From: Allorhodopirellula solitaria
GTDB taxonomy: Bacteria > Planctomycetota > Planctomycetia > Pirellulales > Pirellulaceae
DNA: 64,000 bases
Direction: 5' to 3'
Assembly (NCBI RefSeq): GCF_007859855.1
Contig: NZ_SJPK01000010.1
Location: 124,001-188,000 of the forward strand
Shown one piece after another: positions 1-64,000 of the stretch. Both the position numbers and the translations under genes were made by a program. How positions within the stretch are numbered: the first letter of the stretch is position 1; every line of letters begins with the position of its first letter. The notes beneath the pieces were generated by a model. The model was given only the letters and a program-made list of their open reading frames with translations. It had not been told where the DNA came from and did not search any database.

Positions 1-1218
1 CTCGGTCCTGTCGACCCGTCGCTGCATCTCAAAGCCGACCGCCCGACCGTGCTGATGCTGTGCGGATTGCAAGGAAGCGGTAAAACGACGACCTGCGGCA
101 AATTGACGCAGATGCTCCGCGAGCAGCAGATCGAGCCGTTGCTCGTCGCCGCTGACCTTCAACGTCCTGCCGCGATCGAGCAGCTCAAAATTATCGGTGA
201 ACAGCTCGGCGTGCCCGTTCACACCGAGACCGACCACCAAGACCCTGTGAAGGTCTGCCAGAACGGTGTCGACCGCGCTCGCCGCGACGGCAACCGCGTG
301 GTGATCCTCGATACCGCCGGGCGATTGGCGATCGACGAAGAGCTGATGGCCCAGCTCAAGCGAATCGACAAGAAAGTTGGCCCCGATCAGGTTTATCTCG
401 TTGTCGACGGCATGACGGGTCAAGACGCGGTCAACAGTGCGGGCGCGTTCAACGATGCTCTCGAGCTCGATGGCGTCGTCATGACCAAGCTCGATGGTGA
501 CGCCCGCGGTGGTGCGCTGCTGTCTGTCAAACAGGTGACCGGCGTCCCGATCAAATTCATTGGTACCGGCGAGCGATTTGACGCGCTCGAGCCATTCCGC
601 CCCGAGGGCATGGCCGGCCGTATCTTGCAGATGGGCGACATGGTCGCGGCAGCCCGCGAAGCCCACCGAATTGTCGACGAAAGTGAACGTGAGTCACTCG
701 AAGAGAAAATGGCCTCCGGCCAGTTCTCGCTCGACGACTTCAAAAACTTGATGCAGAAAGTCGCTCAGCCCGGGCTGATGGGGCGCATGATGGGCATGAT
801 GCCCGGGATGTCCCAATTCAAAGAGGCGCTCGACAGCGAAGAGGCTGGCGGCCAGATGAAACAGATCATCGGCGCGATCAACTCGATGACGCCTGCCGAA
901 CGCAAAAACCCAAAGCTAATCGATGCAGCCCGACGAACCCGCATCGCCGCTGGAGCGGGAGTGCAATCTTCGTCGATCACTCAGTTGATCAAACAGTTCG
1001 ACACCATGAAACCGATCATGCAAATGATGTCGGGCAAGGGTGGTGGCGATCGGATGGCGATGCTCCGTCAGTTGCAAAGTGGAGCGATGCCGGGCATGGG
1101 CGGGGGTGGCGCCAAAATCAAACAATCCACCGGCAAACGCCTGTCGCCCGCCGAGCGGGAAAAACAACGCAAAGAACGCGAGAAGCTCAAACGCAAGATG
1201 AAACGGAAACGTCGCTGA
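1..1218 (+). CDS. ffh: signal recognition particle protein Ffh (5' truncated by window edge)
   Basis: GTPase subunit of the signal recognition particle, which binds signal peptides and the SRP RNA and delivers ribosomes to the membrane receptor FtsY. The reading frame is open back to base 1, so the start and most of the N domain lie outside the window. The ATG at 49 is internal. Visible GTPase motifs are the P-loop GLQGSGKTTT, DTAGRL and TKLDGDARGG. They are followed by a methionine-rich M domain (GRMMGMMPGM) and a basic tail ending in KRKMKRKRR. It is the first gene of the ffh-rpsP-trmD-rplS block, a common bacterial order. Family assignment is secure. Confidence 0.97.
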   Translation, partial: LGPVDPSLHLKADRPTVLMLCGLQGSGKTTTCGKLTQMLREQQIEPLLVAADLQRPAAIEQLKIIGEQLGVPVHTETDHQDPVKVCQNGVDRARRDGNRVVILDTAGRLAIDEELMAQLKRIDKKVGPDQVYLVVDGMTGQDAVNSAGAFNDALELDGVVMTKLDGDARGGALLSVKQVTGVPIKFIGTGERFDALEPFRPEGMAGRILQMGDMVAAAREAHRIVDESERESLEEKMASGQFSLDDFKNLMQKVAQPGLMGRMMGMMPGMSQFKEALDSEEAGGQMKQIIGAINSMTPAERKNPKLIDAARRTRIAAGAGVQSSSITQLIKQFDTMKPIMQMMSGKGGGDRMAMLRQLQSGAMPGMGGGGAKIKQSTGKRLSPAEREKQRKEREKLKRKMKRKRR

Positions 1219-1283
1219 GCACCACGGTGATTCTCTGCGTTTTGTGATCAATCGAACCGAAACCCATGTTAACAGTGCCTGTT

Positions 1284-1364
1284 CGAAAAGGGGTCTGACC
1301 CTCTTCGGCGTGGCCACAAATTCAATGAAATCGACTTGCCTCCAAAGGGTCAGACCCCTTTTCG
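1284..1364. repeat. 19-bp perfect inverted repeat, REP-like palindrome
   Basis: The arm at 1284-1302 (cgaaaaggggtctgaccct) is the exact reverse complement of 1346-1364, with 43 bases between. It fills the ffh-rpsP gap and ends 37 bases before the rpsP start. The core ggggtctgaccc is itself nearly palindromic, as in dispersed REP elements. It could fold in the transcript and separate ffh from rpsP expression. There is no T-run, so a simple intrinsic terminator is not supported. Confidence 0.8.
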
Positions 1365-1401
1365 GATAGGCGCTAATTATCTTTTTGGAGACCTGACCGA
1401 G

Positions 1402-1830
1402 ATGGCTGTCAAAATTCGCATGAAAAAAATGGGACGCACTCATCGTCCTTTCTTTCGTGTTTGTGCAATGGATCAACGCAAACCGCGTGATGGACGCGTG
1501 ATCGAGGAACTCGGCTTCTACGACCCGATGTGCCCCGAAACCGACGCGCGTGCCCAACTCAAGAGCGACCGCATCGATTATTGGATCAGCGTCGGTGCTC
1601 AACCGAGCGAGAAGTGCGCGACCCTGATCAAGAAGTACGGCACCGAAGGCACGCACCTCGATGCCCAACGTGAGGCACTCGAGCGACTTGGACGCCGCAA
1701 GGACTATACCCCGGCGCCCGTTACCGCTGCTCCTCAGCCCAAAGCGGAAGCTCCTAAGCCAGAAGAGCCTGCACCTGCTGCTGAAGAGTCGCCTGCGGCT
1801 TCCGAAGCCGAAACGACTGCCTCCGAGTAA
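1402..1830 (+). CDS. rpsP: 30S ribosomal protein S16 with long acidic/proline tail
   Basis: Small-subunit ribosomal protein bS16, needed for 30S assembly. The N-terminal 85 or so residues are canonical (MAVKIRMKKMGRTHRPFFR, then DGRVIEELGFYDP and the DYWISVGAQPS region). The frame opens at 1336, but MAVKIR is the family's N-terminus and a GGAG at 1387-1390 precedes the ATG at 1402, so that start is chosen. The last 45 residues are an Ala/Pro/Glu-rich tail that makes the protein 142 residues, against about 80-90 in most bacteria. The tail is low complexity and probably disordered. trmD follows 22 bases downstream. Confidence 0.96.
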   Translation: MAVKIRMKKMGRTHRPFFRVCAMDQRKPRDGRVIEELGFYDPMCPETDARAQLKSDRIDYWISVGAQPSEKCATLIKKYGTEGTHLDAQREALERLGRRKDYTPAPVTAAPQPKAEAPKPEEPAPAAEESPAASEAETTASE

Positions 1831-1852
1831 GCTGTCCGGCGAGTAAAACCCT

Positions 1853-2560
1853 GTGAGGATTGACGTTGTTACCCTGTTCCCGGCGATTTTTGACGGTTAC
1901 CTGACGCAAAGTTTGTTGCACAAGGCAATCGTCCGAGGGCTGGTCGACATCCAACGTCATGATCTGCGGCAGTGGGCCGAAAACGTACCTCATCGCAAAG
2001 TCGATGACCGTCCGTTCGGCGGCGGCCCGGGGATGTTGATTCAAGTCGAACCCACGATAAATTGTGTTCGCGAAATCGAGTCGGATGCTGATTCAGGGAA
2101 ACCCCCAGTCCCTGCCCGCAGGATCCTACTGACGCCGCAAGGCAAACGACTCGACCAACGCGTGGCAGAGGATCTCGCCACCAGCGAGCGGATTGTTTTG
2201 CTCTGCGGTCGATACGAAGGTTTTGACCAACGGGTCCATGATATTTTGGAGCCAGAAGAAATAAGTGTTGGCGATTTCGTACTCAATGGAGGCGAAGTCG
2301 CTGCCATGACCATCATCGATGCCGTCGTGCGGTTGATCCCCGGCGTCCTTGGCGATGAAAACAGCCACCGAGACGATTCCTTCAGCCGCGGAAACCGGAT
2401 GCTGGAATTCCCCCAATACACCCGGCCTCGTGAATTCGAAGGACACTTCGTTCCCGAGGTCTTGCTCAGCGGTGACCATGCGGCAATTGCCGCCTGGCGG
2501 GCTGAGCAAACACTGATTCGAACCAGGACGCGCCGCAGCGATTTGCTCGACGAGTCCTAA
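1853..2560 (+). CDS. trmD: tRNA (guanine-N1)-methyltransferase TrmD
   Basis: SAM-dependent SPOUT methyltransferase that makes m1G37 in tRNAs and prevents +1 frameshifting. At 235 residues it has the usual length. The start is GTG at 1853, giving MRIDVVTLFPAIFDGYL, the family N-terminus. Visible motifs are RKVDDRPFGGGPGM, the trefoil-knot SAM site LLCGRYEGFDQR, and ISVGDFVLNGGE with IPGVLGDENS. It lies between rpsP (22-base gap) and rplS (137-base gap), the standard ribosomal operon order. Confidence 0.97.
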   Translation: MRIDVVTLFPAIFDGYLTQSLLHKAIVRGLVDIQRHDLRQWAENVPHRKVDDRPFGGGPGMLIQVEPTINCVREIESDADSGKPPVPARRILLTPQGKRLDQRVAEDLATSERIVLLCGRYEGFDQRVHDILEPEEISVGDFVLNGGEVAAMTIIDAVVRLIPGVLGDENSHRDDSFSRGNRMLEFPQYTRPREFEGHFVPEVLLSGDHAAIAAWRAEQTLIRTRTRRSDLLDES

Positions 2561-2697
2561 GCATCTGCTGATGAGTTTTTCAAAGACGGAGCCGTTTCGG
2601 GCGTTCCCCGAAGCACACTGAAAACTTATCGAGCAACGCGTCACCCACTCCATTTTCACAATCTAGCCAGCCCTCCAAAAAGATAGCGAGAAACGTC

Positions 2698-3051
2698 ATG
2701 AGCAATGCCATCATGGACATGGTCAACAAGGCCAACCAAAAAGAAGAAGCCCCCAAGTTTGATATCGGCGATACCGTCGACGTACACACCAAGATCCTCG
2801 AAGGTGCCAAAGAGCGCATCCAGGTCTTCAGTGGCGTCGTGATCGGCCGCTCGGGCAAGGGATCGCAGGAAATGTTCATGGTCCGCCGCATCGTTGCTGG
2901 CCAAGGCGTCGAACGGAAATTCCCTGTTCACAGCCCCCGAATTGACAAGATCGAAGTCAAGCGGAGCGGGGTTACCCGCCGGGCGAAGCTGTACTTCCTC
3001 CGCGATCGCGTCGGCAAAGCTGTCCGCCTGAAAGAGCGCCGCCGCGTTTGA
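2698..3051 (+). CDS. rplS: 50S ribosomal protein L19
   Basis: Large-subunit ribosomal protein bL19, located at the 30S-50S interface. The 117-residue length and the motifs [47 protein letters not shown] and [19 protein letters not shown] are typical. ATG at 2698 gives MSNAIMDMV; a second Met at residue 6 is possible but less likely. It closes the block that begins with ffh. The 181-base gap before the next gene suggests a new transcription unit. Confidence 0.97.
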
Positions 3052-3232
3052 GCGAGAGCTTCAATCCTCAACGTCCTTCCCTCGCTCGGGGAGGGCGGTG
3101 AATCCGCCGGCCTAGCGTCCAACAGGCCACCTCAGAAATGGAGCGGGACTGCCCGCGAGGCGATACGAGGTAACTAGGAAACCTACCAATGCGCATGGCG
3201 TATTGATTTCGCATGTCTGAAGTATAGAGCTG

Positions 3233-5356
3233 ATGAGCGCTGACGCTGAACCCGATTCCGATCCCTCCGCCGGCGGTCGACCAACGATCGCATCGATGGA
3301 GAAAGCAGTGTCGGCGCTGGCCCTGACACTGCAACAGCCGATGGATCAGGCGTCCATGAAGGCAACGGACCCCATGGAGGGTACCAACCAAGACCCGTTG
3401 GGGCCGTTGTTCATAGGCGCCAAGAACTCAGGGATCAATTTGCTGGAGACGTCTGCTCCTTCAATCGGCGATATCTTCGCAACCGTCCGCCAAGGCTTTC
3501 CGCTCACTTTCAGCTTGCCCGACGATCGTTTGGTTGTGCTGCAAAAGCCCGATGGGCGCAAGATCGATTCCGCGGTGATCGGCGACCATGTGGATCACCG
3601 CGCCCTGGGCAAATCGGAACTAACGAGACTACTCGGCGATTTGTCGCAGGTGAGAATGTTGGTTGCCAAGAAAGAATTTGAGTGCGATTCGCTCTCAGCA
3701 ACGTCTGGTCATGGCCAGCAGAAACCATCCGGCGATCGCCCCACTCCGCTGCGTCGTCTGATCGCACTGCTGCATCTCGATCGCCGCGATATCGAGCTGG
3801 TCACTCTGTTTGCGGGCGTCTCAGGAGTCCTGGGTTTAGCGACGCCTCTGATCGTCGAAAGCCTCGTCAACGTGGTCAGCTGGGGTGTTTATTTCCAGCC
3901 CTTGTTGGTCTTGGCCAGCATGCTGCTGATCTGTCTGGGGATCGCTGGTTTTTTGAAGGTGCTGCAGACCTGGGTCGTGGAAATCATCCAACGCCGGCAG
4001 TTTGTTCGTATCGTCAACGACTTGGTGCACCGGTTCCCCCGCGCCGACCAGGACGCGTTCGCGGAGAAATTCCCCCGAGAGTTTGCCAACCGCGTGTTCG
4101 ATACGGTCACGATTCAAAAAGCGACCTCGGTCCTGCTGCTCGACGGTGTATCGATCGTGTTGACGACGATCATTGGATTGTTGCTGTTGGCGTTCTACCA
4201 TCCCTTTCTGCTCGGTTTTGACATCGTCCTGGTGTTGGCGATGATCTCGATGACGTGGATCTTGGGACGCGGTGGTGTCGTGACGGCGATCGATGAATCG
4301 GGGTGCAAGTACCGCGTCGCGCACTGGCTGCAAGATGTGATCGCCATGCCCAACGCCTTTAAAATCGGCGGAGGCGAGCAACTGGCGATCCAGCGAGCCA
4401 ACCAGCTGACAGTCGACTATCTCAATGCTCGCAGCCGGCAATTCAGTGTCGTGATTCGGCAGGTCATTTTTGCAGTGGGGCTGCAGGTGGTGGCTTCGAC
4501 AGCGTTACTCAGCCTTGGCGGCTGGCTGGTAATCGACGGCCAATTGACGCTCGGGCAACTCGTGGCCAGCGAATTGGTTGTCACCGTCGTCGTCGGTGCC
4601 TTCGCCAAAGCAGGTAAGTCTTTGGAAAAATTCTATGACCTGATGGCTGGCATCGATAAGGTCGGTTACCTGCTCGATATCCCAGTCGACCCTCGCGCCG
4701 AGGTCGGTGAGATTCCGGCCGGCCCCGCAGAGGTCTCATGGTCCGATTTGGTGTTCGACTCGCCCACTGGCCGATCGCGGGTCTCGACAACCTCGCTGTC
4801 ACCCGGTTCGACTGTTGCGATTGTTGGTGACGATCCGAGTGGACAATCACGGCTCGCACGCGCCTTGGGCGGATTAGCCGCTCCCACCGCAGGACTGATT
4901 CAGATCGCTGGCTACGATGCCGTCGAAGCGGCGCTTGGTGCTCCGGGAGAAATCGTCGCGTATGCGGGAGAATCCTCTCTGTTTGACGGAACACTCCGAG
5001 AGAATATTGACCTGGGGCGGGGTGGCATCGACCACAGCCGCGTCCGCGACGTTCTCCGCGAAGCTGGGTTGGGTGAAGTGATGCTGCAACTCAAGAGTGG
5101 ACTCAATACGCGGCTGCTATCCGATGGCCGGCCGTTTTCAGTTGCCCAACAATCTCGGCTGATGATCGCTCGCGCGCTCGCCTCGCGACCACGGTTGTTA
5201 ATCATTAATGGTCTGCTCGACGGGTTGGGCGAAGCAGGACGCCAAGAAATTTGGAAAAGCATTGCTGCCGATGGGGTTCCCTGGACACTCGTCATCGTAA
5301 CTCATCAAGAAGATGTCGCTCAGTGGTGTGACAATCGAGTCACCGTCCGAAAGTAA
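3233..5356 (+). CDS. ABC transporter-like protein, type I secretion family, with degenerate ATPase
   Basis: A 707-residue protein shaped like a type I secretion ABC exporter: an N-terminal region of about 170 residues, a hydrophobic membrane domain (roughly residues 185-450) and a C-terminal nucleotide-binding-like domain. The catalytic motifs are broken. Walker A near residue 532 reads GDDPSGQSR, with Gln for the Lys. The signature loop reads FSVAQQ instead of LSGGQ. Walker B near residue 659 reads LLIINGLLDG, with Asn and Gly for Asp and Glu. The H-loop His (VTHQED) remains. Genes for an HlyD adaptor and a TolC-like protein follow directly, so it probably forms an envelope complex with them. 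It may not hydrolyse ATP itself. The substrate is unknown. Confidence 0.85.
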   Translation: MSADAEPDSDPSAGGRPTIASMEKAVSALALTLQQPMDQASMKATDPMEGTNQDPLGPLFIGAKNSGINLLETSAPSIGDIFATVRQGFPLTFSLPDDRLVVLQKPDGRKIDSAVIGDHVDHRALGKSELTRLLGDLSQVRMLVAKKEFECDSLSATSGHGQQKPSGDRPTPLRRLIALLHLDRRDIELVTLFAGVSGVLGLATPLIVESLVNVVSWGVYFQPLLVLASMLLICLGIAGFLKVLQTWVVEIIQRRQFVRIVNDLVHRFPRADQDAFAEKFPREFANRVFDTVTIQKATSVLLLDGVSIVLTTIIGLLLLAFYHPFLLGFDIVLVLAMISMTWILGRGGVVTAIDESGCKYRVAHWLQDVIAMPNAFKIGGGEQLAIQRANQLTVDYLNARSRQFSVVIRQVIFAVGLQVVASTALLSLGGWLVIDGQLTLGQLVASELVVTVVVGAFAKAGKSLEKFYDLMAGIDKVGYLLDIPVDPRAEVGEIPAGPAEVSWSDLVFDSPTGRSRVSTTSLSPGSTVAIVGDDPSGQSRLARALGGLAAPTAGLIQIAGYDAVEAALGAPGEIVAYAGESSLFDGTLRENIDLGRGGIDHSRVRDVLREAGLGEVMLQLKSGLNTRLLSDGRPFSVAQQSRLMIARALASRPRLLIINGLLDGLGEAGRQEIWKSIAADGVPWTLVIVTHQEDVAQWCDNRVTVRK

Positions 5357-5457
5357 ATGCCCTACCCAATGAGCCGATGGCTAGAAGGTTTCGATTCACA
5401 CCAACGCCCACATCAACGCTCCGTCTGTCTGTTTGTCTTTCTCTGCTAGCTTGAACC

Positions 5458-6810
5458 ATGATCAGTACGCCTGAATCGACCGACGATTTCCCGACGCTGC
5501 AAATGGTCCGTACCGGCCGGATCGTACGGATGATTGGCAAATTAGCCTTCGCGGCATTGGTGATCTCCATGGTGGCGATGGTCTTCGTGCCGTGGCGACA
5601 GACGGCGCGCGGTCTCGGCACCGTCGTCGCGCTCGATCCCCAACAACGCCCACAACCACTGCTCAGCCCCTCGATGGGCGTTGTTAGCTACGTCAAGCCT
5701 GGTTTGCGGGAGGGTAGCTATGTCAACAAATCCGAGCTGCTCCTGCGGCTGACCCCGTTCGCAATCGACGCTGTCGATCAATTGGAAACGCAGATCATTG
5801 CGATGGAATCGAAAGAGGCCTCCGCGTTGGCCAGCCTCGAGGTGGCCAAACAATCGGCGGACCTGCAAGAGAGCAGTGGCCGCAGGATGGCGGAATCACT
5901 CAGACAGGAATACCAAGCTGCCCACCAGAAATGGGAACAGGCCAAGAACGAGGTCACCTCACTGCAGGCCGATCTCGAGGATAAACGCAACCAGTTACAG
6001 ATCGCTGAACGCGTCGCCGAACAGGGCTTGGTCTCCCGTGAGGAGCTATTCTCCAAACGCCGAGCGGCGGAGTCGCAGTCCGCCAAGGTCTTGAAAGCGG
6101 AAAATGCGGTGGCGGAGGTTTACGCATCATTGCTGTCCAAAGAAGAGCAGATCGAAGCAAAGAAGCAAGAGATCGACATCAAGAACCGCACCGCGAACCA
6201 GAAGGTTCTCGAAGACATGCAAAAGATCAATAACATTGAAAAGGAGATCCTCGACCTTCGCAATCAACGCGGCCAGATGGATCGGTTGGAAATTCGTGCC
6301 CCCCGCTCCGGATACATTCAACAATGGTTCGGGGTCGAGGGCAGCGATACGATCAAACAGGGCGATCAGCTATTCGTCATCGTGCCCGACGCCGATGAAA
6401 TGGCAGTGGAGCTGAAGATTCGTGGCATGGACATTCCGTTGATCCAAACGGGGGACCCCGTGCGATTGCGGTTCGATGGATGGCCAGCAGTGCAGTTCGT
6501 CGGCTGGCCATCAGTCGCCATCGGAACATTTGGCGGTAAAGTCAACCGAATCCTCCCAACTGACGACGGTGCCGGATATTTTCGTGTCGTCGTCACGCCT
6601 GATAATCATTTTGAGCGGGAGCAGGGTTGGCCGGATGACCGATACCTACGGCAGGGCATCCGTGCAAATGGATGGGTTTTATTAAAGCGAGTGCCACTAG
6701 GCTACGAAATATGGCGTCAATTGAACGGGTTCCCGCCAGTCGTGGCTGGCGACGAACCGGGAACATCCAAAGAGAAAAAGGCAGTCAAGGTCAAGTTGCC
6801 CAAGATCTAG
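5458..6810 (+). CDS. HlyD-family periplasmic adaptor (membrane fusion protein)
   Basis: Adaptor linking an inner-membrane transporter to an outer-membrane channel. The 450-residue protein has one N-terminal transmembrane helix (about residues 25-45, KLAFAALVISMVAMVFVPW). A biotinyl/lipoyl-like segment (PSMGVVSYVKPGLREGSYV) follows, then a long coiled-coil hairpin (about 110-275, rich in Glu, Lys and Gln) and the returning beta domain with IRAPRSGYIQQWFGVEGS. It lies 101 bases after the ABC protein and before the TolC-like gene, so the three form an envelope-spanning set. Start ATG at 5458 comes just before the membrane helix. Confidence 0.9.
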   Translation: MISTPESTDDFPTLQMVRTGRIVRMIGKLAFAALVISMVAMVFVPWRQTARGLGTVVALDPQQRPQPLLSPSMGVVSYVKPGLREGSYVNKSELLLRLTPFAIDAVDQLETQIIAMESKEASALASLEVAKQSADLQESSGRRMAESLRQEYQAAHQKWEQAKNEVTSLQADLEDKRNQLQIAERVAEQGLVSREELFSKRRAAESQSAKVLKAENAVAEVYASLLSKEEQIEAKKQEIDIKNRTANQKVLEDMQKINNIEKEILDLRNQRGQMDRLEIRAPRSGYIQQWFGVEGSDTIKQGDQLFVIVPDADEMAVELKIRGMDIPLIQTGDPVRLRFDGWPAVQFVGWPSVAIGTFGGKVNRILPTDDGAGYFRVVVTPDNHFEREQGWPDDRYLRQGIRANGWVLLKRVPLGYEIWRQLNGFPPVVAGDEPGTSKEKKAVKVKLPKI

Positions 6811-6890
6811 CTGCGCACTTTCTCTCGCTGGAGCCCCCGAATCATCACCATGCTTTAACAAGCCCGGGCCCCCTCCAATCCGTCTCCAGA

Positions 6891-8747
6891 GTGGGCAGCC
6901 CGGGGTTTTCGGGCATCGCGACTGCTCTCGCCGGTGTCCTGGTGGCGGCATTGTTTTCACCGAACGCGCCCGCTCAGACGCCCGAGCTCCGTTCGGCACG
7001 GCAGCGGGCGACAGCCGATTCAAACGATTCTGAATCCTTTGCTAACTTTCTAAGCATGGTCCAGGACGATGAGCGAGAGCCCGCCCAGACCGCGGCACCG
7101 CTGCCGAACCCACCCGCATCCGCTCCCGCCACGGCGCGGACCGATGGAGCGGCCGCCGGGCCACCGCAAACCCTCGCGCCGGGTGGCAACGTTGCGCCGG
7201 CAAATGTCGTTGGATCGCCCGATACCGTTGCCTCGCCCGAAATCATCGCGGCACCTGAAGGCGTTGCTGCCGAAGAAGCCCATGGCGAATCACTGACACT
7301 GGCTGATGTCGTTGCCAGTCTGTACCAATCGTTCCCAAAGATCGAGCAAGCCCGGCAATTGCAACCAATCGCTCAAGGTGATCTGACGTCTGCCTATGGC
7401 ACCTACGACACCAAGTTCTATGCCGAATCGCTCAGCGAGCCTACGGGTTACTATCGCAACTACCGCAACGAATTGGGGCTTGCCCGGCGGACCTGGTGGG
7501 GCGGGTACCTTTCGGCCGGATACCGGATCGGCCGCGGCTACTATCAGCCATGGTACAAAGGGCGCCAGACCGATGATGCTGGCGAATTTAAAATCAAAGC
7601 GGCCCAGCCTCTCCTGCGTGGACGCGCGATCGATGCCGAACGCGTCGCAGTCTTCCAAGCCTCGCTCCAACGAGAGGCAGCTCTTCCACGGCTGCAGCAA
7701 ACCATCCTAGAAACGTCACGGCAGGCCATCGACCTGTACTGGAAATGGGTCTCCGCCGGGTCAATCTTGCAAGCCCAGCGGGAACTGTGGGAGCTCGCCG
7801 AGAAGCGAGGAAAACAGTATGAGGTCGGAGTGCGGGCAGGCAAATTTGCAGAGATCGACCTGATACTCAATCAACAATTGATCGCCGAACGCCGAGCATT
7901 GCTGCTCAAGGCGGAACAAAAGTTTCGCGAACTCTCCTTCAAATTGGGGCTGTATCTGCGAGATGAAACGGGACAGCCAATGCCGCCGGATCACCAATGG
8001 CTACCCAAGCGGTTTCCCGATATCACTCCCCAACCTCCCATCGATCTGCAGGCGGATCTAACTGCCGCGATCAGCCGCCGCCCCGAACCGGAGTTGCTGC
8101 AGTTGGAGATGCGCAGCACGCAGTGGGACCGGCGCCTCGCCGATAACGACCTTCTACCCAACTTCGATTTCATTTCCGAGGCCTCCCAGGATATGGGAGA
8201 GCAGGCAACCTATGCGGACGATAAAGGCGAGTTCGAACTGATGATCGGATTTGAGAGCCACGTCCCGATCCAACGCCGCAAGGCGCGTGGTAAGATCCAA
8301 TCCACCTCCGCCAAGCTCAATCAGATCGATCAAAAGCTTCGGCTGACCTACGATAAAATTGCCGTGGAGCTGCAAACCCAATCCAACCGACTGCAGCTGG
8401 CGACCCAAATCGCACGCGAACTCGATATCGCCCTGGAAGCGGCTCTGGAGACACTCCAACGCTACCGTTTCGCGTTTGACAGTGGCAAAATCGATCTGAT
8501 CTACCTAAACCTGTTGGAAACCAAAGTCAACGAAACCGAGATCAAGCTGATCGAGGCGCAGCGTGAATGGTTTTCGGCCCTGGCCGAACTACAGCTTGCC
8601 CTCGCACTCGACCCGTTGGACCAAGCCATGCTGATTTCCGATTTGCCCGAAAGCCAAATGTTGGGCCCAGGCCATCTCGAGGTGCCACCGCCACCCGATG
8701 CCGAACAACTCGAAGCCGATTGGAAACGTCACCGCAACGCGCCGTAG
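6891..8747 (+). CDS. TolC-family outer-membrane efflux protein
   Basis: Trimeric outer-membrane channel component that pairs with the HlyD adaptor. The frame is open from ATG 6672, but that would overlap the adaptor gene by 139 bases and put about 70 extra residues before the signal peptide. GTG at 6891 sits directly before the hydrophobic signal segment (ATALAGVLVAALF, then a PAQ cleavage-like site), so it is preferred with moderate certainty. After the signal come about 90 Pro/Ala-rich residues and then two alpha-helical repeats typical of the family (SRQAIDLYWKWVSAGSILQA; ELDIALEAALETLQRYRFAF). It is last in the trio. Confidence 0.85.
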   Translation: MGSPGFSGIATALAGVLVAALFSPNAPAQTPELRSARQRATADSNDSESFANFLSMVQDDEREPAQTAAPLPNPPASAPATARTDGAAAGPPQTLAPGGNVAPANVVGSPDTVASPEIIAAPEGVAAEEAHGESLTLADVVASLYQSFPKIEQARQLQPIAQGDLTSAYGTYDTKFYAESLSEPTGYYRNYRNELGLARRTWWGGYLSAGYRIGRGYYQPWYKGRQTDDAGEFKIKAAQPLLRGRAIDAERVAVFQASLQREAALPRLQQTILETSRQAIDLYWKWVSAGSILQAQRELWELAEKRGKQYEVGVRAGKFAEIDLILNQQLIAERRALLLKAEQKFRELSFKLGLYLRDETGQPMPPDHQWLPKRFPDITPQPPIDLQADLTAAISRRPEPELLQLEMRSTQWDRRLADNDLLPNFDFISEASQDMGEQATYADDKGEFELMIGFESHVPIQRRKARGKIQSTSAKLNQIDQKLRLTYDKIAVELQTQSNRLQLATQIARELDIALEAALETLQRYRFAFDSGKIDLIYLNLLETKVNETEIKLIEAQREWFSALAELQLALALDPLDQAMLISDLPESQMLGPGHLEVPPPPDAEQLEADWKRHRNAP

Positions 8748-8860
8748 GCACCTGGATCATTCAGATTCCCCGTTGGCTTGTGCGACGGGAACTCTTCTCG
8801 GAATTGAGTGGCAGGCTACCGAGTGCCGAGACCGATCCAACGTAGTGGATTTTCTGAGGA

Positions 8861-9111
8861 TCGCGGTAGGGCCGGCTGTTGCCAGCCGCCCCCCGCACAG
8901 ATCCGTACGTGAGCCTTGACTCATACGGCTCCTCTGTTGGGTCAGACGATCGCGACACGCCATGGGCACGGTGGCCGGAAGTGTCGCTACCTGTCGTGAT
9001 TTCCCGTGACGCTCCAATTGATACTTGGTCCGGCTCAGAGTCCGGAGCATCGACGGCAATTCGGCAATACTTCCCTTCCGTGAGGTCCCTTTCCTCGACG
9101 GACTCCGCCAC
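8861..9111 (-). mobile_element. group II intron remnant: domains V-VI and a fragment of the intron-encoded protein start
   Basis: On the minus strand, 8931 down to 8901 reads gagccgtatgag, a short loop, then ctcacgtacggat. That is the shape of group II intron domain V, including the catalytic AGC near its 5' end. A domain VI-like hairpin with the end cctaccgcga follows down to 8861. Farther upstream, from GTG at 9111, the minus frame begins MAESVEERDLTEGKY, which resembles the first residues of bacterial group II intron reverse transcriptases. The reverse transcriptase body is absent, so this is an internally deleted remnant. The call is by eye; a covariance-model search would settle it. Confidence 0.65.
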
Positions 9112-9175
9112 TGCGGTCGCAGCTTTGTTCGCCCGCGTCGATGATGTAAGCAGGTCGGGGTAGTTGTTTCGGTCT

Positions 9176-9258
9176 ATTAGCCGGTGGGCGTTAGCCCCGG
9201 TTCCTTCAACGCTTCGCGTTTGGCGGCAGAAAACCGGGGCTAACGCCCACCGGCTAAT
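9176..9258. repeat. perfect 27-bp inverted repeat hairpin
   Basis: The arm at 9176-9202 (attagccggtgggcgttagc followed by cccggtt) is the exact reverse complement of 9232-9258, with a 29-base loop. This is a strong hairpin in DNA or RNA. It ends 33 bases from the premature stop of the DGPF gene at 9291, on that gene's downstream side. It could act as a terminator-like structure or be a mobile palindromic repeat. Confidence 0.85.
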
Positions 9259-9290
9259 TGAGTTATGCGGAAAAACTTCCCCAGACGTGC

Positions 9291-9527
9291 TTAGTAGCCG
9301 CCAAGTTGTTCGGTCGTTTTGGCAAACGGGCCGTCAATGATTTGTCGTTGCCCACTACGAATGCGGACACAGGTCGCAGGCGTTACCGAATGCAACGGAG
9401 ACGAGGCGCCCCACTTTCCTTGCGCTTCCAGTTCGTCGCAAATCTTCATGGAATCAAGCATGCACTCAGTCCGCTCGCCCTCGGTCCATCCATCCTCTGA
9501 GCCGTAGATCAGCAGCATGTATCTCAT
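9291..9527 (-). pseudogene. truncated YCII/DGPF-domain protein
   Basis: N-terminal part of a DGPF (YCII-related) protein, a small ferredoxin-like fold usually found beside a special class of ECF sigma factors. The 78-residue frame starts MRYMLLIYGSEDGW and reaches the hallmark DGPFAKTTEQLGGY, then stops. Family members normally continue for 30-50 residues, so the C-terminus is lost. The ATG at 9527 has a GGAGAG upstream and overlaps the DoxX stop by 4 bases (ATGA). The longer open frame up to 9923 only shadows DoxX. Possibly still expressed, but probably broken. Confidence 0.75.
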
Positions 9528-9943
9528 CTTCCGCTCTCCTTTGTTCCACGTTTGATCGGTTGGTTGGCGCAGGGTCCAAACGCCAACTTCAATATCTCTG
9601 ATCGTCGTAGTGCGATTCCGAGCCACGCGACGATCCCAATGATCAGTGGAAAGTACCACGGTTCGCCGACGCGAAAATGGGTGAGGATGGCTCCGCCGAG
9701 GTATCCCGTCATCAAGATGGCTCCCAGAAAAGACGTCCGCGGGATCAGGTAAATCAATGTCACGGTGATTTCCAGTGCAGCGATTGTGGGAATCAGTTCG
9801 AGAGGCAATCCAAGTTTCGCCATCATCTCGTCCTTGCCAGGGAAGTCGAAGAATTTCGGGATGCCGCTGGCGCCGATCATGAATAGTCCGACCAGCACGG
9901 TAAGCACCCAGCCAGTGGTCCACCGTTTTCTTGATACATGCAT
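9524..9943 (-). CDS. DoxX-like small membrane protein
   Basis: A 139-residue protein with about four membrane helices (WVLTVLVGLFMIGASGIPKF; IPTIAALEITVTLIYLI; LGAILMTGYLGGAILTHF; WYFPLIIGIVAWLGIAL). This fits the DoxX-like family, whose roles are poorly defined. Genes of this kind often travel with DGPF, SRPBCC and VOC genes, as here. The stop overlaps the start of the downstream DGPF fragment by 4 bases, so they were probably co-translated. It is the only complete gene in the 9.3-10.6 kb block. Confidence 0.8.
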   Translation of the reverse strand: MHVSRKRWTTGWVLTVLVGLFMIGASGIPKFFDFPGKDEMMAKLGLPLELIPTIAALEITVTLIYLIPRTSFLGAILMTGYLGGAILTHFRVGEPWYFPLIIGIVAWLGIALRRSEILKLAFGPCANQPIKRGTKESGR

Positions 9944-10050
9944 CTGTTGGTTCCTGTGCTTTCCTGATTAGATTTGCGGTTCTTCGCCGGCATGGGGTTG
10001 GGACAACGTTTGACCCACTGGATCGCTTGCTCCATCGAATCGACTTCCCA

Positions 10051-10293
10051 CTACCAATACCCAGCGATCAATTCTTTGGTTTCTGCGAAGGGTCCGTCGG
10101 TCAAAGTGCGTTTTGATCCGCTGAAATGAACTCGCACACCTTCATGACTGGGTTTCAAACCGTCGCCGGCTTTCATGATGCCTGCTTTGACGAGTTCTTC
10201 ATTGAACTTGCCCATCTCGGCCATCAATTGCTCGCTGGGCAGTTCACCTGCTTCAGAACTCTTGGCCGCTTTGACCATTACCATGACTCTCAT
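10051..10293 (-). pseudogene. YCII/DGPF-domain protein interrupted by an in-frame TAG
   Basis: The frame starts MRVMVMVKAAKSSEAGELP and contains the hallmark TDGPFAETKELIAGYW, then meets TAG at 10051-10053. The same frame continues past the stop with WEVDSMEQAIQWVKRCPNPM, which is what the family normally has after GYW. A single base change has therefore cut the protein. The continuation then runs into the DoxX gene region, so the final C-terminal residues are also missing. It is either a recent nonsense pseudogene or, less likely, a readthrough gene. It is the second DGPF copy in this block. Confidence 0.8.
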
Positions 10294-10296
10294 CGA

Positions 10297-10560
10297 CTAC
10301 TCTCCAGTTCGTTTGTTGAACGGTGGTTTTTGAATGTCTGCCTTACTCTTGCATGCTGCTGGGGTCCATCCAAAGCATCTCCCAGACATGGCCATCCAAA
10401 TCGGCGAGGCGACGGCATTGATCTCGTGAATTTTGCCGACGAATCCATATGGCGGCAACCAACGCGTCAAGGCGTCAGGGTCGAGGAAGGCCTTGTAGAC
10501 TCGCTCGGGCGGGGCTTTCAGCACGCGATGCAGTGTGACGGTATTGGAGGTAGCAGACAT
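10297..10560 (-). pseudogene. SRPBCC (AHSA1-like) N-terminus joined to a VOC-family C-terminus
   Basis: From ATG 10560 the first 50 or so residues (MSATSNTVTLHRVLKAPPER, then a WLPPYGFVGKIHEINA segment) match an activator-of-Hsp90-like SRPBCC protein. Sequence then jumps. In another minus frame the bases around 10340-10405 encode ADLDGHVWEMLWMDPSSM, then QE and a stop, which is how glyoxalase/VOC proteins typically end. A deletion has therefore joined two neighbouring genes out of frame. The in-frame product after the junction is not a known fold. It lies 3 bases from the DGPF gene at 10293. Confidence 0.75.
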
Positions 10561-10718
10561 GGAAAGGATTCTCATGTTTTGTGGTGGTTGTTTAATGGTT
10601 AGTCGAATCGGTTTCGCTCAAATCGACACCCCTCAAAAAAATCTGTTCAATGGTGGTCTGGGCGAGGTTTCGCCCCTGTGGATTCGACAGCATTCACGGG
10701 TGGGCTGACGTTGACGAA

Positions 10719-11411
10719 TCATGAAATATCACACTGGCGTTTTTCACTGTCGTAGTCATCGTGAAGTCGCCACCACCTGTATGGCTCACTCTGTGGCCAG
10801 CCTGTGGGTGAGTCCTCCCATTTTTCCTGCCGTCCGTATGGGGTCAGGTCAAGCAACCTAAAATTGGTGTCGAACAACTCGCCGCCCCGGTTCGTTGTGA
10901 AATAGGTGCGGTAGATACGATTGACGTCGTCACGAATGAAAACATTGGCGGCAAACCCCTTGCCGGCACCGAACGCATCGGCGAATCTTCGACCGGGATC
11001 GGTGTACCACGGCGCATTCCAGTTCATTCGCTGCTGCAATGCTGCGATCTCTGTTTGGGGGGCCGGGGAAGTAAAAACGAAAGTCGTGTCACGCGCATGG
11101 ACGTGGGCCAGGTTGTGCCCAATGTTGTCCATCACCATGGAACAGCCTTCGCAGGGAGCGACTCCCGGTTCCAGCATCGCACAGTAGGCGATCAATTGGC
11201 GACGGCCTTCGAACAGGCCGAGTAGGCTTGTGTTGCCGCCTGGCCCTTTAAACTCGAACTGCTCATTGACCTTGACCATTGGCAGCAGACGGCGTTTGGA
11301 AGCGAGTTTGTCGCCAGCGCGCGTGTGAGCTTTTTCGTGCTCCAGCAGTTCAGAGAGTGCTTGTTCCCACTTTTCGTTGGAAACGATGTCAGGCAGAGCG
11401 AGCTTAGTCAT
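10719..11411 (-). CDS. DUF899 (thioredoxin-like) family protein
   Basis: A 230-residue protein of the DUF899 family, which has a thioredoxin-like fold; the substrate is unknown. ATG at 11411 gives MTKLALPDIVSNEKWEQAL and has GGAG just upstream. The frame extends to 11447 but that start lacks support. Seen in the sequence: EHEKAHTRAGDKLASKRR, LLGLFEGRRQLIAYCAM, a CEGCSMVMD segment near residue 100 with two close cysteines, and PWYTDPGRRFADAFG. The C-terminal half has RWWRLHDDYD. Such genes often sit with DGPF, SRPBCC and VOC genes. It seems intact, unlike most of its neighbours. Confidence 0.85.
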   Translation of the reverse strand: MTKLALPDIVSNEKWEQALSELLEHEKAHTRAGDKLASKRRLLPMVKVNEQFEFKGPGGNTSLLGLFEGRRQLIAYCAMLEPGVAPCEGCSMVMDNIGHNLAHVHARDTTFVFTSPAPQTEIAALQQRMNWNAPWYTDPGRRFADAFGAGKGFAANVFIRDDVNRIYRTYFTTNRGGELFDTNFRLLDLTPYGRQEKWEDSPTGWPQSEPYRWWRLHDDYDSEKRQCDIS

Positions 11412-11657
11412 GGGATTCTCCTTCCACGGCAGTTTGACGTTCTTCATTCATCCAGGTGATTTCTTCGTTGGCGGCTCGAATCTCAAACGGCCCGGCGTTC
11501 AGCCCGGGATGATTCGACATCAAAGCAATTGCATGGTTTGACTCCCAAGTTCTCGTTTCCTCAGAACAGGACGTTTTCCGTTCCTTCAACAACTGGTCGA
11601 TCGGAGACAGACGAAATCGACAGGAGGCCGAAGAAGAAACGAGAAATTTGCGGCTTA

Positions 11658-11963
11658 TCCGACGGAAGCGTGCGCCCGAGGTTTTCAAGGCATGGCTCCC
11701 GTATCGAAGGATTTATTTGTGGGATGTGATTATCAATTTTAGACTGGCACTGCCGGGAGAAACGGAGCCGAGCTTTGCAGAGGTGCTGGCTTGGCGAGGG
11801 ATATCTCGGTCGCCAGCGTTTCCCTGCCAAAGCGGTACGCCAATGGTGTTGTCGGTCCCTGGCGAGCGTTTGTTCGTCAGGGACGCATTTTTGAACGATC
11901 ATCGGATACGAGAGCCATGCGTCAAAAAACCTTCCGCTGGGCTCTGCGCACGCTTCCGTCGGA
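11658..11963. repeat. inverted pair of dispersed-repeat copies with 18-bp perfect cores
   Basis: Plus strand 11658-11675 (tccgacggaagcgtgcgc) recurs exactly on the minus strand at 11946-11963. Similarity extends outward imperfectly: both copies continue with a gaggtttt/aaggtttt element and then catggctc(c/t)cgtatc, so each copy is about 55-65 bases. The two copies face each other across about 270 bases. They probably belong to a dispersed repeat family of this genome. Confidence 0.7.
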
Positions 11964-11993
11964 TGAACCATATTCGCCCGCCCTTCGTCGAAC

Positions 11994-12220
11994 TCACGCT
12001 TTCGCCTGCAATTCCAACAGCTTGGCCTCAAGGAATCGCCGCTCAGGCTCCTGCACAGCCAGCTCCAATGCACGGCGGTGCTACCGCTGCCTTGTCGAGT
12101 TGGCCTGTCTGGCGAAGCAACTCGCCTCTTGTGGAATGCAGCAGGTCCGTCAACGAAAGCACGATTCCAGAGTGAACGATCCTGAACTTCCAGCAGAATG
12201 ATATCGCCCTCGTTCGACAT
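11994..12220 (-). pseudogene. remnant of an ECF sigma factor of the DUF6596 (DGPF-linked) class
   Basis: Three minus-strand frames carry pieces of one protein. First comes GDIILLEVQDRSLWNRAFV, resembling the mid-domain LLEDQDRSRWDRA motif. After an apparent deletion comes LLHSTRGELLRQTGQLDKAA, resembling HAxRAELLRRLGR. One frame over is RRALELAVQEPERRFLEAKL followed by LELQAKA and a stop at 11994-11996, which is the usual C-terminal ending of these sigma factors. The N-terminal DNA-binding regions are gone. This sigma class is known to be encoded beside DGPF proteins, and two DGPF genes lie 2-3 kb away. Confidence 0.65.
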
Positions 12221-12351
12221 CCGCGTTTGCCGACGCGATTCGTACCTTCAATCGTAGACAAGTATGTTGCTCATACTCGCCACATAGGCGACACCGCAAA
12301 TTACCCTTTTTGGACGGCCACATCGAGATCATCGAGTCAGAGGGAATTGAA

Positions 12352-12383
<32 letters not shown>

Positions 12384-12424
12384 AGTCACGTCAGCGACGG
12401 TGCTCGCAATCGAAACCAGCCTCT

Positions 12425-12730
12425 ATGTCCGAGCAAACACCTGCCCCCGAACGACTCGACATTTAGCGGTTGGTATCGTCACGCTCGCGACCAATGGTTG
12501 CGTGCCGCACGATCGATTCCGCCCAACATTGCAAAGGGCAATGACAAACGAAGCCAGAAGGGTCGTGCCCGGCTTCTCGACATCGCACGCAGGTCCGCCT
12601 TGGAGTGTGCCAATATCCAAGACGTGCTGTTGAGGACCAACGGAATCAAAATGAAAGGCGATGCGGCAAGGAAAGCGATGCACTACCGGATCGTCGCGGG
12701 TGCTGACTCGAATGGCGATGTAATTCGATG
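12425..12730 (+). pseudogene. four-helix-bundle (S23 / 23S rRNA intervening sequence) protein, frameshifted
   Basis: Pieces of an S23-type four-helix-bundle protein lie in three plus frames. From ATG 12425 the frame reads MSEQTPAPERLDI and stops. The next frame has LAVGIVTLAT. The third has HARDQWLRAARSIPPNIAKG, then the helix RARLLDIARRSALECANIQD. The family normally reads QWLRASQSIPLNIAEGNGKR, followed by FLDIARGSALECAAIQDVL. At least two indels and loss of the C-terminal helix make it a pseudogene. S23 proteins are encoded inside rRNA intervening sequences and as free copies; their function is unsettled. Confidence 0.75.
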
Positions 12731-12789
12731 GTGTCGCGGAGTTCGGCGCGGAGTATCATGCTGGGATCGATTACGAGCACCGCTTCGCT

Positions 12790-12807
12790 GAGCACGAGCA
12801 CGAGCAT
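12790..12807. repeat. inverted hexamer array, gagcac-gagcac-gagcat
   Basis: Three copies (the last with one change) of gagcac, the reverse complement of the hexamer at 12354-12383. Both arrays are flanked by a matching ctgagcac/gtgctcag edge. Together they enclose about 400 bases holding the S23 pseudogene. Confidence 0.8.
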
Positions 12808-13008
12808 GACGCAAGCTAACCAGGTCGATCTGAGTCGCATCTGCTGGGCGAGAGGTCTATCAGTTCAGCGTCTCGGCCACCATCTGCTATTGCGATGCCG
12901 TGAAGCCCATGGCAACTCCGTTGGCAAAGTGCTCGCCCCTCTCTTTCTTCAACCCAAGGCTTTCAGAGGACCGCCCCCGTTGGGGCGAAAAGGCAGAACA
13001 AGACGAGC

Positions 13009-13611
13009 TTAGGTCAATGCGATCATTTCGATCGCTTCGGGCAGCGCCAAACACTCTTGCTCAAACACCCTCGCAGCCAAACTGTCGGGGGTATCGTCGG
13101 CGAGCACGGGGCAGGATCGTTGATGGACAATGGGACCGTTGTCGTACTCATTGTCAACGAAATGGACCGTGCATCCGGTGATCTTCACGCCCCGCTCGAT
13201 CACCGCCGCATGCACCCGGCTGCCGTACATGCCTTGGCCTCCGAAGGCGGGAAGGAGCGAGGGGTGAATATTGAGCACGCGGTTTTCGAACGCATGGGGT
13301 ATCAAAACGTGTTTGAGGAAGCCCGCCATGACGACGTATTCAATGCCTAACTCGCCGAGCGGGGCGAACATGGCTGCGCTGTACCCGTTGGCATCGGGAT
13401 AATCACGCTGGCGGATGATCTGGGTTTCAATACCCGCCTGTCTCGCAATCTCGACGCCGCGGACGTCGCTGCGGCTACTGATCACGATGCGAATGTCAAT
13501 CGGTAGTCCGTGCTGATCACGATGCTCGATCAAATTAGCCAACGTGCGGCCACTGCCGCTGAGGAACACGGCGATCGGGATCGTTTGGGAGCGGCTCGAC
13601 GCGGACATCAA
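13009..13611 (-). CDS. purN: phosphoribosylglycinamide formyltransferase
   Basis: Transfers a formyl group from 10-formyltetrahydrofolate to GAR in purine synthesis. The 200 residues show the phosphate-binding loop ([17 protein letters not shown]), the catalytic [12 protein letters not shown], and [18 protein letters not shown], where the family has the active-site Asp. ATG at 13611 overlaps the ileS stop by 4 bases (ATGA), so the two are translationally coupled. The substrate-loop sequence [11 protein letters not shown] differs from the E. coli KGLHTH version but fits divergent PurN proteins. Confidence 0.92.
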
Positions 13612-16600
13612 TCATTTACCCTGGTTACAAACAGTTCGCCATTCTCGATCTCGACTGCCTCGACACTCGGCAGCCCATCCATCACAAGCTGACGAGCCAA
13701 AGTCTCTTGGCAGATCATCTCGCGATGACATTCGATCGCCTTGCGGATGTCGGCGTCTTCGGTGACCACACCGACTTCGATTTGATCAGTGTATTCGCAG
13801 CCGATCTCTTTTCTTTGGCTCTGGATCGCCCGAATCAAGTCCTTGGCGATGCCTTCGCGGCGAAGCTCCTCGGTGACCTCGGTATTGAGAACGACCACGC
13901 AAGAGGCGCCCTGGGCGGCGGCCCAACCCTCGCGTGCCTGCAATCGCACCTCGATGTCGTCGCTGTCGAGTTCCAACGTGCTGCCGTCGGGCAGCGATAA
14001 CGAAACCGTGCCGGTCGTCTGCAGCTGGCTGAGCAGTTCATTCCCATCGGCTTCGCCGAGCAGCTTTTTGACAGCCGGAATCTGCTTGCCCACCTTCGGC
14101 CCGAGCCGTTTGAAATTCGGTACCACGCTGTACTGCACATAGTCGCCACCGTCGGTGGTGTAGGCGACCGATTTGACGTTGAGTTCTTCCCGCACGAGCG
14201 AATCGTGTGATTGCAACCAAGCGATCTGGGTGTCCTCGCTCAACACCACCTCGACTGCCGCGAGCGGTAGGCGAACCTTGAGTTTGGCATCGGCGCGAGC
14301 GGCCCGTCCCAGCGATGCGATCTCACGGAGCACCTTCATTGAAGTCGACAACTGCGTGTCGACGCGTGTCTCATCCGATGCGGGATAGTCGCACAAATGA
14401 ACGCTGGCGAGGACCCGATCACCGAACGGGCGCGTGAGTTCCTGCCACAGTCGCTCGGCCAGAAACGGAACGAATGGAGCGATCAGCTTGGTGAGCTGGA
14501 CGAGGACTTCATACAGTGTCCAATACGCATCATGCTTGTCAGCGGACTGGGAATCCTTCGCCCAAAACCGGTCACGGCTGCGGCGGACATACCAATTGCT
14601 CAACCCATCGAGCAGCGAAGTGATCGCAGCACAGGCGTTGTAGTTGTCGAGACGATCCATGCGATCGGTGATCGTGCCAATGGCCACGTTTAGCTCCGAG
14701 AGGATCCAACGATCGATTTCACTGCGCTGCGAAGCCGGTCGATAGGTCGGTGCCGAGGCAAGGCTTTCGGGGGTCAGTTGATCGTCGGCGTCGGTGGCCG
14801 TGGTGGGATCGAAACCATCGATCTCGGCATAGATCGTGAAGAAGCTGAATGTGTTCCAAAGCCGCAACAGGAACTCGGGGATGGAGTCGCGGATCGCGCT
14901 GTCGGAATAGATGATCGAATTCCACGGAGCTTGATTGGCGAAGAAGTACCAACGCATCGCATCGGCGCCGTAGCGGTCAAAGATCTCCGAGGGGCTGCGG
15001 TAGTTCCGCAACTGCTTGGACATCTTGCCGGTCTTCTTAGTGAAAGACAGTCCCGCATGCTCGGCAGTTTCCTCCTGCGTCAGCGCGACCACCTTCTTGC
15101 CGTCTTCGTCCGTCGCCTCGAACCACTGTGACAGCATCAAGCCGAGCACGATGCAGTTGCGATAAGGATGGGGGTAGGCCTGCTCGGAGCGCCGGTCGGC
15201 GAGTTGGGTCGATGCGCCAGCGGAACCGCTCGGTGCCCCTGCAGAACCGCTGGCTGCCGAATCACTCACATCGATCGACGCTCCCTCGCCGAACAACATC
15301 GTACTGATCGCCAATTGGCTGTAGAACCAACCTCGGGTTTGGTCGATCGCTTCGCTGATGAAATCGGCAGGAAACTGTTCGGCGAATTGATCGGCGTTCT
15401 GGTGTGGCCACCCCCACTGAGCAAACGGCATCGCGCCGCTGTCGTACCAGCAATCGATCACCTCGCTGACGCGTTTCATCCGCGCACCTTCGGCGAATGG
15501 CGACGCGTAGGTGACCGCGTCGATATACGGCTTATGCACACAGAGATCATCGGCCAATTCCGGATTGGCTCGCTTGGCTTCCTCCCAGACCTCGGTTCCC
15601 TGCACGTCCGGTTTCGCCAGCACCTCATCGTAGCTGCAGACCGCTTCCATTCTGCCGGTCGTTTCGCAAACCCAGATCGGCAGCGGCGTACCCCAGTATC
15701 GTTCGCGTGAGAGCGCCCAATCGACGTTGCTGTCGAGGAAATTCCCAAACCGTCCGTCACGGATGTGCTCGGGCTGCCATCCGATCTGCGAGTTGTTCTT
15801 CAACATCAGATCGCGGAACTGGGTCGTGCGGATGAACCAGCTCTCGCGCGGGTACTGGATCAGTGGATCCTGGTCCGCCCGCCAGCAGAACGGATAATCG
15901 TGCAAGTACTGTTCTTGGTAGAGCAGTTTGCCGCCGTCGCGAAGCTGCCGCGTGAGTGCCTTGTCAGCCGACTTCACCCATTCGCCTTCCATCTCGGGAA
16001 ACTCAGCAGTGAATTTTCCGTCGGGGCCAACGGCGCACAACAGGTCAGGGGCTTCGCCCTCGGCGAATCGGCTGCGTTGCTCACTGAACACCTCGTAATC
16101 CACTTCGCCAAAGGCCGGCGCCAGGTGCACCAGGCCGCTACCGGAATCCGTCGTGACAAAATCCGCCGCGACGACCCGCCAATACCAATGTTCTTGACCA
16201 CCTGATTTCAGCGCACCCTGTGGATCGCTCAACCGATCGTGGTAGTCGGCGAAGGGGGGTTCGTAGCGACGGCCGACCAGCGATGCACCGGAGACGGTCT
16301 CGACGACGTTCAATTCGCGTTTCATCTTGGCCGCGAGGGTTTCGACAAGGGCTGCGGCGAGCACGAACTGTTCGCCCGTTTCGCCGTCCTCGACGACCGC
16401 ATAGTTCAGGTCCGCTTTCACCGCCGCATACATGTTGCTGGGCAGGGTCCAGGGCGTCGTGGTCCACACAACGAGCGATCGTTTAGGGGCGGCGTCCGAC
16501 GCGGCGATCAACGGGAAGAGCACATACACGCTGGGGTCGGCCACCTCGCGATACCCCTGGCCGACTTCACCGGCAGACAACGCGGTGCCGCCCTGAGCCC

Positions 16601-17207
16601 ACCACCACACGATCTTGTGCCCCTGATAGAGCAATCCGCGATCGAACAGATTCTTCAGGCTCCACCACACGCTCTCGACGTAGGATTGACGGTAGGTCAC
16701 GTACGCCTCGCCGAGATCGACCCAAAAGCCGAGCCGGCGGGTGAGCGTCTCCCACTGCTGCATGTATCGCCACACACTCTGTTGGCACTTCTGGATGAAG
16801 GGTTCGACCCCGTATTCTTCGATCTCCTCTTTCGAGTGAATTCCGAGTGCTTTACCGACCTCCACCTCGACGGGCAATCCGTGGGTATCCCAGCCCGCTT
16901 TGCGTTCACACCGGTAGCCCCGCATCGTTTTATAGCGAGGAAAAACGTCCTTGATCGCCCGGGTCAAGCAGTGGCCTGGGTGCGGCATCCCGTTCGCTGT
17001 GGGTGGTCCCTCGAAGAAAACGAAGGTGGGCGCGTCGGCCCGTCGAGCCAGCGATTTCTCGTAAATTTGCTGCTCATCCCAAAATGCCAGCACCTCTTCT
17101 TCGAGCGCGGGAAAAGAAGGGCTCGCCGCAGCGGCGCGAAACGCCTTTTCCGCAGCCGATGGGGTGGGATCAGTGGAAGAGGGAGCAGGGCCGGGTTTCG
17201 CGGACAT
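13608..17207 (-). CDS. ileS: isoleucyl-tRNA synthetase, long eukaryote-like (IleRS2) form
   Basis: Charges tRNA-Ile with isoleucine. At 1199 residues it is longer than most bacterial IleRS (about 930). The class I signatures are [15 protein letters not shown] (HxGH) near residue 75 and [10 protein letters not shown] (KMSKS variant ending in Gln) near 720. The CP1 editing region carries [16 protein letters not shown]. There is no obvious C-terminal zinc-finger cluster. A Ser/Ala/Gly-rich low-complexity insertion ([17 protein letters not shown]) sits near residue 655. These features point to the IleRS2 lineage, which tends to resist mupirocin (inference). purN follows with a 4-base overlap. Confidence 0.95.
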
Positions 17208-17340
17208 CGAAAACCAAAACGTAGAGGAACCAGGACGGAAATGGAGTATCTAGCAGGACTCCAAAGCAACACTTTAGGTTCTCCGCGACTTTTTCCCCAG
17301 CCCCGATCGTTTTCGCGTCGCCAATGGAACAATTCGGCGT

Positions 17341-17375
17341 GTTGTCACGCCGGGGACTGCGTTGTCACGCCGGGG
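17341..17375. repeat. 20-bp tandem duplication at the coaD 3' end
   Basis: The 15-mer gttgtcacgccgggg occurs at 17341-17355 and again at 17361-17375. The second copy contains the coaD stop codon. This looks like a small slippage or duplication event in the coaD-ileS gap. Confidence 0.8.
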
Positions 17376-17910
17376 TACGTAGCTTCGTGCGGATCGCCGC
17401 GACGACCTCGCGGGGGACAAATTTGGCGAGATGGTCATCATCGTCGCTGATCATCGCAATCTGCTTGAGCAACGAGCTGCTGACGTGGGCAAACCGCTCG
17501 TCAGCCATCAGAAACACGGTCTCGATGGCGGGATCGAGCTGCCGGTTGGCCATCAGCATGGTGAACTCGCCCGCGATATCCGTCAGCGGGCGGATCCCCC
17601 GGACCATCACACCGGACCCGAGCGAGCGCACAAAGTCGACCGCGAGCGTATCGAATGTTTCGACACGAACATTGGGGAGCTCACGGGTGACTTCCGAAAC
17701 CAGCTCGACACGTTCGTTGATATCGAAAAGCGGTCGCTTGTCAGCATTGATACCGATGCCGACGACGAGCGTTTGAAAAATCTTCGACGCGCGCTCAATG
17801 ATATGCAGATGGCCCGAGGTGATCGGATCGAACGATCCCGTGTACACCGCGATGCGGTGAGAGAGTTCGCTGCGGTCCGAACGCGACTCAGTGGGGATGG
17901 AGTCAGACAA
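17365..17910 (-). CDS. coaD: phosphopantetheine adenylyltransferase
   Basis: Penultimate step of coenzyme A synthesis: ATP plus 4'-phosphopantetheine gives dephospho-CoA. The nucleotidyltransferase motifs are VYTGSFDPITSGHLHII (T/HxGH) near residue 25, PLFDINERVELV, and VSSSLLKQIAMI in place of ISSTxxR. The 181 residues include about 18 extra N-terminal residues compared with E. coli. A shorter start cannot be excluded. The start overlaps the aminotransferase stop by 8 bases, so it belongs to the trpB operon. Confidence 0.94.
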   Translation of the reverse strand: MSDSIPTESRSDRSELSHRIAVYTGSFDPITSGHLHIIERASKIFQTLVVGIGINADKRPLFDINERVELVSEVTRELPNVRVETFDTLAVDFVRSLGSGVMVRGIRPLTDIAGEFTMLMANRQLDPAIETVFLMADERFAHVSSSLLKQIAMISDDDDHLAKFVPREVVAAIRTKLRTPA

Positions 17911-19123
17911 GAGAGGAGGTCCCTGAATTGGACGGGGAGTTTGAGATCAAATCGGCCAGACGGTGCAGGTCAGCGTCGTCATTGTAAACATGAACGCTGG
18001 CCCGCACGCCCCCGCCACGGCAACTGACGACGACATCGTTGGCCAGCGCACGCGAACGGAAATCAGCGGGGGATTCACCATCGACCTCGAACGTCACGAT
18101 GCCGCTGTCGTGGGTCGGGGCGGGCGAGTTGTCAAAGAGCAGCTTGCCACCCCGCTCGGCGATCAAGCTGCGCAGCCGGGCGGATCGCTCTAGCACGCGA
18201 TCACCGATTGCCGACGCGCCATGGCGGCGTGCGACTTCGACAAACATTTCCAAGGAGGCAGCAAACGCCATCAACCCCGGCATGTTCGCGGAGCCGGTTT
18301 CGTACCGCGCCGCATCTTCCCGCAACTCCAATTCCCCAGCAGCAAACAGGTGGGCATTGCGGACGCTGGCCCAACCGACGTTCTGGCATCGCAACAACGA
18401 CAGGTGACGGCGACGGATCACCGCCACGCCCGCGCCCTCGGGGCCGAGCATCCATTTGTGCCCATCGGCCGATAGAAAATCGACATCGCAACTGCGGAGG
18501 TCGAGCGGGAACATCCCCATGCCCTGGATCGCATCGACGAACACGAGCACACCGCGGCGGTGAGCCTCGTCCACCAATCGCTCGAGATCGATACGAAATC
18601 CGCTCGCGTAGCCCACCCAACTGACCGAAACCAAGCGAGTCCGATCGTCCATCGCCGCGATCAAATCGTCCACCTCGACGCGTCCCTGACGGCGCGGCAC
18701 GAGTTTCACCTCGACGCCCTCTGACGCCAGGTTCAGCCACGGGTAATGATTGCTGGGGAATTCACCCTCAGGCAAGACCACGTTGTCGCCGCTCTGCCAG
18801 GGATAGCCGCCTGCGACAAAGTTGATCCCGGCGGTCGTATTGGGAATCAGTGCGACTTCGTCTTTCTCGCAGTGAATCAACTCCGCCGTCAGGCTTCGCA
18901 GCGACTCCACCTTGGCCGACCACTCCAACCAATGGACATCGCCGCTGGTCGCTGCCATCTCGGTGTAGTCGCGCAGGGTTTCGGCGGCCGGCTGACTCAG
19001 TGGCGCGACCGCGGCATGGTCCAAGTACGCCCAACGGCGCGCCACCGGCATTTGATCACGCCACCATGTCCAGACCTCGTCGAGTTGGCTCGGGCAGGGC
19101 TCCCGGGTCAGCGAATCGGTCAC
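17903..19123 (-). CDS. class V aminotransferase (cysteine desulfurase/isopenicillin-N-epimerase-like)
   Basis: PLP enzyme of fold type I, 406 residues. The PLP lysine is in FLSADGHKWMLGPEGAG (about residue 225). Upstream are NTTAGINFVAGG and FPSNHYPWLN for phosphate and substrate binding, and VFVDAIQGMG with the PLP-contacting Asp. There is no conserved C-terminal catalytic cysteine loop of the NifS/IscS type, so sulfur mobilisation is uncertain. A lyase or epimerase-like role is equally possible. It overlaps the methyltransferase gene by 4 bases and coaD by 8. Confidence 0.88.
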   Translation of the reverse strand: MTDSLTREPCPSQLDEVWTWWRDQMPVARRWAYLDHAAVAPLSQPAAETLRDYTEMAATSGDVHWLEWSAKVESLRSLTAELIHCEKDEVALIPNTTAGINFVAGGYPWQSGDNVVLPEGEFPSNHYPWLNLASEGVEVKLVPRRQGRVEVDDLIAAMDDRTRLVSVSWVGYASGFRIDLERLVDEAHRRGVLVFVDAIQGMGMFPLDLRSCDVDFLSADGHKWMLGPEGAGVAVIRRRHLSLLRCQNVGWASVRNAHLFAAGELELREDAARYETGSANMPGLMAFAASLEMFVEVARRHGASAIGDRVLERSARLRSLIAERGGKLLFDNSPAPTHDSGIVTFEVDGESPADFRSRALANDVVVSCRGGGVRASVHVYNDDADLHRLADLISNSPSNSGTSSLV

Positions 19124-20229
19124 GGCTTGCTCCCGATCATCATCCCCAATCCAACTCGGCTGGCGGCGATATAGGTGAACTGCACTTTTTCAAAGCCAGC
19201 GCCGCGGAGTTTCTCTTCGGCCGCCTTTAGCTCAGGGACCGAACCCTCGGCTGACTGCACCTGCAAGCGAAGGGCTTCGAGTGATTCCGATAGTGTGGGG
19301 CGATGCGGGCCTTGGAACGAGTCGATCACCACGATTCGCCCACCGGCTTTCAATCCCGCGCGGCAGGAGGCGAGAATCTCATCAATCTGCGCGGGGGAAT
19401 AAGCGTGCAGCCGCTGCGCGATCACGATCATGTCATAGGTATCGGGATCGAGAGAGATGCCGAGCACATCGCCAACCTTCGTTTCGAAGCGATCCTTCAA
19501 TTCGATCGAGTCCGCCATCGATTGGGCAGCGACCAAGGCTGCCTCGCTATCAACTGCAGTGATGTGAATCGCGGGTTCGCGAAAGGCCATCGCGCAGCTC
19601 CACACGGCCGACCCGCAACCGAGATCGAGCAATTCGAAGGGTTCGCTCGCGGCCGAATCCGTGACGATCTCGCCAGTGACCGTACCGGAGGATGCGTCCA
19701 CTTCCGACTCGCTCTGGGCAGCAATTTCAGGGCTTTCGCCAGTTGTTTCAACGCTCTCTTGGTCGGGTCCAAATCCAAGAATTTCGGCCGCTTGCATGGC
19801 AGCGGGCGTATGCACCCACTGAGTGGCGGCCACCGCATCGGCCCGCAACCGCAATTGCTCCGCCGGGTCGACTTGCCCGGGGGTCTCCCCCGGTGCATCG
19901 CTTGGCGATTTTTTGAGGGCATCGGCTAGCTGTTCCCAGGTCGCATCACCGAGGTCGGTGTCGTACTGGCAGAGCAACCGGGCGGTGGCCGAGAGGGCAT
20001 AGTCCTCTTGATACTGCTCGATGATCCCGACTGGAATCAGCGACTTCAGCAGCAGGAGCAGTCGCTGCTCGGGAATTTGCAGTTTCTCCGATAGCTCCGG
20101 CAGCGTTTTCTGGCCGGATGCGAGCTCATCCAACAACCCAACCGTCCGCGCGGCTCGCAAGAGATGCGACGTCGCGTTGATGGTCATCAGTTCTTGATAG
20201 CGATCGATTGTGCGGTCTTGATTTGACAT
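19120..20229 (-). CDS. SAM-dependent methyltransferase with winged-helix dimerisation domain
   Basis: A 369-residue class I methyltransferase. The N-terminal 90 residues (DRYQELMTINATSHLLRAAR, LPELSEKLQIPEQRLLLLL) look like the winged-helix domain of plant-type O-methyltransferases. An acidic linker follows (about 140-190), then the SAM motif LLDLGCGSAVWSCAMAF and ITAVDSEAAL. The frame extends to 20379 inside trpB, but ATG 20229 lies 2 bases after the trpB stop and gives MSNQDRTIDRY, so it is preferred. The substrate is unknown. Lying between trpB and an aminotransferase gene suggests a small-molecule pathway. Confidence 0.85.
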   Translation of the reverse strand: MSNQDRTIDRYQELMTINATSHLLRAARTVGLLDELASGQKTLPELSEKLQIPEQRLLLLLKSLIPVGIIEQYQEDYALSATARLLCQYDTDLGDATWEQLADALKKSPSDAPGETPGQVDPAEQLRLRADAVAATQWVHTPAAMQAAEILGFGPDQESVETTGESPEIAAQSESEVDASSGTVTGEIVTDSAASEPFELLDLGCGSAVWSCAMAFREPAIHITAVDSEAALVAAQSMADSIELKDRFETKVGDVLGISLDPDTYDMIVIAQRLHAYSPAQIDEILASCRAGLKAGGRIVVIDSFQGPHRPTLSESLEALRLQVQSAEGSVPELKAAEEKLRGAGFEKVQFTYIAASRVGLGMMIGSKP

Positions 20230-20231
20230 GA

Positions 20232-21467
20232 TTACCATTCCTCCCCACGCAAGCGGGCGATTTCCATCGCGTCTTTGTCGCCGCGACCGGACAGACAGAC
20301 GACGAGATGTTCCTTGGGAGACATCTCCGCGGCAATCTCGATTGCCTTGGCGACAGCATGGGCTGTTTCGAGGGCACACAGAATGCCTTCGGTTCGGGCG
20401 AGTTGCTCAAACGCTTTCATCGCTTGGTCATCCCGGCAGCCGACGTACTCGGCCCGCTGGGAGTCCTTCCAATAGCTGTGTTCGGGGCCGACGCCGGGAT
20501 AGTCCAGCCCCGCGCTCATCGAATGGACGTCACAGGTTTGCCCGTCTTCGTCTTGCATCACGTAGCTATAGCTACCGTGCAAGACACCGGGGTTGCCGTA
20601 GGACAGCGGTGAGGCGTGATCGCCCGCGGATTCGGATCGCCCGCCCGCTTCGACACCGACCATTCGCACCGACTCGTCTTCGACAAACGGGAAGAACATT
20701 CCGGCCGCGTTGGAGCCGCCGCCGACGCAGGCGACCAAACAATCGGGCAACCGCTCGAAGGTATCGCGGCACTGTTCGCGGGTTTCTCGACCAATGATCG
20801 CTTGAAAATCGCGGACCATCATCGGGAAGGGGTGCGGTCCGATCACGCTCCCGATGATGTAGTGGGTGTCCTCGACTGACGACATCCAGTCCCGCATGGC
20901 TTCGTTGACCGCGTCGCGTAGCGTTTTCGAGCCGCTCTCGACCGGAGACACCTTTGCTCCGAGCAGCTGCATGCTGAACACATTGGGTTTCTGGCGTCGG
21001 ATGTCTTCCGAACCCATGTAGACCGTGCAAGGCAGTCCGAAATGGGCACAGGCAGTCGCCGTGGCGACCCCGTGCTGGCCCGCCCCCGTCTCAGCGATCA
21101 CGCGTTTCTTGCCCATCCGCAACGTCAGCAAGGCTTGCCCGATCGTATTGTTGATCTTGTGAGCACCGGTGTGATTGAGGTCTTCGCGTTTGAGCCAAAT
21201 CTGGGCCCCGCCGACATTCTCGGACAGCCGCCGGGCGTGATACAGCGGGCTGGGCCGGCCCACGAACGTCTTGAGCAGCCCGCTGAGTTCACGCTGAAAC
21301 TCCGGGTCCCGCTTGGCGAGATCGTATTGCTCGGCGAGCTGATCGAGGGCGTTGGTGAGCGTTTCTGGCACAAACCGCCCACCAAAATCCCCAAATCGGC
21401 CCTGTGGGTCGGGAACCTGAGCAGACGCGGCGGCAATTTTCGAAGCGGAGGGGTCAGCTGTGTTCAT
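20232..21467 (-). CDS. trpB: tryptophan synthase beta chain
   Basis: PLP enzyme joining indole and serine to make tryptophan. The 411 residues contain [15 protein letters not shown] at the start, the PLP lysine in [14 protein letters not shown], the phosphate loop [12 protein letters not shown], and [16 protein letters not shown]. This is the TrpB1 type. It leads an operon with a methyltransferase, an aminotransferase and coaD. trpA is not adjacent in this window. An upstream region of about 150 bases separates it from a dispersed repeat at 21623. Confidence 0.96.
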
Positions 21468-21842
21468 TCTATCTCAGTGGGTGATATCGGCAGTGGATGG
21501 CTCAATTGTCACGGCAAACGAAAAGCGGGTCAACGCGACCGACTCCGCGATCAGCAATTTCAGGATGAAAGAAACCGGCCGCGTGAGGCGAAAACGCTAC
21601 AATGAAAGAACGTCCCAGACGGACTTTGCTGTGATGCGGGGCAAGCCCACATGGGAGCGGGGTGAAAGCTCCATTTTCTAATCACAAAACAGAGTTTCCT
21701 GTCAGGCAAGCTGACAGGGGATCCGGTTTTGTGAGGAATCAACAGCGACATCCCCCCGCCAATCCGGGGCCGCCAGAGCAGCCTGCTCCGTGAGTTTCCA
21801 ATCCAATTCCCTAATTCCCATGCCACGAAAGGGAGCCCTGCG
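21468..21842. other. 375-base intergenic region holding a dispersed repeat
   Basis: Lies between the divergent trpB and the secreted-protein gene at 21843. It contains the left copy (21623-21734) of a roughly 112-base inverted repeat. The ORF-like frame over 21460-21681 looks spurious. No clear promoter boxes were recognised. Confidence 0.6.
21623..21734 (+). repeat. left copy of long imperfect inverted repeat flanking the 21843 gene
   Basis: This 112-base stretch matches, in reverse complement, 22959-23070 at most positions. Shared blocks include actttgctgt, gggcaagccc, catgggagcgggg, ctaatcacaaaac, tcctgtca and caagctgacaggggatccgg. The internal CCTGTCAG...CTGACAGG is a REP-like palindrome. 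The two copies bracket one gene. Confidence 0.8.
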
Positions 21843-22922
21843 ATGTCTCCGAAAAGTATGAAAGCGATACCGTTTCACTGCGGCATGGCGACGCTCACGC
21901 TACTGCTGTCGACGACCACGGTTGCGGCGGCGGACCTTGAAATGGTCGATGGCTACGGAAATATCGCCGGGGTGATCGACGCCAGCCGCAAGGGGCTGAT
22001 GGTGACAGAGAACTCGGGCAACCGATTCTTCTACCGCCGCGCCCGCCGCTACGATCTGCCCGACGGCCGGTATCTGGGCTTCTACAACGAAACCCTCAAC
22101 CGGATCATCCGCTTCCCGCGTAGCGGTCGAGGACCGGTCGAACGCGCTGACCTGGATTCGATCTACCCTCAATTCGTTCCCGCCAGCGTCAGGGTCCGGC
22201 CGATTGGCAGCGGCCCGGGATTCGCCCCCTATCTCCCCACGTGGCTGGAGACATCGTACCAGTTCACGGCTCCCGGTTATCGCTTCTACAGTGGGACGAT
22301 TTCAGGCGGCCCCGGCTATGGCGGCTTTCGGTATGGCGGCCCAGGCTATGGAAGTTGGCCCGCCCTCGGTGGCTACTATCGCAGTGGCGTTTCATTCTCC
22401 GTCGCATCGCCCCTCGCCGTCCCAGCGGCACCGATGATGCCGACTCTGGCCCCTGCCCAGCCCCAATCCACTCTGATCGAGTCGCGCGTGGTTGATAACG
22501 GTACCTTGGACCCGGTCGAAGTCGAGTTTGTCAATTCGCAGAACGAGACGTTGCTCGTCGTACTGACCGATGCCCGCACCCCAGGTAAGAAGGCCCAGTA
22601 TCAAATTCAGCCCGGCGGCAGCCAACGCGTCAAACTGCCACGCAGCGCCGGACAAACTCGTATTGATCGCTATCAGTCATGGGACATCGCAGGCGATCCC
22701 GTGGAGCGAGAAGTCCGAGTCGCGATGGAGCCAGAAGCGCGATATCAAGTAGCCGTCGATCGGACCCGGATTCAATCCATCGCCATCGACCGCACCGGCA
22801 AGAGCCCCAATGTGATCGAAGACATCAACATGCAGAGTGTCCCCGTGGGCGTCTTCACCCTGCCACCCGGTGACCAGCTTGTGTCGGGCAAGATCGACCT
22901 TTTCGACGCAGCGACCCGCTAG
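21843..22922 (+). CDS. secreted protein of unknown function, Gly/Tyr-rich centre
   Basis: A 359-residue protein not recognised as a known family. A signal peptide is visible (about residues 1-30, ATLTLLLSTTTVAAA). The middle (about 140-185) is rich in Gly, Tyr, Pro and Phe (GGPGYGGFRYGGPGYGSW) and probably flexible. The C-terminal half looks like beta-sandwich material (VEVEFVNSQNETLLVVLTDA; YQIQPGGSQRVKLPRSAG). It stands alone between inverted repeat copies and is not obviously in an operon. An outer-surface or cell-wall role is possible but not shown. Confidence 0.75.
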   Translation: MSPKSMKAIPFHCGMATLTLLLSTTTVAAADLEMVDGYGNIAGVIDASRKGLMVTENSGNRFFYRRARRYDLPDGRYLGFYNETLNRIIRFPRSGRGPVERADLDSIYPQFVPASVRVRPIGSGPGFAPYLPTWLETSYQFTAPGYRFYSGTISGGPGYGGFRYGGPGYGSWPALGGYYRSGVSFSVASPLAVPAAPMMPTLAPAQPQSTLIESRVVDNGTLDPVEVEFVNSQNETLLVVLTDARTPGKKAQYQIQPGGSQRVKLPRSAGQTRIDRYQSWDIAGDPVEREVRVAMEPEARYQVAVDRTRIQSIAIDRTGKSPNVIEDINMQSVPVGVFTLPPGDQLVSGKIDLFDAATR

Positions 22923-22958
22923 GACCGCAACAGTCCCAGCAGAGACCTTGTCTTTACC

Positions 22959-23070
22959 CACGAAACCGGATCCCCTGTCAGCTTGTCTGACAGGAATCTC
23001 CGTTTTGTGATTAGAACAATAGAGCGTTTGCCCCGCTCCCATGCGGGCTTGCCCCACATGACAGCAAAGT
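22959..23070 (-). repeat. right copy of long imperfect inverted repeat
   Basis: Reverse-complement partner of 21623-21734, sharing the same ordered blocks over about 112 bases. Its ttttgtgattag segment also occurs in the 217-bp repeat array at 30.8-32.4 kb, which suggests related repeat families. Confidence 0.8.
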
Positions 23071-23126
23071 TTATCGACTTGGTTTCCCGTCAGACAAGCT
23101 GACAGGGGAAGGTGTGTCAATACCGC

Positions 23127-23200
23127 TGGTTTTCTAATTTGAAAACGTCGCTTCGGCGTGTGACAAGCACACGGGGGAGCAAACTTGTGGGTAATCAACA
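23127..23200 (+). repeat. dispersed direct repeat, copy 1
   Basis: Block beginning ggttttcta and running through cgtcgcttcggcgtgtgaca, agcacacggggg and tgtgggtaat. A copy with a few changes lies at 57105-57176, 34 kb away in the same orientation. No coding sense. Confidence 0.8.
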
Positions 23201-23372
23201 GCCAACAGGGACTGCCCCCCAAGTCCCGACAGGGACGACAGCCCCGTGCTGGTGGTGAAAACCACCGGCCACGCGCATAGAATTCCGAACCTGCCTCAAT
23301 GAGAACGCACCAAACTGCCGATTGGTTGCAAACACCCCGACCACTCCTCCCCCACAATTAAGAACACTTCCA

Positions 23373-24176
23373 TTGACTGCACTCGCGCCTGCTCCGATCC
23401 GTTTGGTTTCCTGGAACGTCAATGGGATCCGTGCGGCGATGAACAAGGGTCTGCGCGACTATCTCGAATCCGAGCAGCCCGAGATTGTCTGTTTGCAGGA
23501 GACCAAGGCGCGTCCTGAGCAAGTCGACACACAGTGGGCGGAATCATTGGGATACGAATTGCTATGGAATTCCGCCGACAAAGCGGGCTACAGCGGCACG
23601 TCGGTGTGGACGCGTCGCCCCATGAAAAAACACACACTTGGTATCGGCGCCGAGGAGCATGATCGCGAGGGCCGAGTCATTACCGCAACCTGGGACGATT
23701 TTCACCTGGTGAATGTCTACACCCCCAATTCGCAACGAGGCTTAGCGAGGCTGGATTACCGCTGCCGCTGGGACGCCGATTTCCTCGCCTACGTGCAGCG
23801 ACTCAACCGCCGCAAACCTGTTCTCCTGTGCGGCGACCTGAACTGCGCTCATCAGGAAATCGATCTCGCCAACCCCAAAGCCAATCGCAAGAACGCTGGC
23901 TTTACCGATCAAGAGCGCAGCGGCTTGAACCTGATGGCGGAAGCTGGTTTTGTCGATTCCTTTCGGCACTTTGACGATTCACCCGGCCAATACACCTGGT
24001 GGACCTATCGCAGCAACGCTCGGGCGCGAAACATCGGCTGGCGTTTGGATTACTTCTGGGTCAGCAAGCGGTTCATGCCGCAGGTCGTCGGTGCCAGGAT
24101 CCGAAATGAGATCCTCGGTTCGGATCACTGCCCGGTCGAGATCGATGTGCAGCTGCCCGACCGCCGGTCGTCTTGA
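23373..24176 (+). CDS. xthA: exodeoxyribonuclease III (Xth family)
   Basis: AP endonuclease and 3'-5' exonuclease of base excision repair. Catalytic motifs are SWNVNGIRAAM, CLQETKARPEQ with the metal-binding Glu, VYTPNSQRG, GDLNCAHQEIDLANPK and GSDHCPVEIDV with the catalytic His. The frame is open from TTG 23322, but TTG 23373 (10 residues before RLVSWNVNG) gives 267 residues, matching E. coli Xth (268). No ATG is available. Start choice is uncertain by 17 codons. It converges with the Nramp-like gene 29 bases away. Confidence 0.93.
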   Translation: MTALAPAPIRLVSWNVNGIRAAMNKGLRDYLESEQPEIVCLQETKARPEQVDTQWAESLGYELLWNSADKAGYSGTSVWTRRPMKKHTLGIGAEEHDREGRVITATWDDFHLVNVYTPNSQRGLARLDYRCRWDADFLAYVQRLNRRKPVLLCGDLNCAHQEIDLANPKANRKNAGFTDQERSGLNLMAEAGFVDSFRHFDDSPGQYTWWTYRSNARARNIGWRLDYFWVSKRFMPQVVGARIRNEILGSDHCPVEIDVQLPDRRSS

Positions 24177-24205
24177 GAAGCTTGCAGAATCGACTCCCAC
24201 CTTCC

Positions 24206-25732
24206 TTAAAACTGGGACACGACGGTCCACGCGCCGGTGACCAACATGGCGGCGGCCGAGATCCACAACATCGCGTCCCACAGTCGCCCGGGGCGCAGCG
24301 GTTCGCTGACGAACTGATATCGGAAATACAGTGCAGCGCCAGCCAGCATCGGCAACATCACGCCTTGCGCCACACCACTGATCAGGACGAGCTGCGCGGG
24401 AGCGGGGAAGGCGACATAGATGATCCAGCAGAGGATGGGGAAGAAACCGCCCAGCCAGCGAATCCACTTCGCCCGCGTCGCTTCATCGCTATCGATCAGA
24501 CCGACGATTCGCATCGCATCGGAGAACACCCGAGCATGTGCCGCCAACGCCACAAAGAACGTACTGTAGAGAACAGCAAAGGCACCGGCGAGGAAGATGA
24601 CTGCTGCAGCGCTACCGAAGACGGGTTGATACATCACCGATAAGGTACGCACCAGCGTGTCTTTTTCCGGATTCAGCCCGATGCGGTGCAGCACACCTGC
24701 CCCCAACAAGTAGAACGCGACTGTTGCGAAGGTATAGAGCACCATCGCACCCCACGAATCGAGATGCATCACCCGCATCCAGCCCGACGCCCGAGCTGCC
24801 CAGGACGGCGACCCGTCGTCGGGACCGGTGAAGCGAGCGTAGCCTTTCTCTAGACACCAGTACGGGTAAACCACGAGCTCCGCCGCGCCAACGCCGATGA
24901 TTCCAAAGGTGGCCAAGGCCGTCGCAATCGGCCGAGCATTCGTCGCAGTATCCGCCGCGGCAACATCCGGCAACTGCGGCCACAACCCGGCAGCGACCTC
25001 GGGCCAGGGAATCCCCCAGAACGGATCACTTTGCAACCAGATCGTATTGAGCACCGTCAACAGCGTGAACAAAATCACCAGCGCTGTCGATAGCGACTGG
25101 ATCAGTCCATATCGGCCCACCATCAACATCAGACTGGTGACGACCGCCATCACGGCCGCCCACAGCACAGCATCGTAGGACTTCTTCGGCGGAGCGGCGG
25201 GCTCAGTAATCACGGAAGCTTCCAGAGCCGCGTCTGCTTGCTCGGCCAAGATCGCTTGTGTTGCTGCCTCGAAGGCGGCGCGCTGTTGGCGGTCGGCGTG
25301 GTCATTGTGGTCGCGGCCCGCCGAGGTCAGCGGCACACTGATCGCCAATGCCTGGCCAACGCCGCCGACAATCCCGCCGAGTTGACTGATGCTGGCCACC
25401 CACATCACGATCCAAAACCAAACCAACCAATTCCCCCGCCCCGCGATGCGAGGCCCGGGAACGAGGTCCAAGGCCGCGAGCGTCGTCTTGCCACTGATCA
25501 AGGTGTAACGCCCTAATTCAATTTGGGTAAAAACCTTGATGACACAGCCGAGCAAGATCAACCACAGCAGCGACATTCCCGCTTCGGCGCCCGTCTTGGT
25601 CGTCGCGATCAACTCGCCGCTACCGACAATCGATCCCGCCACAATCAGCCCCGGTCCGACGCAGCGTAGCATGCTGATCCAACGCGTCGGCGGATCAATC
25701 GGCTGGGGAGATGGTGCGGCGGGATGATTCAT
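24206..25732 (-). CDS. Nramp-like membrane transporter with altered metal-site motifs
   Basis: A 508-residue protein with 11-12 predicted membrane helices and overall Nramp/SLC11 arrangement (GPGLIVAGSIVGSGELIATT at helix 1). Canonical Nramp proteins have DPGN in helix 1 and MPHxxxLHS in helix 6. Here these positions read GSGE and YPYWCLEKGY, so the known metal ligands are missing and the substrate may not be a divalent metal. A hydrophilic loop of about 60 residues (SAGRDHNDHADRQQ onward) lies between helices. ATG 25732 (MNHPAAPSPQP) is chosen over the upstream 25798 start. Confidence 0.8.
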   Translation of the reverse strand: MNHPAAPSPQPIDPPTRWISMLRCVGPGLIVAGSIVGSGELIATTKTGAEAGMSLLWLILLGCVIKVFTQIELGRYTLISGKTTLAALDLVPGPRIAGRGNWLVWFWIVMWVASISQLGGIVGGVGQALAISVPLTSAGRDHNDHADRQQRAAFEAATQAILAEQADAALEASVITEPAAPPKKSYDAVLWAAVMAVVTSLMLMVGRYGLIQSLSTALVILFTLLTVLNTIWLQSDPFWGIPWPEVAAGLWPQLPDVAAADTATNARPIATALATFGIIGVGAAELVVYPYWCLEKGYARFTGPDDGSPSWAARASGWMRVMHLDSWGAMVLYTFATVAFYLLGAGVLHRIGLNPEKDTLVRTLSVMYQPVFGSAAAVIFLAGAFAVLYSTFFVALAAHARVFSDAMRIVGLIDSDEATRAKWIRWLGGFFPILCWIIYVAFPAPAQLVLISGVAQGVMLPMLAGAALYFRYQFVSEPLRPGRLWDAMLWISAAAMLVTGAWTVVSQF

Positions 25733-25975
25733 GGTGGGGGCTGAGAAGTGCGTCGAGATGATGCCGCAAACTGCACGGCCTATGCATTCTGCAGGCACCG
25801 TAGGTCATGACTTTGCAGGCGGATTCTGCGGTGGATGCGCCCGACCGAGCACTTGGCGCATCTGATCCGTATGCTACCACTAATAGCCAATCAGTGACTA
25901 CAATAGCCACGTTAGCCTTCGTGCACGTTGGCTCGCCCCGCATTCTCTTAACTCGAATTTCCTCACCTGCCGACC

Positions 25976-28900
25976 ATGCCTCATCCACTTCTGCTCCGGC
26001 TCACTTTCGCCTTGGGCGTCCTGCTGAGCGTCTGCTTCGCTACCCCTGCGACGGCCGCCGATCCCGCCTCGACTTCCGCAACCGCTTTCTCAGTTGAAAA
26101 CGATCAACGGATTGCGGCCGTGGGGAACTGCTTGGCCGAGCGAATGAATCTGTTCGGTAATTTCGAGACGCGGCTGCAACTGCGGCAAGCTGGCCGAAAT
26201 GTCCAGTTCCGGAACTTTGGATGGCCTGCCGACGAGGTACAGATCCGCCAGCGGCCCAACAATTACACCGAGATCGATGACCCGCTCAAAGTGTTCTCGC
26301 CCAACCTGTTTCTGTGCTTCTATGGGTTCAATGAGTCCTTTGCGGGCGATGACGCCGAATCCGTCGATGCCTTTCAGGAAGGCTACCGGCAATGGATCGC
26401 TGAGCTGAAGAAGACCTATGCGAGCGATGGGGATTCCGCTCGATTCGTGCTCGTCAGCCCCACGGCATTTGAGTCTCAATGGAACGACGATCCATTGCAC
26501 AATCGGCTGCACCCCGACGCCGACAAACGCAACGCGAGCCTCGCGATTTACCGAGATGCGATCAAGGAACTCGCTGCCGAGGATGGACATCGCTATGTCG
26601 ATCTATTCGACGCAACCCTGGCGGAATTCGGTAAACAAGATGGCCTGCAGTTTACCATCAACGGCGCGCACCTCAACGCGACTGGCGATCAACTGATGGG
26701 CAAACTGCTTGACGAATCCTTGTTCGGGAATGCCTCGTTGTCCGATGAGCAAAGCGATCGATATGAGCGAGTGCAAAAGTGGGTCAATGACAAGTCATGG
26801 CTGCACCAACAAGATTACCGGATGCTCAATGGATGGTATGTGTACGGTGGTCGCCGCACGTGGGACACCGAAACATTCCCCACCGAATACCGCAAGATCC
26901 GCGCCATGGTGGAGGTCCGAGATCAATACATTTGGGACCTCGTGGCGGGGCGTGACGTCGCCGACCAACCAGACGATTCGGGCACCGGCAGCGTCGTGGT
27001 GCCCGAGACAATGTTCGGAACGCGAGGCGAGAATTTCCGCAAGGGACGTGAACCCGAAGAACTCGTGTACCCCACGCCTGAAGAATCCATCGAGATGATG
27101 GACGTCCCCGAGGACTTCCGTGTCGAGTTATTTGCGTCGGAAAAAGATTTCCCCGAACTGGCCAACCCCAACCAAATCGCCTTTGACGCCAAAGGGCGTT
27201 TGTGGGTTTCCTGCATGCCGAACTACCCCCAGTGGCAACCGGGGGCGGAACGCCCCAGTGACCGATTGTTGATTCTAGAGGACACCGACGGCGACGGCCG
27301 CGCCGACAAGACAACAACGTTCTATGACAAGCTCATCTGTCCTACCGGATTCGAATTCGTAAACGGTGGCGTGATCGTCGTCGATGAACCCCGTATCCTG
27401 TTTCTCAAAGACACCGATGGGGATGACCAAGCCGATGAGGTGACTCAAATCGTCGACGGGATTGCGACTGGTGACACCCACCATGCGATGGGCGCGTGGG
27501 AACTGTCGCCCGGCGGACTGCTCTACATGCTCGAGGGCATCGCGGTATCGACCACCGTCGAAACACCTTGGGGAGCCTTCCGCAATCGCGATCGAGGGGG
27601 CGTGTATGTCTTCGATCCGATCAGCATGAAATTCCGCCACTTCATCACGCCTGGCTACGGCAACCCGTGGTGCCTGGTATTCGACGAGTGGGGCCAGGGA
27701 ATTGTTGGCGATGGAACCAATGCGAAACAGCACTGGACGTCACCGCTGTCAGGTAAAGAGGTGAGCACGCGGAAAACGCTGCAACCCGTCTTCGATAATG
27801 AGGGCATGCGTCCCGCCGTGGGCAATGAGTTCCTCTTGTCGCGGCATCTGCCCGACTCGGTACAGGGGCAGTTCATCTACGCCTGCGTCATCAACATGCA
27901 CGGCATGCCACGCTTCACACTCAAAGACGAAGCGGGCACTGCGGGCTATACCGGCGAGCGCATCGATGACCTACTCTCCTCGACCGATATGATCTTCCGC
28001 CCAGTCGACCCGAAAATCGGTCCCGATGGCGCCATCTGGTTCGGTGATTGGTGCAACGCCTTGATCGGGCACATGCAGTACTCTCAACGGGACCCGAATC
28101 GCGATCACACGCACGGCCGGGTTTTCCGTATGGTTTACGACAAAAAACCGCTGCTTGAGAAAGCTGATTTCGATGGCGCCTCTGCCACCGAACTGCTCGA
28201 GCAGTTAGACGTCCCCGAACTCCGCACCCGCTACCGCGTGCGACGCGAACTGCGGGAACGCCCAAGAGCAGAAGCAATGGAAGCGTTGCAGGCTTGGGTT
28301 GCGGACACCAGCGATGCCCGACGACTTTGCGAAGCGATGTGGGTCCAAGAAAGCTTCCGCGATCTCGATCCAGAATTGATCAGCCGGATCCTGCAGCACG
28401 ACGACTTCCACGCCCGGGCCGCCGCCATTCACGCGGTTTCCAACGAGATGGAGAGGTTCCCGCAGGCCTTCGAAGTCATCTCTGCAGCCGTCCGGGACCC
28501 GCACCCTCGCGTACGGCTCGAAGCCATCCGCGCCCTGAGCTTTTTCCCCACCGAAGAAGCCATGGTCGCTGCCCTCTCGGTCATCCAGCAGCCGCGGGAT
28601 TACTGGATCGAGTACACCCTCGAACACACCCTGCACGCGATGAAACCGGTATGGTCGGGACGCGAAAAGGACGACACATTCCTAGTATCAGCCACGGATG
28701 AATCCAAACGCTACTTTCAACTCTACTTGGCACTGAGCGGCCCGGGGGGCGAAGCGGTCCGGCCGCTGCACGTCGCCGAAGACGTCGACGCCAGCATGCA
28801 GGATCGGAAAGCGGCCATTGCAAAGCTGGCTGGCATTCGAGGTGGCAATGCCGCCCGTGGCGAAGGAGTCTTCAAACAGGTCTGCTCGGCATGCCACCAA

Positions 28901-29767
28901 ATCGGTGATCTAGGCAAACCGTTCGGCCCCGATCTCAGTGACATCGGCACCCGCTACGACGCTAAGAAAATTGTGCAGTCGATCATCATGCCCAACGAAG
29001 AAATTGCCAAGGGATTTGAGACCGTGATGCTCTTGGACTACGACGGCATCACCCACACTGGCTTCATTCTCAAGGAAGACGCCGACTCGATCACGCTCGG
29101 GATCGCCGACGGCAAAGAAGACATTGTCTCGAAGGATGAAATCGAAATCCGCAAGGACATGAAGTCGAGTTCGATGCCGGAAGGACTGATCGGGACGATC
29201 GCCCCCATCGAATTCCTCGACTTGGTGTCCTATCTCCAGACTCAAAAGGACGCCAAGCGAGTGAGCGAAAAGGGCAGCGGAAAGCACTCTCAATGGGTGC
29301 GGACCGAGTACCGCAACCCACCGCCACTGCGAGAACACGCCGGTGCTCAAGAGATTTCCCGGGATGCTTGGCTATCACTCGGCCCCAATTTCTCAAATTC
29401 CAACTGGAACGAAGAGAACCATCTGTTTCTCTCGCATGCAGCCCCGTCGAACTTTGATTTCACCTTCCATTCGGACCACGATACAGACTCCCCTTACGTG
29501 ACCATCCGATTGGCAGAGGACCACGAGATCAGCCACCTGTACCTACGCAATCGCGAGAGCAGGCAGTTCCACAACCGGGCCGATGGGCTGAGCGTGTGGA
29601 TCAGCAATGATGACGTGGACTATCAAAAAGTATGGTCGTCCGAAAAGCCTCAAAGCGAATGGATGATCGACTTCCCCGAGGGCACCCACGCCCGCTACAT
29701 CCGCATCGGCCTAGCCGGCACCGGCACGTTCCACCTGGAGCAAGCGGTTGTGTTCGGATCGCCGTAG
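25976..29767 (+). CDS. PVC-type secreted mosaic: SGNH hydrolase-like, beta-propeller dehydrogenase, HEAT, cytochrome c
   Basis: A 1263-residue exported protein of a kind abundant in Planctomycetota. The signal peptide covers residues 1-27. Residues 40-245 resemble an SGNH/GDSL domain (GFNESFAGDD, NGAHLNATGDQ). Residues 370-720 form the membrane-bound-dehydrogenase-type beta-propeller (DDPVLPED-like start MDVPEDFRVELF, DTDGDGRADK). Residues 740-940 are HEAT-like helices. Near 965 is a c-type heme site, VCSACHQIGDLGKPFGPD, with a distal Met possible. The C-terminus (about 1110-1263) looks like a discoidin-type carbohydrate-binding domain. It probably acts in periplasmic oxidation of polysaccharide-derived compounds (inference). 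Confidence 0.88.
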   Translation: MPHPLLLRLTFALGVLLSVCFATPATAADPASTSATAFSVENDQRIAAVGNCLAERMNLFGNFETRLQLRQAGRNVQFRNFGWPADEVQIRQRPNNYTEIDDPLKVFSPNLFLCFYGFNESFAGDDAESVDAFQEGYRQWIAELKKTYASDGDSARFVLVSPTAFESQWNDDPLHNRLHPDADKRNASLAIYRDAIKELAAEDGHRYVDLFDATLAEFGKQDGLQFTINGAHLNATGDQLMGKLLDESLFGNASLSDEQSDRYERVQKWVNDKSWLHQQDYRMLNGWYVYGGRRTWDTETFPTEYRKIRAMVEVRDQYIWDLVAGRDVADQPDDSGTGSVVVPETMFGTRGENFRKGREPEELVYPTPEESIEMMDVPEDFRVELFASEKDFPELANPNQIAFDAKGRLWVSCMPNYPQWQPGAERPSDRLLILEDTDGDGRADKTTTFYDKLICPTGFEFVNGGVIVVDEPRILFLKDTDGDDQADEVTQIVDGIATGDTHHAMGAWELSPGGLLYMLEGIAVSTTVETPWGAFRNRDRGGVYVFDPISMKFRHFITPGYGNPWCLVFDEWGQGIVGDGTNAKQHWTSPLSGKEVSTRKTLQPVFDNEGMRPAVGNEFLLSRHLPDSVQGQFIYACVINMHGMPRFTLKDEAGTAGYTGERIDDLLSSTDMIFRPVDPKIGPDGAIWFGDWCNALIGHMQYSQRDPNRDHTHGRVFRMVYDKKPLLEKADFDGASATELLEQLDVPELRTRYRVRRELRERPRAEAMEALQAWVADTSDARRLCEAMWVQESFRDLDPELISRILQHDDFHARAAAIHAVSNEMERFPQAFEVISAAVRDPHPRVRLEAIRALSFFPTEEAMVAALSVIQQPRDYWIEYTLEHTLHAMKPVWSGREKDDTFLVSATDESKRYFQLYLALSGPGGEAVRPLHVAEDVDASMQDRKAAIAKLAGIRGGNAARGEGVFKQVCSACHQIGDLGKPFGPDLSDIGTRYDAKKIVQSIIMPNEEIAKGFETVMLLDYDGITHTGFILKEDADSITLGIADGKEDIVSKDEIEIRKDMKSSSMPEGLIGTIAPIEFLDLVSYLQTQKDAKRVSEKGSGKHSQWVRTEYRNPPPLREHAGAQEISRDAWLSLGPNFSNSNWNEENHLFLSHAAPSNFDFTFHSDHDTDSPYVTIRLAEDHEISHLYLRNRESRQFHNRADGLSVWISNDDVDYQKVWSSEKPQSEWMIDFPEGTHARYIRIGLAGTGTFHLEQAVVFGSP

Positions 29768-29792
29768 GCGAGCGCGCTATTCGCGGTGGACG

Positions 29793-30815
29793 TCAGCCGT
29801 CCGACTCAAGAGTCGGATAGGCATAGTCGAAATAGTTTTCTCGACGCACCCATCTGAGCAGCACCGGTGACGACCGAACAGCGGCCTGGTGAAAGTCGAA
29901 ACCGCGACGATAAACGCGATGAAATCGTGCTTGCATCTCATCGAGTTCTTTCGGTGGTAACAGCGTACGTTTCCAATAGCTCGCCCAACGGCGGGCAATC
30001 GAAATCTTGCGGGGCACCTTTTCGACAGGGTCCTCGCCTTGGCGAATTTGCGTGTAGGAATCGCAGACTCCTTGGTAAAACGACCGCTGATCAAAGTACT
30101 CCGGTGTCATGCGTTGAGCACCAATGTGATGCCATACAAGCGCATCGGGATGATAGACCGCCCGGTGTCCAGCGGCAGCAATTTTGTGACTCAACCCCGT
30201 CTCTCCATCGCCCTGAAAGTGCTGCATCGATTTGGGCACACAATCGGGATGGAACCCACCGTACTGGCGCAGGGCCGAGCGACGAATCGCGTAGTTCAAA
30301 CCCCAGACGAAATCTGGATGGATCGTCGTGACAGAATTCGTGTTCAACTCCAGCAGACTGAGCTGGGCCATTTGCCGGCCACCATCAGGCGTCGGTTGCC
30401 AGCAGCGGTGAAGCCACTCCGGAGGTTCGGCCGCAAACTCGGGCAGACTCGGTCCGCCAGCGAGCACGACCTCGGGATCGGCAAAGACACTCGACAACGC
30501 CGTCATCCATCCCGGAGCGACCGTGATGTCATCGTCGATGAAGACGAGCAGCTCACCGGATGACTCATCGGCTCCTCGATGACGCCCCGACAGCAAACCG
30601 GGAACCTCGTCATAAACGATCTTCAAATGCAAACAATCATACTGCTGAGCAACACGATCGTAGTTTGCTCGATCATCCCGTCGATCTCGCTCCGACAACC
30701 CGTTCTGAACCACGATCACTTCCTCGGGACAATCTTGAAGCGCTGCGAGTGATTGCAAAGTCTGGTCGATACATCGCAGCGTTTTGACGGTCGGGATGAT
30801 TACAGAACGTTTCAT
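29793..30815 (-). CDS. family 2 glycosyltransferase
   Basis: A 340-residue GT-A fold glycosyltransferase. It begins MKRSVIIPTVKTLRCIDQTL, carries the metal-binding FIDDDITVAPGWM motif near residue 100, and has FQGDGETGLSHKI, typical of the acceptor-side acidic motif. No membrane helices are evident, so it is probably cytoplasmic and peripheral. The frame opens at 30917, but the extra 34 residues lie in the repeat array (the same sequence appears after the transposase gene), so ATG 30815 is chosen. It belongs to the glycan locus with the methyltransferase and ABC genes to the right. Confidence 0.88.
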   Translation of the reverse strand: MKRSVIIPTVKTLRCIDQTLQSLAALQDCPEEVIVVQNGLSERDRRDDRANYDRVAQQYDCLHLKIVYDEVPGLLSGRHRGADESSGELLVFIDDDITVAPGWMTALSSVFADPEVVLAGGPSLPEFAAEPPEWLHRCWQPTPDGGRQMAQLSLLELNTNSVTTIHPDFVWGLNYAIRRSALRQYGGFHPDCVPKSMQHFQGDGETGLSHKIAAAGHRAVYHPDALVWHHIGAQRMTPEYFDQRSFYQGVCDSYTQIRQGEDPVEKVPRKISIARRWASYWKRTLLPPKELDEMQARFHRVYRRGFDFHQAAVRSSPVLLRWVRRENYFDYAYPTLESDG

Positions 30816-30850
30816 GAGATATCGAATTCCTGGATCTGGACCACGCATGT

Positions 30851-32445
30851 CCCCTGGCCAGCTTGCCCGGCAGGAAGCAAAAGTTTTTGAGCCAACCGGG
30901 GAAGGGCGCACGGTCATCCGTTCATTCTAACTTCAAAACGTCCGCTCCTGCTGGGCAGGCCAGCAGGGGGCGTCAGTCCGCCGGAAGCACGCATGTCCCC
31001 TGGCCGGCTTGTCCGGCAGGAACAAACGTTTTGTGATTAGCTTTGTTGCGGCCAATCCCCAATCGCTCCCCTGGCCAGCTTGCCTGGCAGGAAGCAAAAG
31101 TCCATCTCATCTACGCAACGCACGAACGTCGTACTCACTAAACGTACCTGCATAAAACCCATGCTGCCAGATCGCATTCTGGCCCATGGTGTAGGCAGTG
31201 TTGTTCATGATTGCCAATGCAATCTCCGCCGGGCTTTCTTCGATATTGCCTCGCATTGCCACATGTAGATGATCGGGCATCCACGCACGAGCCGCCAGTC
31301 GGTGATGATGCTTCTTCGCTGTTGCAACAAGCGATCGATCCAGTGCCTCGAAATCCCGCTGCCTGCGATATCGAACACGATTGGAAGTCACCAAGACGAT
31401 ATGCACGTCGTACCAATAGCGGCCACTAATCGATTCGCTCGGTTGATCCAGGGCAACGCTAGAATCCAATGTCGTGAAGCGTTTGAGCATCGCAGCGAAT
31501 CTCGGATCGACAAACTTCTCCCTGTCGACCTGCTGCGAGACGTATTCTTCAACCTCGGCAGTATGGTTGGCGCCGATCCCTCGAAAAGCGACTTTCCGGC
31601 TAAACTTCACCGTGTTTCTTGCCAAACGAAGAGCATGCTGCAATCGTCCTTTGGCGCGGGACACACACAACACCGGTGAAACGGTTGGAATGGCTGAAAA
31701 ACCGAGTTGAACCTGGGATCGCTCCCAAGCAGTCGACAGATGCTTCAAATTGTCCGTTGCCCATTGTTCGTCAAGTTGCCTGAAAAAGTCGTCATCTGGC
31801 TGCGACGGGAACGCACTACCTCCTGCAGGCCAGCCGGTCCACGTGTAGCGAAGGTGATAGGCTGGCCGTGTGTTTTCAAGCACATAGATTGGTTTGGGCA
31901 TGGTAGAAACTTTCCTTTCCGGTTGGACAAGCCAACCGGGGAGGGGCGCACAGTCACCCGTTCATTCTAACTTCAAAACGTCCGCTCCTGCCGGGCAAGC
32001 CAGCAGGGGGCGTCAGTCGACCGGAAACACACATGTCCCCTCGCCGGCTCGCCCGGCAGGAACAAACGTTTTGCGATTAGCTTCGTCGCCGCCAATCCCC
32101 AATCGCTCCCCTGGCCAGCTTGCCTGGCAGGAAGCAAAAGTTCTTGAGCCAACCGGGGAGGAGCGCACGGACATCCGTTCATTCTAACTTCAAAACGTCC
32201 GCTCCTGCTGGGCAAGCCAGCAGGGGGCGTCAGTCGACCGAAAACACACATGTCCCCTCGCCGGCTTGCCCGGCAGGAACAAACGTTTTGTGATTAGCTT
32301 CGTCGCCGCCAAGCCCCAATCGCTCCCCTGGCCAGCTTGCCTGGCAGGAAGCAAAAGTTTTTGAGCCAACCGGGGAGGGGCGCACAGTCACCCGTTCATT
32401 CTAACTTCAAAACGTCCGCTCCTGCTGGGCAAGCCAGCAGGGGGC
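30851..32445 (+). repeat. 217-bp-period tandem array interrupted by a RAYT gene
   Basis: Units start at cccctggccagcttgc. Unit 1 is 30851-31067 and unit 3 is 32108-32324, each exactly 217 bases. Unit 4 is partial, 32325-32445. Unit 2 is split: its first 33 bases (31068-31100) lie left of the transposase gene, and its last 177 (31931-32107) lie right of it. Together with about 7 replaced bases these again make 217. Each unit holds two or three REP-like palindromes (ccagcttgcctggcagg, ctgctgggcaagccagcag) and a ttttgtgattag block. Confidence 0.9.
31107..31901 (-). CDS. REP-associated tyrosine transposase (RAYT), IS200-related HUH family
   Basis: A 264-residue Y1 transposase-like protein. The HUH motif is in WMPDHLHVAM (residues about 211-213). 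The C-terminal part has NNTAYTMGQNAIWQHGFYAG then FSEYDVRAL, with candidate catalytic tyrosines at about 237, 250 and 257. The N-terminal 150 residues (YVLENTRPAYHLRYTWTGWP) are an extra domain seen in planctomycete relatives. Both motif halves are present, so it may be active. It is embedded inside one unit of a REP-rich 217-bp array, the arrangement expected if the array palindromes are its substrate. Confidence 0.85.
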   Translation of the reverse strand: MPKPIYVLENTRPAYHLRYTWTGWPAGGSAFPSQPDDDFFRQLDEQWATDNLKHLSTAWERSQVQLGFSAIPTVSPVLCVSRAKGRLQHALRLARNTVKFSRKVAFRGIGANHTAEVEEYVSQQVDREKFVDPRFAAMLKRFTTLDSSVALDQPSESISGRYWYDVHIVLVTSNRVRYRRQRDFEALDRSLVATAKKHHHRLAARAWMPDHLHVAMRGNIEESPAEIALAIMNNTAYTMGQNAIWQHGFYAGTFSEYDVRALRR

Positions 32446-32465
32446 CAACTCCGCGCGTCGCCAGC

Positions 32466-33071
32466 CTATCCTACGTGTGCCCAGAATAAATTCGGCAGGC
32501 GGCCAACGTCAGAGGCGATCGGCTGGATCGATTCATCCACCACGCGTTGGACTCCCGCGGCCCACCCGACGTCATGCATGACCACCGTCGCGCGATCACT
32601 CAGGTGCGGTGACCAGCTATCCCAATCGAGCTTCACACCGTCGTATTCGTGGTCGCCATCGATGAATAGCATATCGATCGGCAGGTCGAAATCTTTGGCT
32701 GCTTCATCACTTCTTTGACGAATCGCGCGGATGTTGGAACGGTACGACTGAGTGTTGCGGGAGAATTCCGCGAACGTGTCTCGGTTGCCTTCGGGCATCG
32801 CGTCATTGAGCCACGTGTCGACGCAGTGCAGTTGGCAGGCAGGTACTGCGGTGCGGGCAGCCCGAGCCATGAAGGAGCTCGACGCACCGAGATACGAGCC
32901 GACTTCGACGATCACCTTCGGCTTGGTTTCGCGAACCAGTCGATAGAGTGCTAACTTTTCCGGGCCGGTCATGTCGGTGGCGATCTTGTCAGCCTGGCGC
33001 AATCCGTGGCTCCAGATAAACGCGTCATATTTTAAAGCGTCCCAGACGCCGATTAAGCTATTCTTCAGCAA
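32466..33071 (-). CDS. CmcI-like SAM-dependent methyltransferase
   Basis: A 201-residue class I methyltransferase of the cephalosporin hydroxylase (CmcI)/Methyltransf_24 kind. SAM motif I is IVEVGSYLGASSSFMARAA. Further motifs are HCVDTWLND, MLFIDGDHEYDGVKLDW and VVMHDVGWAAG. The frame is open to 33347, across the divergent ABC gene start, but a perfect AGGAGG at 33081-33086 lies 9 bases before TTG 33071, giving MLKNSLIGVWDALK. That start is chosen with good support. Its position in the glycan locus suggests sugar O-methylation (inference). Confidence 0.85.
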   Translation of the reverse strand: MLKNSLIGVWDALKYDAFIWSHGLRQADKIATDMTGPEKLALYRLVRETKPKVIVEVGSYLGASSSFMARAARTAVPACQLHCVDTWLNDAMPEGNRDTFAEFSRNTQSYRSNIRAIRQRSDEAAKDFDLPIDMLFIDGDHEYDGVKLDWDSWSPHLSDRATVVMHDVGWAAGVQRVVDESIQPIASDVGRLPNLFWAHVG

Positions 33072-33080
33072 AGTCCATCT

Positions 33081-33086
33081 CCTCCT
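33081..33086 (-). promoter_or_regulatory. Shine-Dalgarno AGGAGG deciding a TTG start
   Basis: The reverse complement of cctcct at 33081-33086 is a perfect AGGAGG. It lies 9 bases upstream of TTG 33071 in the methyltransferase frame. It removes 92 residues from the longest frame and clears the overlap with the divergent gene at 33177. Confidence 0.8.
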
Positions 33087-33176
33087 GAAAATGAAAGTCC
33101 TGACGACTTTCGCAACCGTAGGGAGTATACTTCGCCCTGCCTCCGTTCGCAGCCGCACGATCCATTTGCCGTTTTT

Positions 33177-34445
33177 ATGTCCATCGCCATTCGTCTGGAA
33201 AGCCTTGGAAAACTCTATCGGCTCGGGGGCATCGGTACCGGCACGCTCTCGAGTGACCTGAGCCGGACATGGGCAAAGCTCCAGGGCAAGCCTGATCCGT
33301 TGGCCAAGATCGACGATTCTTCTCATCACTCGAAGCATAGCGATCAAACCGTTTGGGCGCTGCGGGATTTTACGCTAGACGTCCCTCAAGGCACCATTTT
33401 GGGGATCGTGGGACGCAATGGTGCGGGCAAATCGACGCTGCTGAAGATGCTCTCGCGAATCACCGCGCCGACGACGGGTCAGATTTGTGTGAAGGGTCGG
33501 ATCGCGAGTCTTCTCGAGGTAGGCACCGGGTTCCATCCCGAGCTAACTGGTCGCGAAAACATCTATCTCAATGGCGCGATCCTCGGCATGTCGCGACAAG
33601 AGATCACCTCGCGGCTCGACGAGATTGTCGAGTTTTCGGGATGCGAGCGGTTCATTCACACGCCGGTCAAGCGATACAGCAGTGGCATGACGGTGCGGCT
33701 CGGATTCGCGGTAGCTGCGTATTTGGAGTGTGAAATCCTCGTTGTCGACGAGGTCCTGGCGGTGGGCGATATGGAATTTCAGCGAAAATGCATTGGACGA
33801 ATGCGTGATGTTGCTCAATCGGGGCGAACCGTTTTGTTCGTAAGTCACAACCTGGGATCGATCGAAACCCTCTGCAGCGATGCCATTCGAATCGATCACG
33901 GCAGGCTCACCGATCAAGGTTCGCCGACGGAGGTCGTGCAGCGATATCTCGATGCGGAAGCCAACGACACGCAGCAGAAGTTATCCTCGAACGCGTCGCG
34001 TCATATCAAGTCGGTGCGACTGCTCAATGACAACGACGATCCCCGAGACCGTTTTCTCGTAGACGACACGGTCATTTTCGAAGCAGAGTTGACGGCGGAC
34101 ATGGATCTGGATGACCCTCGTTTTGGATTTGTGATCTCCAAACCGGGCGTCGGGCGGATTGCGACCCTGCACACCGACGTTCAGTATAGTTCGCGATGGT
34201 CGGTATCCGGATCCACGCGTGTCCGCGCGATCTGGAGAAACATCCCCTTGAATGTGGGCCAATACAGAGTGGATGCCTCCCTGTGGCGTCACGATCGGGA
34301 GCTGGAAACCCTACTGGGCTGCGCCCAATTCGATATCGAAATGCGAGATGTCTACGGCACGGGATCGCTGCCTGATCCGCACTACCAAGGACATGTAGTG
34401 CCCGACGCCTCCTGGGAAATTAGCAATGAGAGTGCCGCCCGATGA
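33177..34445 (+). CDS. polysaccharide-export ABC ATPase, Wzt/TagH type
   Basis: ATP-binding subunit for export of a lipid-linked glycan across the inner membrane. The 422 residues have Walker A GIVGRNGAGKSTLLKML (near 80), the family-specific GFHPELTGRENIYLNG, the signature VKRYSSGMTVRLGFA, and Walker B CEILVVDEVLAVGD, all intact. Residues 290-420 form a beta-rich C-terminal domain like the glycan-recognition domain of Wzt. The permease partner (Wzm-like) is not in this window. The next gene overlaps by 4 bases (ATGA). It diverges from the methyltransferase over a gap of about 105 bases. Confidence 0.92.
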   Translation: MSIAIRLESLGKLYRLGGIGTGTLSSDLSRTWAKLQGKPDPLAKIDDSSHHSKHSDQTVWALRDFTLDVPQGTILGIVGRNGAGKSTLLKMLSRITAPTTGQICVKGRIASLLEVGTGFHPELTGRENIYLNGAILGMSRQEITSRLDEIVEFSGCERFIHTPVKRYSSGMTVRLGFAVAAYLECEILVVDEVLAVGDMEFQRKCIGRMRDVAQSGRTVLFVSHNLGSIETLCSDAIRIDHGRLTDQGSPTEVVQRYLDAEANDTQQKLSSNASRHIKSVRLLNDNDDPRDRFLVDDTVIFEAELTADMDLDDPRFGFVISKPGVGRIATLHTDVQYSSRWSVSGSTRVRAIWRNIPLNVGQYRVDASLWRHDRELETLLGCAQFDIEMRDVYGTGSLPDPHYQGHVVPDASWEISNESAAR

Positions 34446-35824
34446 AGACGCATGACCCGGTCACCCAACTTGATTTCAACGCCATCGATTGGTCCCCGCA
34501 TTCTTTTGAGGATCCAGGCGGCCGCCTGTTCTGGAAAGATGATCGTGTTTTTCGCGCCCTCCGTGGAGAATCGGCCGAGGCGTTCTGCCGCTTGGAGGAC
34601 GCAGGGCTGCTCGATGAGATGCCACAGTGGAACGTCGTTAAAACCTGGCGATCGGACTTGCAGATCGATGGCTACGATCTGGTGGTCGAGCACGAGAAGC
34701 TGCCTCCGAGCCCACTGGTCAGCGAGTGGTCGCCTGCCATGCTTCGTGACGCAGCGCTGTTGTTCTGCGACCTCACCGAGCGGTTGGCGGGGCAGGATCT
34801 GCAGCTCCAAGATAGCCATGGCTGGAACATGATGTTCGACAACGCGACCCTCCGCTACATCGACTTCTCCTCGATCATTCCACTCGCAGATGGCGAGCCC
34901 TGGAAACCGCTCAATGAGTTCCTCAATTGTTTCTTGCATCCGTTGCAGTTGATTGATGCGCATGCTGCCGAGTACGCATTTTTCTTGCTCGGCCGCGACA
35001 ACTGGGTGCCGTTGGAAGCAACCATCCCGCGATGGACCTCGCTTCAGTTTGAATGGACGCGGCGACGCAAGCAACGAGAGTGCGCCAAGCTGTTTGCCAT
35101 CAATGACCGAGGCGGCCCAGACGCGGCTATTGAATTGGCCCGAAGTCTCAAGCGAAAGATTGAGAAGTGTTCACTCCCTCGGCCCCAGACACGCTGGTCC
35201 GATTATGCCGGCTCGTTCCCCAAATCCGGTGCCGACCCACAAGCCGACTGGAACGAGAAACAGCGAAGTGTTGCGAAAATACTCAATTCGCTCAGCGGTG
35301 GGACGGTGCTCGACGTGGGTTGCAACACGGGCTGGTACAGCATTCTGGCAGCGCAACTCGGGCTGAAAACCATCAGCATGGATACCGACCGGACCTGCAT
35401 CGATGCCCTGTATCGGTACACCCGGGAGCACCAGCTCGCAATCACTCCAGTCGTCGGTTCATTCTTCAGCCCTGCGATTGCCCACGGCCCCCGTTTCTAC
35501 GACCCTCTCGAGAAACGGTTTCAAGCTGACCACACGCTCATGCTAGCCCTAGCGCATCACTTGTTCTTCAAACAAGGCTACGAGGTGTCGACGATTGTGG
35601 AGGTCGCTGCCTCGGTGACACGGAAGACACTCGTCCTCGAACACGTGCCCAGCGACGATTACTGGATCGAGCAATGGAACGTGCCCCACCGTCAGGCCGA
35701 CTATGCGATCGAGGTTTGGCGGGAGGCCCTCCAACGGTTCTTCACGAACATCGAATCCTATCCCAGCGAACGTTCACACGAATCATCTGACGTTCAACGA
35801 ACGATTTTAGTGGCAACGCGATAG
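34442..35824 (+). CDS. kinase-like plus SAM-methyltransferase fusion, glycan locus
   Basis: A 460-residue two-part protein. Residues about 85-150 contain LQLQDSHGWNMMF and LRYIDFSSIIPLADGE, which resemble the HGDxxxxN and DFG-like motifs of aminoglycoside/protein-kinase-fold proteins, with weakened catalytic residues. Residues about 275-400 are a class I methyltransferase (GTVLDVGCNTGWYSILAAQL, SMDTDRTCIDALYR). It overlaps the Wzt-like gene by 4 bases, so the products are co-translated. Similar kinase/methyltransferase proteins in O-antigen clusters cap chain ends (known for WbdD-type enzymes). A chain-terminator role here is inference. Confidence 0.75.
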   Translation: MKTHDPVTQLDFNAIDWSPHSFEDPGGRLFWKDDRVFRALRGESAEAFCRLEDAGLLDEMPQWNVVKTWRSDLQIDGYDLVVEHEKLPPSPLVSEWSPAMLRDAALLFCDLTERLAGQDLQLQDSHGWNMMFDNATLRYIDFSSIIPLADGEPWKPLNEFLNCFLHPLQLIDAHAAEYAFFLLGRDNWVPLEATIPRWTSLQFEWTRRRKQRECAKLFAINDRGGPDAAIELARSLKRKIEKCSLPRPQTRWSDYAGSFPKSGADPQADWNEKQRSVAKILNSLSGGTVLDVGCNTGWYSILAAQLGLKTISMDTDRTCIDALYRYTREHQLAITPVVGSFFSPAIAHGPRFYDPLEKRFQADHTLMLALAHHLFFKQGYEVSTIVEVAASVTRKTLVLEHVPSDDYWIEQWNVPHRQADYAIEVWREALQRFFTNIESYPSERSHESSDVQRTILVATR

Positions 35825-35997
35825 TAACATCGGAGCGAAAAAAGTTGTCGCTCGCCCTGGACTCCATTACCCTATCTATTGAGAATATTCCTCTCTGCGC
35901 CTGTTCCGCCCAGCCACCCACGGGGTGGGGGCGAGGTTTAGACGCCGCTTTTCAACCTTTTCGTCACGCCGATCTCTTTTCGCTGGCCAAAAAAATC

Positions 35998-37725
35998 ATG
36001 ATTCCTTCTAGTCGCCTCACTCTCCGCATTGCTCTACCGCTGCTGTTGTTTGTCGCAACACTTAATTTCGGGGCACTGGATTTGACCACGGCGCAGGCGT
36101 ATTCCGTCGACGATGCCATCGTGGTCAACATGGTCGAGGGTGGGATGGCCAATATGCTGGCCAACACCAAAACCAAGCCATTTTACGCTCTCGACCTGAC
36201 CTATTCTGGGGGCCATGGCGAGCTCTGTCTGGCAGGGTATGCGGTCATGAAGGTACACCACGATAAAAACAACGCTGTCGTCCGCCGGGGCGTCGATGCG
36301 GCGCTCGCGTTCCTGAAAATGCTCAACAACGCCCAGCAACGGAACTTCTTGGGCTCCGAGAACAAGACGCTCTACACTGTTTCAGCAGCCGTGCTGGTGC
36401 TCGCTGAGGTAGACCGCAAAAAGTATCGCCCCCAACTAAAGCTGTACGAAAAGTACCTCCGTCAGGACCGGGAATCGTTTGGCGGATATGCATACCCGGG
36501 GGACCGCAAGGGCGATGTCTCGCAAACCCAGTATGCGATTTTGGCGTTGTGGACACTCGATCGGGCGGGCATCGCCGTGGACTACAAAGGCATCCAGGCC
36601 ACGATCGGTTGGTTGCTACGGGTACAGGACCCGGGCGGTGGATGGCCGTACCTCGGCGAAGACCCCGGTAGCAAAACTCGTATCAAGCAAGGCGGCGTCA
36701 CGCCCTCGATGGCCGTTGCCGGGGGCAGCGCATTGATGATCGCCGCCGACATTCTCGAGGTCTGGGGCGGAGCCATGGACGAAGACAAGACCGGTATCGT
36801 GGGACTGCCCGAAGCCGTCAAGTTGTTCCAGGAAGATTTGGTCGAAGATGAAACCTCTTCGGACAAACCCTCCTACGATCCCACAGCGATTCGTCAGTCC
36901 ATCGAGGATTGCCAACGCTACCTCAGCAACAGCAAGAACTCGGTCGATCCGGGAAAAGTGACTTCCCAGTGGCCGTACTACCAGCTCTATACCCTGGAAC
37001 GTTACGAAAGCTTCCGGGAAGTCATCATGGGTGATGACTATCGCGAAATGAGCGGCTGGTACGACATCGGTGTCAACTACCTCAAAGCGCAGGAACAGAA
37101 AGGCAAAGGTTGGCCGGGACGCTCCTACACCACTAGCTCCGTGTCGAGCGCCTTCGCCATGCTATTCCTCATCCGCGGTACCAAGAAGGCGATCGAACAG
37201 GAAGCCGAGGGAGCGTTGGCCGGTGGGCAAGGACTACCGGGCGATACCACGAAAATTCGCGTCGACGGAACCCAGATCAAAGGTGAACCGGTCGCCGAAG
37301 CGGTTACTGACCTGCTCGATATGCTCGAGGGGGATGATCCCAATGCGCTCGAAGGAAAATCGCTGCCCGAGGACATGCAACTCCCGCAGGACCCGAAAAC
37401 TCGCAGGGCACAAATTGGGCGGCTCGAGCGGCTTGTTCGAGGTTCATCTTCTTATCAAGCCCGCCGTGTGGCCGCGCGGGTCCTCGGACAAAGCGACGAA
37501 ATACGCGTCGTCCCCTCTCTGATCTTTGCGCTCGATGACCGCGACACGCAGGTCCGCACCTACGCTCGCGATGGGCTGCGATTTATCAGCCGCAAATTCG
37601 AAGGGTTCGGCATGAAGATCGAGCCGGGCGAGAAGCAAAACTATGGCGAACTGCGTAAAGCGCAACGGGAATGGCGGAATTGGTATCTGACCATGGACCC
37701 CGGCTATGTGTTCCTCACCCAGTAG
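35998..37725 (+). CDS. secreted prenyltransferase/squalene-cyclase-repeat protein with HEAT-like tail
   Basis: A 575-residue exported protein. ATG 35998 starts the signal peptide (LRIALPLLLFVATLNFGAL); the 51 codons upstream to 35845 are rejected for that reason. Residues about 60-420 form alpha/alpha-toroid repeats (SFGGYAYPGDRKGDVSQTQY; WLLRVQDPGGGWPYLGED; GKGWPGRSYTTSSVSSAFAM), as in squalene-hopene cyclases and alpha-macroglobulin-type proteins. No DxDD cyclase motif was found, so it is probably a binding protein. The last 110 residues carry a HEAT-like pair (RRVAARVLGQSDEIRVVPSL). It overlaps the next gene by 20 bases. Confidence 0.82.
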   Translation: MIPSSRLTLRIALPLLLFVATLNFGALDLTTAQAYSVDDAIVVNMVEGGMANMLANTKTKPFYALDLTYSGGHGELCLAGYAVMKVHHDKNNAVVRRGVDAALAFLKMLNNAQQRNFLGSENKTLYTVSAAVLVLAEVDRKKYRPQLKLYEKYLRQDRESFGGYAYPGDRKGDVSQTQYAILALWTLDRAGIAVDYKGIQATIGWLLRVQDPGGGWPYLGEDPGSKTRIKQGGVTPSMAVAGGSALMIAADILEVWGGAMDEDKTGIVGLPEAVKLFQEDLVEDETSSDKPSYDPTAIRQSIEDCQRYLSNSKNSVDPGKVTSQWPYYQLYTLERYESFREVIMGDDYREMSGWYDIGVNYLKAQEQKGKGWPGRSYTTSSVSSAFAMLFLIRGTKKAIEQEAEGALAGGQGLPGDTTKIRVDGTQIKGEPVAEAVTDLLDMLEGDDPNALEGKSLPEDMQLPQDPKTRRAQIGRLERLVRGSSSYQARRVAARVLGQSDEIRVVPSLIFALDDRDTQVRTYARDGLRFISRKFEGFGMKIEPGEKQNYGELRKAQREWRNWYLTMDPGYVFLTQ

Positions 37726-38395
37726 CCTCACGTCACGCTCTAACCCCTTTGCCAGTCGGTTTGTGAGGCCAGGGGCACTCGCGTTTCGCGGCGTCGATGG
37801 CGGCGCGGGAGCGGAGCAAAGCAGCGACGAGCCGCAGCATAATTTTGCCGAGAGATTGATCGCCCGGCTGCGTGAGGCTCGCTGTGGCGTGATCGTTGGT
37901 AATCACGGCACCGGAAAATCGACACTGCTGCGTGAGCTCGCCGGGCCACTCGATCGCGAGATGTCCGGTGGCGTTTGGGTGCAGCTGACCCAGAGCCACG
38001 GGTACCGGGAGACGCTGAATAACGTACGCACGCTGGGGCGGCTCCAACGCTCCGTCGCCCGCGGCGGCGTCTTCGTGATCGACGGGGCGGAACAGGTACC
38101 GAGATTCCTACGCAGTTGGATCGCCCATCGCTGCCGGCGGGGGGGGCAGTTCGCGCTCGTGACGAGCCACCATGAACTCGCCGGCTTCGAAACGCTCTAT
38201 CACACCGAACTCTCGCCCGAATTGATCAACGAACTGCTCGGTGAGCTGCTCGCTCCTGAGAAGAACGACATAGACCCTGCACTTCACACCCAATTGCGAA
38301 ACCACCTGCAGACCCGAGATCTCCGCGAGGTTAGCAATCTGCGGGATCTGTGGGACGAGCTGTACGATGTCGCCCAAGCCTATTCAAATTACTGA
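37706..38395 (+). CDS. P-loop ATPase of unknown role
   Basis: A 229-residue protein with Walker A GVIVGNHGTGKSTLLREL (near residue 65) and a Walker B-like GGVFVIDGAEQVP (near 125). Then comes SWIAHRCRRGGQFALVTSHH, which resembles a sensor region. No ABC signature or membrane helices, so it is an isolated AAA/STAND-type ATPase fold. ATG 37706 overlaps the upstream gene by 20 bases, suggesting coupling. The upstream protein is exported while this one is not, so they probably do not form one complex. Confidence 0.72.
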   Translation: MCSSPSSLTSRSNPFASRFVRPGALAFRGVDGGAGAEQSSDEPQHNFAERLIARLREARCGVIVGNHGTGKSTLLRELAGPLDREMSGGVWVQLTQSHGYRETLNNVRTLGRLQRSVARGGVFVIDGAEQVPRFLRSWIAHRCRRGGQFALVTSHHELAGFETLYHTELSPELINELLGELLAPEKNDIDPALHTQLRNHLQTRDLREVSNLRDLWDELYDVAQAYSNY

Positions 38396-38612
38396 AGGCG
38401 GCCGGCTCGTGTTGGACTGAGCGGGTTCGCGATCCGGCTGCGGCCTGATTGCCGATCGAGTATTCTGCGGATTTCGGTTAGGATGCTGGTCTGCCGAAAG
38501 TCGAGCTCAAATGATTCACGAGCATGGTGACCGCCCTCTCGCCTGAGACGACTTTCGCTGTGAGAGTTGGCGTTTTTTCACCGACTGACTTCCCGACTTA
38601 GGAACCTCTTTC

Positions 38613-39233
38613 ATGGCCGTTCGTCTTAGCGTTCTGATGCTCCATCCGCCCGGGGGTGGATCGACATGGCATGCTCACAGCGACGATATGCTCGGACACC
38701 TACTCGGTCGTCCGGGCCTCGACGTGACCTTGCTCGAGCGATTGCCCCGGTCCGGTGAGGACTCGACCGAAACGCTGGCGTTGGAATCGATCGGTGGCCA
38801 TATCGCCTGCCTGGCGTGGCAGGATGCAGCGGATGTGCTAGCGGATCTCGACCGCGCCGGCCGGCCGATGGTGCGCCGCCCGCATGCCGGTGACCCGGAC
38901 TGCGACCAGGAACTCGCTGAGCCAGAATCGGCACCACCAGGACGGATATACTTTTTTGATATGCGGCGGCGCGGCGATGCCGAGGCCGTTCTCACTGAAC
39001 TGCACAAGCTGTTGCAGACGCTGCAGGTATCGACATTTCAAATTGCCTCCGCATCCCAACCAGGGGGCGCACCAAAGGCGAAAGAAACAGTGTCTGCTCC
39101 GCACCGCAGCCCGCAACCGGTCTCGCCCCCACCTCGGCCAAAACGATCTGAGACTCGCTCCGCAACACCTACAGCGCCCCCAGCGGACGATCTCGATCGG
39201 CTCGTCGATGAACTCGACGCGTTCGACGGCTAG
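38613..39233 (+). CDS. hypothetical protein, two-part with proline-rich tail
   Basis: A 206-residue protein not recognised. The N-terminal 135 residues look globular (VRLSVLMLHPPGGGSTWHAH; GRIYFFDMRRRGDAEAVLTE). Residues 145-190 are Pro/Ser/Arg-rich and probably disordered, and the end is acidic (DDLDRLVDELDAFDG). There is no signal peptide or membrane helix. The next gene follows after 57 bases on the same strand. Confidence 0.6.
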   Translation: MAVRLSVLMLHPPGGGSTWHAHSDDMLGHLLGRPGLDVTLLERLPRSGEDSTETLALESIGGHIACLAWQDAADVLADLDRAGRPMVRRPHAGDPDCDQELAEPESAPPGRIYFFDMRRRGDAEAVLTELHKLLQTLQVSTFQIASASQPGGAPKAKETVSAPHRSPQPVSPPPRPKRSETRSATPTAPPADDLDRLVDELDAFDG

Positions 39234-39290
39234 AATGGATCTCGCCTGCTATCGATTACCCACAATCCAAACCTAGACACTGCTTCTCCT

Positions 39291-40064
39291 GTGACCAAAC
39301 CGAACGACGGCAACCCATCCGACTCTGCAGAGCCAGCCCCTGGCGATCCCATCGATTCCGAAGCCAACCCGGCCTCTCCCGACGACAGTGGTAGCGATGG
39401 GATTGCTGATGAGAGTAAAGACGAGGGGCCGGGATGTCTGCCCGCGATCGTAGCGGGAACGCTGCTCATGGGCATTGCCGCTGCGATCCTCTGCGGAGTG
39501 ACGACTTGGATTCTCTTTCAGAAACGATCCGAGATCGCCGTCCGCACACTCCAAGGCTTCGTTCCCGTGATCGAACAGAGCCTGCTCGATCCGGACGACA
39601 AGGCGGAGGTGCTAAAACAATTTGAATCATTGATTCAAGAGATGAGTGCCCCCGACTACCCACCCGCGAGCGCCGCCGCAATCATGCAGCGAGTGGTTCG
39701 GCTGCCGATCCCGCACTGGGGGGAACTCGATGCCGTGGAGGTCTACGTCCAAGAGAATTACGAGGATGCGGAGCGGGAGCAAGCGCTCGTTGAAATATCG
39801 CGGGTTCGCCGCGCTATCCAAGCCGGCCAAGCCACTGTGTTCGATGTCGTCGATGTGCTCGAACCGGTTGCCGTCATCAATGATGAGACAGGCAGCCGCA
39901 CGATCAAATCAAAACTAACTCCCCAAGATGTTGATCAAGTGATCGTACGTGCAAAACTACTGGGCGACCGGGCGAAGATCGAAGATAAAAAGTACCCTCG
40001 GATCGAGATGTCCACGATCCTGCGTCAAGAGATTCAGGCGGCCAAAACCGAGGGCGGATTTTAA
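39291..40064 (+). CDS. single-pass membrane protein, unknown function
   Basis: A 257-residue protein starting at GTG 39291. The first 45 residues are acidic and Pro/Ser-rich, followed by one transmembrane helix (about 46-70, LPAIVAGTLLMGIAAAILCG then VTTWILF). The remaining 185 residues are helical and charged (EVLKQFESLIQEMSAPDYPP), probably periplasmic. No catalytic motif. It lies third-to-last in the 35998-40588 run. Confidence 0.65.
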   Translation: MTKPNDGNPSDSAEPAPGDPIDSEANPASPDDSGSDGIADESKDEGPGCLPAIVAGTLLMGIAAAILCGVTTWILFQKRSEIAVRTLQGFVPVIEQSLLDPDDKAEVLKQFESLIQEMSAPDYPPASAAAIMQRVVRLPIPHWGELDAVEVYVQENYEDAEREQALVEISRVRRAIQAGQATVFDVVDVLEPVAVINDETGSRTIKSKLTPQDVDQVIVRAKLLGDRAKIEDKKYPRIEMSTILRQEIQAAKTEGGF

Positions 40065-40111
40065 AAGCCTCTCCGAAAAGGCTCTCACTACAGGTGCGTC
40101 AGGGTGATGCG

Positions 40112-40588
40112 ATGATGACCTTTCCCCAATACGGATTGATGCCTCGTTGGCCTGAGAATGGCCAGGGGTTCATCCACCCCGATGACGTTTCAATCGTCAG
40201 CCGGCTGATCCCGAGTGAACGCGTCTTGCGGCGAAACTCTTTCGACGGGCGCTACTACCACTACACCTATGGCGAGTTTGCGTTTCGCTTGTTGCCATGC
40301 ATGTGGCTGCCGATCACCGCCGAGGGGCTCGATATCGGCGATGAAGTTGAAACGTTGGGGGTGGGGATGGAGCGAGATTTGTTTGTCGGCGTAATCACAG
40401 GCATGTACTACGTCCGCCGCAAGGGCCGCATTCTGTACCGGCTGCGGCGTGCTGAGCAAACACAAAGGCGTCTCTATCTGAGAGAGCACCTGCGTTTACT
40501 GTCGGAAAAACAAGTGGTCCGGCCAGGCGAAATCGAACACCCGACGCCGACTTGGAACGGGTCCGGTGATCGAATCACCGACTGGTGA
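40112..40588 (+). CDS. conserved hypothetical protein
   Basis: A 158-residue soluble protein, unrecognised. It is Arg/Tyr-rich with MPRWPENGQGFIHPDDVSIV, DGRYYHYTYGEFAFRLLPCM and YRLRRAEQTQRRLYLREHLR. The pattern of a beta domain followed by a basic helix could suit nucleic-acid or ribosome contact, but nothing proves it. The frame opens at GTG 40094; ATG 40112 is preferred because MMTFPQYGL begins the globular part. Confidence 0.6.
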   Translation: MMTFPQYGLMPRWPENGQGFIHPDDVSIVSRLIPSERVLRRNSFDGRYYHYTYGEFAFRLLPCMWLPITAEGLDIGDEVETLGVGMERDLFVGVITGMYYVRRKGRILYRLRRAEQTQRRLYLREHLRLLSEKQVVRPGEIEHPTPTWNGSGDRITDW

Positions 40589-41002
40589 GTGACTTTGCCG
40601 ATTGCAGCGACCAGCGAATCTGCGGGCCTTGTGCGTCGGCCAGTTTTTTTTCACAGGTTTCCTGCTGGCCCCTGCCGATACCACTTGATGCGGCATCGGA
40701 TGTGCCGCATGGAATTCAACGGCAGTCGCGTCCATGATTGGACGCCATTGCACTCAGGCCAGGGAAACGGCCTCTTTCCGTTCCCTTTGTGTCACGATAC
40801 ATTTCGTATCCGAACGAAATAGTGGCACCTCTCTCTTTTGCCTGAGGTCGCTAACGATGAATGTTGAAGCTCTTCACACTGCTTTTGGAATCGCGTTTAC
40901 CTTCGTGTGGTTAATTGTCGGTCAGATTATCGTCGATGGGAATTGATCTTCCCGTCGGCTGCCACGCCTAAACGATAGCGACTTGACCGGAAAGGACGCC
41001 GT
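40589..41002. other. 414-base intergenic region with one small ORF
   Basis: Between the 40112 gene and sixA. The frame 40589-40822 looks spurious (no signal, unusual composition, no start site). A 29-codon membrane-type ORF (40857-40946) is the only coding candidate. A short inverted pair, atgcggcat and atgtgccgcat, lies at about 40689-40711. Confidence 0.5.
40857..40946 (+). CDS. candidate 29-residue membrane microprotein
   Basis: ATG 40857 to TGA 40946 encodes MNVEALHTAFGIAFTFVWLI followed by VGQIIVDGN. The middle 17 residues form one hydrophobic helix flanked by polar ends, typical of small membrane proteins. GAGG at 40843-40846 lies 10 bases upstream. No function is suggested. Chance occurrence cannot be excluded. 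Confidence 0.4.
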   Translation: MNVEALHTAFGIAFTFVWLIVGQIIVDGN

Positions 41003-41605
41003 GTGACCAACTCTACTTCCACCTCGCCCCTATCCGCCGAGTCAACCGCCGACCAAGGCTACCGGCTCCTACTGATGCGGCATGCCAAGAGCGATTGGTC
41101 GGACGGTGATTTGACTGACCATAATCGCCCCTTGAATGACCGAGGGTTGCGAGATGCTCCCACGATGGCACGTTGGCTGGCCGAGTCGGGAGTACTGCCG
41201 GACCAGATTCTCTGTTCCTCTGCGGCCCGGACGCAGCAGACGGCGGCTCTGATGCAGTCCTATTGGGAGAACACAAAACAGGAAACAGCCAAGCTGCAAG
41301 TTCTCCCGCAGCTCTACCTCTCGCCGGCTGAGACGATTCTAGAAACCGTCCAAGAACTGGGTGCGGGTTTCGGTGATGCGGATGCTCAGAAACCGAGGAC
41401 CATTTTGGTGCTCGCCCACAATCCAGGGATCAGCCACGCGGCATCGAGTCTGCTGGGGCACCCGACAGGGCTGCCAACGGCGGCGCTGGTCGTCCTGCAG
41501 TGTCTTGTCTCAGGTTGGGCGGAACCTCTCACCAGCGAAAACACTCAGTTGATCGTGGAGATGACTCCCAAATCCATTCAACGCGACGGCTGGCGTCCGG
41601 CATGA
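41003..41605 (+). CDS. sixA: SixA-family histidine phosphatase
   Basis: Member of the histidine phosphatase superfamily; SixA removes phosphate from histidine phosphotransfer domains. The 200 residues begin at GTG 41003 and carry the catalytic RHG-type motif LLLMRHAKSDWSDGDLTD near residue 25. A second His lies in LVLAHNPGISHAASSLL. The NDRGLRDAPTMARWL and CSSAARTQQTAALM regions are also typical. The next gene overlaps by 4 bases (ATGA), so the two phosphoesterases are co-translated. Substrate unproven. Confidence 0.88.
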   Translation: MTNSTSTSPLSAESTADQGYRLLLMRHAKSDWSDGDLTDHNRPLNDRGLRDAPTMARWLAESGVLPDQILCSSAARTQQTAALMQSYWENTKQETAKLQVLPQLYLSPAETILETVQELGAGFGDADAQKPRTILVLAHNPGISHAASSLLGHPTGLPTAALVVLQCLVSGWAEPLTSENTQLIVEMTPKSIQRDGWRPA

Positions 41606-42777
41606 AATTGGCGTTGGTTTGCTTGGCGATCATCGCTCATTTCGGGTTGCGGCTGTCTGCGTACAACCGCATCAATTCATTGGCGTGGCCGCGGCGGACC
41701 ATCAAACGCATCGTCAAACTGATGTTCGTCGAGACTTGGTTGACGCCGGTGATCATCGGGTTGATCTACTCTCGATCATTCCGCTCGCTTGCCACAGGTG
41801 ATTTTGTCTGGAAGGAACTCCCCTGGGCACTCCGCGCCTACGGAATCCTGTGCTTGATCTTAGGGGCAGGGCTGTTCGCCCTGTGGCTCCTGTGGCGTCC
41901 GCTATTTGGCATCGAACATGCCGATGCTCGCCGGTCGAGCCGCATGGAACGGGCGACAGCAGAAGACATCGACCGCTTCGCCAGGACCCCCAAGTGTCGC
42001 TGGGCAGCGAAAATCCCCGGCAACCAACTGCTCGATCTTTCCATCGACTCGGTCGAACTGCCGGTTCCTCGGTTGCCGCGCGAGTTGGATGGATATCGGA
42101 TCGCCCACTTGTCCGACATCCACCTGACCGGCCATCTGCATCGAGCATACACGGCGCGAGTGATCGAGCGGGCGCTGGCCTTCCGCCCAGAGATGTTTGC
42201 GTTGACGGGCGATATTGTTGATGCACAGGAGTGTGTTTCTTGGTTGCCCGAATTGTTCCAGCCTGCGACAGCACCAGACGGCAGTTTCTTCATCTTGGGG
42301 AACCACGACACCCGTGTCTCAGATCCCAACGACATCCGGGAGCAGATGTCGGCGGTGGGCTGGACCGATGTAGGCGGTCGTTGCCAGCCGGCCTCACTGC
42401 GGGGCGTTGATATCACGATGATGGGCAACGAGTGGCCCTGGTTCGGCCGCCCCGCTCCCGCGGAGATCGAGGCCGTGACGGCAAAAAATCCCGAACGGGC
42501 ACTGAAGATCTGTTTAAGCCATAGCCCCGATCAGTTCGATTGGGCGCGGCGGCACGACGTTGACCTACTGATGTGCGGACACACCCACGGCGGGCAGGGT
42601 CGATTGCCTTTGGCCGGCCCCATCCTCAGTCCGAGTTGGCATGGCACGCGGTGGGCATCGGGCGATTTCTACCGCGCCCCGACAACCATGCACGTCTCGC
42701 GAGGACTCGGCGGCGTGCACCTGATGCGAATTCACTGCCGACCAGAACTGTCACTGCTGACCTTGAAAGCGGCTTAG
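41602..42777 (+). CDS. membrane-anchored metallophosphoesterase
   Basis: Calcineurin-like phosphoesterase of 391 residues. The N-terminus has about three membrane helices (LALVCLAIIAHFGLRLSAY; WLTPVIIGLIYSRSF; GILCLILGAGLFALWLLW). The catalytic domain has AHLSDIHLTGHLH, ALTGDIVDAQE, ILGNHDTRV and CGHTHGGQGRLP, a full metal-binding set. This layout matches YkuE/LpxI-like or UDP-diacylglucosamine hydrolase-type enzymes; the substrate is not known. ATG 41602 overlaps the sixA stop by 4 bases and is preferred to 41500. Confidence 0.88.
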   Translation: MKLALVCLAIIAHFGLRLSAYNRINSLAWPRRTIKRIVKLMFVETWLTPVIIGLIYSRSFRSLATGDFVWKELPWALRAYGILCLILGAGLFALWLLWRPLFGIEHADARRSSRMERATAEDIDRFARTPKCRWAAKIPGNQLLDLSIDSVELPVPRLPRELDGYRIAHLSDIHLTGHLHRAYTARVIERALAFRPEMFALTGDIVDAQECVSWLPELFQPATAPDGSFFILGNHDTRVSDPNDIREQMSAVGWTDVGGRCQPASLRGVDITMMGNEWPWFGRPAPAEIEAVTAKNPERALKICLSHSPDQFDWARRHDVDLLMCGHTHGGQGRLPLAGPILSPSWHGTRWASGDFYRAPTTMHVSRGLGGVHLMRIHCRPELSLLTLKAA

Positions 42778-42817
42778 AAACGCGGGGGTAATAGGTGCTC
42801 GGTCGATCGGATTCGAG

Positions 42818-42843
42818 GGACTCGTTGCCTCGTCCACTACGAC
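42818..42843 (+). repeat. dispersed 26-base motif, copy A
   Basis: ggactcgttgcc-tcgtccactacgac. A close inverted copy lies at 43853-43879 across the secreted-protein gene, and another at 57220-57245. Probably a short dispersed palindromic element of this genome. Confidence 0.6.
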
Positions 42844-42888
42844 AGAAATGGATCGTGCGGTGCTTAGCTGTGCACGGAACGCGGCTGT

Positions 42889-43818
42889 TCACTTGGCTTG
42901 GGTCAACATGTGTGCGACCGCGGCAGTGAGTTCCTCAAAGGTCCCTGCGGTATACGTTCTCTCCACCGCGATGCGCTGCATCGATTCTTGCATTTCAAAC
43001 GGCCTGCCTTGCGGGAGCTCTACCGATGCAAAAGCATCTTTGGCCGGGATACCAAAAACGCTGAACTTGTCCGCATCTACGTCCATCACGCGATCCTCGT
43101 GCATATTCGGAGGCAACAGCTGCGCAGTCGTATCGGCCAGTTTCATTCCAGGACCAGCCGGTGCCCCTCGAGGCGATGGATCGATCAACCACACCAGGGT
43201 CCCGACGTTGCCATTTTTTGGGAAGACCCAGATGTAGTGCCGCACGATCATCTCCCGGTGCTCGCCCCCGATCAAGAACACGGCAGGTGCGTCGACGAGC
43301 ATGCTGTGGCTCGTCCGTGCAACCTGTTCGATACGTTTGAGCGATGCCACATTTCCCTCGAGAACGCCCCGTCCGATCAAAGAGAGGTTGCCACCCAACT
43401 CGCTCTCGGTGTCCGGCGTGATGACAGTGTTTTTTCCCTTGATTGCCATGGAAAAACCGATTGCAACCTTGTCGAGCACGAACCTGCCATCGGGTCCCTG
43501 CTGTGTGTTGGCGAGCATGGCGAGATTAAAAAACTCAGCATAGTAACGCACAGTGTCCGAGATCGACGCCACATCACCACCGGTCAATTGGACCCGAACA
43601 AACGACAGCAGGTTGGACCAACCGGGAGGTGATTGGTTCTCAATCTGGGTTCCTGGCGGGATCGTGGCGAGCGGTTGACGCTGGAAACTCAGCCGCGTCG
43701 CGGCAGGCCGAGAGGCTGGGTCGGCCATCGCCGATGGCATTGCTGCCACAGCAACCAATAGGGTGCCAAAACTCAGCACTGCAAGGCGGTGCGCGCCGAC
43801 GGTAGCAAACGATCGCAT
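42889..43818 (-). CDS. secreted protein of unknown function
   Basis: A 309-residue exported protein. ATG 43818 has AGGA upstream and starts the signal peptide (HRLAVLSFGTLLVAVAAM, cleavage near AMADP). The 57-codon extension to 43989 is rejected. The mature part has QLTGGDVASISDTVRYYAEF, VFLIGGEHREMIVRHYIWVF and GTLVWLIDPSPRGAPAGPGM, an alternation of beta strands without a recognised catalytic motif. It is convergent with the metallophosphoesterase and divergent from ndk. Confidence 0.72.
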   Translation of the reverse strand: MRSFATVGAHRLAVLSFGTLLVAVAAMPSAMADPASRPAATRLSFQRQPLATIPPGTQIENQSPPGWSNLLSFVRVQLTGGDVASISDTVRYYAEFFNLAMLANTQQGPDGRFVLDKVAIGFSMAIKGKNTVITPDTESELGGNLSLIGRGVLEGNVASLKRIEQVARTSHSMLVDAPAVFLIGGEHREMIVRHYIWVFPKNGNVGTLVWLIDPSPRGAPAGPGMKLADTTAQLLPPNMHEDRVMDVDADKFSVFGIPAKDAFASVELPQGRPFEMQESMQRIAVERTYTAGTFEELTAAVAHMLTQAK

Positions 43819-43852
43819 TGAGGAGTTCCTAAGTCTCGGGCGTTGAACAAGA

Positions 43853-43879
43853 CATCGTAGTGGACCAGACGACGAGTCC
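43853..43879 (-). repeat. dispersed 26-base motif, copy B (inverted)
   Basis: Reverse complement reads ggactcgtcgtctggtccac followed by tacgatg, matching copy A at 42818-42843 at about 20 of 26 positions. The two copies face each other across the 42889-43818 gene. Confidence 0.55.
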
Positions 43880-43983
43880 CCAGGAAAACGGACTCGTTGC
43901 CTGGACTTTAAAAGATGCGGCGGCTTGAGTATTTTCTGCGTTGCATACACCTCTATCCCCCGTATACGAAAACCATCGAATCC

Positions 43984-44442
43984 ATGCAACGCTCACTGAT
44001 CCTCCTTAAACCCGATTGTGTCCAACGCCGCTTGATCGGTGAAGTCCTGTCCCGTTTCGAAGCCAAGGGACTGCAGATCGTCGGCTTGAAGATGCTGCAA
44101 GTCACCCCGGAATTGTCGCGTCAGCATTACGCTGAACACGTCGAAAAACCGTTCTATCAATCTCTCGAGGATTTCATCACCTCGGCGCCGGTCGTGGCAG
44201 TGGCACTCGAAGGGCTCCAGGCGATCGGCGTGGTCCGGGAGATGCTCGGCGCCACCAACGGACTGCAAGCCGCCCCGGGCACCCTGCGTGGCGATTTCAG
44301 CAGCAGCCGTCAAATGAACCTGGTCCACGCAAGCGACTCCGAAGCCTCTGCAGAGCGTGAACTCGGATTGTACTTCCAGCCAGAAGAAATCTGTGACTAC
44401 TCACTCTGTCTCACCGGATTCATGCGCACCGACGACGAGTGA
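43984..44442 (+). CDS. ndk: nucleoside diphosphate kinase
   Basis: Transfers the gamma phosphate from ATP to nucleoside diphosphates through a phosphohistidine. The 152 residues start MQRSLILLKPDCVQRRLIGE. The catalytic His is in NLVHASDSEASAERELGLYF (about residue 118). ATG 43984 is chosen because the preceding 23 codons are not conserved. About 10 extra residues follow the usual C-terminus. It diverges from the secreted-protein gene across 165 bases. Confidence 0.95.
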   Translation: MQRSLILLKPDCVQRRLIGEVLSRFEAKGLQIVGLKMLQVTPELSRQHYAEHVEKPFYQSLEDFITSAPVVAVALEGLQAIGVVREMLGATNGLQAAPGTLRGDFSSSRQMNLVHASDSEASAERELGLYFQPEEICDYSLCLTGFMRTDDE

Positions 44443-44503
44443 GTTGGATTTCGGTTAGGTTATGGTTGGACATTCCCTCCATCCCCCTTTCCGAGAGCTC
44501 TCC

Positions 44504-45412
44504 ATGCGAAATCGATTCCTCTATCGCCGCATTCGTGTCTCGCGTTCGCTCACCACTGGTGCGGCCCTTGCGATGGCGTGTTTCTTTGCTCACTACTCAC
44601 CGGCGGTAGGGCAGGCCCCCACGCCCGGCGCCGGCGGCTACGCCGCTGGGCTTCCCGCCAATGCTGCCGGGGCAGCGGCCAATGAGGTGACCAAATTCAG
44701 TGGGAAGCTCAAGGACGCCCGCGGCAACGTGATCGTGGTCACGCGGGAGGACGGGACAGATTGCATGGTGCAGTTCCCCGACGAGATCACATCGTTGAAG
44801 TTCAGTGCGGCGGCCGTTCCCGGCTACCTCCGCCGAGGCACCCCCGTTCGCTTCGCGATGGCGATCGGACCCAATGGGGCCCCGATCAGCCCCGTGGAGA
44901 AGATTGAGATTTTCGCCCCGCTCGGTCCCGGCGCCGTCCCCCGCAATCAAACCGCTCAGTTCACACCGGGTGTGCACCAAGCCGGTCGCCAGGCTCGTCA
45001 ACGAGGCGCCACGCCGGGAGGCCGCGTCGACGTGGTCGGTACCCTGCTGATGATCACGCCCCAAGGAGCCCTTGCCGTCCAAGCGGGGAACACTCCGGTA
45101 AAAACAATGGTTGCCCCCAACGCTGAGATTGAGATTCAAATGAATAATCTCTCACTCGCACAAGCCGGAGACGAGGTCGAGGTGGAAGGGTTTTACAATC
45201 CACCTGATGAAACCAAGGTAAAGGCCCAACGGATCAAGATCACCACCGATCGGGTGATCGGCGAAGCGCCGGCCCAACCCAATCGCAAAGAACGCTCCAA
45301 ACGAAACAAAAACGCCCTACCAACGGACCAGCCCGATCCGACCGCCGACGGCGAAGCAGGCCCAGCGACACCCGGGCAAATCCCCACCGCGACCGACACA
45401 CCTACCCCCTAA
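44504..45412 (+). CDS. secreted low-complexity protein
   Basis: A 302-residue exported protein. ATG 44504 begins a Tat/Sec-like signal with a twin-Arg run (RIRVSRSLTTGAALAMACFF). A Gly/Ala-rich segment follows, then two beta-type modules (FSGKLKDARGNVIVVTREDG; GTLLMITPQGALAVQAGNTP with VEVEGFYNPPDETKVKAQRI). The C-terminal 40 residues are Pro/Asp/Lys-rich. The modules resemble repeated OB-fold-like domains of planctomycete surface proteins. Function unknown. rbsD-type gene follows after 14 bases. Confidence 0.7.
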   Translation: MRNRFLYRRIRVSRSLTTGAALAMACFFAHYSPAVGQAPTPGAGGYAAGLPANAAGAAANEVTKFSGKLKDARGNVIVVTREDGTDCMVQFPDEITSLKFSAAAVPGYLRRGTPVRFAMAIGPNGAPISPVEKIEIFAPLGPGAVPRNQTAQFTPGVHQAGRQARQRGATPGGRVDVVGTLLMITPQGALAVQAGNTPVKTMVAPNAEIEIQMNNLSLAQAGDEVEVEGFYNPPDETKVKAQRIKITTDRVIGEAPAQPNRKERSKRNKNALPTDQPDPTADGEAGPATPGQIPTATDTPTP

Positions 45413-45426
45413 GACGAACACTCCCC

Positions 45427-45873
45427 ATGCTCCTCAACCAGCTCATTCATCCTGAAATCTCCGCGATTCTTGCAGCCTCCGGGCATCACAGCACGATCCT
45501 TATCGCCGACGGGAACTACCCCGCGCTGAACAAGCGTGGGCCGCATGCCAAACTCGTCAGCATGAACCTCTCGCCCGGTTTGATCACCTGCAACCAAGCC
45601 TTGCAGGCCCTGTTATCGGCTGTCCCGGTGGAAGCAGCGATGACGATGCAAACAGAGACCGAGGGCCCTTACGCACTCGATGGCGACCCGCCCGTCTGGG
45701 ATGACTACCGCAAATCGCTCGCTGCCGCAGGCTCAGAGGTCGTGCTGCAACCACTCGAAAAATGGGCGTTCTATGACCAAGTCATCACGCCCGACCATGT
45801 CCTCACGATCCAAACCGGCGATCAACAACGCTACGCAAATCTTTTGCTGAACATCGGCGTACGAATGGATTAA
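45427..45873 (+). CDS. RbsD/FucU-family sugar mutarotase
   Basis: Interconverts anomeric forms of ribose or fucose. The 148 residues contain LAASGHHSTILIADGNYPAL with the catalytic His and Asp, then PHAKLVSMNLSPG and YDQVITPDHVLTIQTGDQQR. The pattern and length are nearer to FucU (about 140) than RbsD (about 131), but substrate cannot be fixed from sequence alone. No sugar transporter lies adjacent. It converges with the AEC transporter gene. Confidence 0.88.
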   Translation: MLLNQLIHPEISAILAASGHHSTILIADGNYPALNKRGPHAKLVSMNLSPGLITCNQALQALLSAVPVEAAMTMQTETEGPYALDGDPPVWDDYRKSLAAAGSEVVLQPLEKWAFYDQVITPDHVLTIQTGDQQRYANLLLNIGVRMD

Positions 45874-45977
45874 GCCCATTCGAAGTTGGCTCATGTGTCT
45901 CGCCACTTATCCGGTGGTGTTCGCTTGCGATCGAACCATCGGCTATTTTCTTCAACGCCCTCGGCGAGCTGCCTCTG

Positions 45978-47075
45978 CTAAACGCCGAGCCACCACGCTC
46001 CCAGTGAGATCCAGATTGGGATGAGGACGAGGCCGGCCAGTGACGTTGAGAGCACGACCCGCAGGGCAGTTGCCGTATCCCCATGATAGAGTCTCGTCAG
46101 CACAATCGGGAATACGGCCGAAGACATCGCCGCTTGCAACAGCAGCACATGTTTCATGTCGGTTTGGATCGCCCACGCTCCCGCCACACTGAGCATGATC
46201 ACCGGCATCAGTAGCTGGCGAAATCCAATCGAAAGAAAGATCACCGGAGCTGCCCCGGTCCACTGCGCCGCACGGAGGAAATCAATGATGATCGCGCCGC
46301 TGAGCAGCAAGCCCATCGGGATCGACGCACCTGCTAGGAGATGAATCGATTTCATCAGGGAGGAAGGAATCAACGTGTCCCAGCCGAGCGTGCGAATCGA
46401 AAGAGCGATCGCAACGGCAATCAAAGGCGCACTGGTCAGTGCGCGGAGGATTTTCCCCATCCACCCCAAACGCAAGAAACCCCGTGGCGGAGGAGCACTG
46501 GGCTGCTCAGCCGCATGAACGGGCGAGTTGCCACCGGAGATGATCGCGATCCCCACACTCCATAAAGCCAGATCAACACCCACGTTGTGCAAAATCAGCT
46601 CGACCTCGGCACTCGGATAGAAAATTTGCGACAGTGGCAGTGGAATGTATCCGTAATTGGCGATGCCGGCGCAGATCGCGAAAGCGCGTTGTTGAGCATC
46701 CGTTTTCAGACCCATCCACGGACCGATGCACCGGGCGATCGCCCATGCCAAGAGCAGCCCGCAGGTGGTCAGGCCAAAACCGAATACCGGGGGCACCCAA
46801 GCCGTCGAGAGTGCGTCGAGCGAATCATCATTGAGGATGCGGTCGAGAAAGAGCGCAGGCATCAGCACATTGGCGGTAATCTTGGCCAGCGAAAAGTCAG
46901 CTTCGCGAGACAGCCATTTCTGCGACCGGCAGAACGCGCCGATACCAATGATCAGAAACACGCCCAGCACACTGCCGACGATCTGCGTGAACTGCATCCA
47001 AAAGGGGGCGTGGGCGATATCCGTCACCGCGAGCCCGTAGCCCGATCCCAAGGTGATGCCGGTAAGCGGTGTCAT
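45978..47075 (-). CDS. AEC-family transporter (auxin efflux carrier-like)
   Basis: Inner-membrane secondary transporter of 365 residues with about ten helices in two five-helix halves (FTQIVGSVLGVFLIIGIGAF; AICAGIANYGYIPLPLSQIF; MLSVAGAWAIQTDMKHVLLL). The unwound-helix region NYGYIPLP is in the place of the family's N-x-G/P crossing. A Ser/Pro linker (residues about 195-205) separates the halves. ATG 47075 overlaps the upstream stop by 4 bases (ATGA), so the longer 47117 frame is rejected. Substrates in this family are small organic acids; not determinable here. Confidence 0.85.
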   Translation of the reverse strand: MTPLTGITLGSGYGLAVTDIAHAPFWMQFTQIVGSVLGVFLIIGIGAFCRSQKWLSREADFSLAKITANVLMPALFLDRILNDDSLDALSTAWVPPVFGFGLTTCGLLLAWAIARCIGPWMGLKTDAQQRAFAICAGIANYGYIPLPLSQIFYPSAEVELILHNVGVDLALWSVGIAIISGGNSPVHAAEQPSAPPPRGFLRLGWMGKILRALTSAPLIAVAIALSIRTLGWDTLIPSSLMKSIHLLAGASIPMGLLLSGAIIIDFLRAAQWTGAAPVIFLSIGFRQLLMPVIMLSVAGAWAIQTDMKHVLLLQAAMSSAVFPIVLTRLYHGDTATALRVVLSTSLAGLVLIPIWISLGAWWLGV

Positions 47076-47674
47076 GCCGGCAAACAATCCTGCAGCAAGA
47101 GCTGCCACTCCGTCCACTGAATCTGCTCGAGGTTAGCAATCCGCTCCGCATCCTGCTGCCGGCAGGCTGCTTCGACAGCGTTGATGAACTGATAGGCGTC
47201 GCGATGGTCATCGGGATACCGCCTCGCCAACTCATCGAGCACAGCGTGCCCACCAACCCGGCGGAACCAATAGGCTGTATTGGAATAATCCCCCTCCCGG
47301 CGATGCATGATGCCATGCCAGAAGCTGCCCGCCGGCGACGAATCGTCCTGGCTAATCGTGTGGCTGCGATCCAATTCCCCCGCGAGCAGCCATAATCCGG
47401 ACATCGCCAGCGGGGGCAATGGGGCATTTCCCCCCTCATTCGTGGCCAAACGCAGTGCGGTGGGACGGCCGAGCAGGCGGGCCAACTCCGCCGCGGGGGG
47501 ACCCGCGCCGAGCCCGGGCATCGGTGCCTCCGTGATCGCAGTGCCTAGTTCAGGGGAAAAGCGGTCCAAGGTGGGGGCGAAAAATTCGTCGATGCGAGGC
47601 ATGGCGGGGCACAGATCGAGAGCATGAAAACGGAGAGCTGCCGACGGTCCGATTTCCTCCGACTCGGTAGCCAC
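47072..47674 (-). CDS. conserved hypothetical protein
   Basis: A 200-residue soluble protein I do not recognise by family name. It shows AMSGLWLLAGELDRSHTISQ, GSFWHGIMHRREGDYSNTAY and WFRRVGGHAVLDELARRYPD, followed by a helical tail. The HGIMHRREGD region has His, Arg and Asp clustered in a conserved-looking block and could be an active site. It is cotranscribed with the transporter downstream (4-base overlap). Confidence 0.7.
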   Translation of the reverse strand: MATESEEIGPSAALRFHALDLCPAMPRIDEFFAPTLDRFSPELGTAITEAPMPGLGAGPPAAELARLLGRPTALRLATNEGGNAPLPPLAMSGLWLLAGELDRSHTISQDDSSPAGSFWHGIMHRREGDYSNTAYWFRRVGGHAVLDELARRYPDDHRDAYQFINAVEAACRQQDAERIANLEQIQWTEWQLLLQDCLPA

Positions 47675-47782
47675 CAGCGGCGATTTTACTGAAGGCTACC
47701 GGTTGAGCGATTGGATTGCTAGACTGCAGGCATCGAGGACCTTTCTTTCATACCCCCGCTCCTGCTTGCCGACGCCCAACCC

Positions 47783-49510
47783 ATGTCAGTGACCGAGAAT
47801 CCGGACTCCACTCCGCCTTCCGCTACCCCCGATCCATCCGCCAACACTGCGGAGACTCCCGCCAGTAGCACTGCGGGAACTCCCGCCGAAAGCGCTGCGG
47901 GGACTCCCGCCGAAAGCTCGGCCCCCAGCACACCTCCTCCGGCGAACGAAAACGCCCCGGCAAACGAAAATGCTGGCGAGAAGGCTGCTCCAACTAGCGA
48001 GAGTGCGGCGGGACCGAAGAAATCCAAAGCACCGCTGCCCCGAATCGGCAGCGGCCCGCTCGCCGCCCGCGGGCTCGGTGTCGCCAAACCACAATCACCC
48101 GCCGCGGTCTCGACCGAAGACCTCGAGGGCGCCAAACCCAAGGCGGGCGGCAAGTCAGGTAGCGGGAAAAAGAAAAAGGCGCCCCGCCCACGCCTGGCTG
48201 GTGAATCGGACGAGGACGTCGCCCAAGAGAAAAAGACACAGGCCCCCAAACCCGGTAAGGTCCACGTTCCCAATATCCGCCACGACCTGTCGGACGACCT
48301 CCAAGCCGAACTCGAAGCGACCCTAGCCGACTCGGACTTGGAGTCGTTCTATGGCGGCACCGCGGGTCTACCCGATCGCCGCGAACCTCTCGCCGAAGGT
48401 GCCCGCGTTCAAGCGACCGTCCTGAAGATCAAAGAAGACACCGTCTTCGTCTCCCTGGGCGGCCCCGACGAAGGCACCGTTCCCTTTGAACAGTTCACCG
48501 AGGCCGAACCGACTCCAGGCAGCGCCGTCGAAGTACTGATCCGCGGCTTCAGTCGTGAAGATGGTCTGTACTCGTGCTCCTTGCCCGGATCAGCAATCGA
48601 AGTCAGTGATTGGGACGATATCGATGAGGGATCGGTCGTCGAAGCACTCGTGACAGGACACAATACCGGCGGCTTGGAGTGCCAGGTCGGGTCGATCCGA
48701 GCATTCATGCCGATCAGCCAAGTCACCGAATACCGCGTTGAAGATCTATCTGAATTCGTTGACCAAAAAATGATTTGCCTCGTCAACGAAGCCAACGCGC
48801 GGCGTGGCAATCTCGTCATCAGCCGACGGGCGATCCTCGAACGTGAACGGGAATCCAAACGCCAGGAACAGCTCGAACAGATCGAGGCCGGCGACATTCT
48901 CGAAGGCGTCGTGCGGAGCGTTCGCGATTTCGGTGCTTTCGTCGACCTCGGTGGTCTCGACGGCCTAATCCACGTTAGCAAGTTGAGCTGGGATCGGGTC
49001 AAACACCCCAGCGACGTGATCCAGGAAGGCCAAAAAGTGAAGGTCAAGGTCGATAAGATCGACAAGCAGACCGGCAAAATCGGTCTGTCCTACCGCGACC
49101 TGCTCGAGAACCCTTGGGATACCGCCGAGAGCGAATTCGCCGTCGGTTCCCTGCATGCGGGCACAGTGACGAAAACCGCCGATTTCGGCTGTTTCGTGCG
49201 ACTGGCCGCTGGCGTCGAAGGACTCGTCCACATCAGCGAATTGGCTAACCACCGGGTGTCCAAGGTCAGCAGCGTGGTCAACGCGGGAGACGTTGTCGAA
49301 GTCAAAGTCCTGAGCTTCGATCGCGATGCTCAAAAGATTGGACTCTCGATCAAAGCCGCCCAGGCCGCCCATGAGCCGGTGGCGACGAAAACGGAAGAAG
49401 AAGTCGACGAGCCACCACGCGAAGTCGCGATTCAACCGCAGCACAGCGGCCCGCTCAAGGGCGGCAACAACCGGGACACCGGTGGCGAGCGTTTCGGACT
49501 GCGTTGGTAG
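47783..49510 (+). CDS. four-S1-domain RNA-binding protein with Ala/Pro-rich N-terminus
   Basis: A 575-residue protein with four S1 (OB-fold) domains: about 205-270 (ARVQATVLKIKEDTVFVSLG), 285-350 (LECQVGSIRAFMPISQVTEY), 365-435 (VRSVRDFGAFVDLGGLDGLI) and 455-525 (VTKTADFGCFVRLAAGVEGL). Domains 3 and 4 are the best conserved. The first 165 residues are a disordered Ala/Pro/Glu/Lys region with tandem repeats of TPAESAAG-like units. It is probably a ribosomal S1 homologue or S1-like regulator, though rpsA cannot be asserted. A YmdB-type gene follows 14 bases later. Confidence 0.85.
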   Translation: MSVTENPDSTPPSATPDPSANTAETPASSTAGTPAESAAGTPAESSAPSTPPPANENAPANENAGEKAAPTSESAAGPKKSKAPLPRIGSGPLAARGLGVAKPQSPAAVSTEDLEGAKPKAGGKSGSGKKKKAPRPRLAGESDEDVAQEKKTQAPKPGKVHVPNIRHDLSDDLQAELEATLADSDLESFYGGTAGLPDRREPLAEGARVQATVLKIKEDTVFVSLGGPDEGTVPFEQFTEAEPTPGSAVEVLIRGFSREDGLYSCSLPGSAIEVSDWDDIDEGSVVEALVTGHNTGGLECQVGSIRAFMPISQVTEYRVEDLSEFVDQKMICLVNEANARRGNLVISRRAILERERESKRQEQLEQIEAGDILEGVVRSVRDFGAFVDLGGLDGLIHVSKLSWDRVKHPSDVIQEGQKVKVKVDKIDKQTGKIGLSYRDLLENPWDTAESEFAVGSLHAGTVTKTADFGCFVRLAAGVEGLVHISELANHRVSKVSSVVNAGDVVEVKVLSFDRDAQKIGLSIKAAQAAHEPVATKTEEEVDEPPREVAIQPQHSGPLKGGNNRDTGGERFGLRW

Positions 49511-49523
49511 GTGACGTTCAGCA

Positions 49524-50318
49524 GTGCGATTTTTGTTCCTTGGCGACGTTGTCGGTAAGCCGGGCTACTCGGCTGTGCTCGACCGCGCCGCGGCACTAAA
49601 AACAGAGCACCGGCTCGACGCGGTCGTCGTCAATGCGGAGAACGCAGCCGACGGCGCCGGTTTGATGCCGCGGCAGTACCGGCGCCTCATCGATGCGGGC
49701 GTCGACGCGATCACCATGGGCGATCACATCTATCGTCGCGCCGAGATCATTCCCGTATTGCAGGAAAGCGAACGGATTGTCAAACCGGCCAACTATCCCG
49801 CGGCGGCCGCCGGTCGCCCCTGGGTGATCGTGCCCACCCCGGCCGGCCGGCTCGGCGTGATCTCGATCCTCGGCCGCGTGTTCACCCGACCAGTGGATTG
49901 CCCCTTCTCCGCCGTCGATCAGGCACTCGAAGACATGGCTGGGCAAACCGACGCCATTCTCGTTGACATGCACGCCGAGGCAACGGGTGAAAAACAAACC
50001 ATCGCCCGCTATCTCGATGGCCGGGTGACCGCCGTCTTGGGAACCCACAGCCATGTGCCAACCGCCGACGCTCACGTGATGGCCGATGGCACCGCCATGC
50101 AGTGCGACGTTGGCATGTGTGGACCTTACGACAGCATCATCGGCCGCGATGTGGGCCGCGTTACCAAGACGACGATCACCTTCGAGCCCTGCCACTTTTA
50201 CGTCGCCACCCGCGACGTGAGACTCTGTGGCGCAATCGTCGAATCCAACGCAGAAGGGCTGGCCAGCTCCATCGAGCGATTTGAAGAGTCGATCGATGGC
50301 GATGGACCGAACCGGTGA
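49524..50318 (+). CDS. YmdB-family metallophosphoesterase
   Basis: Dinuclear-metal phosphodiesterase of the TIGR00282 type, associated in Bacillus with cyclic-nucleotide and RNA metabolism. The 264 residues begin at GTG 49524 and show LGDVVGKPGYSAVL, VVNAENAADGAGL, TMGDHIYRRAE, HAEATGEKQTIA and TAVLGTHSHVPTAD, a complete metal-binding set. It lies close behind the S1-domain protein, a pairing consistent with RNA turnover (inference). Confidence 0.9.
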   Translation: MRFLFLGDVVGKPGYSAVLDRAAALKTEHRLDAVVVNAENAADGAGLMPRQYRRLIDAGVDAITMGDHIYRRAEIIPVLQESERIVKPANYPAAAAGRPWVIVPTPAGRLGVISILGRVFTRPVDCPFSAVDQALEDMAGQTDAILVDMHAEATGEKQTIARYLDGRVTAVLGTHSHVPTADAHVMADGTAMQCDVGMCGPYDSIIGRDVGRVTKTTITFEPCHFYVATRDVRLCGAIVESNAEGLASSIERFEESIDGDGPNR

Positions 50319-50418
50319 GGGAAGCGGGAACAGCATCGGATCCCCTGCTAGCTTAGCCGATCGTTCGATATGCTACAATTTCTTATAGTCGTATCCGACA
50401 AACCAAGGGAGAGAATGG

Positions 50419-50892
50419 ATGTCTGTGGCCGAAGAGATCGCTCGTTTAAACCAACTTCGTGAGCAAGGCGCGATCACGGAAGATGAATTCCATGCCGCCA
50501 AAGCCAAGGCGATCGACGGGTCGTCGTCTAGCGGGGCGCCTGGTCCGTTCCCCATGTCGGGCACATCAGCCAACCAAATGGCGATGTTGCTGCACTTCTC
50601 CCAATACCTCGGGTTCATGATTCCGCTGCTCGGATTTGCCGCCCCCATACTGTTCTGGCAATTGAAAAAAGACGAGATTCCTGAGCTCGATATCCATGGC
50701 CGAATCGTCGCCAATTGGCTGCTCTCATCGTTGATCTATTACATGGTCTGCGCCCTGTTAACGCTCGTTTTGATTGGGTTCGTGGGGGTGATCATTCTTG
50801 CCGCCCTGTCGCTGATCTATCCGATCATCGGCGGCATCAAAGCCAACGACGGTGAACCCTGGAACTATCCCGGCAGCATCCGCTTCTTCTAG
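50419..50892 (+). CDS. SHOCT/DUF4870 membrane protein
   Basis: A 157-residue protein. The first 35 residues (EEIARLNQLREQGAITEDEF) are a SHOCT-like short helical motif. Three hydrophobic helices follow (about 60-80, 95-120 and 120-140), as in DUF4870 proteins: YLGFMIPLLGFAAPILFWQL and LIGFVGVIILAALSLIYPII. No enzymatic residues. An AAGGGAGAG before the start supports ATG 50419. Confidence 0.82.
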   Translation: MSVAEEIARLNQLREQGAITEDEFHAAKAKAIDGSSSSGAPGPFPMSGTSANQMAMLLHFSQYLGFMIPLLGFAAPILFWQLKKDEIPELDIHGRIVANWLLSSLIYYMVCALLTLVLIGFVGVIILAALSLIYPIIGGIKANDGEPWNYPGSIRFF

Positions 50893-50934
50893 GTCAGCCT
50901 CTTTTTTGGACGGTCTCTCACTGCTTGCGTGAGC

Positions 50935-52005
50935 TCAGGACCGCGACTCTCCCGGCGGCGTGACCTGGATGTTTGTTGACAGGTGTTCTTGCGTGGTTCG
51001 CTGAATGTCGTCGGCTTGGGATTGCCGTCGCACTCGCCGCACCGTCTTAGAACTCGAGAGCCGACCGAGATGGATGACGGGCTCGCCAGGTTGAACCGCT
51101 GGCAGCGTCGTCATGCCGATCACGATTCCGTCAAAGGGAGCCTCCAAACGATTGTGGTCCTCTTGAATCAGGCTGCTATTTGTCGCCAGCGGTTGACCGG
51201 CAACCACGGTTGAACCCGGTGAGACGTGCATTTCCATGAAACCGCCGCGTTCGGCACGGACCCATTTCGTCGTCCGTAATTTGACCTGATTCTCGGGCAC
51301 TTCGGGGTCGCCATCGAGCATATCGAGTTCTTTGAGGACATTGACGATGCCGCGAGACATGCACTCCAACACCGAGGGCTCGACCTTCCAAACCTCTCCG
51401 CCTTCGACGACAATTGTGGGGCATCCTGCCGTGGTGGCTTCGCGGCGAAAGGATCCCTTGGGGCCGCGATTATCCAGAATCACCCCCGCTCCGAAGGCCG
51501 TCGCCAAACGCAGGCATTCGGGCTCGTTGAAATCGGCCCGCGCGTTAGGGTAATTTGTGCGGCGAACGGCGGCGGTGTGCAAATCGATGCCGTAATCGCA
51601 ACGCGAGACGATCGAATCGAAGATCACGCGGGCCATCCGCGTCGCCATGCTGCCGCCGGCGTGGCCGGGAAAACAGCGATTGAGATCTCGACGGTCGGGC
51701 AGGTACCGGGAGTGCCGTTCGAATCCGAGCACGTTGAGGACCGGGATCATGATCAAATTGCCCCGAGCAGGGCCCCATTGCGGGTCACTGATCAGCGAGC
51801 GGATTGCCCCGGTTCCATTGAGTTCATCGCCATGCAGGGCGCCGGTCACAAACAGGGTTGCCCCCGGCTCGGCACCTCGGATAACACGGATAGGGATGGT
51901 GATGTTCCGGCCGCTATAGCTTTCGGTAATCTCCAGTTCGGTATTCAGGTACGTGCCTGCCGCGACATCGCGGCCAAACCAGGTTTGATTCTTCCAATCA
52001 TTCAT
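50935..52005 (-). CDS. succinylglutamate desuccinylase/aspartoacylase-family protein (M14-like)
   Basis: A 356-residue zinc-dependent deacylase of the AstE/AspA family. The zinc ligands are in VTGALHGDELNGTGAI (HxxE) near residue 60 and YGIDLHTAAV near 150. Substrate region FNEPECLRLATAFGAGVILD and VEGGEVWKVE (catalytic Glu) follow. The C-terminal 120 residues (RTTKWVRAERGGFMEMHVSP, beta-rich) are typical of the family's second domain. Natural substrate unknown. It faces away from the secretin gene over a 263-base divergent region. Confidence 0.88.
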   Translation of the reverse strand: MNDWKNQTWFGRDVAAGTYLNTELEITESYSGRNITIPIRVIRGAEPGATLFVTGALHGDELNGTGAIRSLISDPQWGPARGNLIMIPVLNVLGFERHSRYLPDRRDLNRCFPGHAGGSMATRMARVIFDSIVSRCDYGIDLHTAAVRRTNYPNARADFNEPECLRLATAFGAGVILDNRGPKGSFRREATTAGCPTIVVEGGEVWKVEPSVLECMSRGIVNVLKELDMLDGDPEVPENQVKLRTTKWVRAERGGFMEMHVSPGSTVVAGQPLATNSSLIQEDHNRLEAPFDGIVIGMTTLPAVQPGEPVIHLGRLSSSKTVRRVRRQSQADDIQRTTQEHLSTNIQVTPPGESRS

Positions 52006-52255
52006 CGCGTATTCATCAGTTTCAACGAGGTACCACGCGACGGGCCAGGGTTTCGCGGGGCTCTCATTCTACGCCATAAGCCCAGGTTTGGTCAGGAATG
52101 CTGAGAACGAAGAACAAAAAACAGCGAAAGCCGACTTGACGTCGCCGCCCGCGAGATCGTACAGCCAAGTCACTCGGAAGGTTTCCGTATCAAATCGAAA
52201 AGGATTTCGAGAGGATTCGAGAGCTTTCCGAATTTTGTCCATGCCTCACGCGAAG

Positions 52256-52261
52256 AAGGAG
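52256..52261 (+). promoter_or_regulatory. Shine-Dalgarno AAGGAG before a TTG start
   Basis: AAGGAG at 52256-52261 ends 7 bases before TTG 52269 in the secretin frame. It favours that start over ATG 52431, even though the signal peptide begins only about 54 residues later. Confidence 0.6.
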
Positions 52262-52268
52262 TGTCGCG

Positions 52269-55200
52269 TTGATCCGCTCACAACAGCCATCTAGGCAGAA
52301 GAGTTCCCCCCGTATCGCCGCCCGCCAAGTCGCCACGTCGACGCGATCGGTTCTCGACCATTCCCACCGGGATCGCCTCGATGCTGACGGTGAATCCGTT
52401 CCGCAGCCTGCGACTCGATCACGCAAACGCATGGCTCGGCGAGCCCTGCTGCCCGGATGTCTGCTCGGATGCCTGCTCTTCAACGCAGTACCGGCCCACG
52501 CCCAATTCTCCCTCCCCGACTCGATGACAGCCGGTGCGAAGTCAGCACCCAACGCTGCCGACATCGGGTCGCTGATCGAGAAGATCGACGAAGCCCTCGC
52601 GGCGAAGAACTACACCGGTGCGGTGCAGCTCTATCGCACCGCATCCAAAGCGGCGCCGAACAATGCGGATCTGCAGCAGCGACGAGCTCGCTTGGTAGCA
52701 CGCGGCATCGATGCCAAACTTCTCGACCTCGCGCCGAGCTCCCAAACGCCTTCGTCTTTACAGACGATCGATGCTGATACCGCGGCCCAGCCGATCGGTG
52801 CCACAACTGACTCGAGCAATCCTGCCACATGGCCGCTCGCACGTCGACAACAAGAAACGCGACGTTGGACCGCGATGGGCCGAACCGCCCTGGATCGTGG
52901 CGACGTTACCAAAGCCTATGAGTACGCGTCGGCGGCACAGAAGCTCGGCGTGGCTCAGAGCGAGTTCCAACCCGGAGACGCTCGCCCCTGGCAACTGTTG
53001 CTTGACGTTCAGTCCGCCGCCCGCCGCCAGGGAATCGATCTGAGCAAGATCAAACCGTCCACACCGGCGACCTCGCCGGGTGGGGGTGTGTTGCCGATCG
53101 GCCAAGCAGGCCAAAACTCACCGGGGTCCATGGTCGCCCAGGCCGGAGGGGCCTTCACCCCTGGTGCTTCCTCCGGTATCCAGCAAGTGCAAGCCACTGC
53201 GCCGGAGAGCGGTAATGCGAACGCATCGGAAGGTGAACGACTCTACGCCTCTGGATTGCAGTTACTCACCACCGGAAAGCAGGCCGAAGCACGCGCCCAA
53301 TTTGTCAAAGCGTGGGAGTATGAAGCGGAACTGCCCACCGAAACACGGCGGGCCCTGCAAGACAAACTCACCCTGCTGCAGCCTTCTCGGATGCCAGCCA
53401 CCAATACACCCAGCGAGCCACTGACCCCGATCCAAAAAGCGGATCTCGAAGCGGCGCAACAGGTCAAACGGCTCTACCGTGAGGTCACAACCGAACTCGC
53501 CAAAGCCAACGAAAAACGCGAGAACGCACCACTTGAAGCCATCGACGACCTCGAGCGTTTGGCCCGCAAGGTAGATGGGGCGAACATCGACGAAGCCTCC
53601 AAAGCATCGCTCACGGCGATGGTCGGACGGGCCGTCAGTGAACAAAACGCGTACGTCGCAGCCAACCGAGCCAAGATCGAACTCGATCTCTCCAACGAAC
53701 GCATTCGTACCGAGATGGCCACCGAGGACGCTCGCGAGATTCGCGTCGACGAGGAAATCTCGCTGTTAGTCGATAGCTTTAACGACCTCATGGACCAGAA
53801 ACGCTACGACGAAGCCCTGGTGATCGCGAAACAGGTCGGTGAACTGAAACCCGATTCGACGATTGCGATGACGATGGCTCACAACAGCCGGCAACAGGTT
53901 CGTTTGCAAATGAGCAACGACATCACCGCTGCGGCGGAGGAAGGTTTCGTTAGCAATATGCAGTCCCTCGACCGAGCGATGATCGCTCCCGATCCCGATC
54001 GCCCATTCTCGTTCCAGGACGCCAAGGACTGGGAAGCACTCTCACGCCGTCGCCTGGCGACGAAGGACCAACAAACTCGGCTGAGTCCACGCGAACAAGA
54101 AATTAAGCGTCAACTCGAAACCAGTGTCGAGATGAAGTATCGCAACAGCCCACTCGGCGAAGTCCTCGATGAGCTGTCCGCCATCACCGGCGTACCGATC
54201 GTGATGGACCAACGCGCCTTGGCGGCGATCCGTGTCAATCGCGATACACCGGTTTCCAAGTCGGTCAACAGCCGCTTGCCGCTCAAGAGTGCGTTGAACA
54301 TCTTGCTCGAAGATCTCGATCTCACCTACGTACTCAAGAACGATGTTCTCAACGTCACCAGCCGCGAGGCCCGACGCACGATGACGACCTCGCGAACCTA
54401 CCGTGTGGCCGACCTCGTCACTCCAATTCCGAACTTCATCTCGGGGTATGAACATGGCCTAGCAGGAGCACTGAAGTCAGCCTACCAGATGGTCCGGCCG
54501 ACGACGGACGTTCAGGTAACGCCCGTTTCGATGGCCGGCCTCGGCGGTGGGATGGCGAGTAATTCTGCCGAAGAGCTCGGCAAGAATATGCTCGGCCAGT
54601 ACAGCCCGATGGGCGGCAACGCCGCATTCGCGGGCGGTATCGGCAGTGGCCTCGGGGCCGCCGGACCCATGCCTTCCGGGCGTGGGGGCGGATCGATCGC
54701 TAACTTCAGCCAGCTAATCCAGTTGATTCAAACGACTGTCGAACCTGACTCCTGGGAAGCACTGGGAGGCGTCGGAACGATGGCCCCCTATCCTCAGAAC
54801 CTGTCCTTGGTCATCAGCACAACGAGCGATGTCCATGATCAAATCGTCGACTTGCTCGAATCACTGCGTCGACTGCAAAACCTGCAGATCACCATCGAAG
54901 TCCGATTCATCACGCTCTCGGATAACTTCTATGAGCAAATCGGTATCGATTTTGATGTGCAATTCGACGACAACGCCCAAGCCATCCCCGCGGATGATTC
55001 GGGTCCTGCAGTGACGATCGGACTTAGCGATGGAGTGGGGACTCCTACGAATGACCTCGACATTCGGCTGGACAACCAAACTTTCGGTGGCTCCACTCCT
55101 CCGTTCAATGCTCCCAGTGCCGTTTCCTCGATCGGCTTTGCCATCCTCAGCGATATCGAAGCTTACTTCTTCCTGCAGGCTGCTCAGGGTGACAACCGCA

Positions 55201-55850
55201 GCAATATCATGCAGGCACCGAAGGTGACGCTATTCGATGGACAGATCGCCACGATCAACGACACTGTTTCGCGACCATTCGTGACCAGTATCGTCCCTGT
55301 TGTCGGTGACTTCGCCGTCGCTCAACAGCCCGTCATCGTCGTCCTCGACGAAGGCACCCGGTTGAACGTGCAGGGCGTCGTTAGTGAAGACAAACGCTTC
55401 GTCCGATTGACACTCGTGCCGACCTTCAGCCAGATTGGCGAGGTCAACACGTTCACCTACGAGGGCAGTCGGTCCTCCAATTCATCGAGCACCACGAATG
55501 TCGACACCAATGGTGACGGCGTGATTGATGCCGAGGATGAGAATACCGAAGATACCGTGACCCAAGGTACCACCGTGCAACAGCCAACCTTCGCGACGAC
55601 TTCGGTTAGCACCACGGTTAGCGTTCCCGATGGTGGTACGATTCTGCTCGGTGGGATCAAGCGTCAAAGCGAGGGACGCAATGAAACGGGCATCCCGTTC
55701 TTGAGCAAAATCCCTTACGTCAGCCGTCTGTTCCGGAACACCGGTGTCGGCCGGACGTCCCAGAGCCTGATGCTGATGGTCACCCCACGGATCATCATCC
55801 AGGAGGAAGAGGAAGTCGCTCAAACCGGCTTCTCTGCCGCAGGGAACTGA
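52269..55850 (+). CDS. secretin-family outer-membrane protein (GspD/PilQ-like)
   Basis: Large 1193-residue exported protein. A long basic n-region leads to the signal peptide MARRALLPGCLLGCLLFNAV. Residues 110-560 are helical with TPR-like features (ALAAKNYTGAVQLYRTASKA). An STN-type domain lies near 620-690 (SPLGEVLDELSAITGVPIVM). The C-terminal secretin domain has IEVRFITLSDNFYEQIGIDF, VSVPDGGTILLGGIKRQSEG, IPFLSKIPYVSRLFRN and LMLMVTPRIII. Type II or pilus partner genes are not adjacent in the window. Planctomycete genomes carry several such orphan secretin-like proteins. TTG 52269 is chosen from its Shine-Dalgarno. Confidence 0.88.
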   Translation: MIRSQQPSRQKSSPRIAARQVATSTRSVLDHSHRDRLDADGESVPQPATRSRKRMARRALLPGCLLGCLLFNAVPAHAQFSLPDSMTAGAKSAPNAADIGSLIEKIDEALAAKNYTGAVQLYRTASKAAPNNADLQQRRARLVARGIDAKLLDLAPSSQTPSSLQTIDADTAAQPIGATTDSSNPATWPLARRQQETRRWTAMGRTALDRGDVTKAYEYASAAQKLGVAQSEFQPGDARPWQLLLDVQSAARRQGIDLSKIKPSTPATSPGGGVLPIGQAGQNSPGSMVAQAGGAFTPGASSGIQQVQATAPESGNANASEGERLYASGLQLLTTGKQAEARAQFVKAWEYEAELPTETRRALQDKLTLLQPSRMPATNTPSEPLTPIQKADLEAAQQVKRLYREVTTELAKANEKRENAPLEAIDDLERLARKVDGANIDEASKASLTAMVGRAVSEQNAYVAANRAKIELDLSNERIRTEMATEDAREIRVDEEISLLVDSFNDLMDQKRYDEALVIAKQVGELKPDSTIAMTMAHNSRQQVRLQMSNDITAAAEEGFVSNMQSLDRAMIAPDPDRPFSFQDAKDWEALSRRRLATKDQQTRLSPREQEIKRQLETSVEMKYRNSPLGEVLDELSAITGVPIVMDQRALAAIRVNRDTPVSKSVNSRLPLKSALNILLEDLDLTYVLKNDVLNVTSREARRTMTTSRTYRVADLVTPIPNFISGYEHGLAGALKSAYQMVRPTTDVQVTPVSMAGLGGGMASNSAEELGKNMLGQYSPMGGNAAFAGGIGSGLGAAGPMPSGRGGGSIANFSQLIQLIQTTVEPDSWEALGGVGTMAPYPQNLSLVISTTSDVHDQIVDLLESLRRLQNLQITIEVRFITLSDNFYEQIGIDFDVQFDDNAQAIPADDSGPAVTIGLSDGVGTPTNDLDIRLDNQTFGGSTPPFNAPSAVSSIGFAILSDIEAYFFLQAAQGDNRSNIMQAPKVTLFDGQIATINDTVSRPFVTSIVPVVGDFAVAQQPVIVVLDEGTRLNVQGVVSEDKRFVRLTLVPTFSQIGEVNTFTYEGSRSSNSSSTTNVDTNGDGVIDAEDENTEDTVTQGTTVQQPTFATTSVSTTVSVPDGGTILLGGIKRQSEGRNETGIPFLSKIPYVSRLFRNTGVGRTSQSLMLMVTPRIIIQEEEEVAQTGFSAAGN

Positions 55851-57016
55851 TCGAGCCGGACAATCGGCCACATCGCAGGATTGCATGAGCCGACTCGGCG
55901 AGCGGAGTTTTCATCAGGAACAAAGATGAACACTTCGCTCTTGCCGAGTCGGCTCAAATCCATATCTGCCCCACAGCGCCACTCTTGCTCGCTCGTCCAA
56001 TCGTAGGTCGTACCGACGGATTGAAATCGGAACCGCTGGTCAAGGTCGAGCTCGTTCCGCAGCTCCCGGTCACCGTAGATCACCGGTTGCACCCCAAGCC
56101 GCGACGCAGCATCTCTCTTGATCGCGATCCCATAAGGTTCGTAGTCCCAACGATGCAGGTGGCTGCGATAGGCGCGTCCTGCCAATAGCCTCGGCAGCTC
56201 TACGGCCGAGAAACAGACGACCGGTTCGGTTCGCTCCGATGTCACCGCCCCAGCAACCAAACGCTGGCCGCGCACGATTCGGCACAATGCATCGATCGCG
56301 TCACGGGCCGCCGAAGCAGGGTTGGCGAACAACAAGTCATCGCGGTACTTCGCCCAGGTCTGCCCCGGCCAGGGTCCCGCCGCAGCCCTCGTGCAGTGGA
56401 CCAGGAATTCCGACCAAGCGATCGATGGGCGATCGACTCCCAGGGGAGCCTCGTCTCCGCGCTCGCTCTCGCCAACCTCCTCGGCCGGCAAGTATCGCCC
56501 GACGGCGCCCGCATCGAGCAACTCCCACACTGCCTGGCGATCTCTCCGCTGAGAGCCGTTCGCTACGCCGTCGATTGCCACACGCACAATTCCGGACTGT
56601 AGCCGTGAACGCATCCGCAGCAGCTCGGTCACCTTCCCGCCCTGACGGACGTAAGCCGCGTCGACGCGATCGGCGATGGCAATCACTTGACGATCCCGTC
56701 CCGTAGACGACTCAACCCGGATCACAGGCACCTGAAAGACAGCGGCCGCGTGCGTGAGCCACGGATCGATCGCCGTGCCATCGGCGACTAGAACCGTGGC
56801 GGCATCACGCCGTGCTTGCTCGAGCGAGGCAGCAATCTGCTGTGAGAGGCTGCGATGGCGATGAGGATCGTGACCGACCCGACTGCATACGATCGCAACT
56901 AAAGGCGTCTTATGATCGACCGCTGCGCGGCAAGATTCGCTCGCCCCGTTGAGATCGATCCCCATCGCTTGACAGCGATATCGCCTTGCGGCAAGGATCG
57001 AAACTGCTGAACACAT
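55820..57016 (-). CDS. hypothetical protein, possibly two-domain
   Basis: A 398-residue cytoplasmic-looking protein, not recognised. Residues 35-160 have Rossmann-like alternation (TPLVAIVCSRVGHDPHRHRS; ATVLVADGTAIDPWLTHAAA; VIRVESSTGRDRQVIAIADR). The C-terminal part contains HRWDYEPYGIAIKRDAASRL and VQPVIYGDRELRNELDLDQR, then EQEWRCGADMDLSRL. This spacing resembles proteins that report on cell-external conditions, but no function follows. Its 3' end overlaps the secretin 3' end by 31 bases, tail to tail. ATG 56965 is an alternative start. Confidence 0.62.
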   Translation of the reverse strand: MCSAVSILAARRYRCQAMGIDLNGASESCRAAVDHKTPLVAIVCSRVGHDPHRHRSLSQQIAASLEQARRDAATVLVADGTAIDPWLTHAAAVFQVPVIRVESSTGRDRQVIAIADRVDAAYVRQGGKVTELLRMRSRLQSGIVRVAIDGVANGSQRRDRQAVWELLDAGAVGRYLPAEEVGESERGDEAPLGVDRPSIAWSEFLVHCTRAAAGPWPGQTWAKYRDDLLFANPASAARDAIDALCRIVRGQRLVAGAVTSERTEPVVCFSAVELPRLLAGRAYRSHLHRWDYEPYGIAIKRDAASRLGVQPVIYGDRELRNELDLDQRFRFQSVGTTYDWTSEQEWRCGADMDLSRLGKSEVFIFVPDENSARRVGSCNPAMWPIVRLDQFPAAEKPV

Positions 57017-57104
57017 GGCTGTCTCGTGGTGAAAGGTCGTCCCACCGGTTCAAGGTTGGTTGCCATCCTCACCCGGCCATGGGTATCGGTACAGGTGTAG
57101 CCGC

Positions 57105-57176
57105 GGTTTTCTCATTTGGAACGTCGCTTCGGCGTGTGACAAGCACACGGGGAAGCAAACCTGTGGGTAATCCACA
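57105..57176 (+). repeat. dispersed direct repeat, copy 2
   Basis: Matches 23127-23200 with a few substitutions and one short gap: ggttttct, cgtcgcttcggcgtgtgaca, agcacacgggg and tgtgggtaat are shared in order. Located between the 55820 gene and mtnA. Confidence 0.8.
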
Positions 57177-57179
57177 AGA

Positions 57180-57245
57180 GGCAACGAGTCCTTTCGCTTT
57201 GCTTGATCGATTGGCTTATGGACTCGTTGCCGCGTCTACTGCGAC
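57180..57245. repeat. palindromic block with ggcaacgagtcc / ggactcgttgcc ends
   Basis: ggcaacgagtcc at 57180-57191 is the reverse complement of ggactcgttgcc at 57220-57231. The right half extends into cgtctactgcgac, the third copy of the motif at 42818-42843. Ends 24 bases before the mtnA stop side. Confidence 0.6.
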
Positions 57246-57268
57246 GTTGATTTCGCCTGCCCTGCTTA

Positions 57269-58345
57269 TCAAGCGTTCCCAGCAAAGTGCTGCTGGATCT
57301 TTGCCGCACTCGGTTTCTCAATCACACCTTGCTCGGTCACGATTGCGGTAACGAGTTCAGCGGGCGTAACGTCGAATGCGGGATTGATCACAGCCGCTTG
57401 CTGCGGCACCGTCATCGGGCCACTGACGTGACCACTGGCGTGCCTCACCTCGGCTTCATCACGTTGCTCAATGGGAATCAATTCACCGGATTCGAGCTCC
57501 CGATCAAACGTATTGGTGGGCGCAACAACGAAGAACGGAATCGAATGGTATCGCGCGAGCACCGCCAACGGGTATGTTCCAATTTTATTGGCGACGTCAC
57601 CACACGCTGCGATCCGGTCGGCGCCCACGATCACGGCATCAACCATCCCGCGGCGCATCAATCCGCCAGCCATCGAGTCCGTACACACGGTCACGGGAAC
57701 GCCCGCCTGCGACAATTCCCAAGCCGTCAATCGGGCTCCCTGCAACAGCGGGCGGGTCTCGTCTGCGAAAACCTGCAGCGAATGGCCGTGCTCATGGAGG
57801 TAGTAGATCGGTGCCAACGCGGTACCATACGCCGACGTGGCCAGCGACCCGGCATTGCAGTGCGTTAACACCGTTTCGCAACCGCGGAGCAGTTCGGCAC
57901 CATGCCGCCCCATCTCCCGGCACATCACGCGGTCTTCCTCATGGATCCGCGCCGCCTCCGCTGCCAACTGCCCGGGCAATTCTGAAATCGCCTCGTCCCG
58001 AACGCTGTCCACCAAGCCTCTCATCCGATCGAGAGCCCAGAACAGATTAACGGCCGTCGGGCGGCTGGTGGCGAGATAGTCAATCGCATCGCGGTAGGAT
58101 TGCCGCACCTGCTGCGGCGTAGCCGAAGCGTCGGCCCGGGCGAGGGTCACCCCATACGCCGCCGCGATACCGATCGCGGGCGCGCCGCGAACGACCAACC
58201 GCACGATCGCGTCGTGCAGCTCAGACAACTCGGTGCAGACCAAGCGGCTGACCTCGCCCGGCAAGCGGGTTTGGTCGAGCAAATCGACTGCGGCCGGCAC
58301 ACCCTTGTCGGCGGCGCGGTAGCGAATTGTTTCGGCGTCCGGCAT
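57269..58345 (-). CDS. mtnA: S-methyl-5-thioribose-1-phosphate isomerase
   Basis: Isomerises methylthioribose-1-phosphate to methylthioribulose-1-phosphate in methionine salvage. The 358 residues show VRGAPAIGIAAAYGVTL, HCNAGSLATSAYGTALAPIY, TVCTDSMAGGLMRRGMVDAV with the catalytic Cys, IVGADRIAACGDVANKIGTY with the catalytic Asp, and VVAPTNTFD. The start overlaps the oxidoreductase stop by one base (TGATG), so they are translationally coupled. The rest of the salvage pathway is not in the window. Confidence 0.95.
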   Translation of the reverse strand: MPDAETIRYRAADKGVPAAVDLLDQTRLPGEVSRLVCTELSELHDAIVRLVVRGAPAIGIAAAYGVTLARADASATPQQVRQSYRDAIDYLATSRPTAVNLFWALDRMRGLVDSVRDEAISELPGQLAAEAARIHEEDRVMCREMGRHGAELLRGCETVLTHCNAGSLATSAYGTALAPIYYLHEHGHSLQVFADETRPLLQGARLTAWELSQAGVPVTVCTDSMAGGLMRRGMVDAVIVGADRIAACGDVANKIGTYPLAVLARYHSIPFFVVAPTNTFDRELESGELIPIEQRDEAEVRHASGHVSGPMTVPQQAAVINPAFDVTPAELVTAIVTEQGVIEKPSAAKIQQHFAGNA

Positions 58346-59895
58346 CAGACGTCTTCAGGCGCCGGAACGGAAAAGTCTTCCCGGAAATTGCGAGTCAACA
58401 TCTCATTAGCAGCGTCGTTGCCGATGTATCGCTCCGTCTTGGGGTCGAACTTCAATACCGGACCGAGTGACAACTGATCCGTCGATGGATCGACACCGTT
58501 GTCCCGAAGGTGCTGCAGCGTTCGCTCGAGTGTCGCCTTGTCATCGTCTCGCGAGTCGAGTTTCGCTACAGCAGCGGCAATCTCGTCCGGTGTGGACTTG
58601 TTCGTCTCGCCCAAGTAGTACGAGTTATTACCATGGTGCGCCATCGCGGCAGAGAGATGACCAACGCGAGCATCCGCGGTGAGTTTGGACGCGTCTCGAG
58701 AAACGACGGCATCGACGAAGTTGCTCACGTGAACGTTGACCAAGTTGCCGTCTTTGCGCGAATCATGCGTGAACGCTCGCGTTTGTTTCATGTCGAGGTC
58801 ATAGACAAGGCAGCGGTCATAGCTCGTTTGCACGACATAACCGTCACTGCCGTAGAACACGACACCGATTTTGTTCCCTCGTTTGGATTGGAACAAGGCA
58901 TTGAGTTCCGTATCGGCCGAGTCATCAACGCCCAATCCACGGGTCTCGAAAACGATCGTCTTGTCGCCGTAATCGTAAACAGCAACTTGGGTGTTCGCCG
59001 TGTCGCCGGCGTCGACATACTGCGGGTCCTTTCGCTCGGCTTGATAGCCGAGTCGCCCGGCGTAGCTGAGGATCGCGTTGGGATGGCGATCCAATCCCAA
59101 TCCCCAACGTGAGATATCGGTTTGGTGCGGCCCCTGGTTGCCCGAATCGCCGTTGCCATAGTGCCGTTGCCAGTGCCAATCGTAATGGAACCGCTGCCGC
59201 GTGACCTTGGGCGCCGTGTATTGAGCTGGGCCACTCCACAAATTGAAGTCGACCGAAGGTGGAACGGGATAATCGCCTAGCGGCCCGATCGATTTCCGTC
59301 GCTTGTAGCACAGACCCCTGGCCAGATTGACGTCACCGATGCCACCATCGGCCATGAAGTCGACCGCGTCGATACACGCCTTGCTGCTGCGGCACTGGCT
59401 GCCGGTCTGAAACATCCGCTCGTACTTCTCGGCGGCTGCAACGAGGGCCCGGCCCTCGTCGATGTTGTGACTGACGGGCTTTTCAATGTAGACGTCTTTG
59501 CCCGCCTGCATCGCCCACACGCCGATCGCAGCGTGCCAATGATTGGGGGTCGCCGCGGTGATGATCTGCACATCATCATTATCGAGGACTTCCCGTACAT
59601 CGCGAACCACGCGTGGGCGGGTGCCCTGCCGCTTTTCAACTTCGTCGGCCCGCTTTTCACCGACTTTGGAATCAACATCGACGAGAACTCGAATCGTCGA
59701 GCGTGGGTCATTCACAAAACCGCCCACGTGAGCCATTCCGCGACTGTTGACGCCACAAACTGCCACGCCTAGCTGATCGGTCTCAGCGGCGACGGCACGG
59801 GAACTGGTGTGAACGCCCGCTGCCAACCCGGCGGCCAAGCCAGCGGCAGTAGCGGATGCGGAAAACTCACGTCGAGTGACACGATTCATAGTCAT
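58345..59895 (-). CDS. Tat-exported Gfo/Idh/MocA-family oxidoreductase
   Basis: NAD(P)-dependent dehydrogenase-type protein of 516 residues, exported folded. The twin-arginine signal is RVTRREFSASATAAGLAAGL. The Rossmann start LGVAVCGVNSRGMAHVGGFV follows, then VLVDVDSKVGEKRADEVEKR, ITAATPNHWHAAIGVWAMQA and DVYIEKPVSHNIDEGR with the family's catalytic EKP. The C-terminal region has a long beta sheet and NSYYLGETNKSTPDEIAAAV. This type is expanded in planctomycetes. It may act on periplasmic sugars (inference). It is coupled to mtnA by a 1-base overlap, an unusual pairing. Confidence 0.9.
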   Translation of the reverse strand: MTMNRVTRREFSASATAAGLAAGLAAGVHTSSRAVAAETDQLGVAVCGVNSRGMAHVGGFVNDPRSTIRVLVDVDSKVGEKRADEVEKRQGTRPRVVRDVREVLDNDDVQIITAATPNHWHAAIGVWAMQAGKDVYIEKPVSHNIDEGRALVAAAEKYERMFQTGSQCRSSKACIDAVDFMADGGIGDVNLARGLCYKRRKSIGPLGDYPVPPSVDFNLWSGPAQYTAPKVTRQRFHYDWHWQRHYGNGDSGNQGPHQTDISRWGLGLDRHPNAILSYAGRLGYQAERKDPQYVDAGDTANTQVAVYDYGDKTIVFETRGLGVDDSADTELNALFQSKRGNKIGVVFYGSDGYVVQTSYDRCLVYDLDMKQTRAFTHDSRKDGNLVNVHVSNFVDAVVSRDASKLTADARVGHLSAAMAHHGNNSYYLGETNKSTPDEIAAAVAKLDSRDDDKATLERTLQHLRDNGVDPSTDQLSLGPVLKFDPKTERYIGNDAANEMLTRNFREDFSVPAPEDV

Positions 59896-60079
59896 GGAGA
59901 CTCAGGGGAGGGAGGATTTGAGGAGGGAATGCTAGCCCCTGCATTATGCACACCGGTAGCATCCGTGCCAATGGCTGGCCCGAGCTGGTTCTCAAATAAG
60001 CCCATCCCAAAAAACTGAGCCGAGGGCCGTCAGACCCCAGGTAAACGGCATGGCAAACGCACGCCGCGCCGCCTGATGA

Positions 60080-62209
60080 TCACCCCCCCAGCCCGGCGAC
60101 CCAACTGAGCAGACCAATGACCACCACGCAGGCGGCGCAGGCCAACAGGAACCCTGCCAGGTCACGGCGGGTGGGCCAGGTAAATTCCCAATCGCTGCTA
60201 GCAAAGATCTTTCGCGCTGTCGGTGGCTGGTCATAAGCGGCCTGCAGCCGAGCAGCATCCGCAGCGGGATCGCCCAGCACGGGAGTGTTCATCTTGGCAA
60301 AGTATCGGTCGAGCATGGCTTCCTCGTCTCGGGGGGTGAAGAAACTCAGCCCAATCAACACCAGAAACGGCAACAACACCCGGGCCGGCAAACGCAGCGT
60401 CTCCAGCGTCGCTTTGGAAACTCCACTGAGATCGAATCCCAATCCCGAATAGAGAACGAAATCGAGGTTCAACGAGCCGCTACCTACCTGTTGGCCGACC
60501 TTTCTCTCGACGAGCCGATGGATCTCACCTTGAGTCGATTCGGATACCTTTTCGATCTGCACGTCTTCCGACTCGGTCATCGGCCCATTCCAAAAAATCG
60601 GCGTGCCACCTGTGGTATGAACGACGGTGATGGTTTCTCCCACCTCCGCATCGGGAGGCGGCGGACCAAGCGATTCGACGGCCGCCTCAGGATCGCTTTC
60701 CCGGACCGCTACCCACGCCTGACGCTTGGCAACATCCGATTCAGTCGCCGGACGCTCGAGCGTTGTCGTCACCATTTGAGTGGTCGCCGCCAGACGCGGT
60801 GATTCGTAAAGAGACGGTGCCAATCGAGGAACGACTTGTGGCAGGACAAAAAAGAATAGCAATGAAAACGCGATCGTCCCCCAAACCGCGACGCGGTTGG
60901 CGCGTCGCCAGTACATCCCGATCCAAAACGGGGCTGCGAACAGAATCGGAAGCTCCATCGCCATCTTGAACTGCGCGAACACGTCGGAGAACCGCAGTGC
61001 CACCGCTGAGGCGCCGACGATAATCAGCAACCCCGTCAGCCGTCCGACCATCACATACTTCCGCTCCTCCGCATTCGGATTGACGTATGGTGCATAAAGA
61101 TTACGCACCACCAACGCCGACGTCACGATCATGTAGGTATCTGCCGAACTCATCATCGCGGCGAGCAAACAGGCCAACATCAATCCCACCAATCCCAGAT
61201 TGAGCGGCCCCAAGATCTCCCGAGCCGCCACGCCCCAAACGCGGTCTGGATCCGCTGCGATCTCAGGGTTGCCCGCGAGCAGTGCCAAGGCGATCAACGC
61301 CGTCAGTGCCCAGCCGATGGTGCACAGTCGCTTTAAAAAGTTACCGACCACCAATCCAATGCGAGCCTCATCTTCCGTCTTGGCCGAACCGCCTCCGGTG
61401 GCGATGAAGTGGGGTTGGACCACGATGCCAATCAACGCCAGAATCGAGAGCGAAACAATGTACTGAACCGGAAACTCACCACTGCTCGGTCCCGAGAACA
61501 ATTGAAAATAGTCCGAGGAAACACGCTCGTGCATGATCCGAAAACCATCCATCAAACCATCTTCGCCCGCCCCACCGTACTTGGCCGCAAGCGCCCACAG
61601 GCCGTTGGGTATCAGCAGAATAGACAACAGTATGATGAACAGACCCTGGATCAGGTCGGTCCAGTAGGCGGCCGTCAAACCACCGAGAACGCCGTAGAGA
61701 ATCACGATGGCCGCGATCGCTGGAATGATCGTGTACTTCAACTCGTATCCGAACAAACCGACCTCGACCCCGAGTAGCGGCGCCGCAAACTTCGCGATCG
61801 CCGACAACATCGTCGACAGATAGAACATGTAGAATGCGATCGCGAACAGCGTGTAAGCAGCGCCGAGAGCCCGTGATTGATACCGCTCAACAAACCAATC
61901 GCCGAGAGTGAGGTGCCGCATCCGTCGGTACCAAACCGCCGTGATCCAGTACACCGGAGTCACGAACAACCACATCATCGCGGACCACACCCCGCTCAGA
62001 CCGCTCGTCCACGTCGTCCGCCCGACGGTGACCGGCTCATGAGCACCGGTCCCCGCACCAAATGCCGCAAAGGTTTGGAGCAATTTCCCAAACCCGCGGC
62101 CGCCCATGAAATAGTCCTCTTGGTTCCGGACACGCCGCATTGCCCAAATTCCGATCGCGATCATGGTCGCGAAATAGACTGCCAATACAGCATAATCAAT
62201 CAACGTCAT
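60080..62209 (-). CDS. sodium:solute symporter (SSS family)
   Basis: Sodium-coupled uptake transporter of 709 residues. ATG 62209 ([20 protein letters not shown]) begins helix 1; the 85-codon extension to 62464 would run through the divergent nagB gene and is rejected. About 13-14 helices follow, with [40 protein letters not shown] and [20 protein letters not shown], typical SSS sequence. A hydrophilic insert of about 130 residues ([20 protein letters not shown]) sits before the last two helices. Divergent from nagB-nagA, so amino-sugar import is likely (inference). Confidence 0.9.
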
Positions 62210-62305
62210 GAATCGTCTTTCACTCGAGGCGGGTCGTTTTCGGGGCGGGAGTCGAATAGAACTGTAGCAAAATATTCCGTTGCCAAGGGCCAAGAGAGAG
62301 CACCG

Positions 62306-63070
62306 ATGCGAGTTCAAGTTTGTTCCAGTCCCGTCACACTCGGCCAAAATGCAGCCGAGGAGGGAGCCACTAAAATCCGAAATGCGATCCGCGACCGGGG
62401 TCAAGCAACCATTCTCGTGGCCACGGGGGCCTCGCAGTTCGAAACTCTCGCCGCCCTCGTGCAAGCATCCGATATTGATTGGTCACGCGTGACGGGGTTT
62501 CACCTCGACGAGTACATCGGCTTGCCCAGCTCACACGGAGCCTCCTTCCGCAACTATCTCAAAGAACGGTTCGTCGACCGGGTACCGATCGGGGCATTCC
62601 ACTACGTCAATGGTGACCACGACGCGACAGCCGAATGCAAACGGCTCGGCGAACTGATCCACGATCATGAGATCGACGTCGCCTTCATCGGGATCGGTGA
62701 GAACGCCCATCTCGCTTTCAACGACCCACCCGCCGACCTGGACACGCAACAATCCTATTTGATTGTTGATCTCGACGAGGCCTGTCGACAACAACAACTC
62801 GGCGAAGGCTGGTTCGACACGCTCGACGACGTGCCGCGACAAGCCATCAGTATGTCCGTTTCGCAGATCCTCAAATCCAAGCACATCGTGTGCAGCGTCC
62901 CCGACGAGAGGAAGGCGGTCGCGGTTCGCGACAGCTTGACCGGTCCAGTGTCCTCGGCCACACCCGCCTCCGTCCTGCAGTCCCACCCCTCGGCAACACT
63001 GTACCTCGATCCACCCGCGGCGAGTCTGATTGACCCGAGCCAGTTCGCTCCAGCCGACGCGGAAGTTTAG
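62306..63070 (+). CDS. nagB: glucosamine-6-phosphate deaminase-like protein (NagB family)
   Basis: Converts glucosamine-6-phosphate to fructose-6-phosphate and ammonia. The 254 residues start [20 protein letters not shown] at ATG 62306; the 143-codon extension to 61877 is rejected. Motifs are [34 protein letters not shown] with the catalytic Asp, and [17 protein letters not shown]. In the last motif the canonical GxxGHIAFNEP has become NAHLAFNDP: the His remains but the Gly before it is Ala. So it may be a divergent isomerase. It lies 96 bases from the divergent symporter and 2 bases before nagA. Confidence 0.85.
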
Positions 63071-63072
63071 CC

Positions 63073-63996
63073 ATGAATGCTACCTCGCCCGGCTATATCG
63101 ATTTGCAGGTCAACGGATACGGCGGCGTGGACTTCAACGGCGATGAAGTCTCCGCCGAATCACTCCATGCCGCTTGCGAGCGATTGACCGAGGATGGCGT
63201 TTCTAAAATACTCGCCACGATCATCACCGCCGACGTACAGGCGATGTCACGCAAGCTGGCCCGGATCGCTGCCATTCGGCAGCAAGACCCGTTGGTGGCA
63301 AAGGTCATTGCGGGCCTTCACATCGAAGGCCCCTTCATCAACGAACAAACGGGCTACGTCGGGGCCCATCCTCGGGACGCGGTACGACCTGCCGACGTCG
63401 AATCGATGCAGCGGCTTCTCGATGCCGCCGAGGGACTCGCTCGAATCGTCACCCTCGCCCCCGAACGCGACCCGAACTTTCAGGTCACCCGCATGCTCGC
63501 CGGTCAAGGCATCTGTGTTTCGGGCGGCCACTGTAACCCGTCGCTCGATCAGCTCGACGGCGCCATCGATGCCGGTCTCTCGATGTTCACGCACCTGGGC
63601 AACGGATGCCCCCTCAGCATGCATCGCCATGACAACATCATCCAACGCGCCCTCAGTCGATCGAGGAATTTGCATATCGGCCTGATCGCTGACGGCGTGC
63701 ACGTGCCGTGGCCCGCGCTGGGGAACTCGATCCGCTGTGCCGGTGTGGAGCGTTGCTTTATCGTAACCGACGCCATCAGCGCGGCAGGACTGGGGCCAGG
63801 TCACTATCAATTAGGCGAGCGCGAAGTTGTTGTCGATAGCGATGGAGCCACCTGGGCGGCAGACCGCTCACACCTGGTCGGATCATCAGGCACGATGCCC
63901 CAGGTCGCAGCCAATTTGAAACACCATCTCCACCTCTCCGACGAGGACGTGACCCGGCTGACGGTGACCAATCCGCAACAAATCCTAAGCCTTTGA
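63073..63996 (+). CDS. nagA: N-acetylglucosamine-6-phosphate deacetylase, short form
   Basis: Deacetylates GlcNAc-6-phosphate to supply NagB. The 307 residues carry GYIDLQVNGYGGVDFNGDE, the metal-binding LHIEGPFINEQTGYVGAHP, the His pair in GGHCNPSLDQ and IGLIADGVHVP, and the catalytic Asp in CFIVTDAISAAGLGPGHY. Family members are usually about 380 residues, with an N-terminal beta-sandwich segment before IDLQ. Here the protein begins at that motif, so the N-terminal strands are missing. Complete within the window, stop TGA at 63994-63996. Follows nagB after 2 bases. Confidence 0.88.
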   Translation: MNATSPGYIDLQVNGYGGVDFNGDEVSAESLHAACERLTEDGVSKILATIITADVQAMSRKLARIAAIRQQDPLVAKVIAGLHIEGPFINEQTGYVGAHPRDAVRPADVESMQRLLDAAEGLARIVTLAPERDPNFQVTRMLAGQGICVSGGHCNPSLDQLDGAIDAGLSMFTHLGNGCPLSMHRHDNIIQRALSRSRNLHIGLIADGVHVPWPALGNSIRCAGVERCFIVTDAISAAGLGPGHYQLGEREVVVDSDGATWAADRSHLVGSSGTMPQVAANLKHHLHLSDEDVTRLTVTNPQQILSL

Positions 63997-64000
63997 GTCC

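Follow-up and report, generated by a model that had tools for sequence, protein, structure and literature searches.

A hairpin-bounded element with a predicted single-chain double-Y1 transposase, and related gene-less elements, in Allorhodopirellula solitaria

Described Y1 systems and the two-half protein

IS608 TnpA is a dimer with a trans active site, to which one monomer contributes the tyrosine of helix alpha-D and the other the HUH motif; Q131, four residues past Y127, coordinates the metal with H64 and H66 (accessible part of PMC5934647). Y1 proteins were classified by Quentin et al. in 2018. In the available text of that paper, RAYTs have the motif Y---NP, and TnpA_Y1 class 3 is found in Planctomycetes, Acidobacteria and Proteobacteria with the motif Y----Q and a CnGA foot; the table value of 178 for class 3 is read here as the median length, and a few unexpectedly long proteins were discarded from the classification (PMC6006769). 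REPINs were described by Bertels and Rainey in 2011, including tandem clusters that contain flanking sequence, some of them beside RAYTs. The accessible text proposes an origin of REPINs in the REPs beside an IS200-like ancestor, and describes RAYTs as single-copy and apparently not self-mobile (PMC3116915). GTAG and CGTC repeats, present also in Planctomycetes, are treated together with REPtrons and TIRtrons in the available part of a 2013 paper (PMC3733652), and the use of GTAG and the stem by TnpA_REP proteins in that of PMC8266576. The phrase "two HUH domains" occurs in the accessible part of a virus paper (PMC10962738), and PMC11588811 contains no mention of RAYT. No description of a fused or double Y1 protein was among the matches listed in a limited open-access literature. 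A classification of RAYTs was reportedly also given by Bertels and colleagues in 2017.

The DNA studied here, called the window, is a stretch of 64,000 nucleotides from Allorhodopirellula solitaria (source genome G000, 6.8 Mb; G000:C10:124001-188000). It contains a transposase gene with two dissimilar halves:

31107..31901, minus strand: gene of a 264-aa double-Y1 transposase, RAYT-like (Y1_Tnp PF01797, E 5.3e-9)
31507..31901, minus strand: N-terminal Y1-like half with Y120---Q124; HUH lost, with Q65 at the place of the second His
31107..31450, minus strand: C-terminal Y1 half with HUH H211/H213; stops before the tyrosine helix

The locus is read here, with a probability of about 0.7, as a mobile element bounded by hairpins, the fused-Y1 transposase of which would act as a single chain with one composite site, and the gene-less copies of which would have arisen by gene loss.

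Homologues were collected from 74 loci. Two of them, L086 and L088, duplicate L012 and L019 as judged by equal scores and frames, and were dropped; a further 17 that were partial, split or did not span the model were left out as well, which gave 55 sequences. The 53-sequence alignment (A2) also leaves out the distant L144 and L145, and L009, which is the window gene. Y120, Q124, H211 and H213 were each present in 55/55 full-length sequences, window included. At position 65 of the N-half, Q was found in 49 of the 55 and H in 2. The 53-sequence alignment had seven invariant columns: S69, K84, G110, Y120, Q124, H211 and H213.

All 53 sequences matched Y1_Tnp PF01797 at E<=0.01. The window protein matched only at residues 164-259 (profile positions 5-111 of 121), and the best stretch of L010 and L019 lay in the N-half (profile positions 39-121 and 35-121 of 121). 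At a lax E<=10, the window protein had a single Y1_Tnp stretch, and L010, L011, L012 and L019 had two each. When N-halves alone were compared with the Pfam cut-off of 23 bits, L019 (31.8 bits) and L010 (24.8 bits) passed, L011 (13.2 bits) fell below it, and the N-half of the window protein gave no Pfam hit. Against seven single-domain Y1 proteins of the same genome, the N-half matched with P=1e-5 over columns that include the tyrosine, and the C-half with P=9e-7 over the HUH. The direct profile match of the N-half with the C-half was not significant (hhalign P=0.098 local, 0.28 global), so the kinship of the halves rests on the match of each to Y1 and on the fold.

The AlphaFold model from 53 sequences had a pLDDT of 95.2 and a pTM of 0.91; that from five sequences was moderate, with a pLDDT of 70.4. 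The predicted fold has two similar beta-alpha repeats. The first is followed by a helix (114-122) that carries the tyrosine, and the second by only a 4-residue helix (260-263). Foldseek matched the model to ISDra2 and IS608 TnpA (TM by target length, 0.58-0.80; most rmsd values 2-4, two of 7.3) and to TnpA_REP 4er8 (TM 0.50). The top matches by E-value were coproheme decarboxylase chains with poor superposition (rmsd about 15), which we take to be chance matches of two ferredoxin-like repeats. When solved structures were searched by sequence with the single protein, the one match, at E 1.5, was an unrelated transporter protein.

The first half has Y120 with Q124 and the second has H211/H213, one of each, which is most simply explained by a single-chain pseudo-dimer. 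Y120 of the N-domain would act as the nucleophilic tyrosine and Q124 as the third metal ligand, H211 and H213 of the C-domain would be the HUH metal ligands, and the two domains would form one composite active site in one chain, like that of the trans IS608 TnpA dimer. If so, a fused pair with split residues could be used to test whether transposition needs two active sites or one. Alternatively, the active form may be a dimer of chains with two composite sites, or loci with a broken linker may encode two-gene heterodimers. This is a tentative possibility: IS608 TnpA acts as a dimer (accessible part of PMC5934647), and at L136-L138 frame breaks interrupt the linker that joins the halves, both of which are otherwise open, but those frame breaks may mark simple pseudogenes. 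L135, its halves also otherwise open, has an insert of about 300 bp in the linker. The loci L135-L138 may be either pseudogenes or two-part enzymes.

The window protein resembles IS608 and ISDra2 TnpA in its Y1 HUH fold, its Y---Q motif and the hairpins at both ends of the element. TnpA of these elements consists of two identical chains of about 150 aa with two sites, whereas the window protein is one 264-aa chain with unlike halves, one set of residues and two hairpins per side. Subclass 1.1 has HUH and Y---Q in one domain of about 150 aa; here HUH lies in the C-half and Y---Q in the N-half.

The original prediction labelled the gene a RAYT. The REP-flanked arrangement agrees with this label; three other features, namely the tyrosine motif, the foot of the REPs and the layout of the domains, disagree with it. 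As with RAYT/TnpA_REP proteins (class 2), REP-like hairpins flank the gene and occur dispersed through the genome (the window's genome was the one tested), and a Y1 HUH core is present, with its catalytic residues split over the two halves. In place of Y---NP (available text of PMC6006769), the window family has Q at Y+4 in 55/55. It further differs from RAYTs in the absence of a GT[AG]G foot, in its second domain and, apparently, in having closely related copies with different flanks in one genome. Class 3 is similar in its occurrence in Planctomycetes and its atypical hairpins, but the window family has Y---Q in 55/55, CnGA at 0/107 hairpins and a length of 264 aa. Assignment to class 3 or to the canonical RAYTs was ruled out by the tyrosine motif and the foot.

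Hairpins, the gene-bearing element and dispersed gene-less copies

Hairpins flanking the family genes were searched at 53 loci, within 300 bp on each side, as 8-nt arms with at least 7 pairs and a 5-nt loop. The 31.1 kb of flank contained 149 such strict hairpins, against 12 in one flank shuffle; the 41.9 kb within genes contained 11, against 15 in shuffled genes. Orientation was biased: 57 ">", 9 "<" and 3 other hairpins lay upstream of the genes, and 57 "<", 17 ">" and 6 other hairpins lay downstream. At least one strict hairpin was found within 300 bp at 41/53 loci and on both sides at 32/53; at 12/53 loci no strict hairpin was found in these flanks. The loop was usually CYYGY, and the stems varied between lineages. 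Among the 107 CYYGY hairpins in the expected orientation, none had a GT[AG]G foot within 7 nt, and none a CnGA foot within 6 nt, on the 5' side.

At the window locus, the element consists of four hairpins in the order C-A-D-B, with the gene placed between A and D:

31919..31939, no strand: hairpin D, complete, directly upstream of the gene start; same 21-mer in L011
31987..32007, no strand: hairpin B2, outer, 5' side of the gene; homology to L011 starts at its outer edge
31068..31093, no strand: hairpin A1, inner, 3' side of the gene; A-like hairpins downstream of the L011 and L012 genes
30997..31022, no strand: hairpin C1, outer, 3' side of the gene
30996..32008, minus strand: putative gene-bearing element C-A-[gene]-D-B, about 1.0 kb, delimited from the order at L011 and the ends of homology at L010 and L091

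A scan of named genomes, which finds close relatives only, gave two relatives. The window gene is 69% identical to that of L011 by alignment (70% by search) and 64% identical to that of L012 (Planctomycetaceae bacterium UBA6163). The L011 contig is filed under a Candidatus Kuenenia assembly and may be misbinned. Both loci have B, D and the gene in this order, with an A-like hairpin downstream, and the D upstream of the L011 gene is identical to the 21-mer of the window. Nucleotide homology between the window and L011 starts at the outer edge of B and spans D, the gene and A. The earlier expectation that the gene occupies a defined place within the repeat was thus borne out, since B, D, the gene and A are placed in the same way around both relatives. 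Among more distant relatives, L010 (same genome) and L091 (G159) share homology that starts at the outer upstream hairpin and stops just past the outer downstream hairpin. At L010 and L019, too, stretches of hairpins are repeated directly on either side of the gene. Such repeats were absent from the stretches of L011 and L012 examined, and there was no array like that of the window in these stretches, that of L012 ending 37 nt after the gene.

Two copies in G126, L116 and L117, were 94% identical over 1,028 nt (dS 0.039) and had different flanks; beyond the gene, their homology extends about 150 nt on the upstream side and 73-84 nt on the downstream side. In one genome at least, the REPtron seems to have been mobile recently, which sets it apart from the RAYTs in the accessible part of PMC3116915. 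The second G126 copy is on an 8.9-kb contig of an incomplete assembly, so an assembly or contamination problem may apply. In the proposed mechanism, the protein would bind the single-stranded CYYGY-loop hairpins that mark each end of the element, the pair B/D at one and the pair A/C at the other, and would cut and rejoin the DNA there.

Gene-less elements of the same hairpin order are dispersed in the source genome. A 221-bp query gave at least 40 near-full matches to a diverged gene-less C-A-D-B element in G000 (172-221 nt covered, 92-100% identity); the number is a lower bound, as the best 40 of 140 candidates were taken. The hairpin pattern occurs at 155 sites of this genome (<=2 mismatches), against 0 for a reversed-pattern control. 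One full copy and the trace of another lie in the window:

22970..23180, plus strand: dispersed gene-less C-A-D-B element with a complete D

A partial gene-less element was also seen near 21640-21725. The dispersed unit has four hairpins. Its length, counted from C through B, is 203-209 nt in 14 of the 16 copies examined, and in the remaining two no B end was located. The joined flanks of the window gene were compared with the consensus of 14 gene-less copies. They aligned at 158/200 positions with a score of 164, against 54 +/- 8 for 300 shuffles (maximum 84.5) and 94.5 for swapped halves. The reverse complement also scored high (146) because the element is nearly dyad-symmetric.

Like REPINs, the gene-less units are short non-autonomous hairpin elements, and the window shares with REPINs the tandem clusters with flanking sequence, some beside a RAYT. 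Unlike a REPIN, with its two inverted REPs, the gene-less unit has four hairpins and keeps the order in which they surround the gene in the presumed parent.

The dispersed copies may have been moved by a different transposase, one acting on terminal inverted repeats or GTAG repeats, and merely share their hairpins with the gene-bearing element. Most of the 16 copies end in approximate inverted repeats of type CTGTTGATTACCCACAA, and many adjoin GTAGTGGACGAGGCGACGAG repeats, which are of GTAG type and lie outside the element. Both kinds of repeat are absent from the array and gene locus, so another transposase may move the dispersed copies. The genome has 13 other Y1_Tnp matches, 10 of them near full length without stops. 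Against this, the window copy at 22970 is without the GTAG part, 0/9 single-domain Y1 genes examined have such REPs within 300 bp (three have other hairpins), and near-full elements coincide with the window's double-Y1 gene in 1/13 species. A different mobiliser is considered possible but less likely than not. Gene-less elements beside or inside GTAGTGGACGAGGCGACGAG repeats were also seen at L006, L007, L018, L027 and others, and the GTAGTGGACGAGGCGACGAG stretch of the query had more than 30 matches in G007 as well.

In the 12 other species of the genus, the 221-bp query gave no near-full match: G009 had six short matches and the other 11 had none. Similar hairpins were found at 82 sites in G009 (loci L213-L218) at <=1 mismatch, and no double-Y1 match was found there by profile search, which speaks against the main reading.

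The 217-bp array and the origin of its units

The original prediction described a tandem array with a period of exactly 217 bp. With the coordinates recomputed in the window, the array is real:

30851-31067: unit 1, 217 bp
31068-32107: unit 2, interrupted by the Y1-transposase gene
31068-31101: left part of unit 2, 34 bases
31930-32107: right part of unit 2, 178 bases
32108-32324: unit 3, 217 bp
32325-32445: unit 4, partial, 121 bp, end of the array

Units 1 and 3 have the predicted length of exactly 217 bases. Unit 2 is split by the gene as described, with parts of 34 and 178 bases and 5 unit bases missing or replaced at the gene, instead of the 33 and 177 bases and about 7 replaced that had been given. 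Units 1 and 3 were identical at 200/217 positions and units 4 and 1 at 116/121; the right part of unit 2 agreed with unit 3 at 169/178 positions and with unit 4 at 81/82. The palindrome pattern common to the units had 8 matches in the window (<=3 mismatches); the mean of 100 shuffles was 0.00. A genome search with the 217-bp unit gave 14 matches among the best 40 of 87 candidates: five were the array itself and nine were a 44-nt piece elsewhere. Among these matches there was no further full copy of the intact unit; the 44-nt piece is the C hairpin, at the end of the dispersed C-A-D-B element with a complete D.

The 217-bp register is not the natural one, as the elements run C-A-D-B. Hairpin C begins at 30997, 32037 and 32254, and A at 31068, 32108 and 32325; B, in the opposite orientation, begins at 30947, 31987, 32204 and 32421. 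The leftmost hairpin, 30851-30876, looks like a C/A hybrid. In this register, the gene-less elements of the array are:

30851..30967, no strand: leftmost, partial; C/A hybrid, half-D 30890-30903, B1 30947-30967
32037..32224, no strand: C2, A2 32108-32133, half-D 32147-32160, B3 32204-32224
32254..32441, no strand: C3, A3 32325-32350, half-D 32364-32377, B4 32421-32441

A complete D (31919-31939) is found in the array only beside the gene. The three gene-less places carry only its right half, AGCCAACCGGGG, which does not fold as the D hairpin. An open frame for a glycosyltransferase (29793-30917) begins within the array; the true start probably lies close to 30815 (MKRSVIIPT), so that automatic annotation may overextend the gene.

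Sequence comparison makes the gene-bearing element the probable ancestor. A complete D stands beside homologous genes in two other records and a half-D in the gene-less units of the array, so that gene loss accounts for the pattern better than gene gain. The best reading of the gene-less units of the array is that they arose from the gene-bearing element by deletion. Gene-less elements in general would arise when the gene is lost from its place between A and D. In one case, half of D may have gone with the gene, and tandem duplication with the spacer may then have followed in the array; another loss may have kept the whole D and given the four-hairpin element dispersed in at least 40 copies. 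The half-D units of the array are an unlikely source of the dispersed copies, which have a complete D. A simple deletion is opposed by the 5 replaced junction bases, which are not explained by deleting the present gene copy. With an element and its likely deletion derivatives in one array, the locus bears on how gene-less REP elements arise from a parent.

It was also proposed that the gene had entered a ready-made unit. A gene-less tandem array that came first and then received the transposase gene in one unit would agree with three of the four units being without a gene and sharing one register, and with the GC content of the gene copy (0.532, against 0.586 for the window). Nevertheless, this order of events is improbable: B, D, the gene and A have the same order and orientation at the 70% and 64% homologues, where no array was found in the stretches examined, D is complete beside the gene and halved elsewhere in the array, and a clean insertion should not replace unit bases. 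The complete D beside homologous genes and the half-D in gene-less units likewise speak against the original prediction on this point. A search for an unsplit site in relatives, which the original prediction had suggested, gave a neighbouring methyltransferase at 74% in G006, followed by other genes downstream as judged by eye, and no clean empty site.

The suggestion that the protein itself drove the amplification was not supported. Each array unit repeats a 29-nt spacer that separates B from the following C; a period that includes such a spacer between elements fits tandem duplication by recombination or slippage.

Spread of the family and selection

The distribution of the double-Y1 gene was investigated with two profiles. 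The five-sequence profile matched 50 of 241 family genomes, fragments included (best <=10 candidates per genome), and the hairpin pattern searched in G009 matched 15 of the 241. The 53-sequence profile matched 58 of 392 phylum genomes (best <=6 candidates per genome). Among the candidates scored, near-full-length matches outside the family were found in G354 and G301 and a shorter one in G369; many other phylum matches were short and may be ordinary Y1 proteins. A double-Y1 gene was present in 2/13 genomes of the genus, the window's own version only in G000.

For selection analysis, nine pairs were chosen from 17 close pairs, some of which share a locus. The dN/dS of the whole gene was 0.10-0.26 in 9/9 pairs tried, and dN was lower than dS in both halves. 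Selection on the double-Y1 gene is purifying. That the protein is domesticated or inactive, its two-half layout being a degenerate non-catalytic remnant, would suit the loss of a catalytic part from each half and the three loci with linker frame breaks, but is the least probable reading in view of the four complementary catalytic residues in all 55 sequences, the low dN/dS and the existence of recent copies.

On these results, we lean towards a distinct planctomycete HUH class, with Planctomycetes being the only phylum searched in depth for double-Y1 proteins. Such a class would combine a single-chain Y1 pseudo-dimer having one composite site with a self-mobile REPtron of CYYGY hairpins. It could represent a living intermediate between IS200 and REP/RAYT systems, in which parents persist beside their gene-loss derivatives.

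Single-domain Y1 genes were also observed in the source genome. L160, L161 and L162 (G000:C20) are near-identical, carry the motif YVERNP and lie within about 5 kb.
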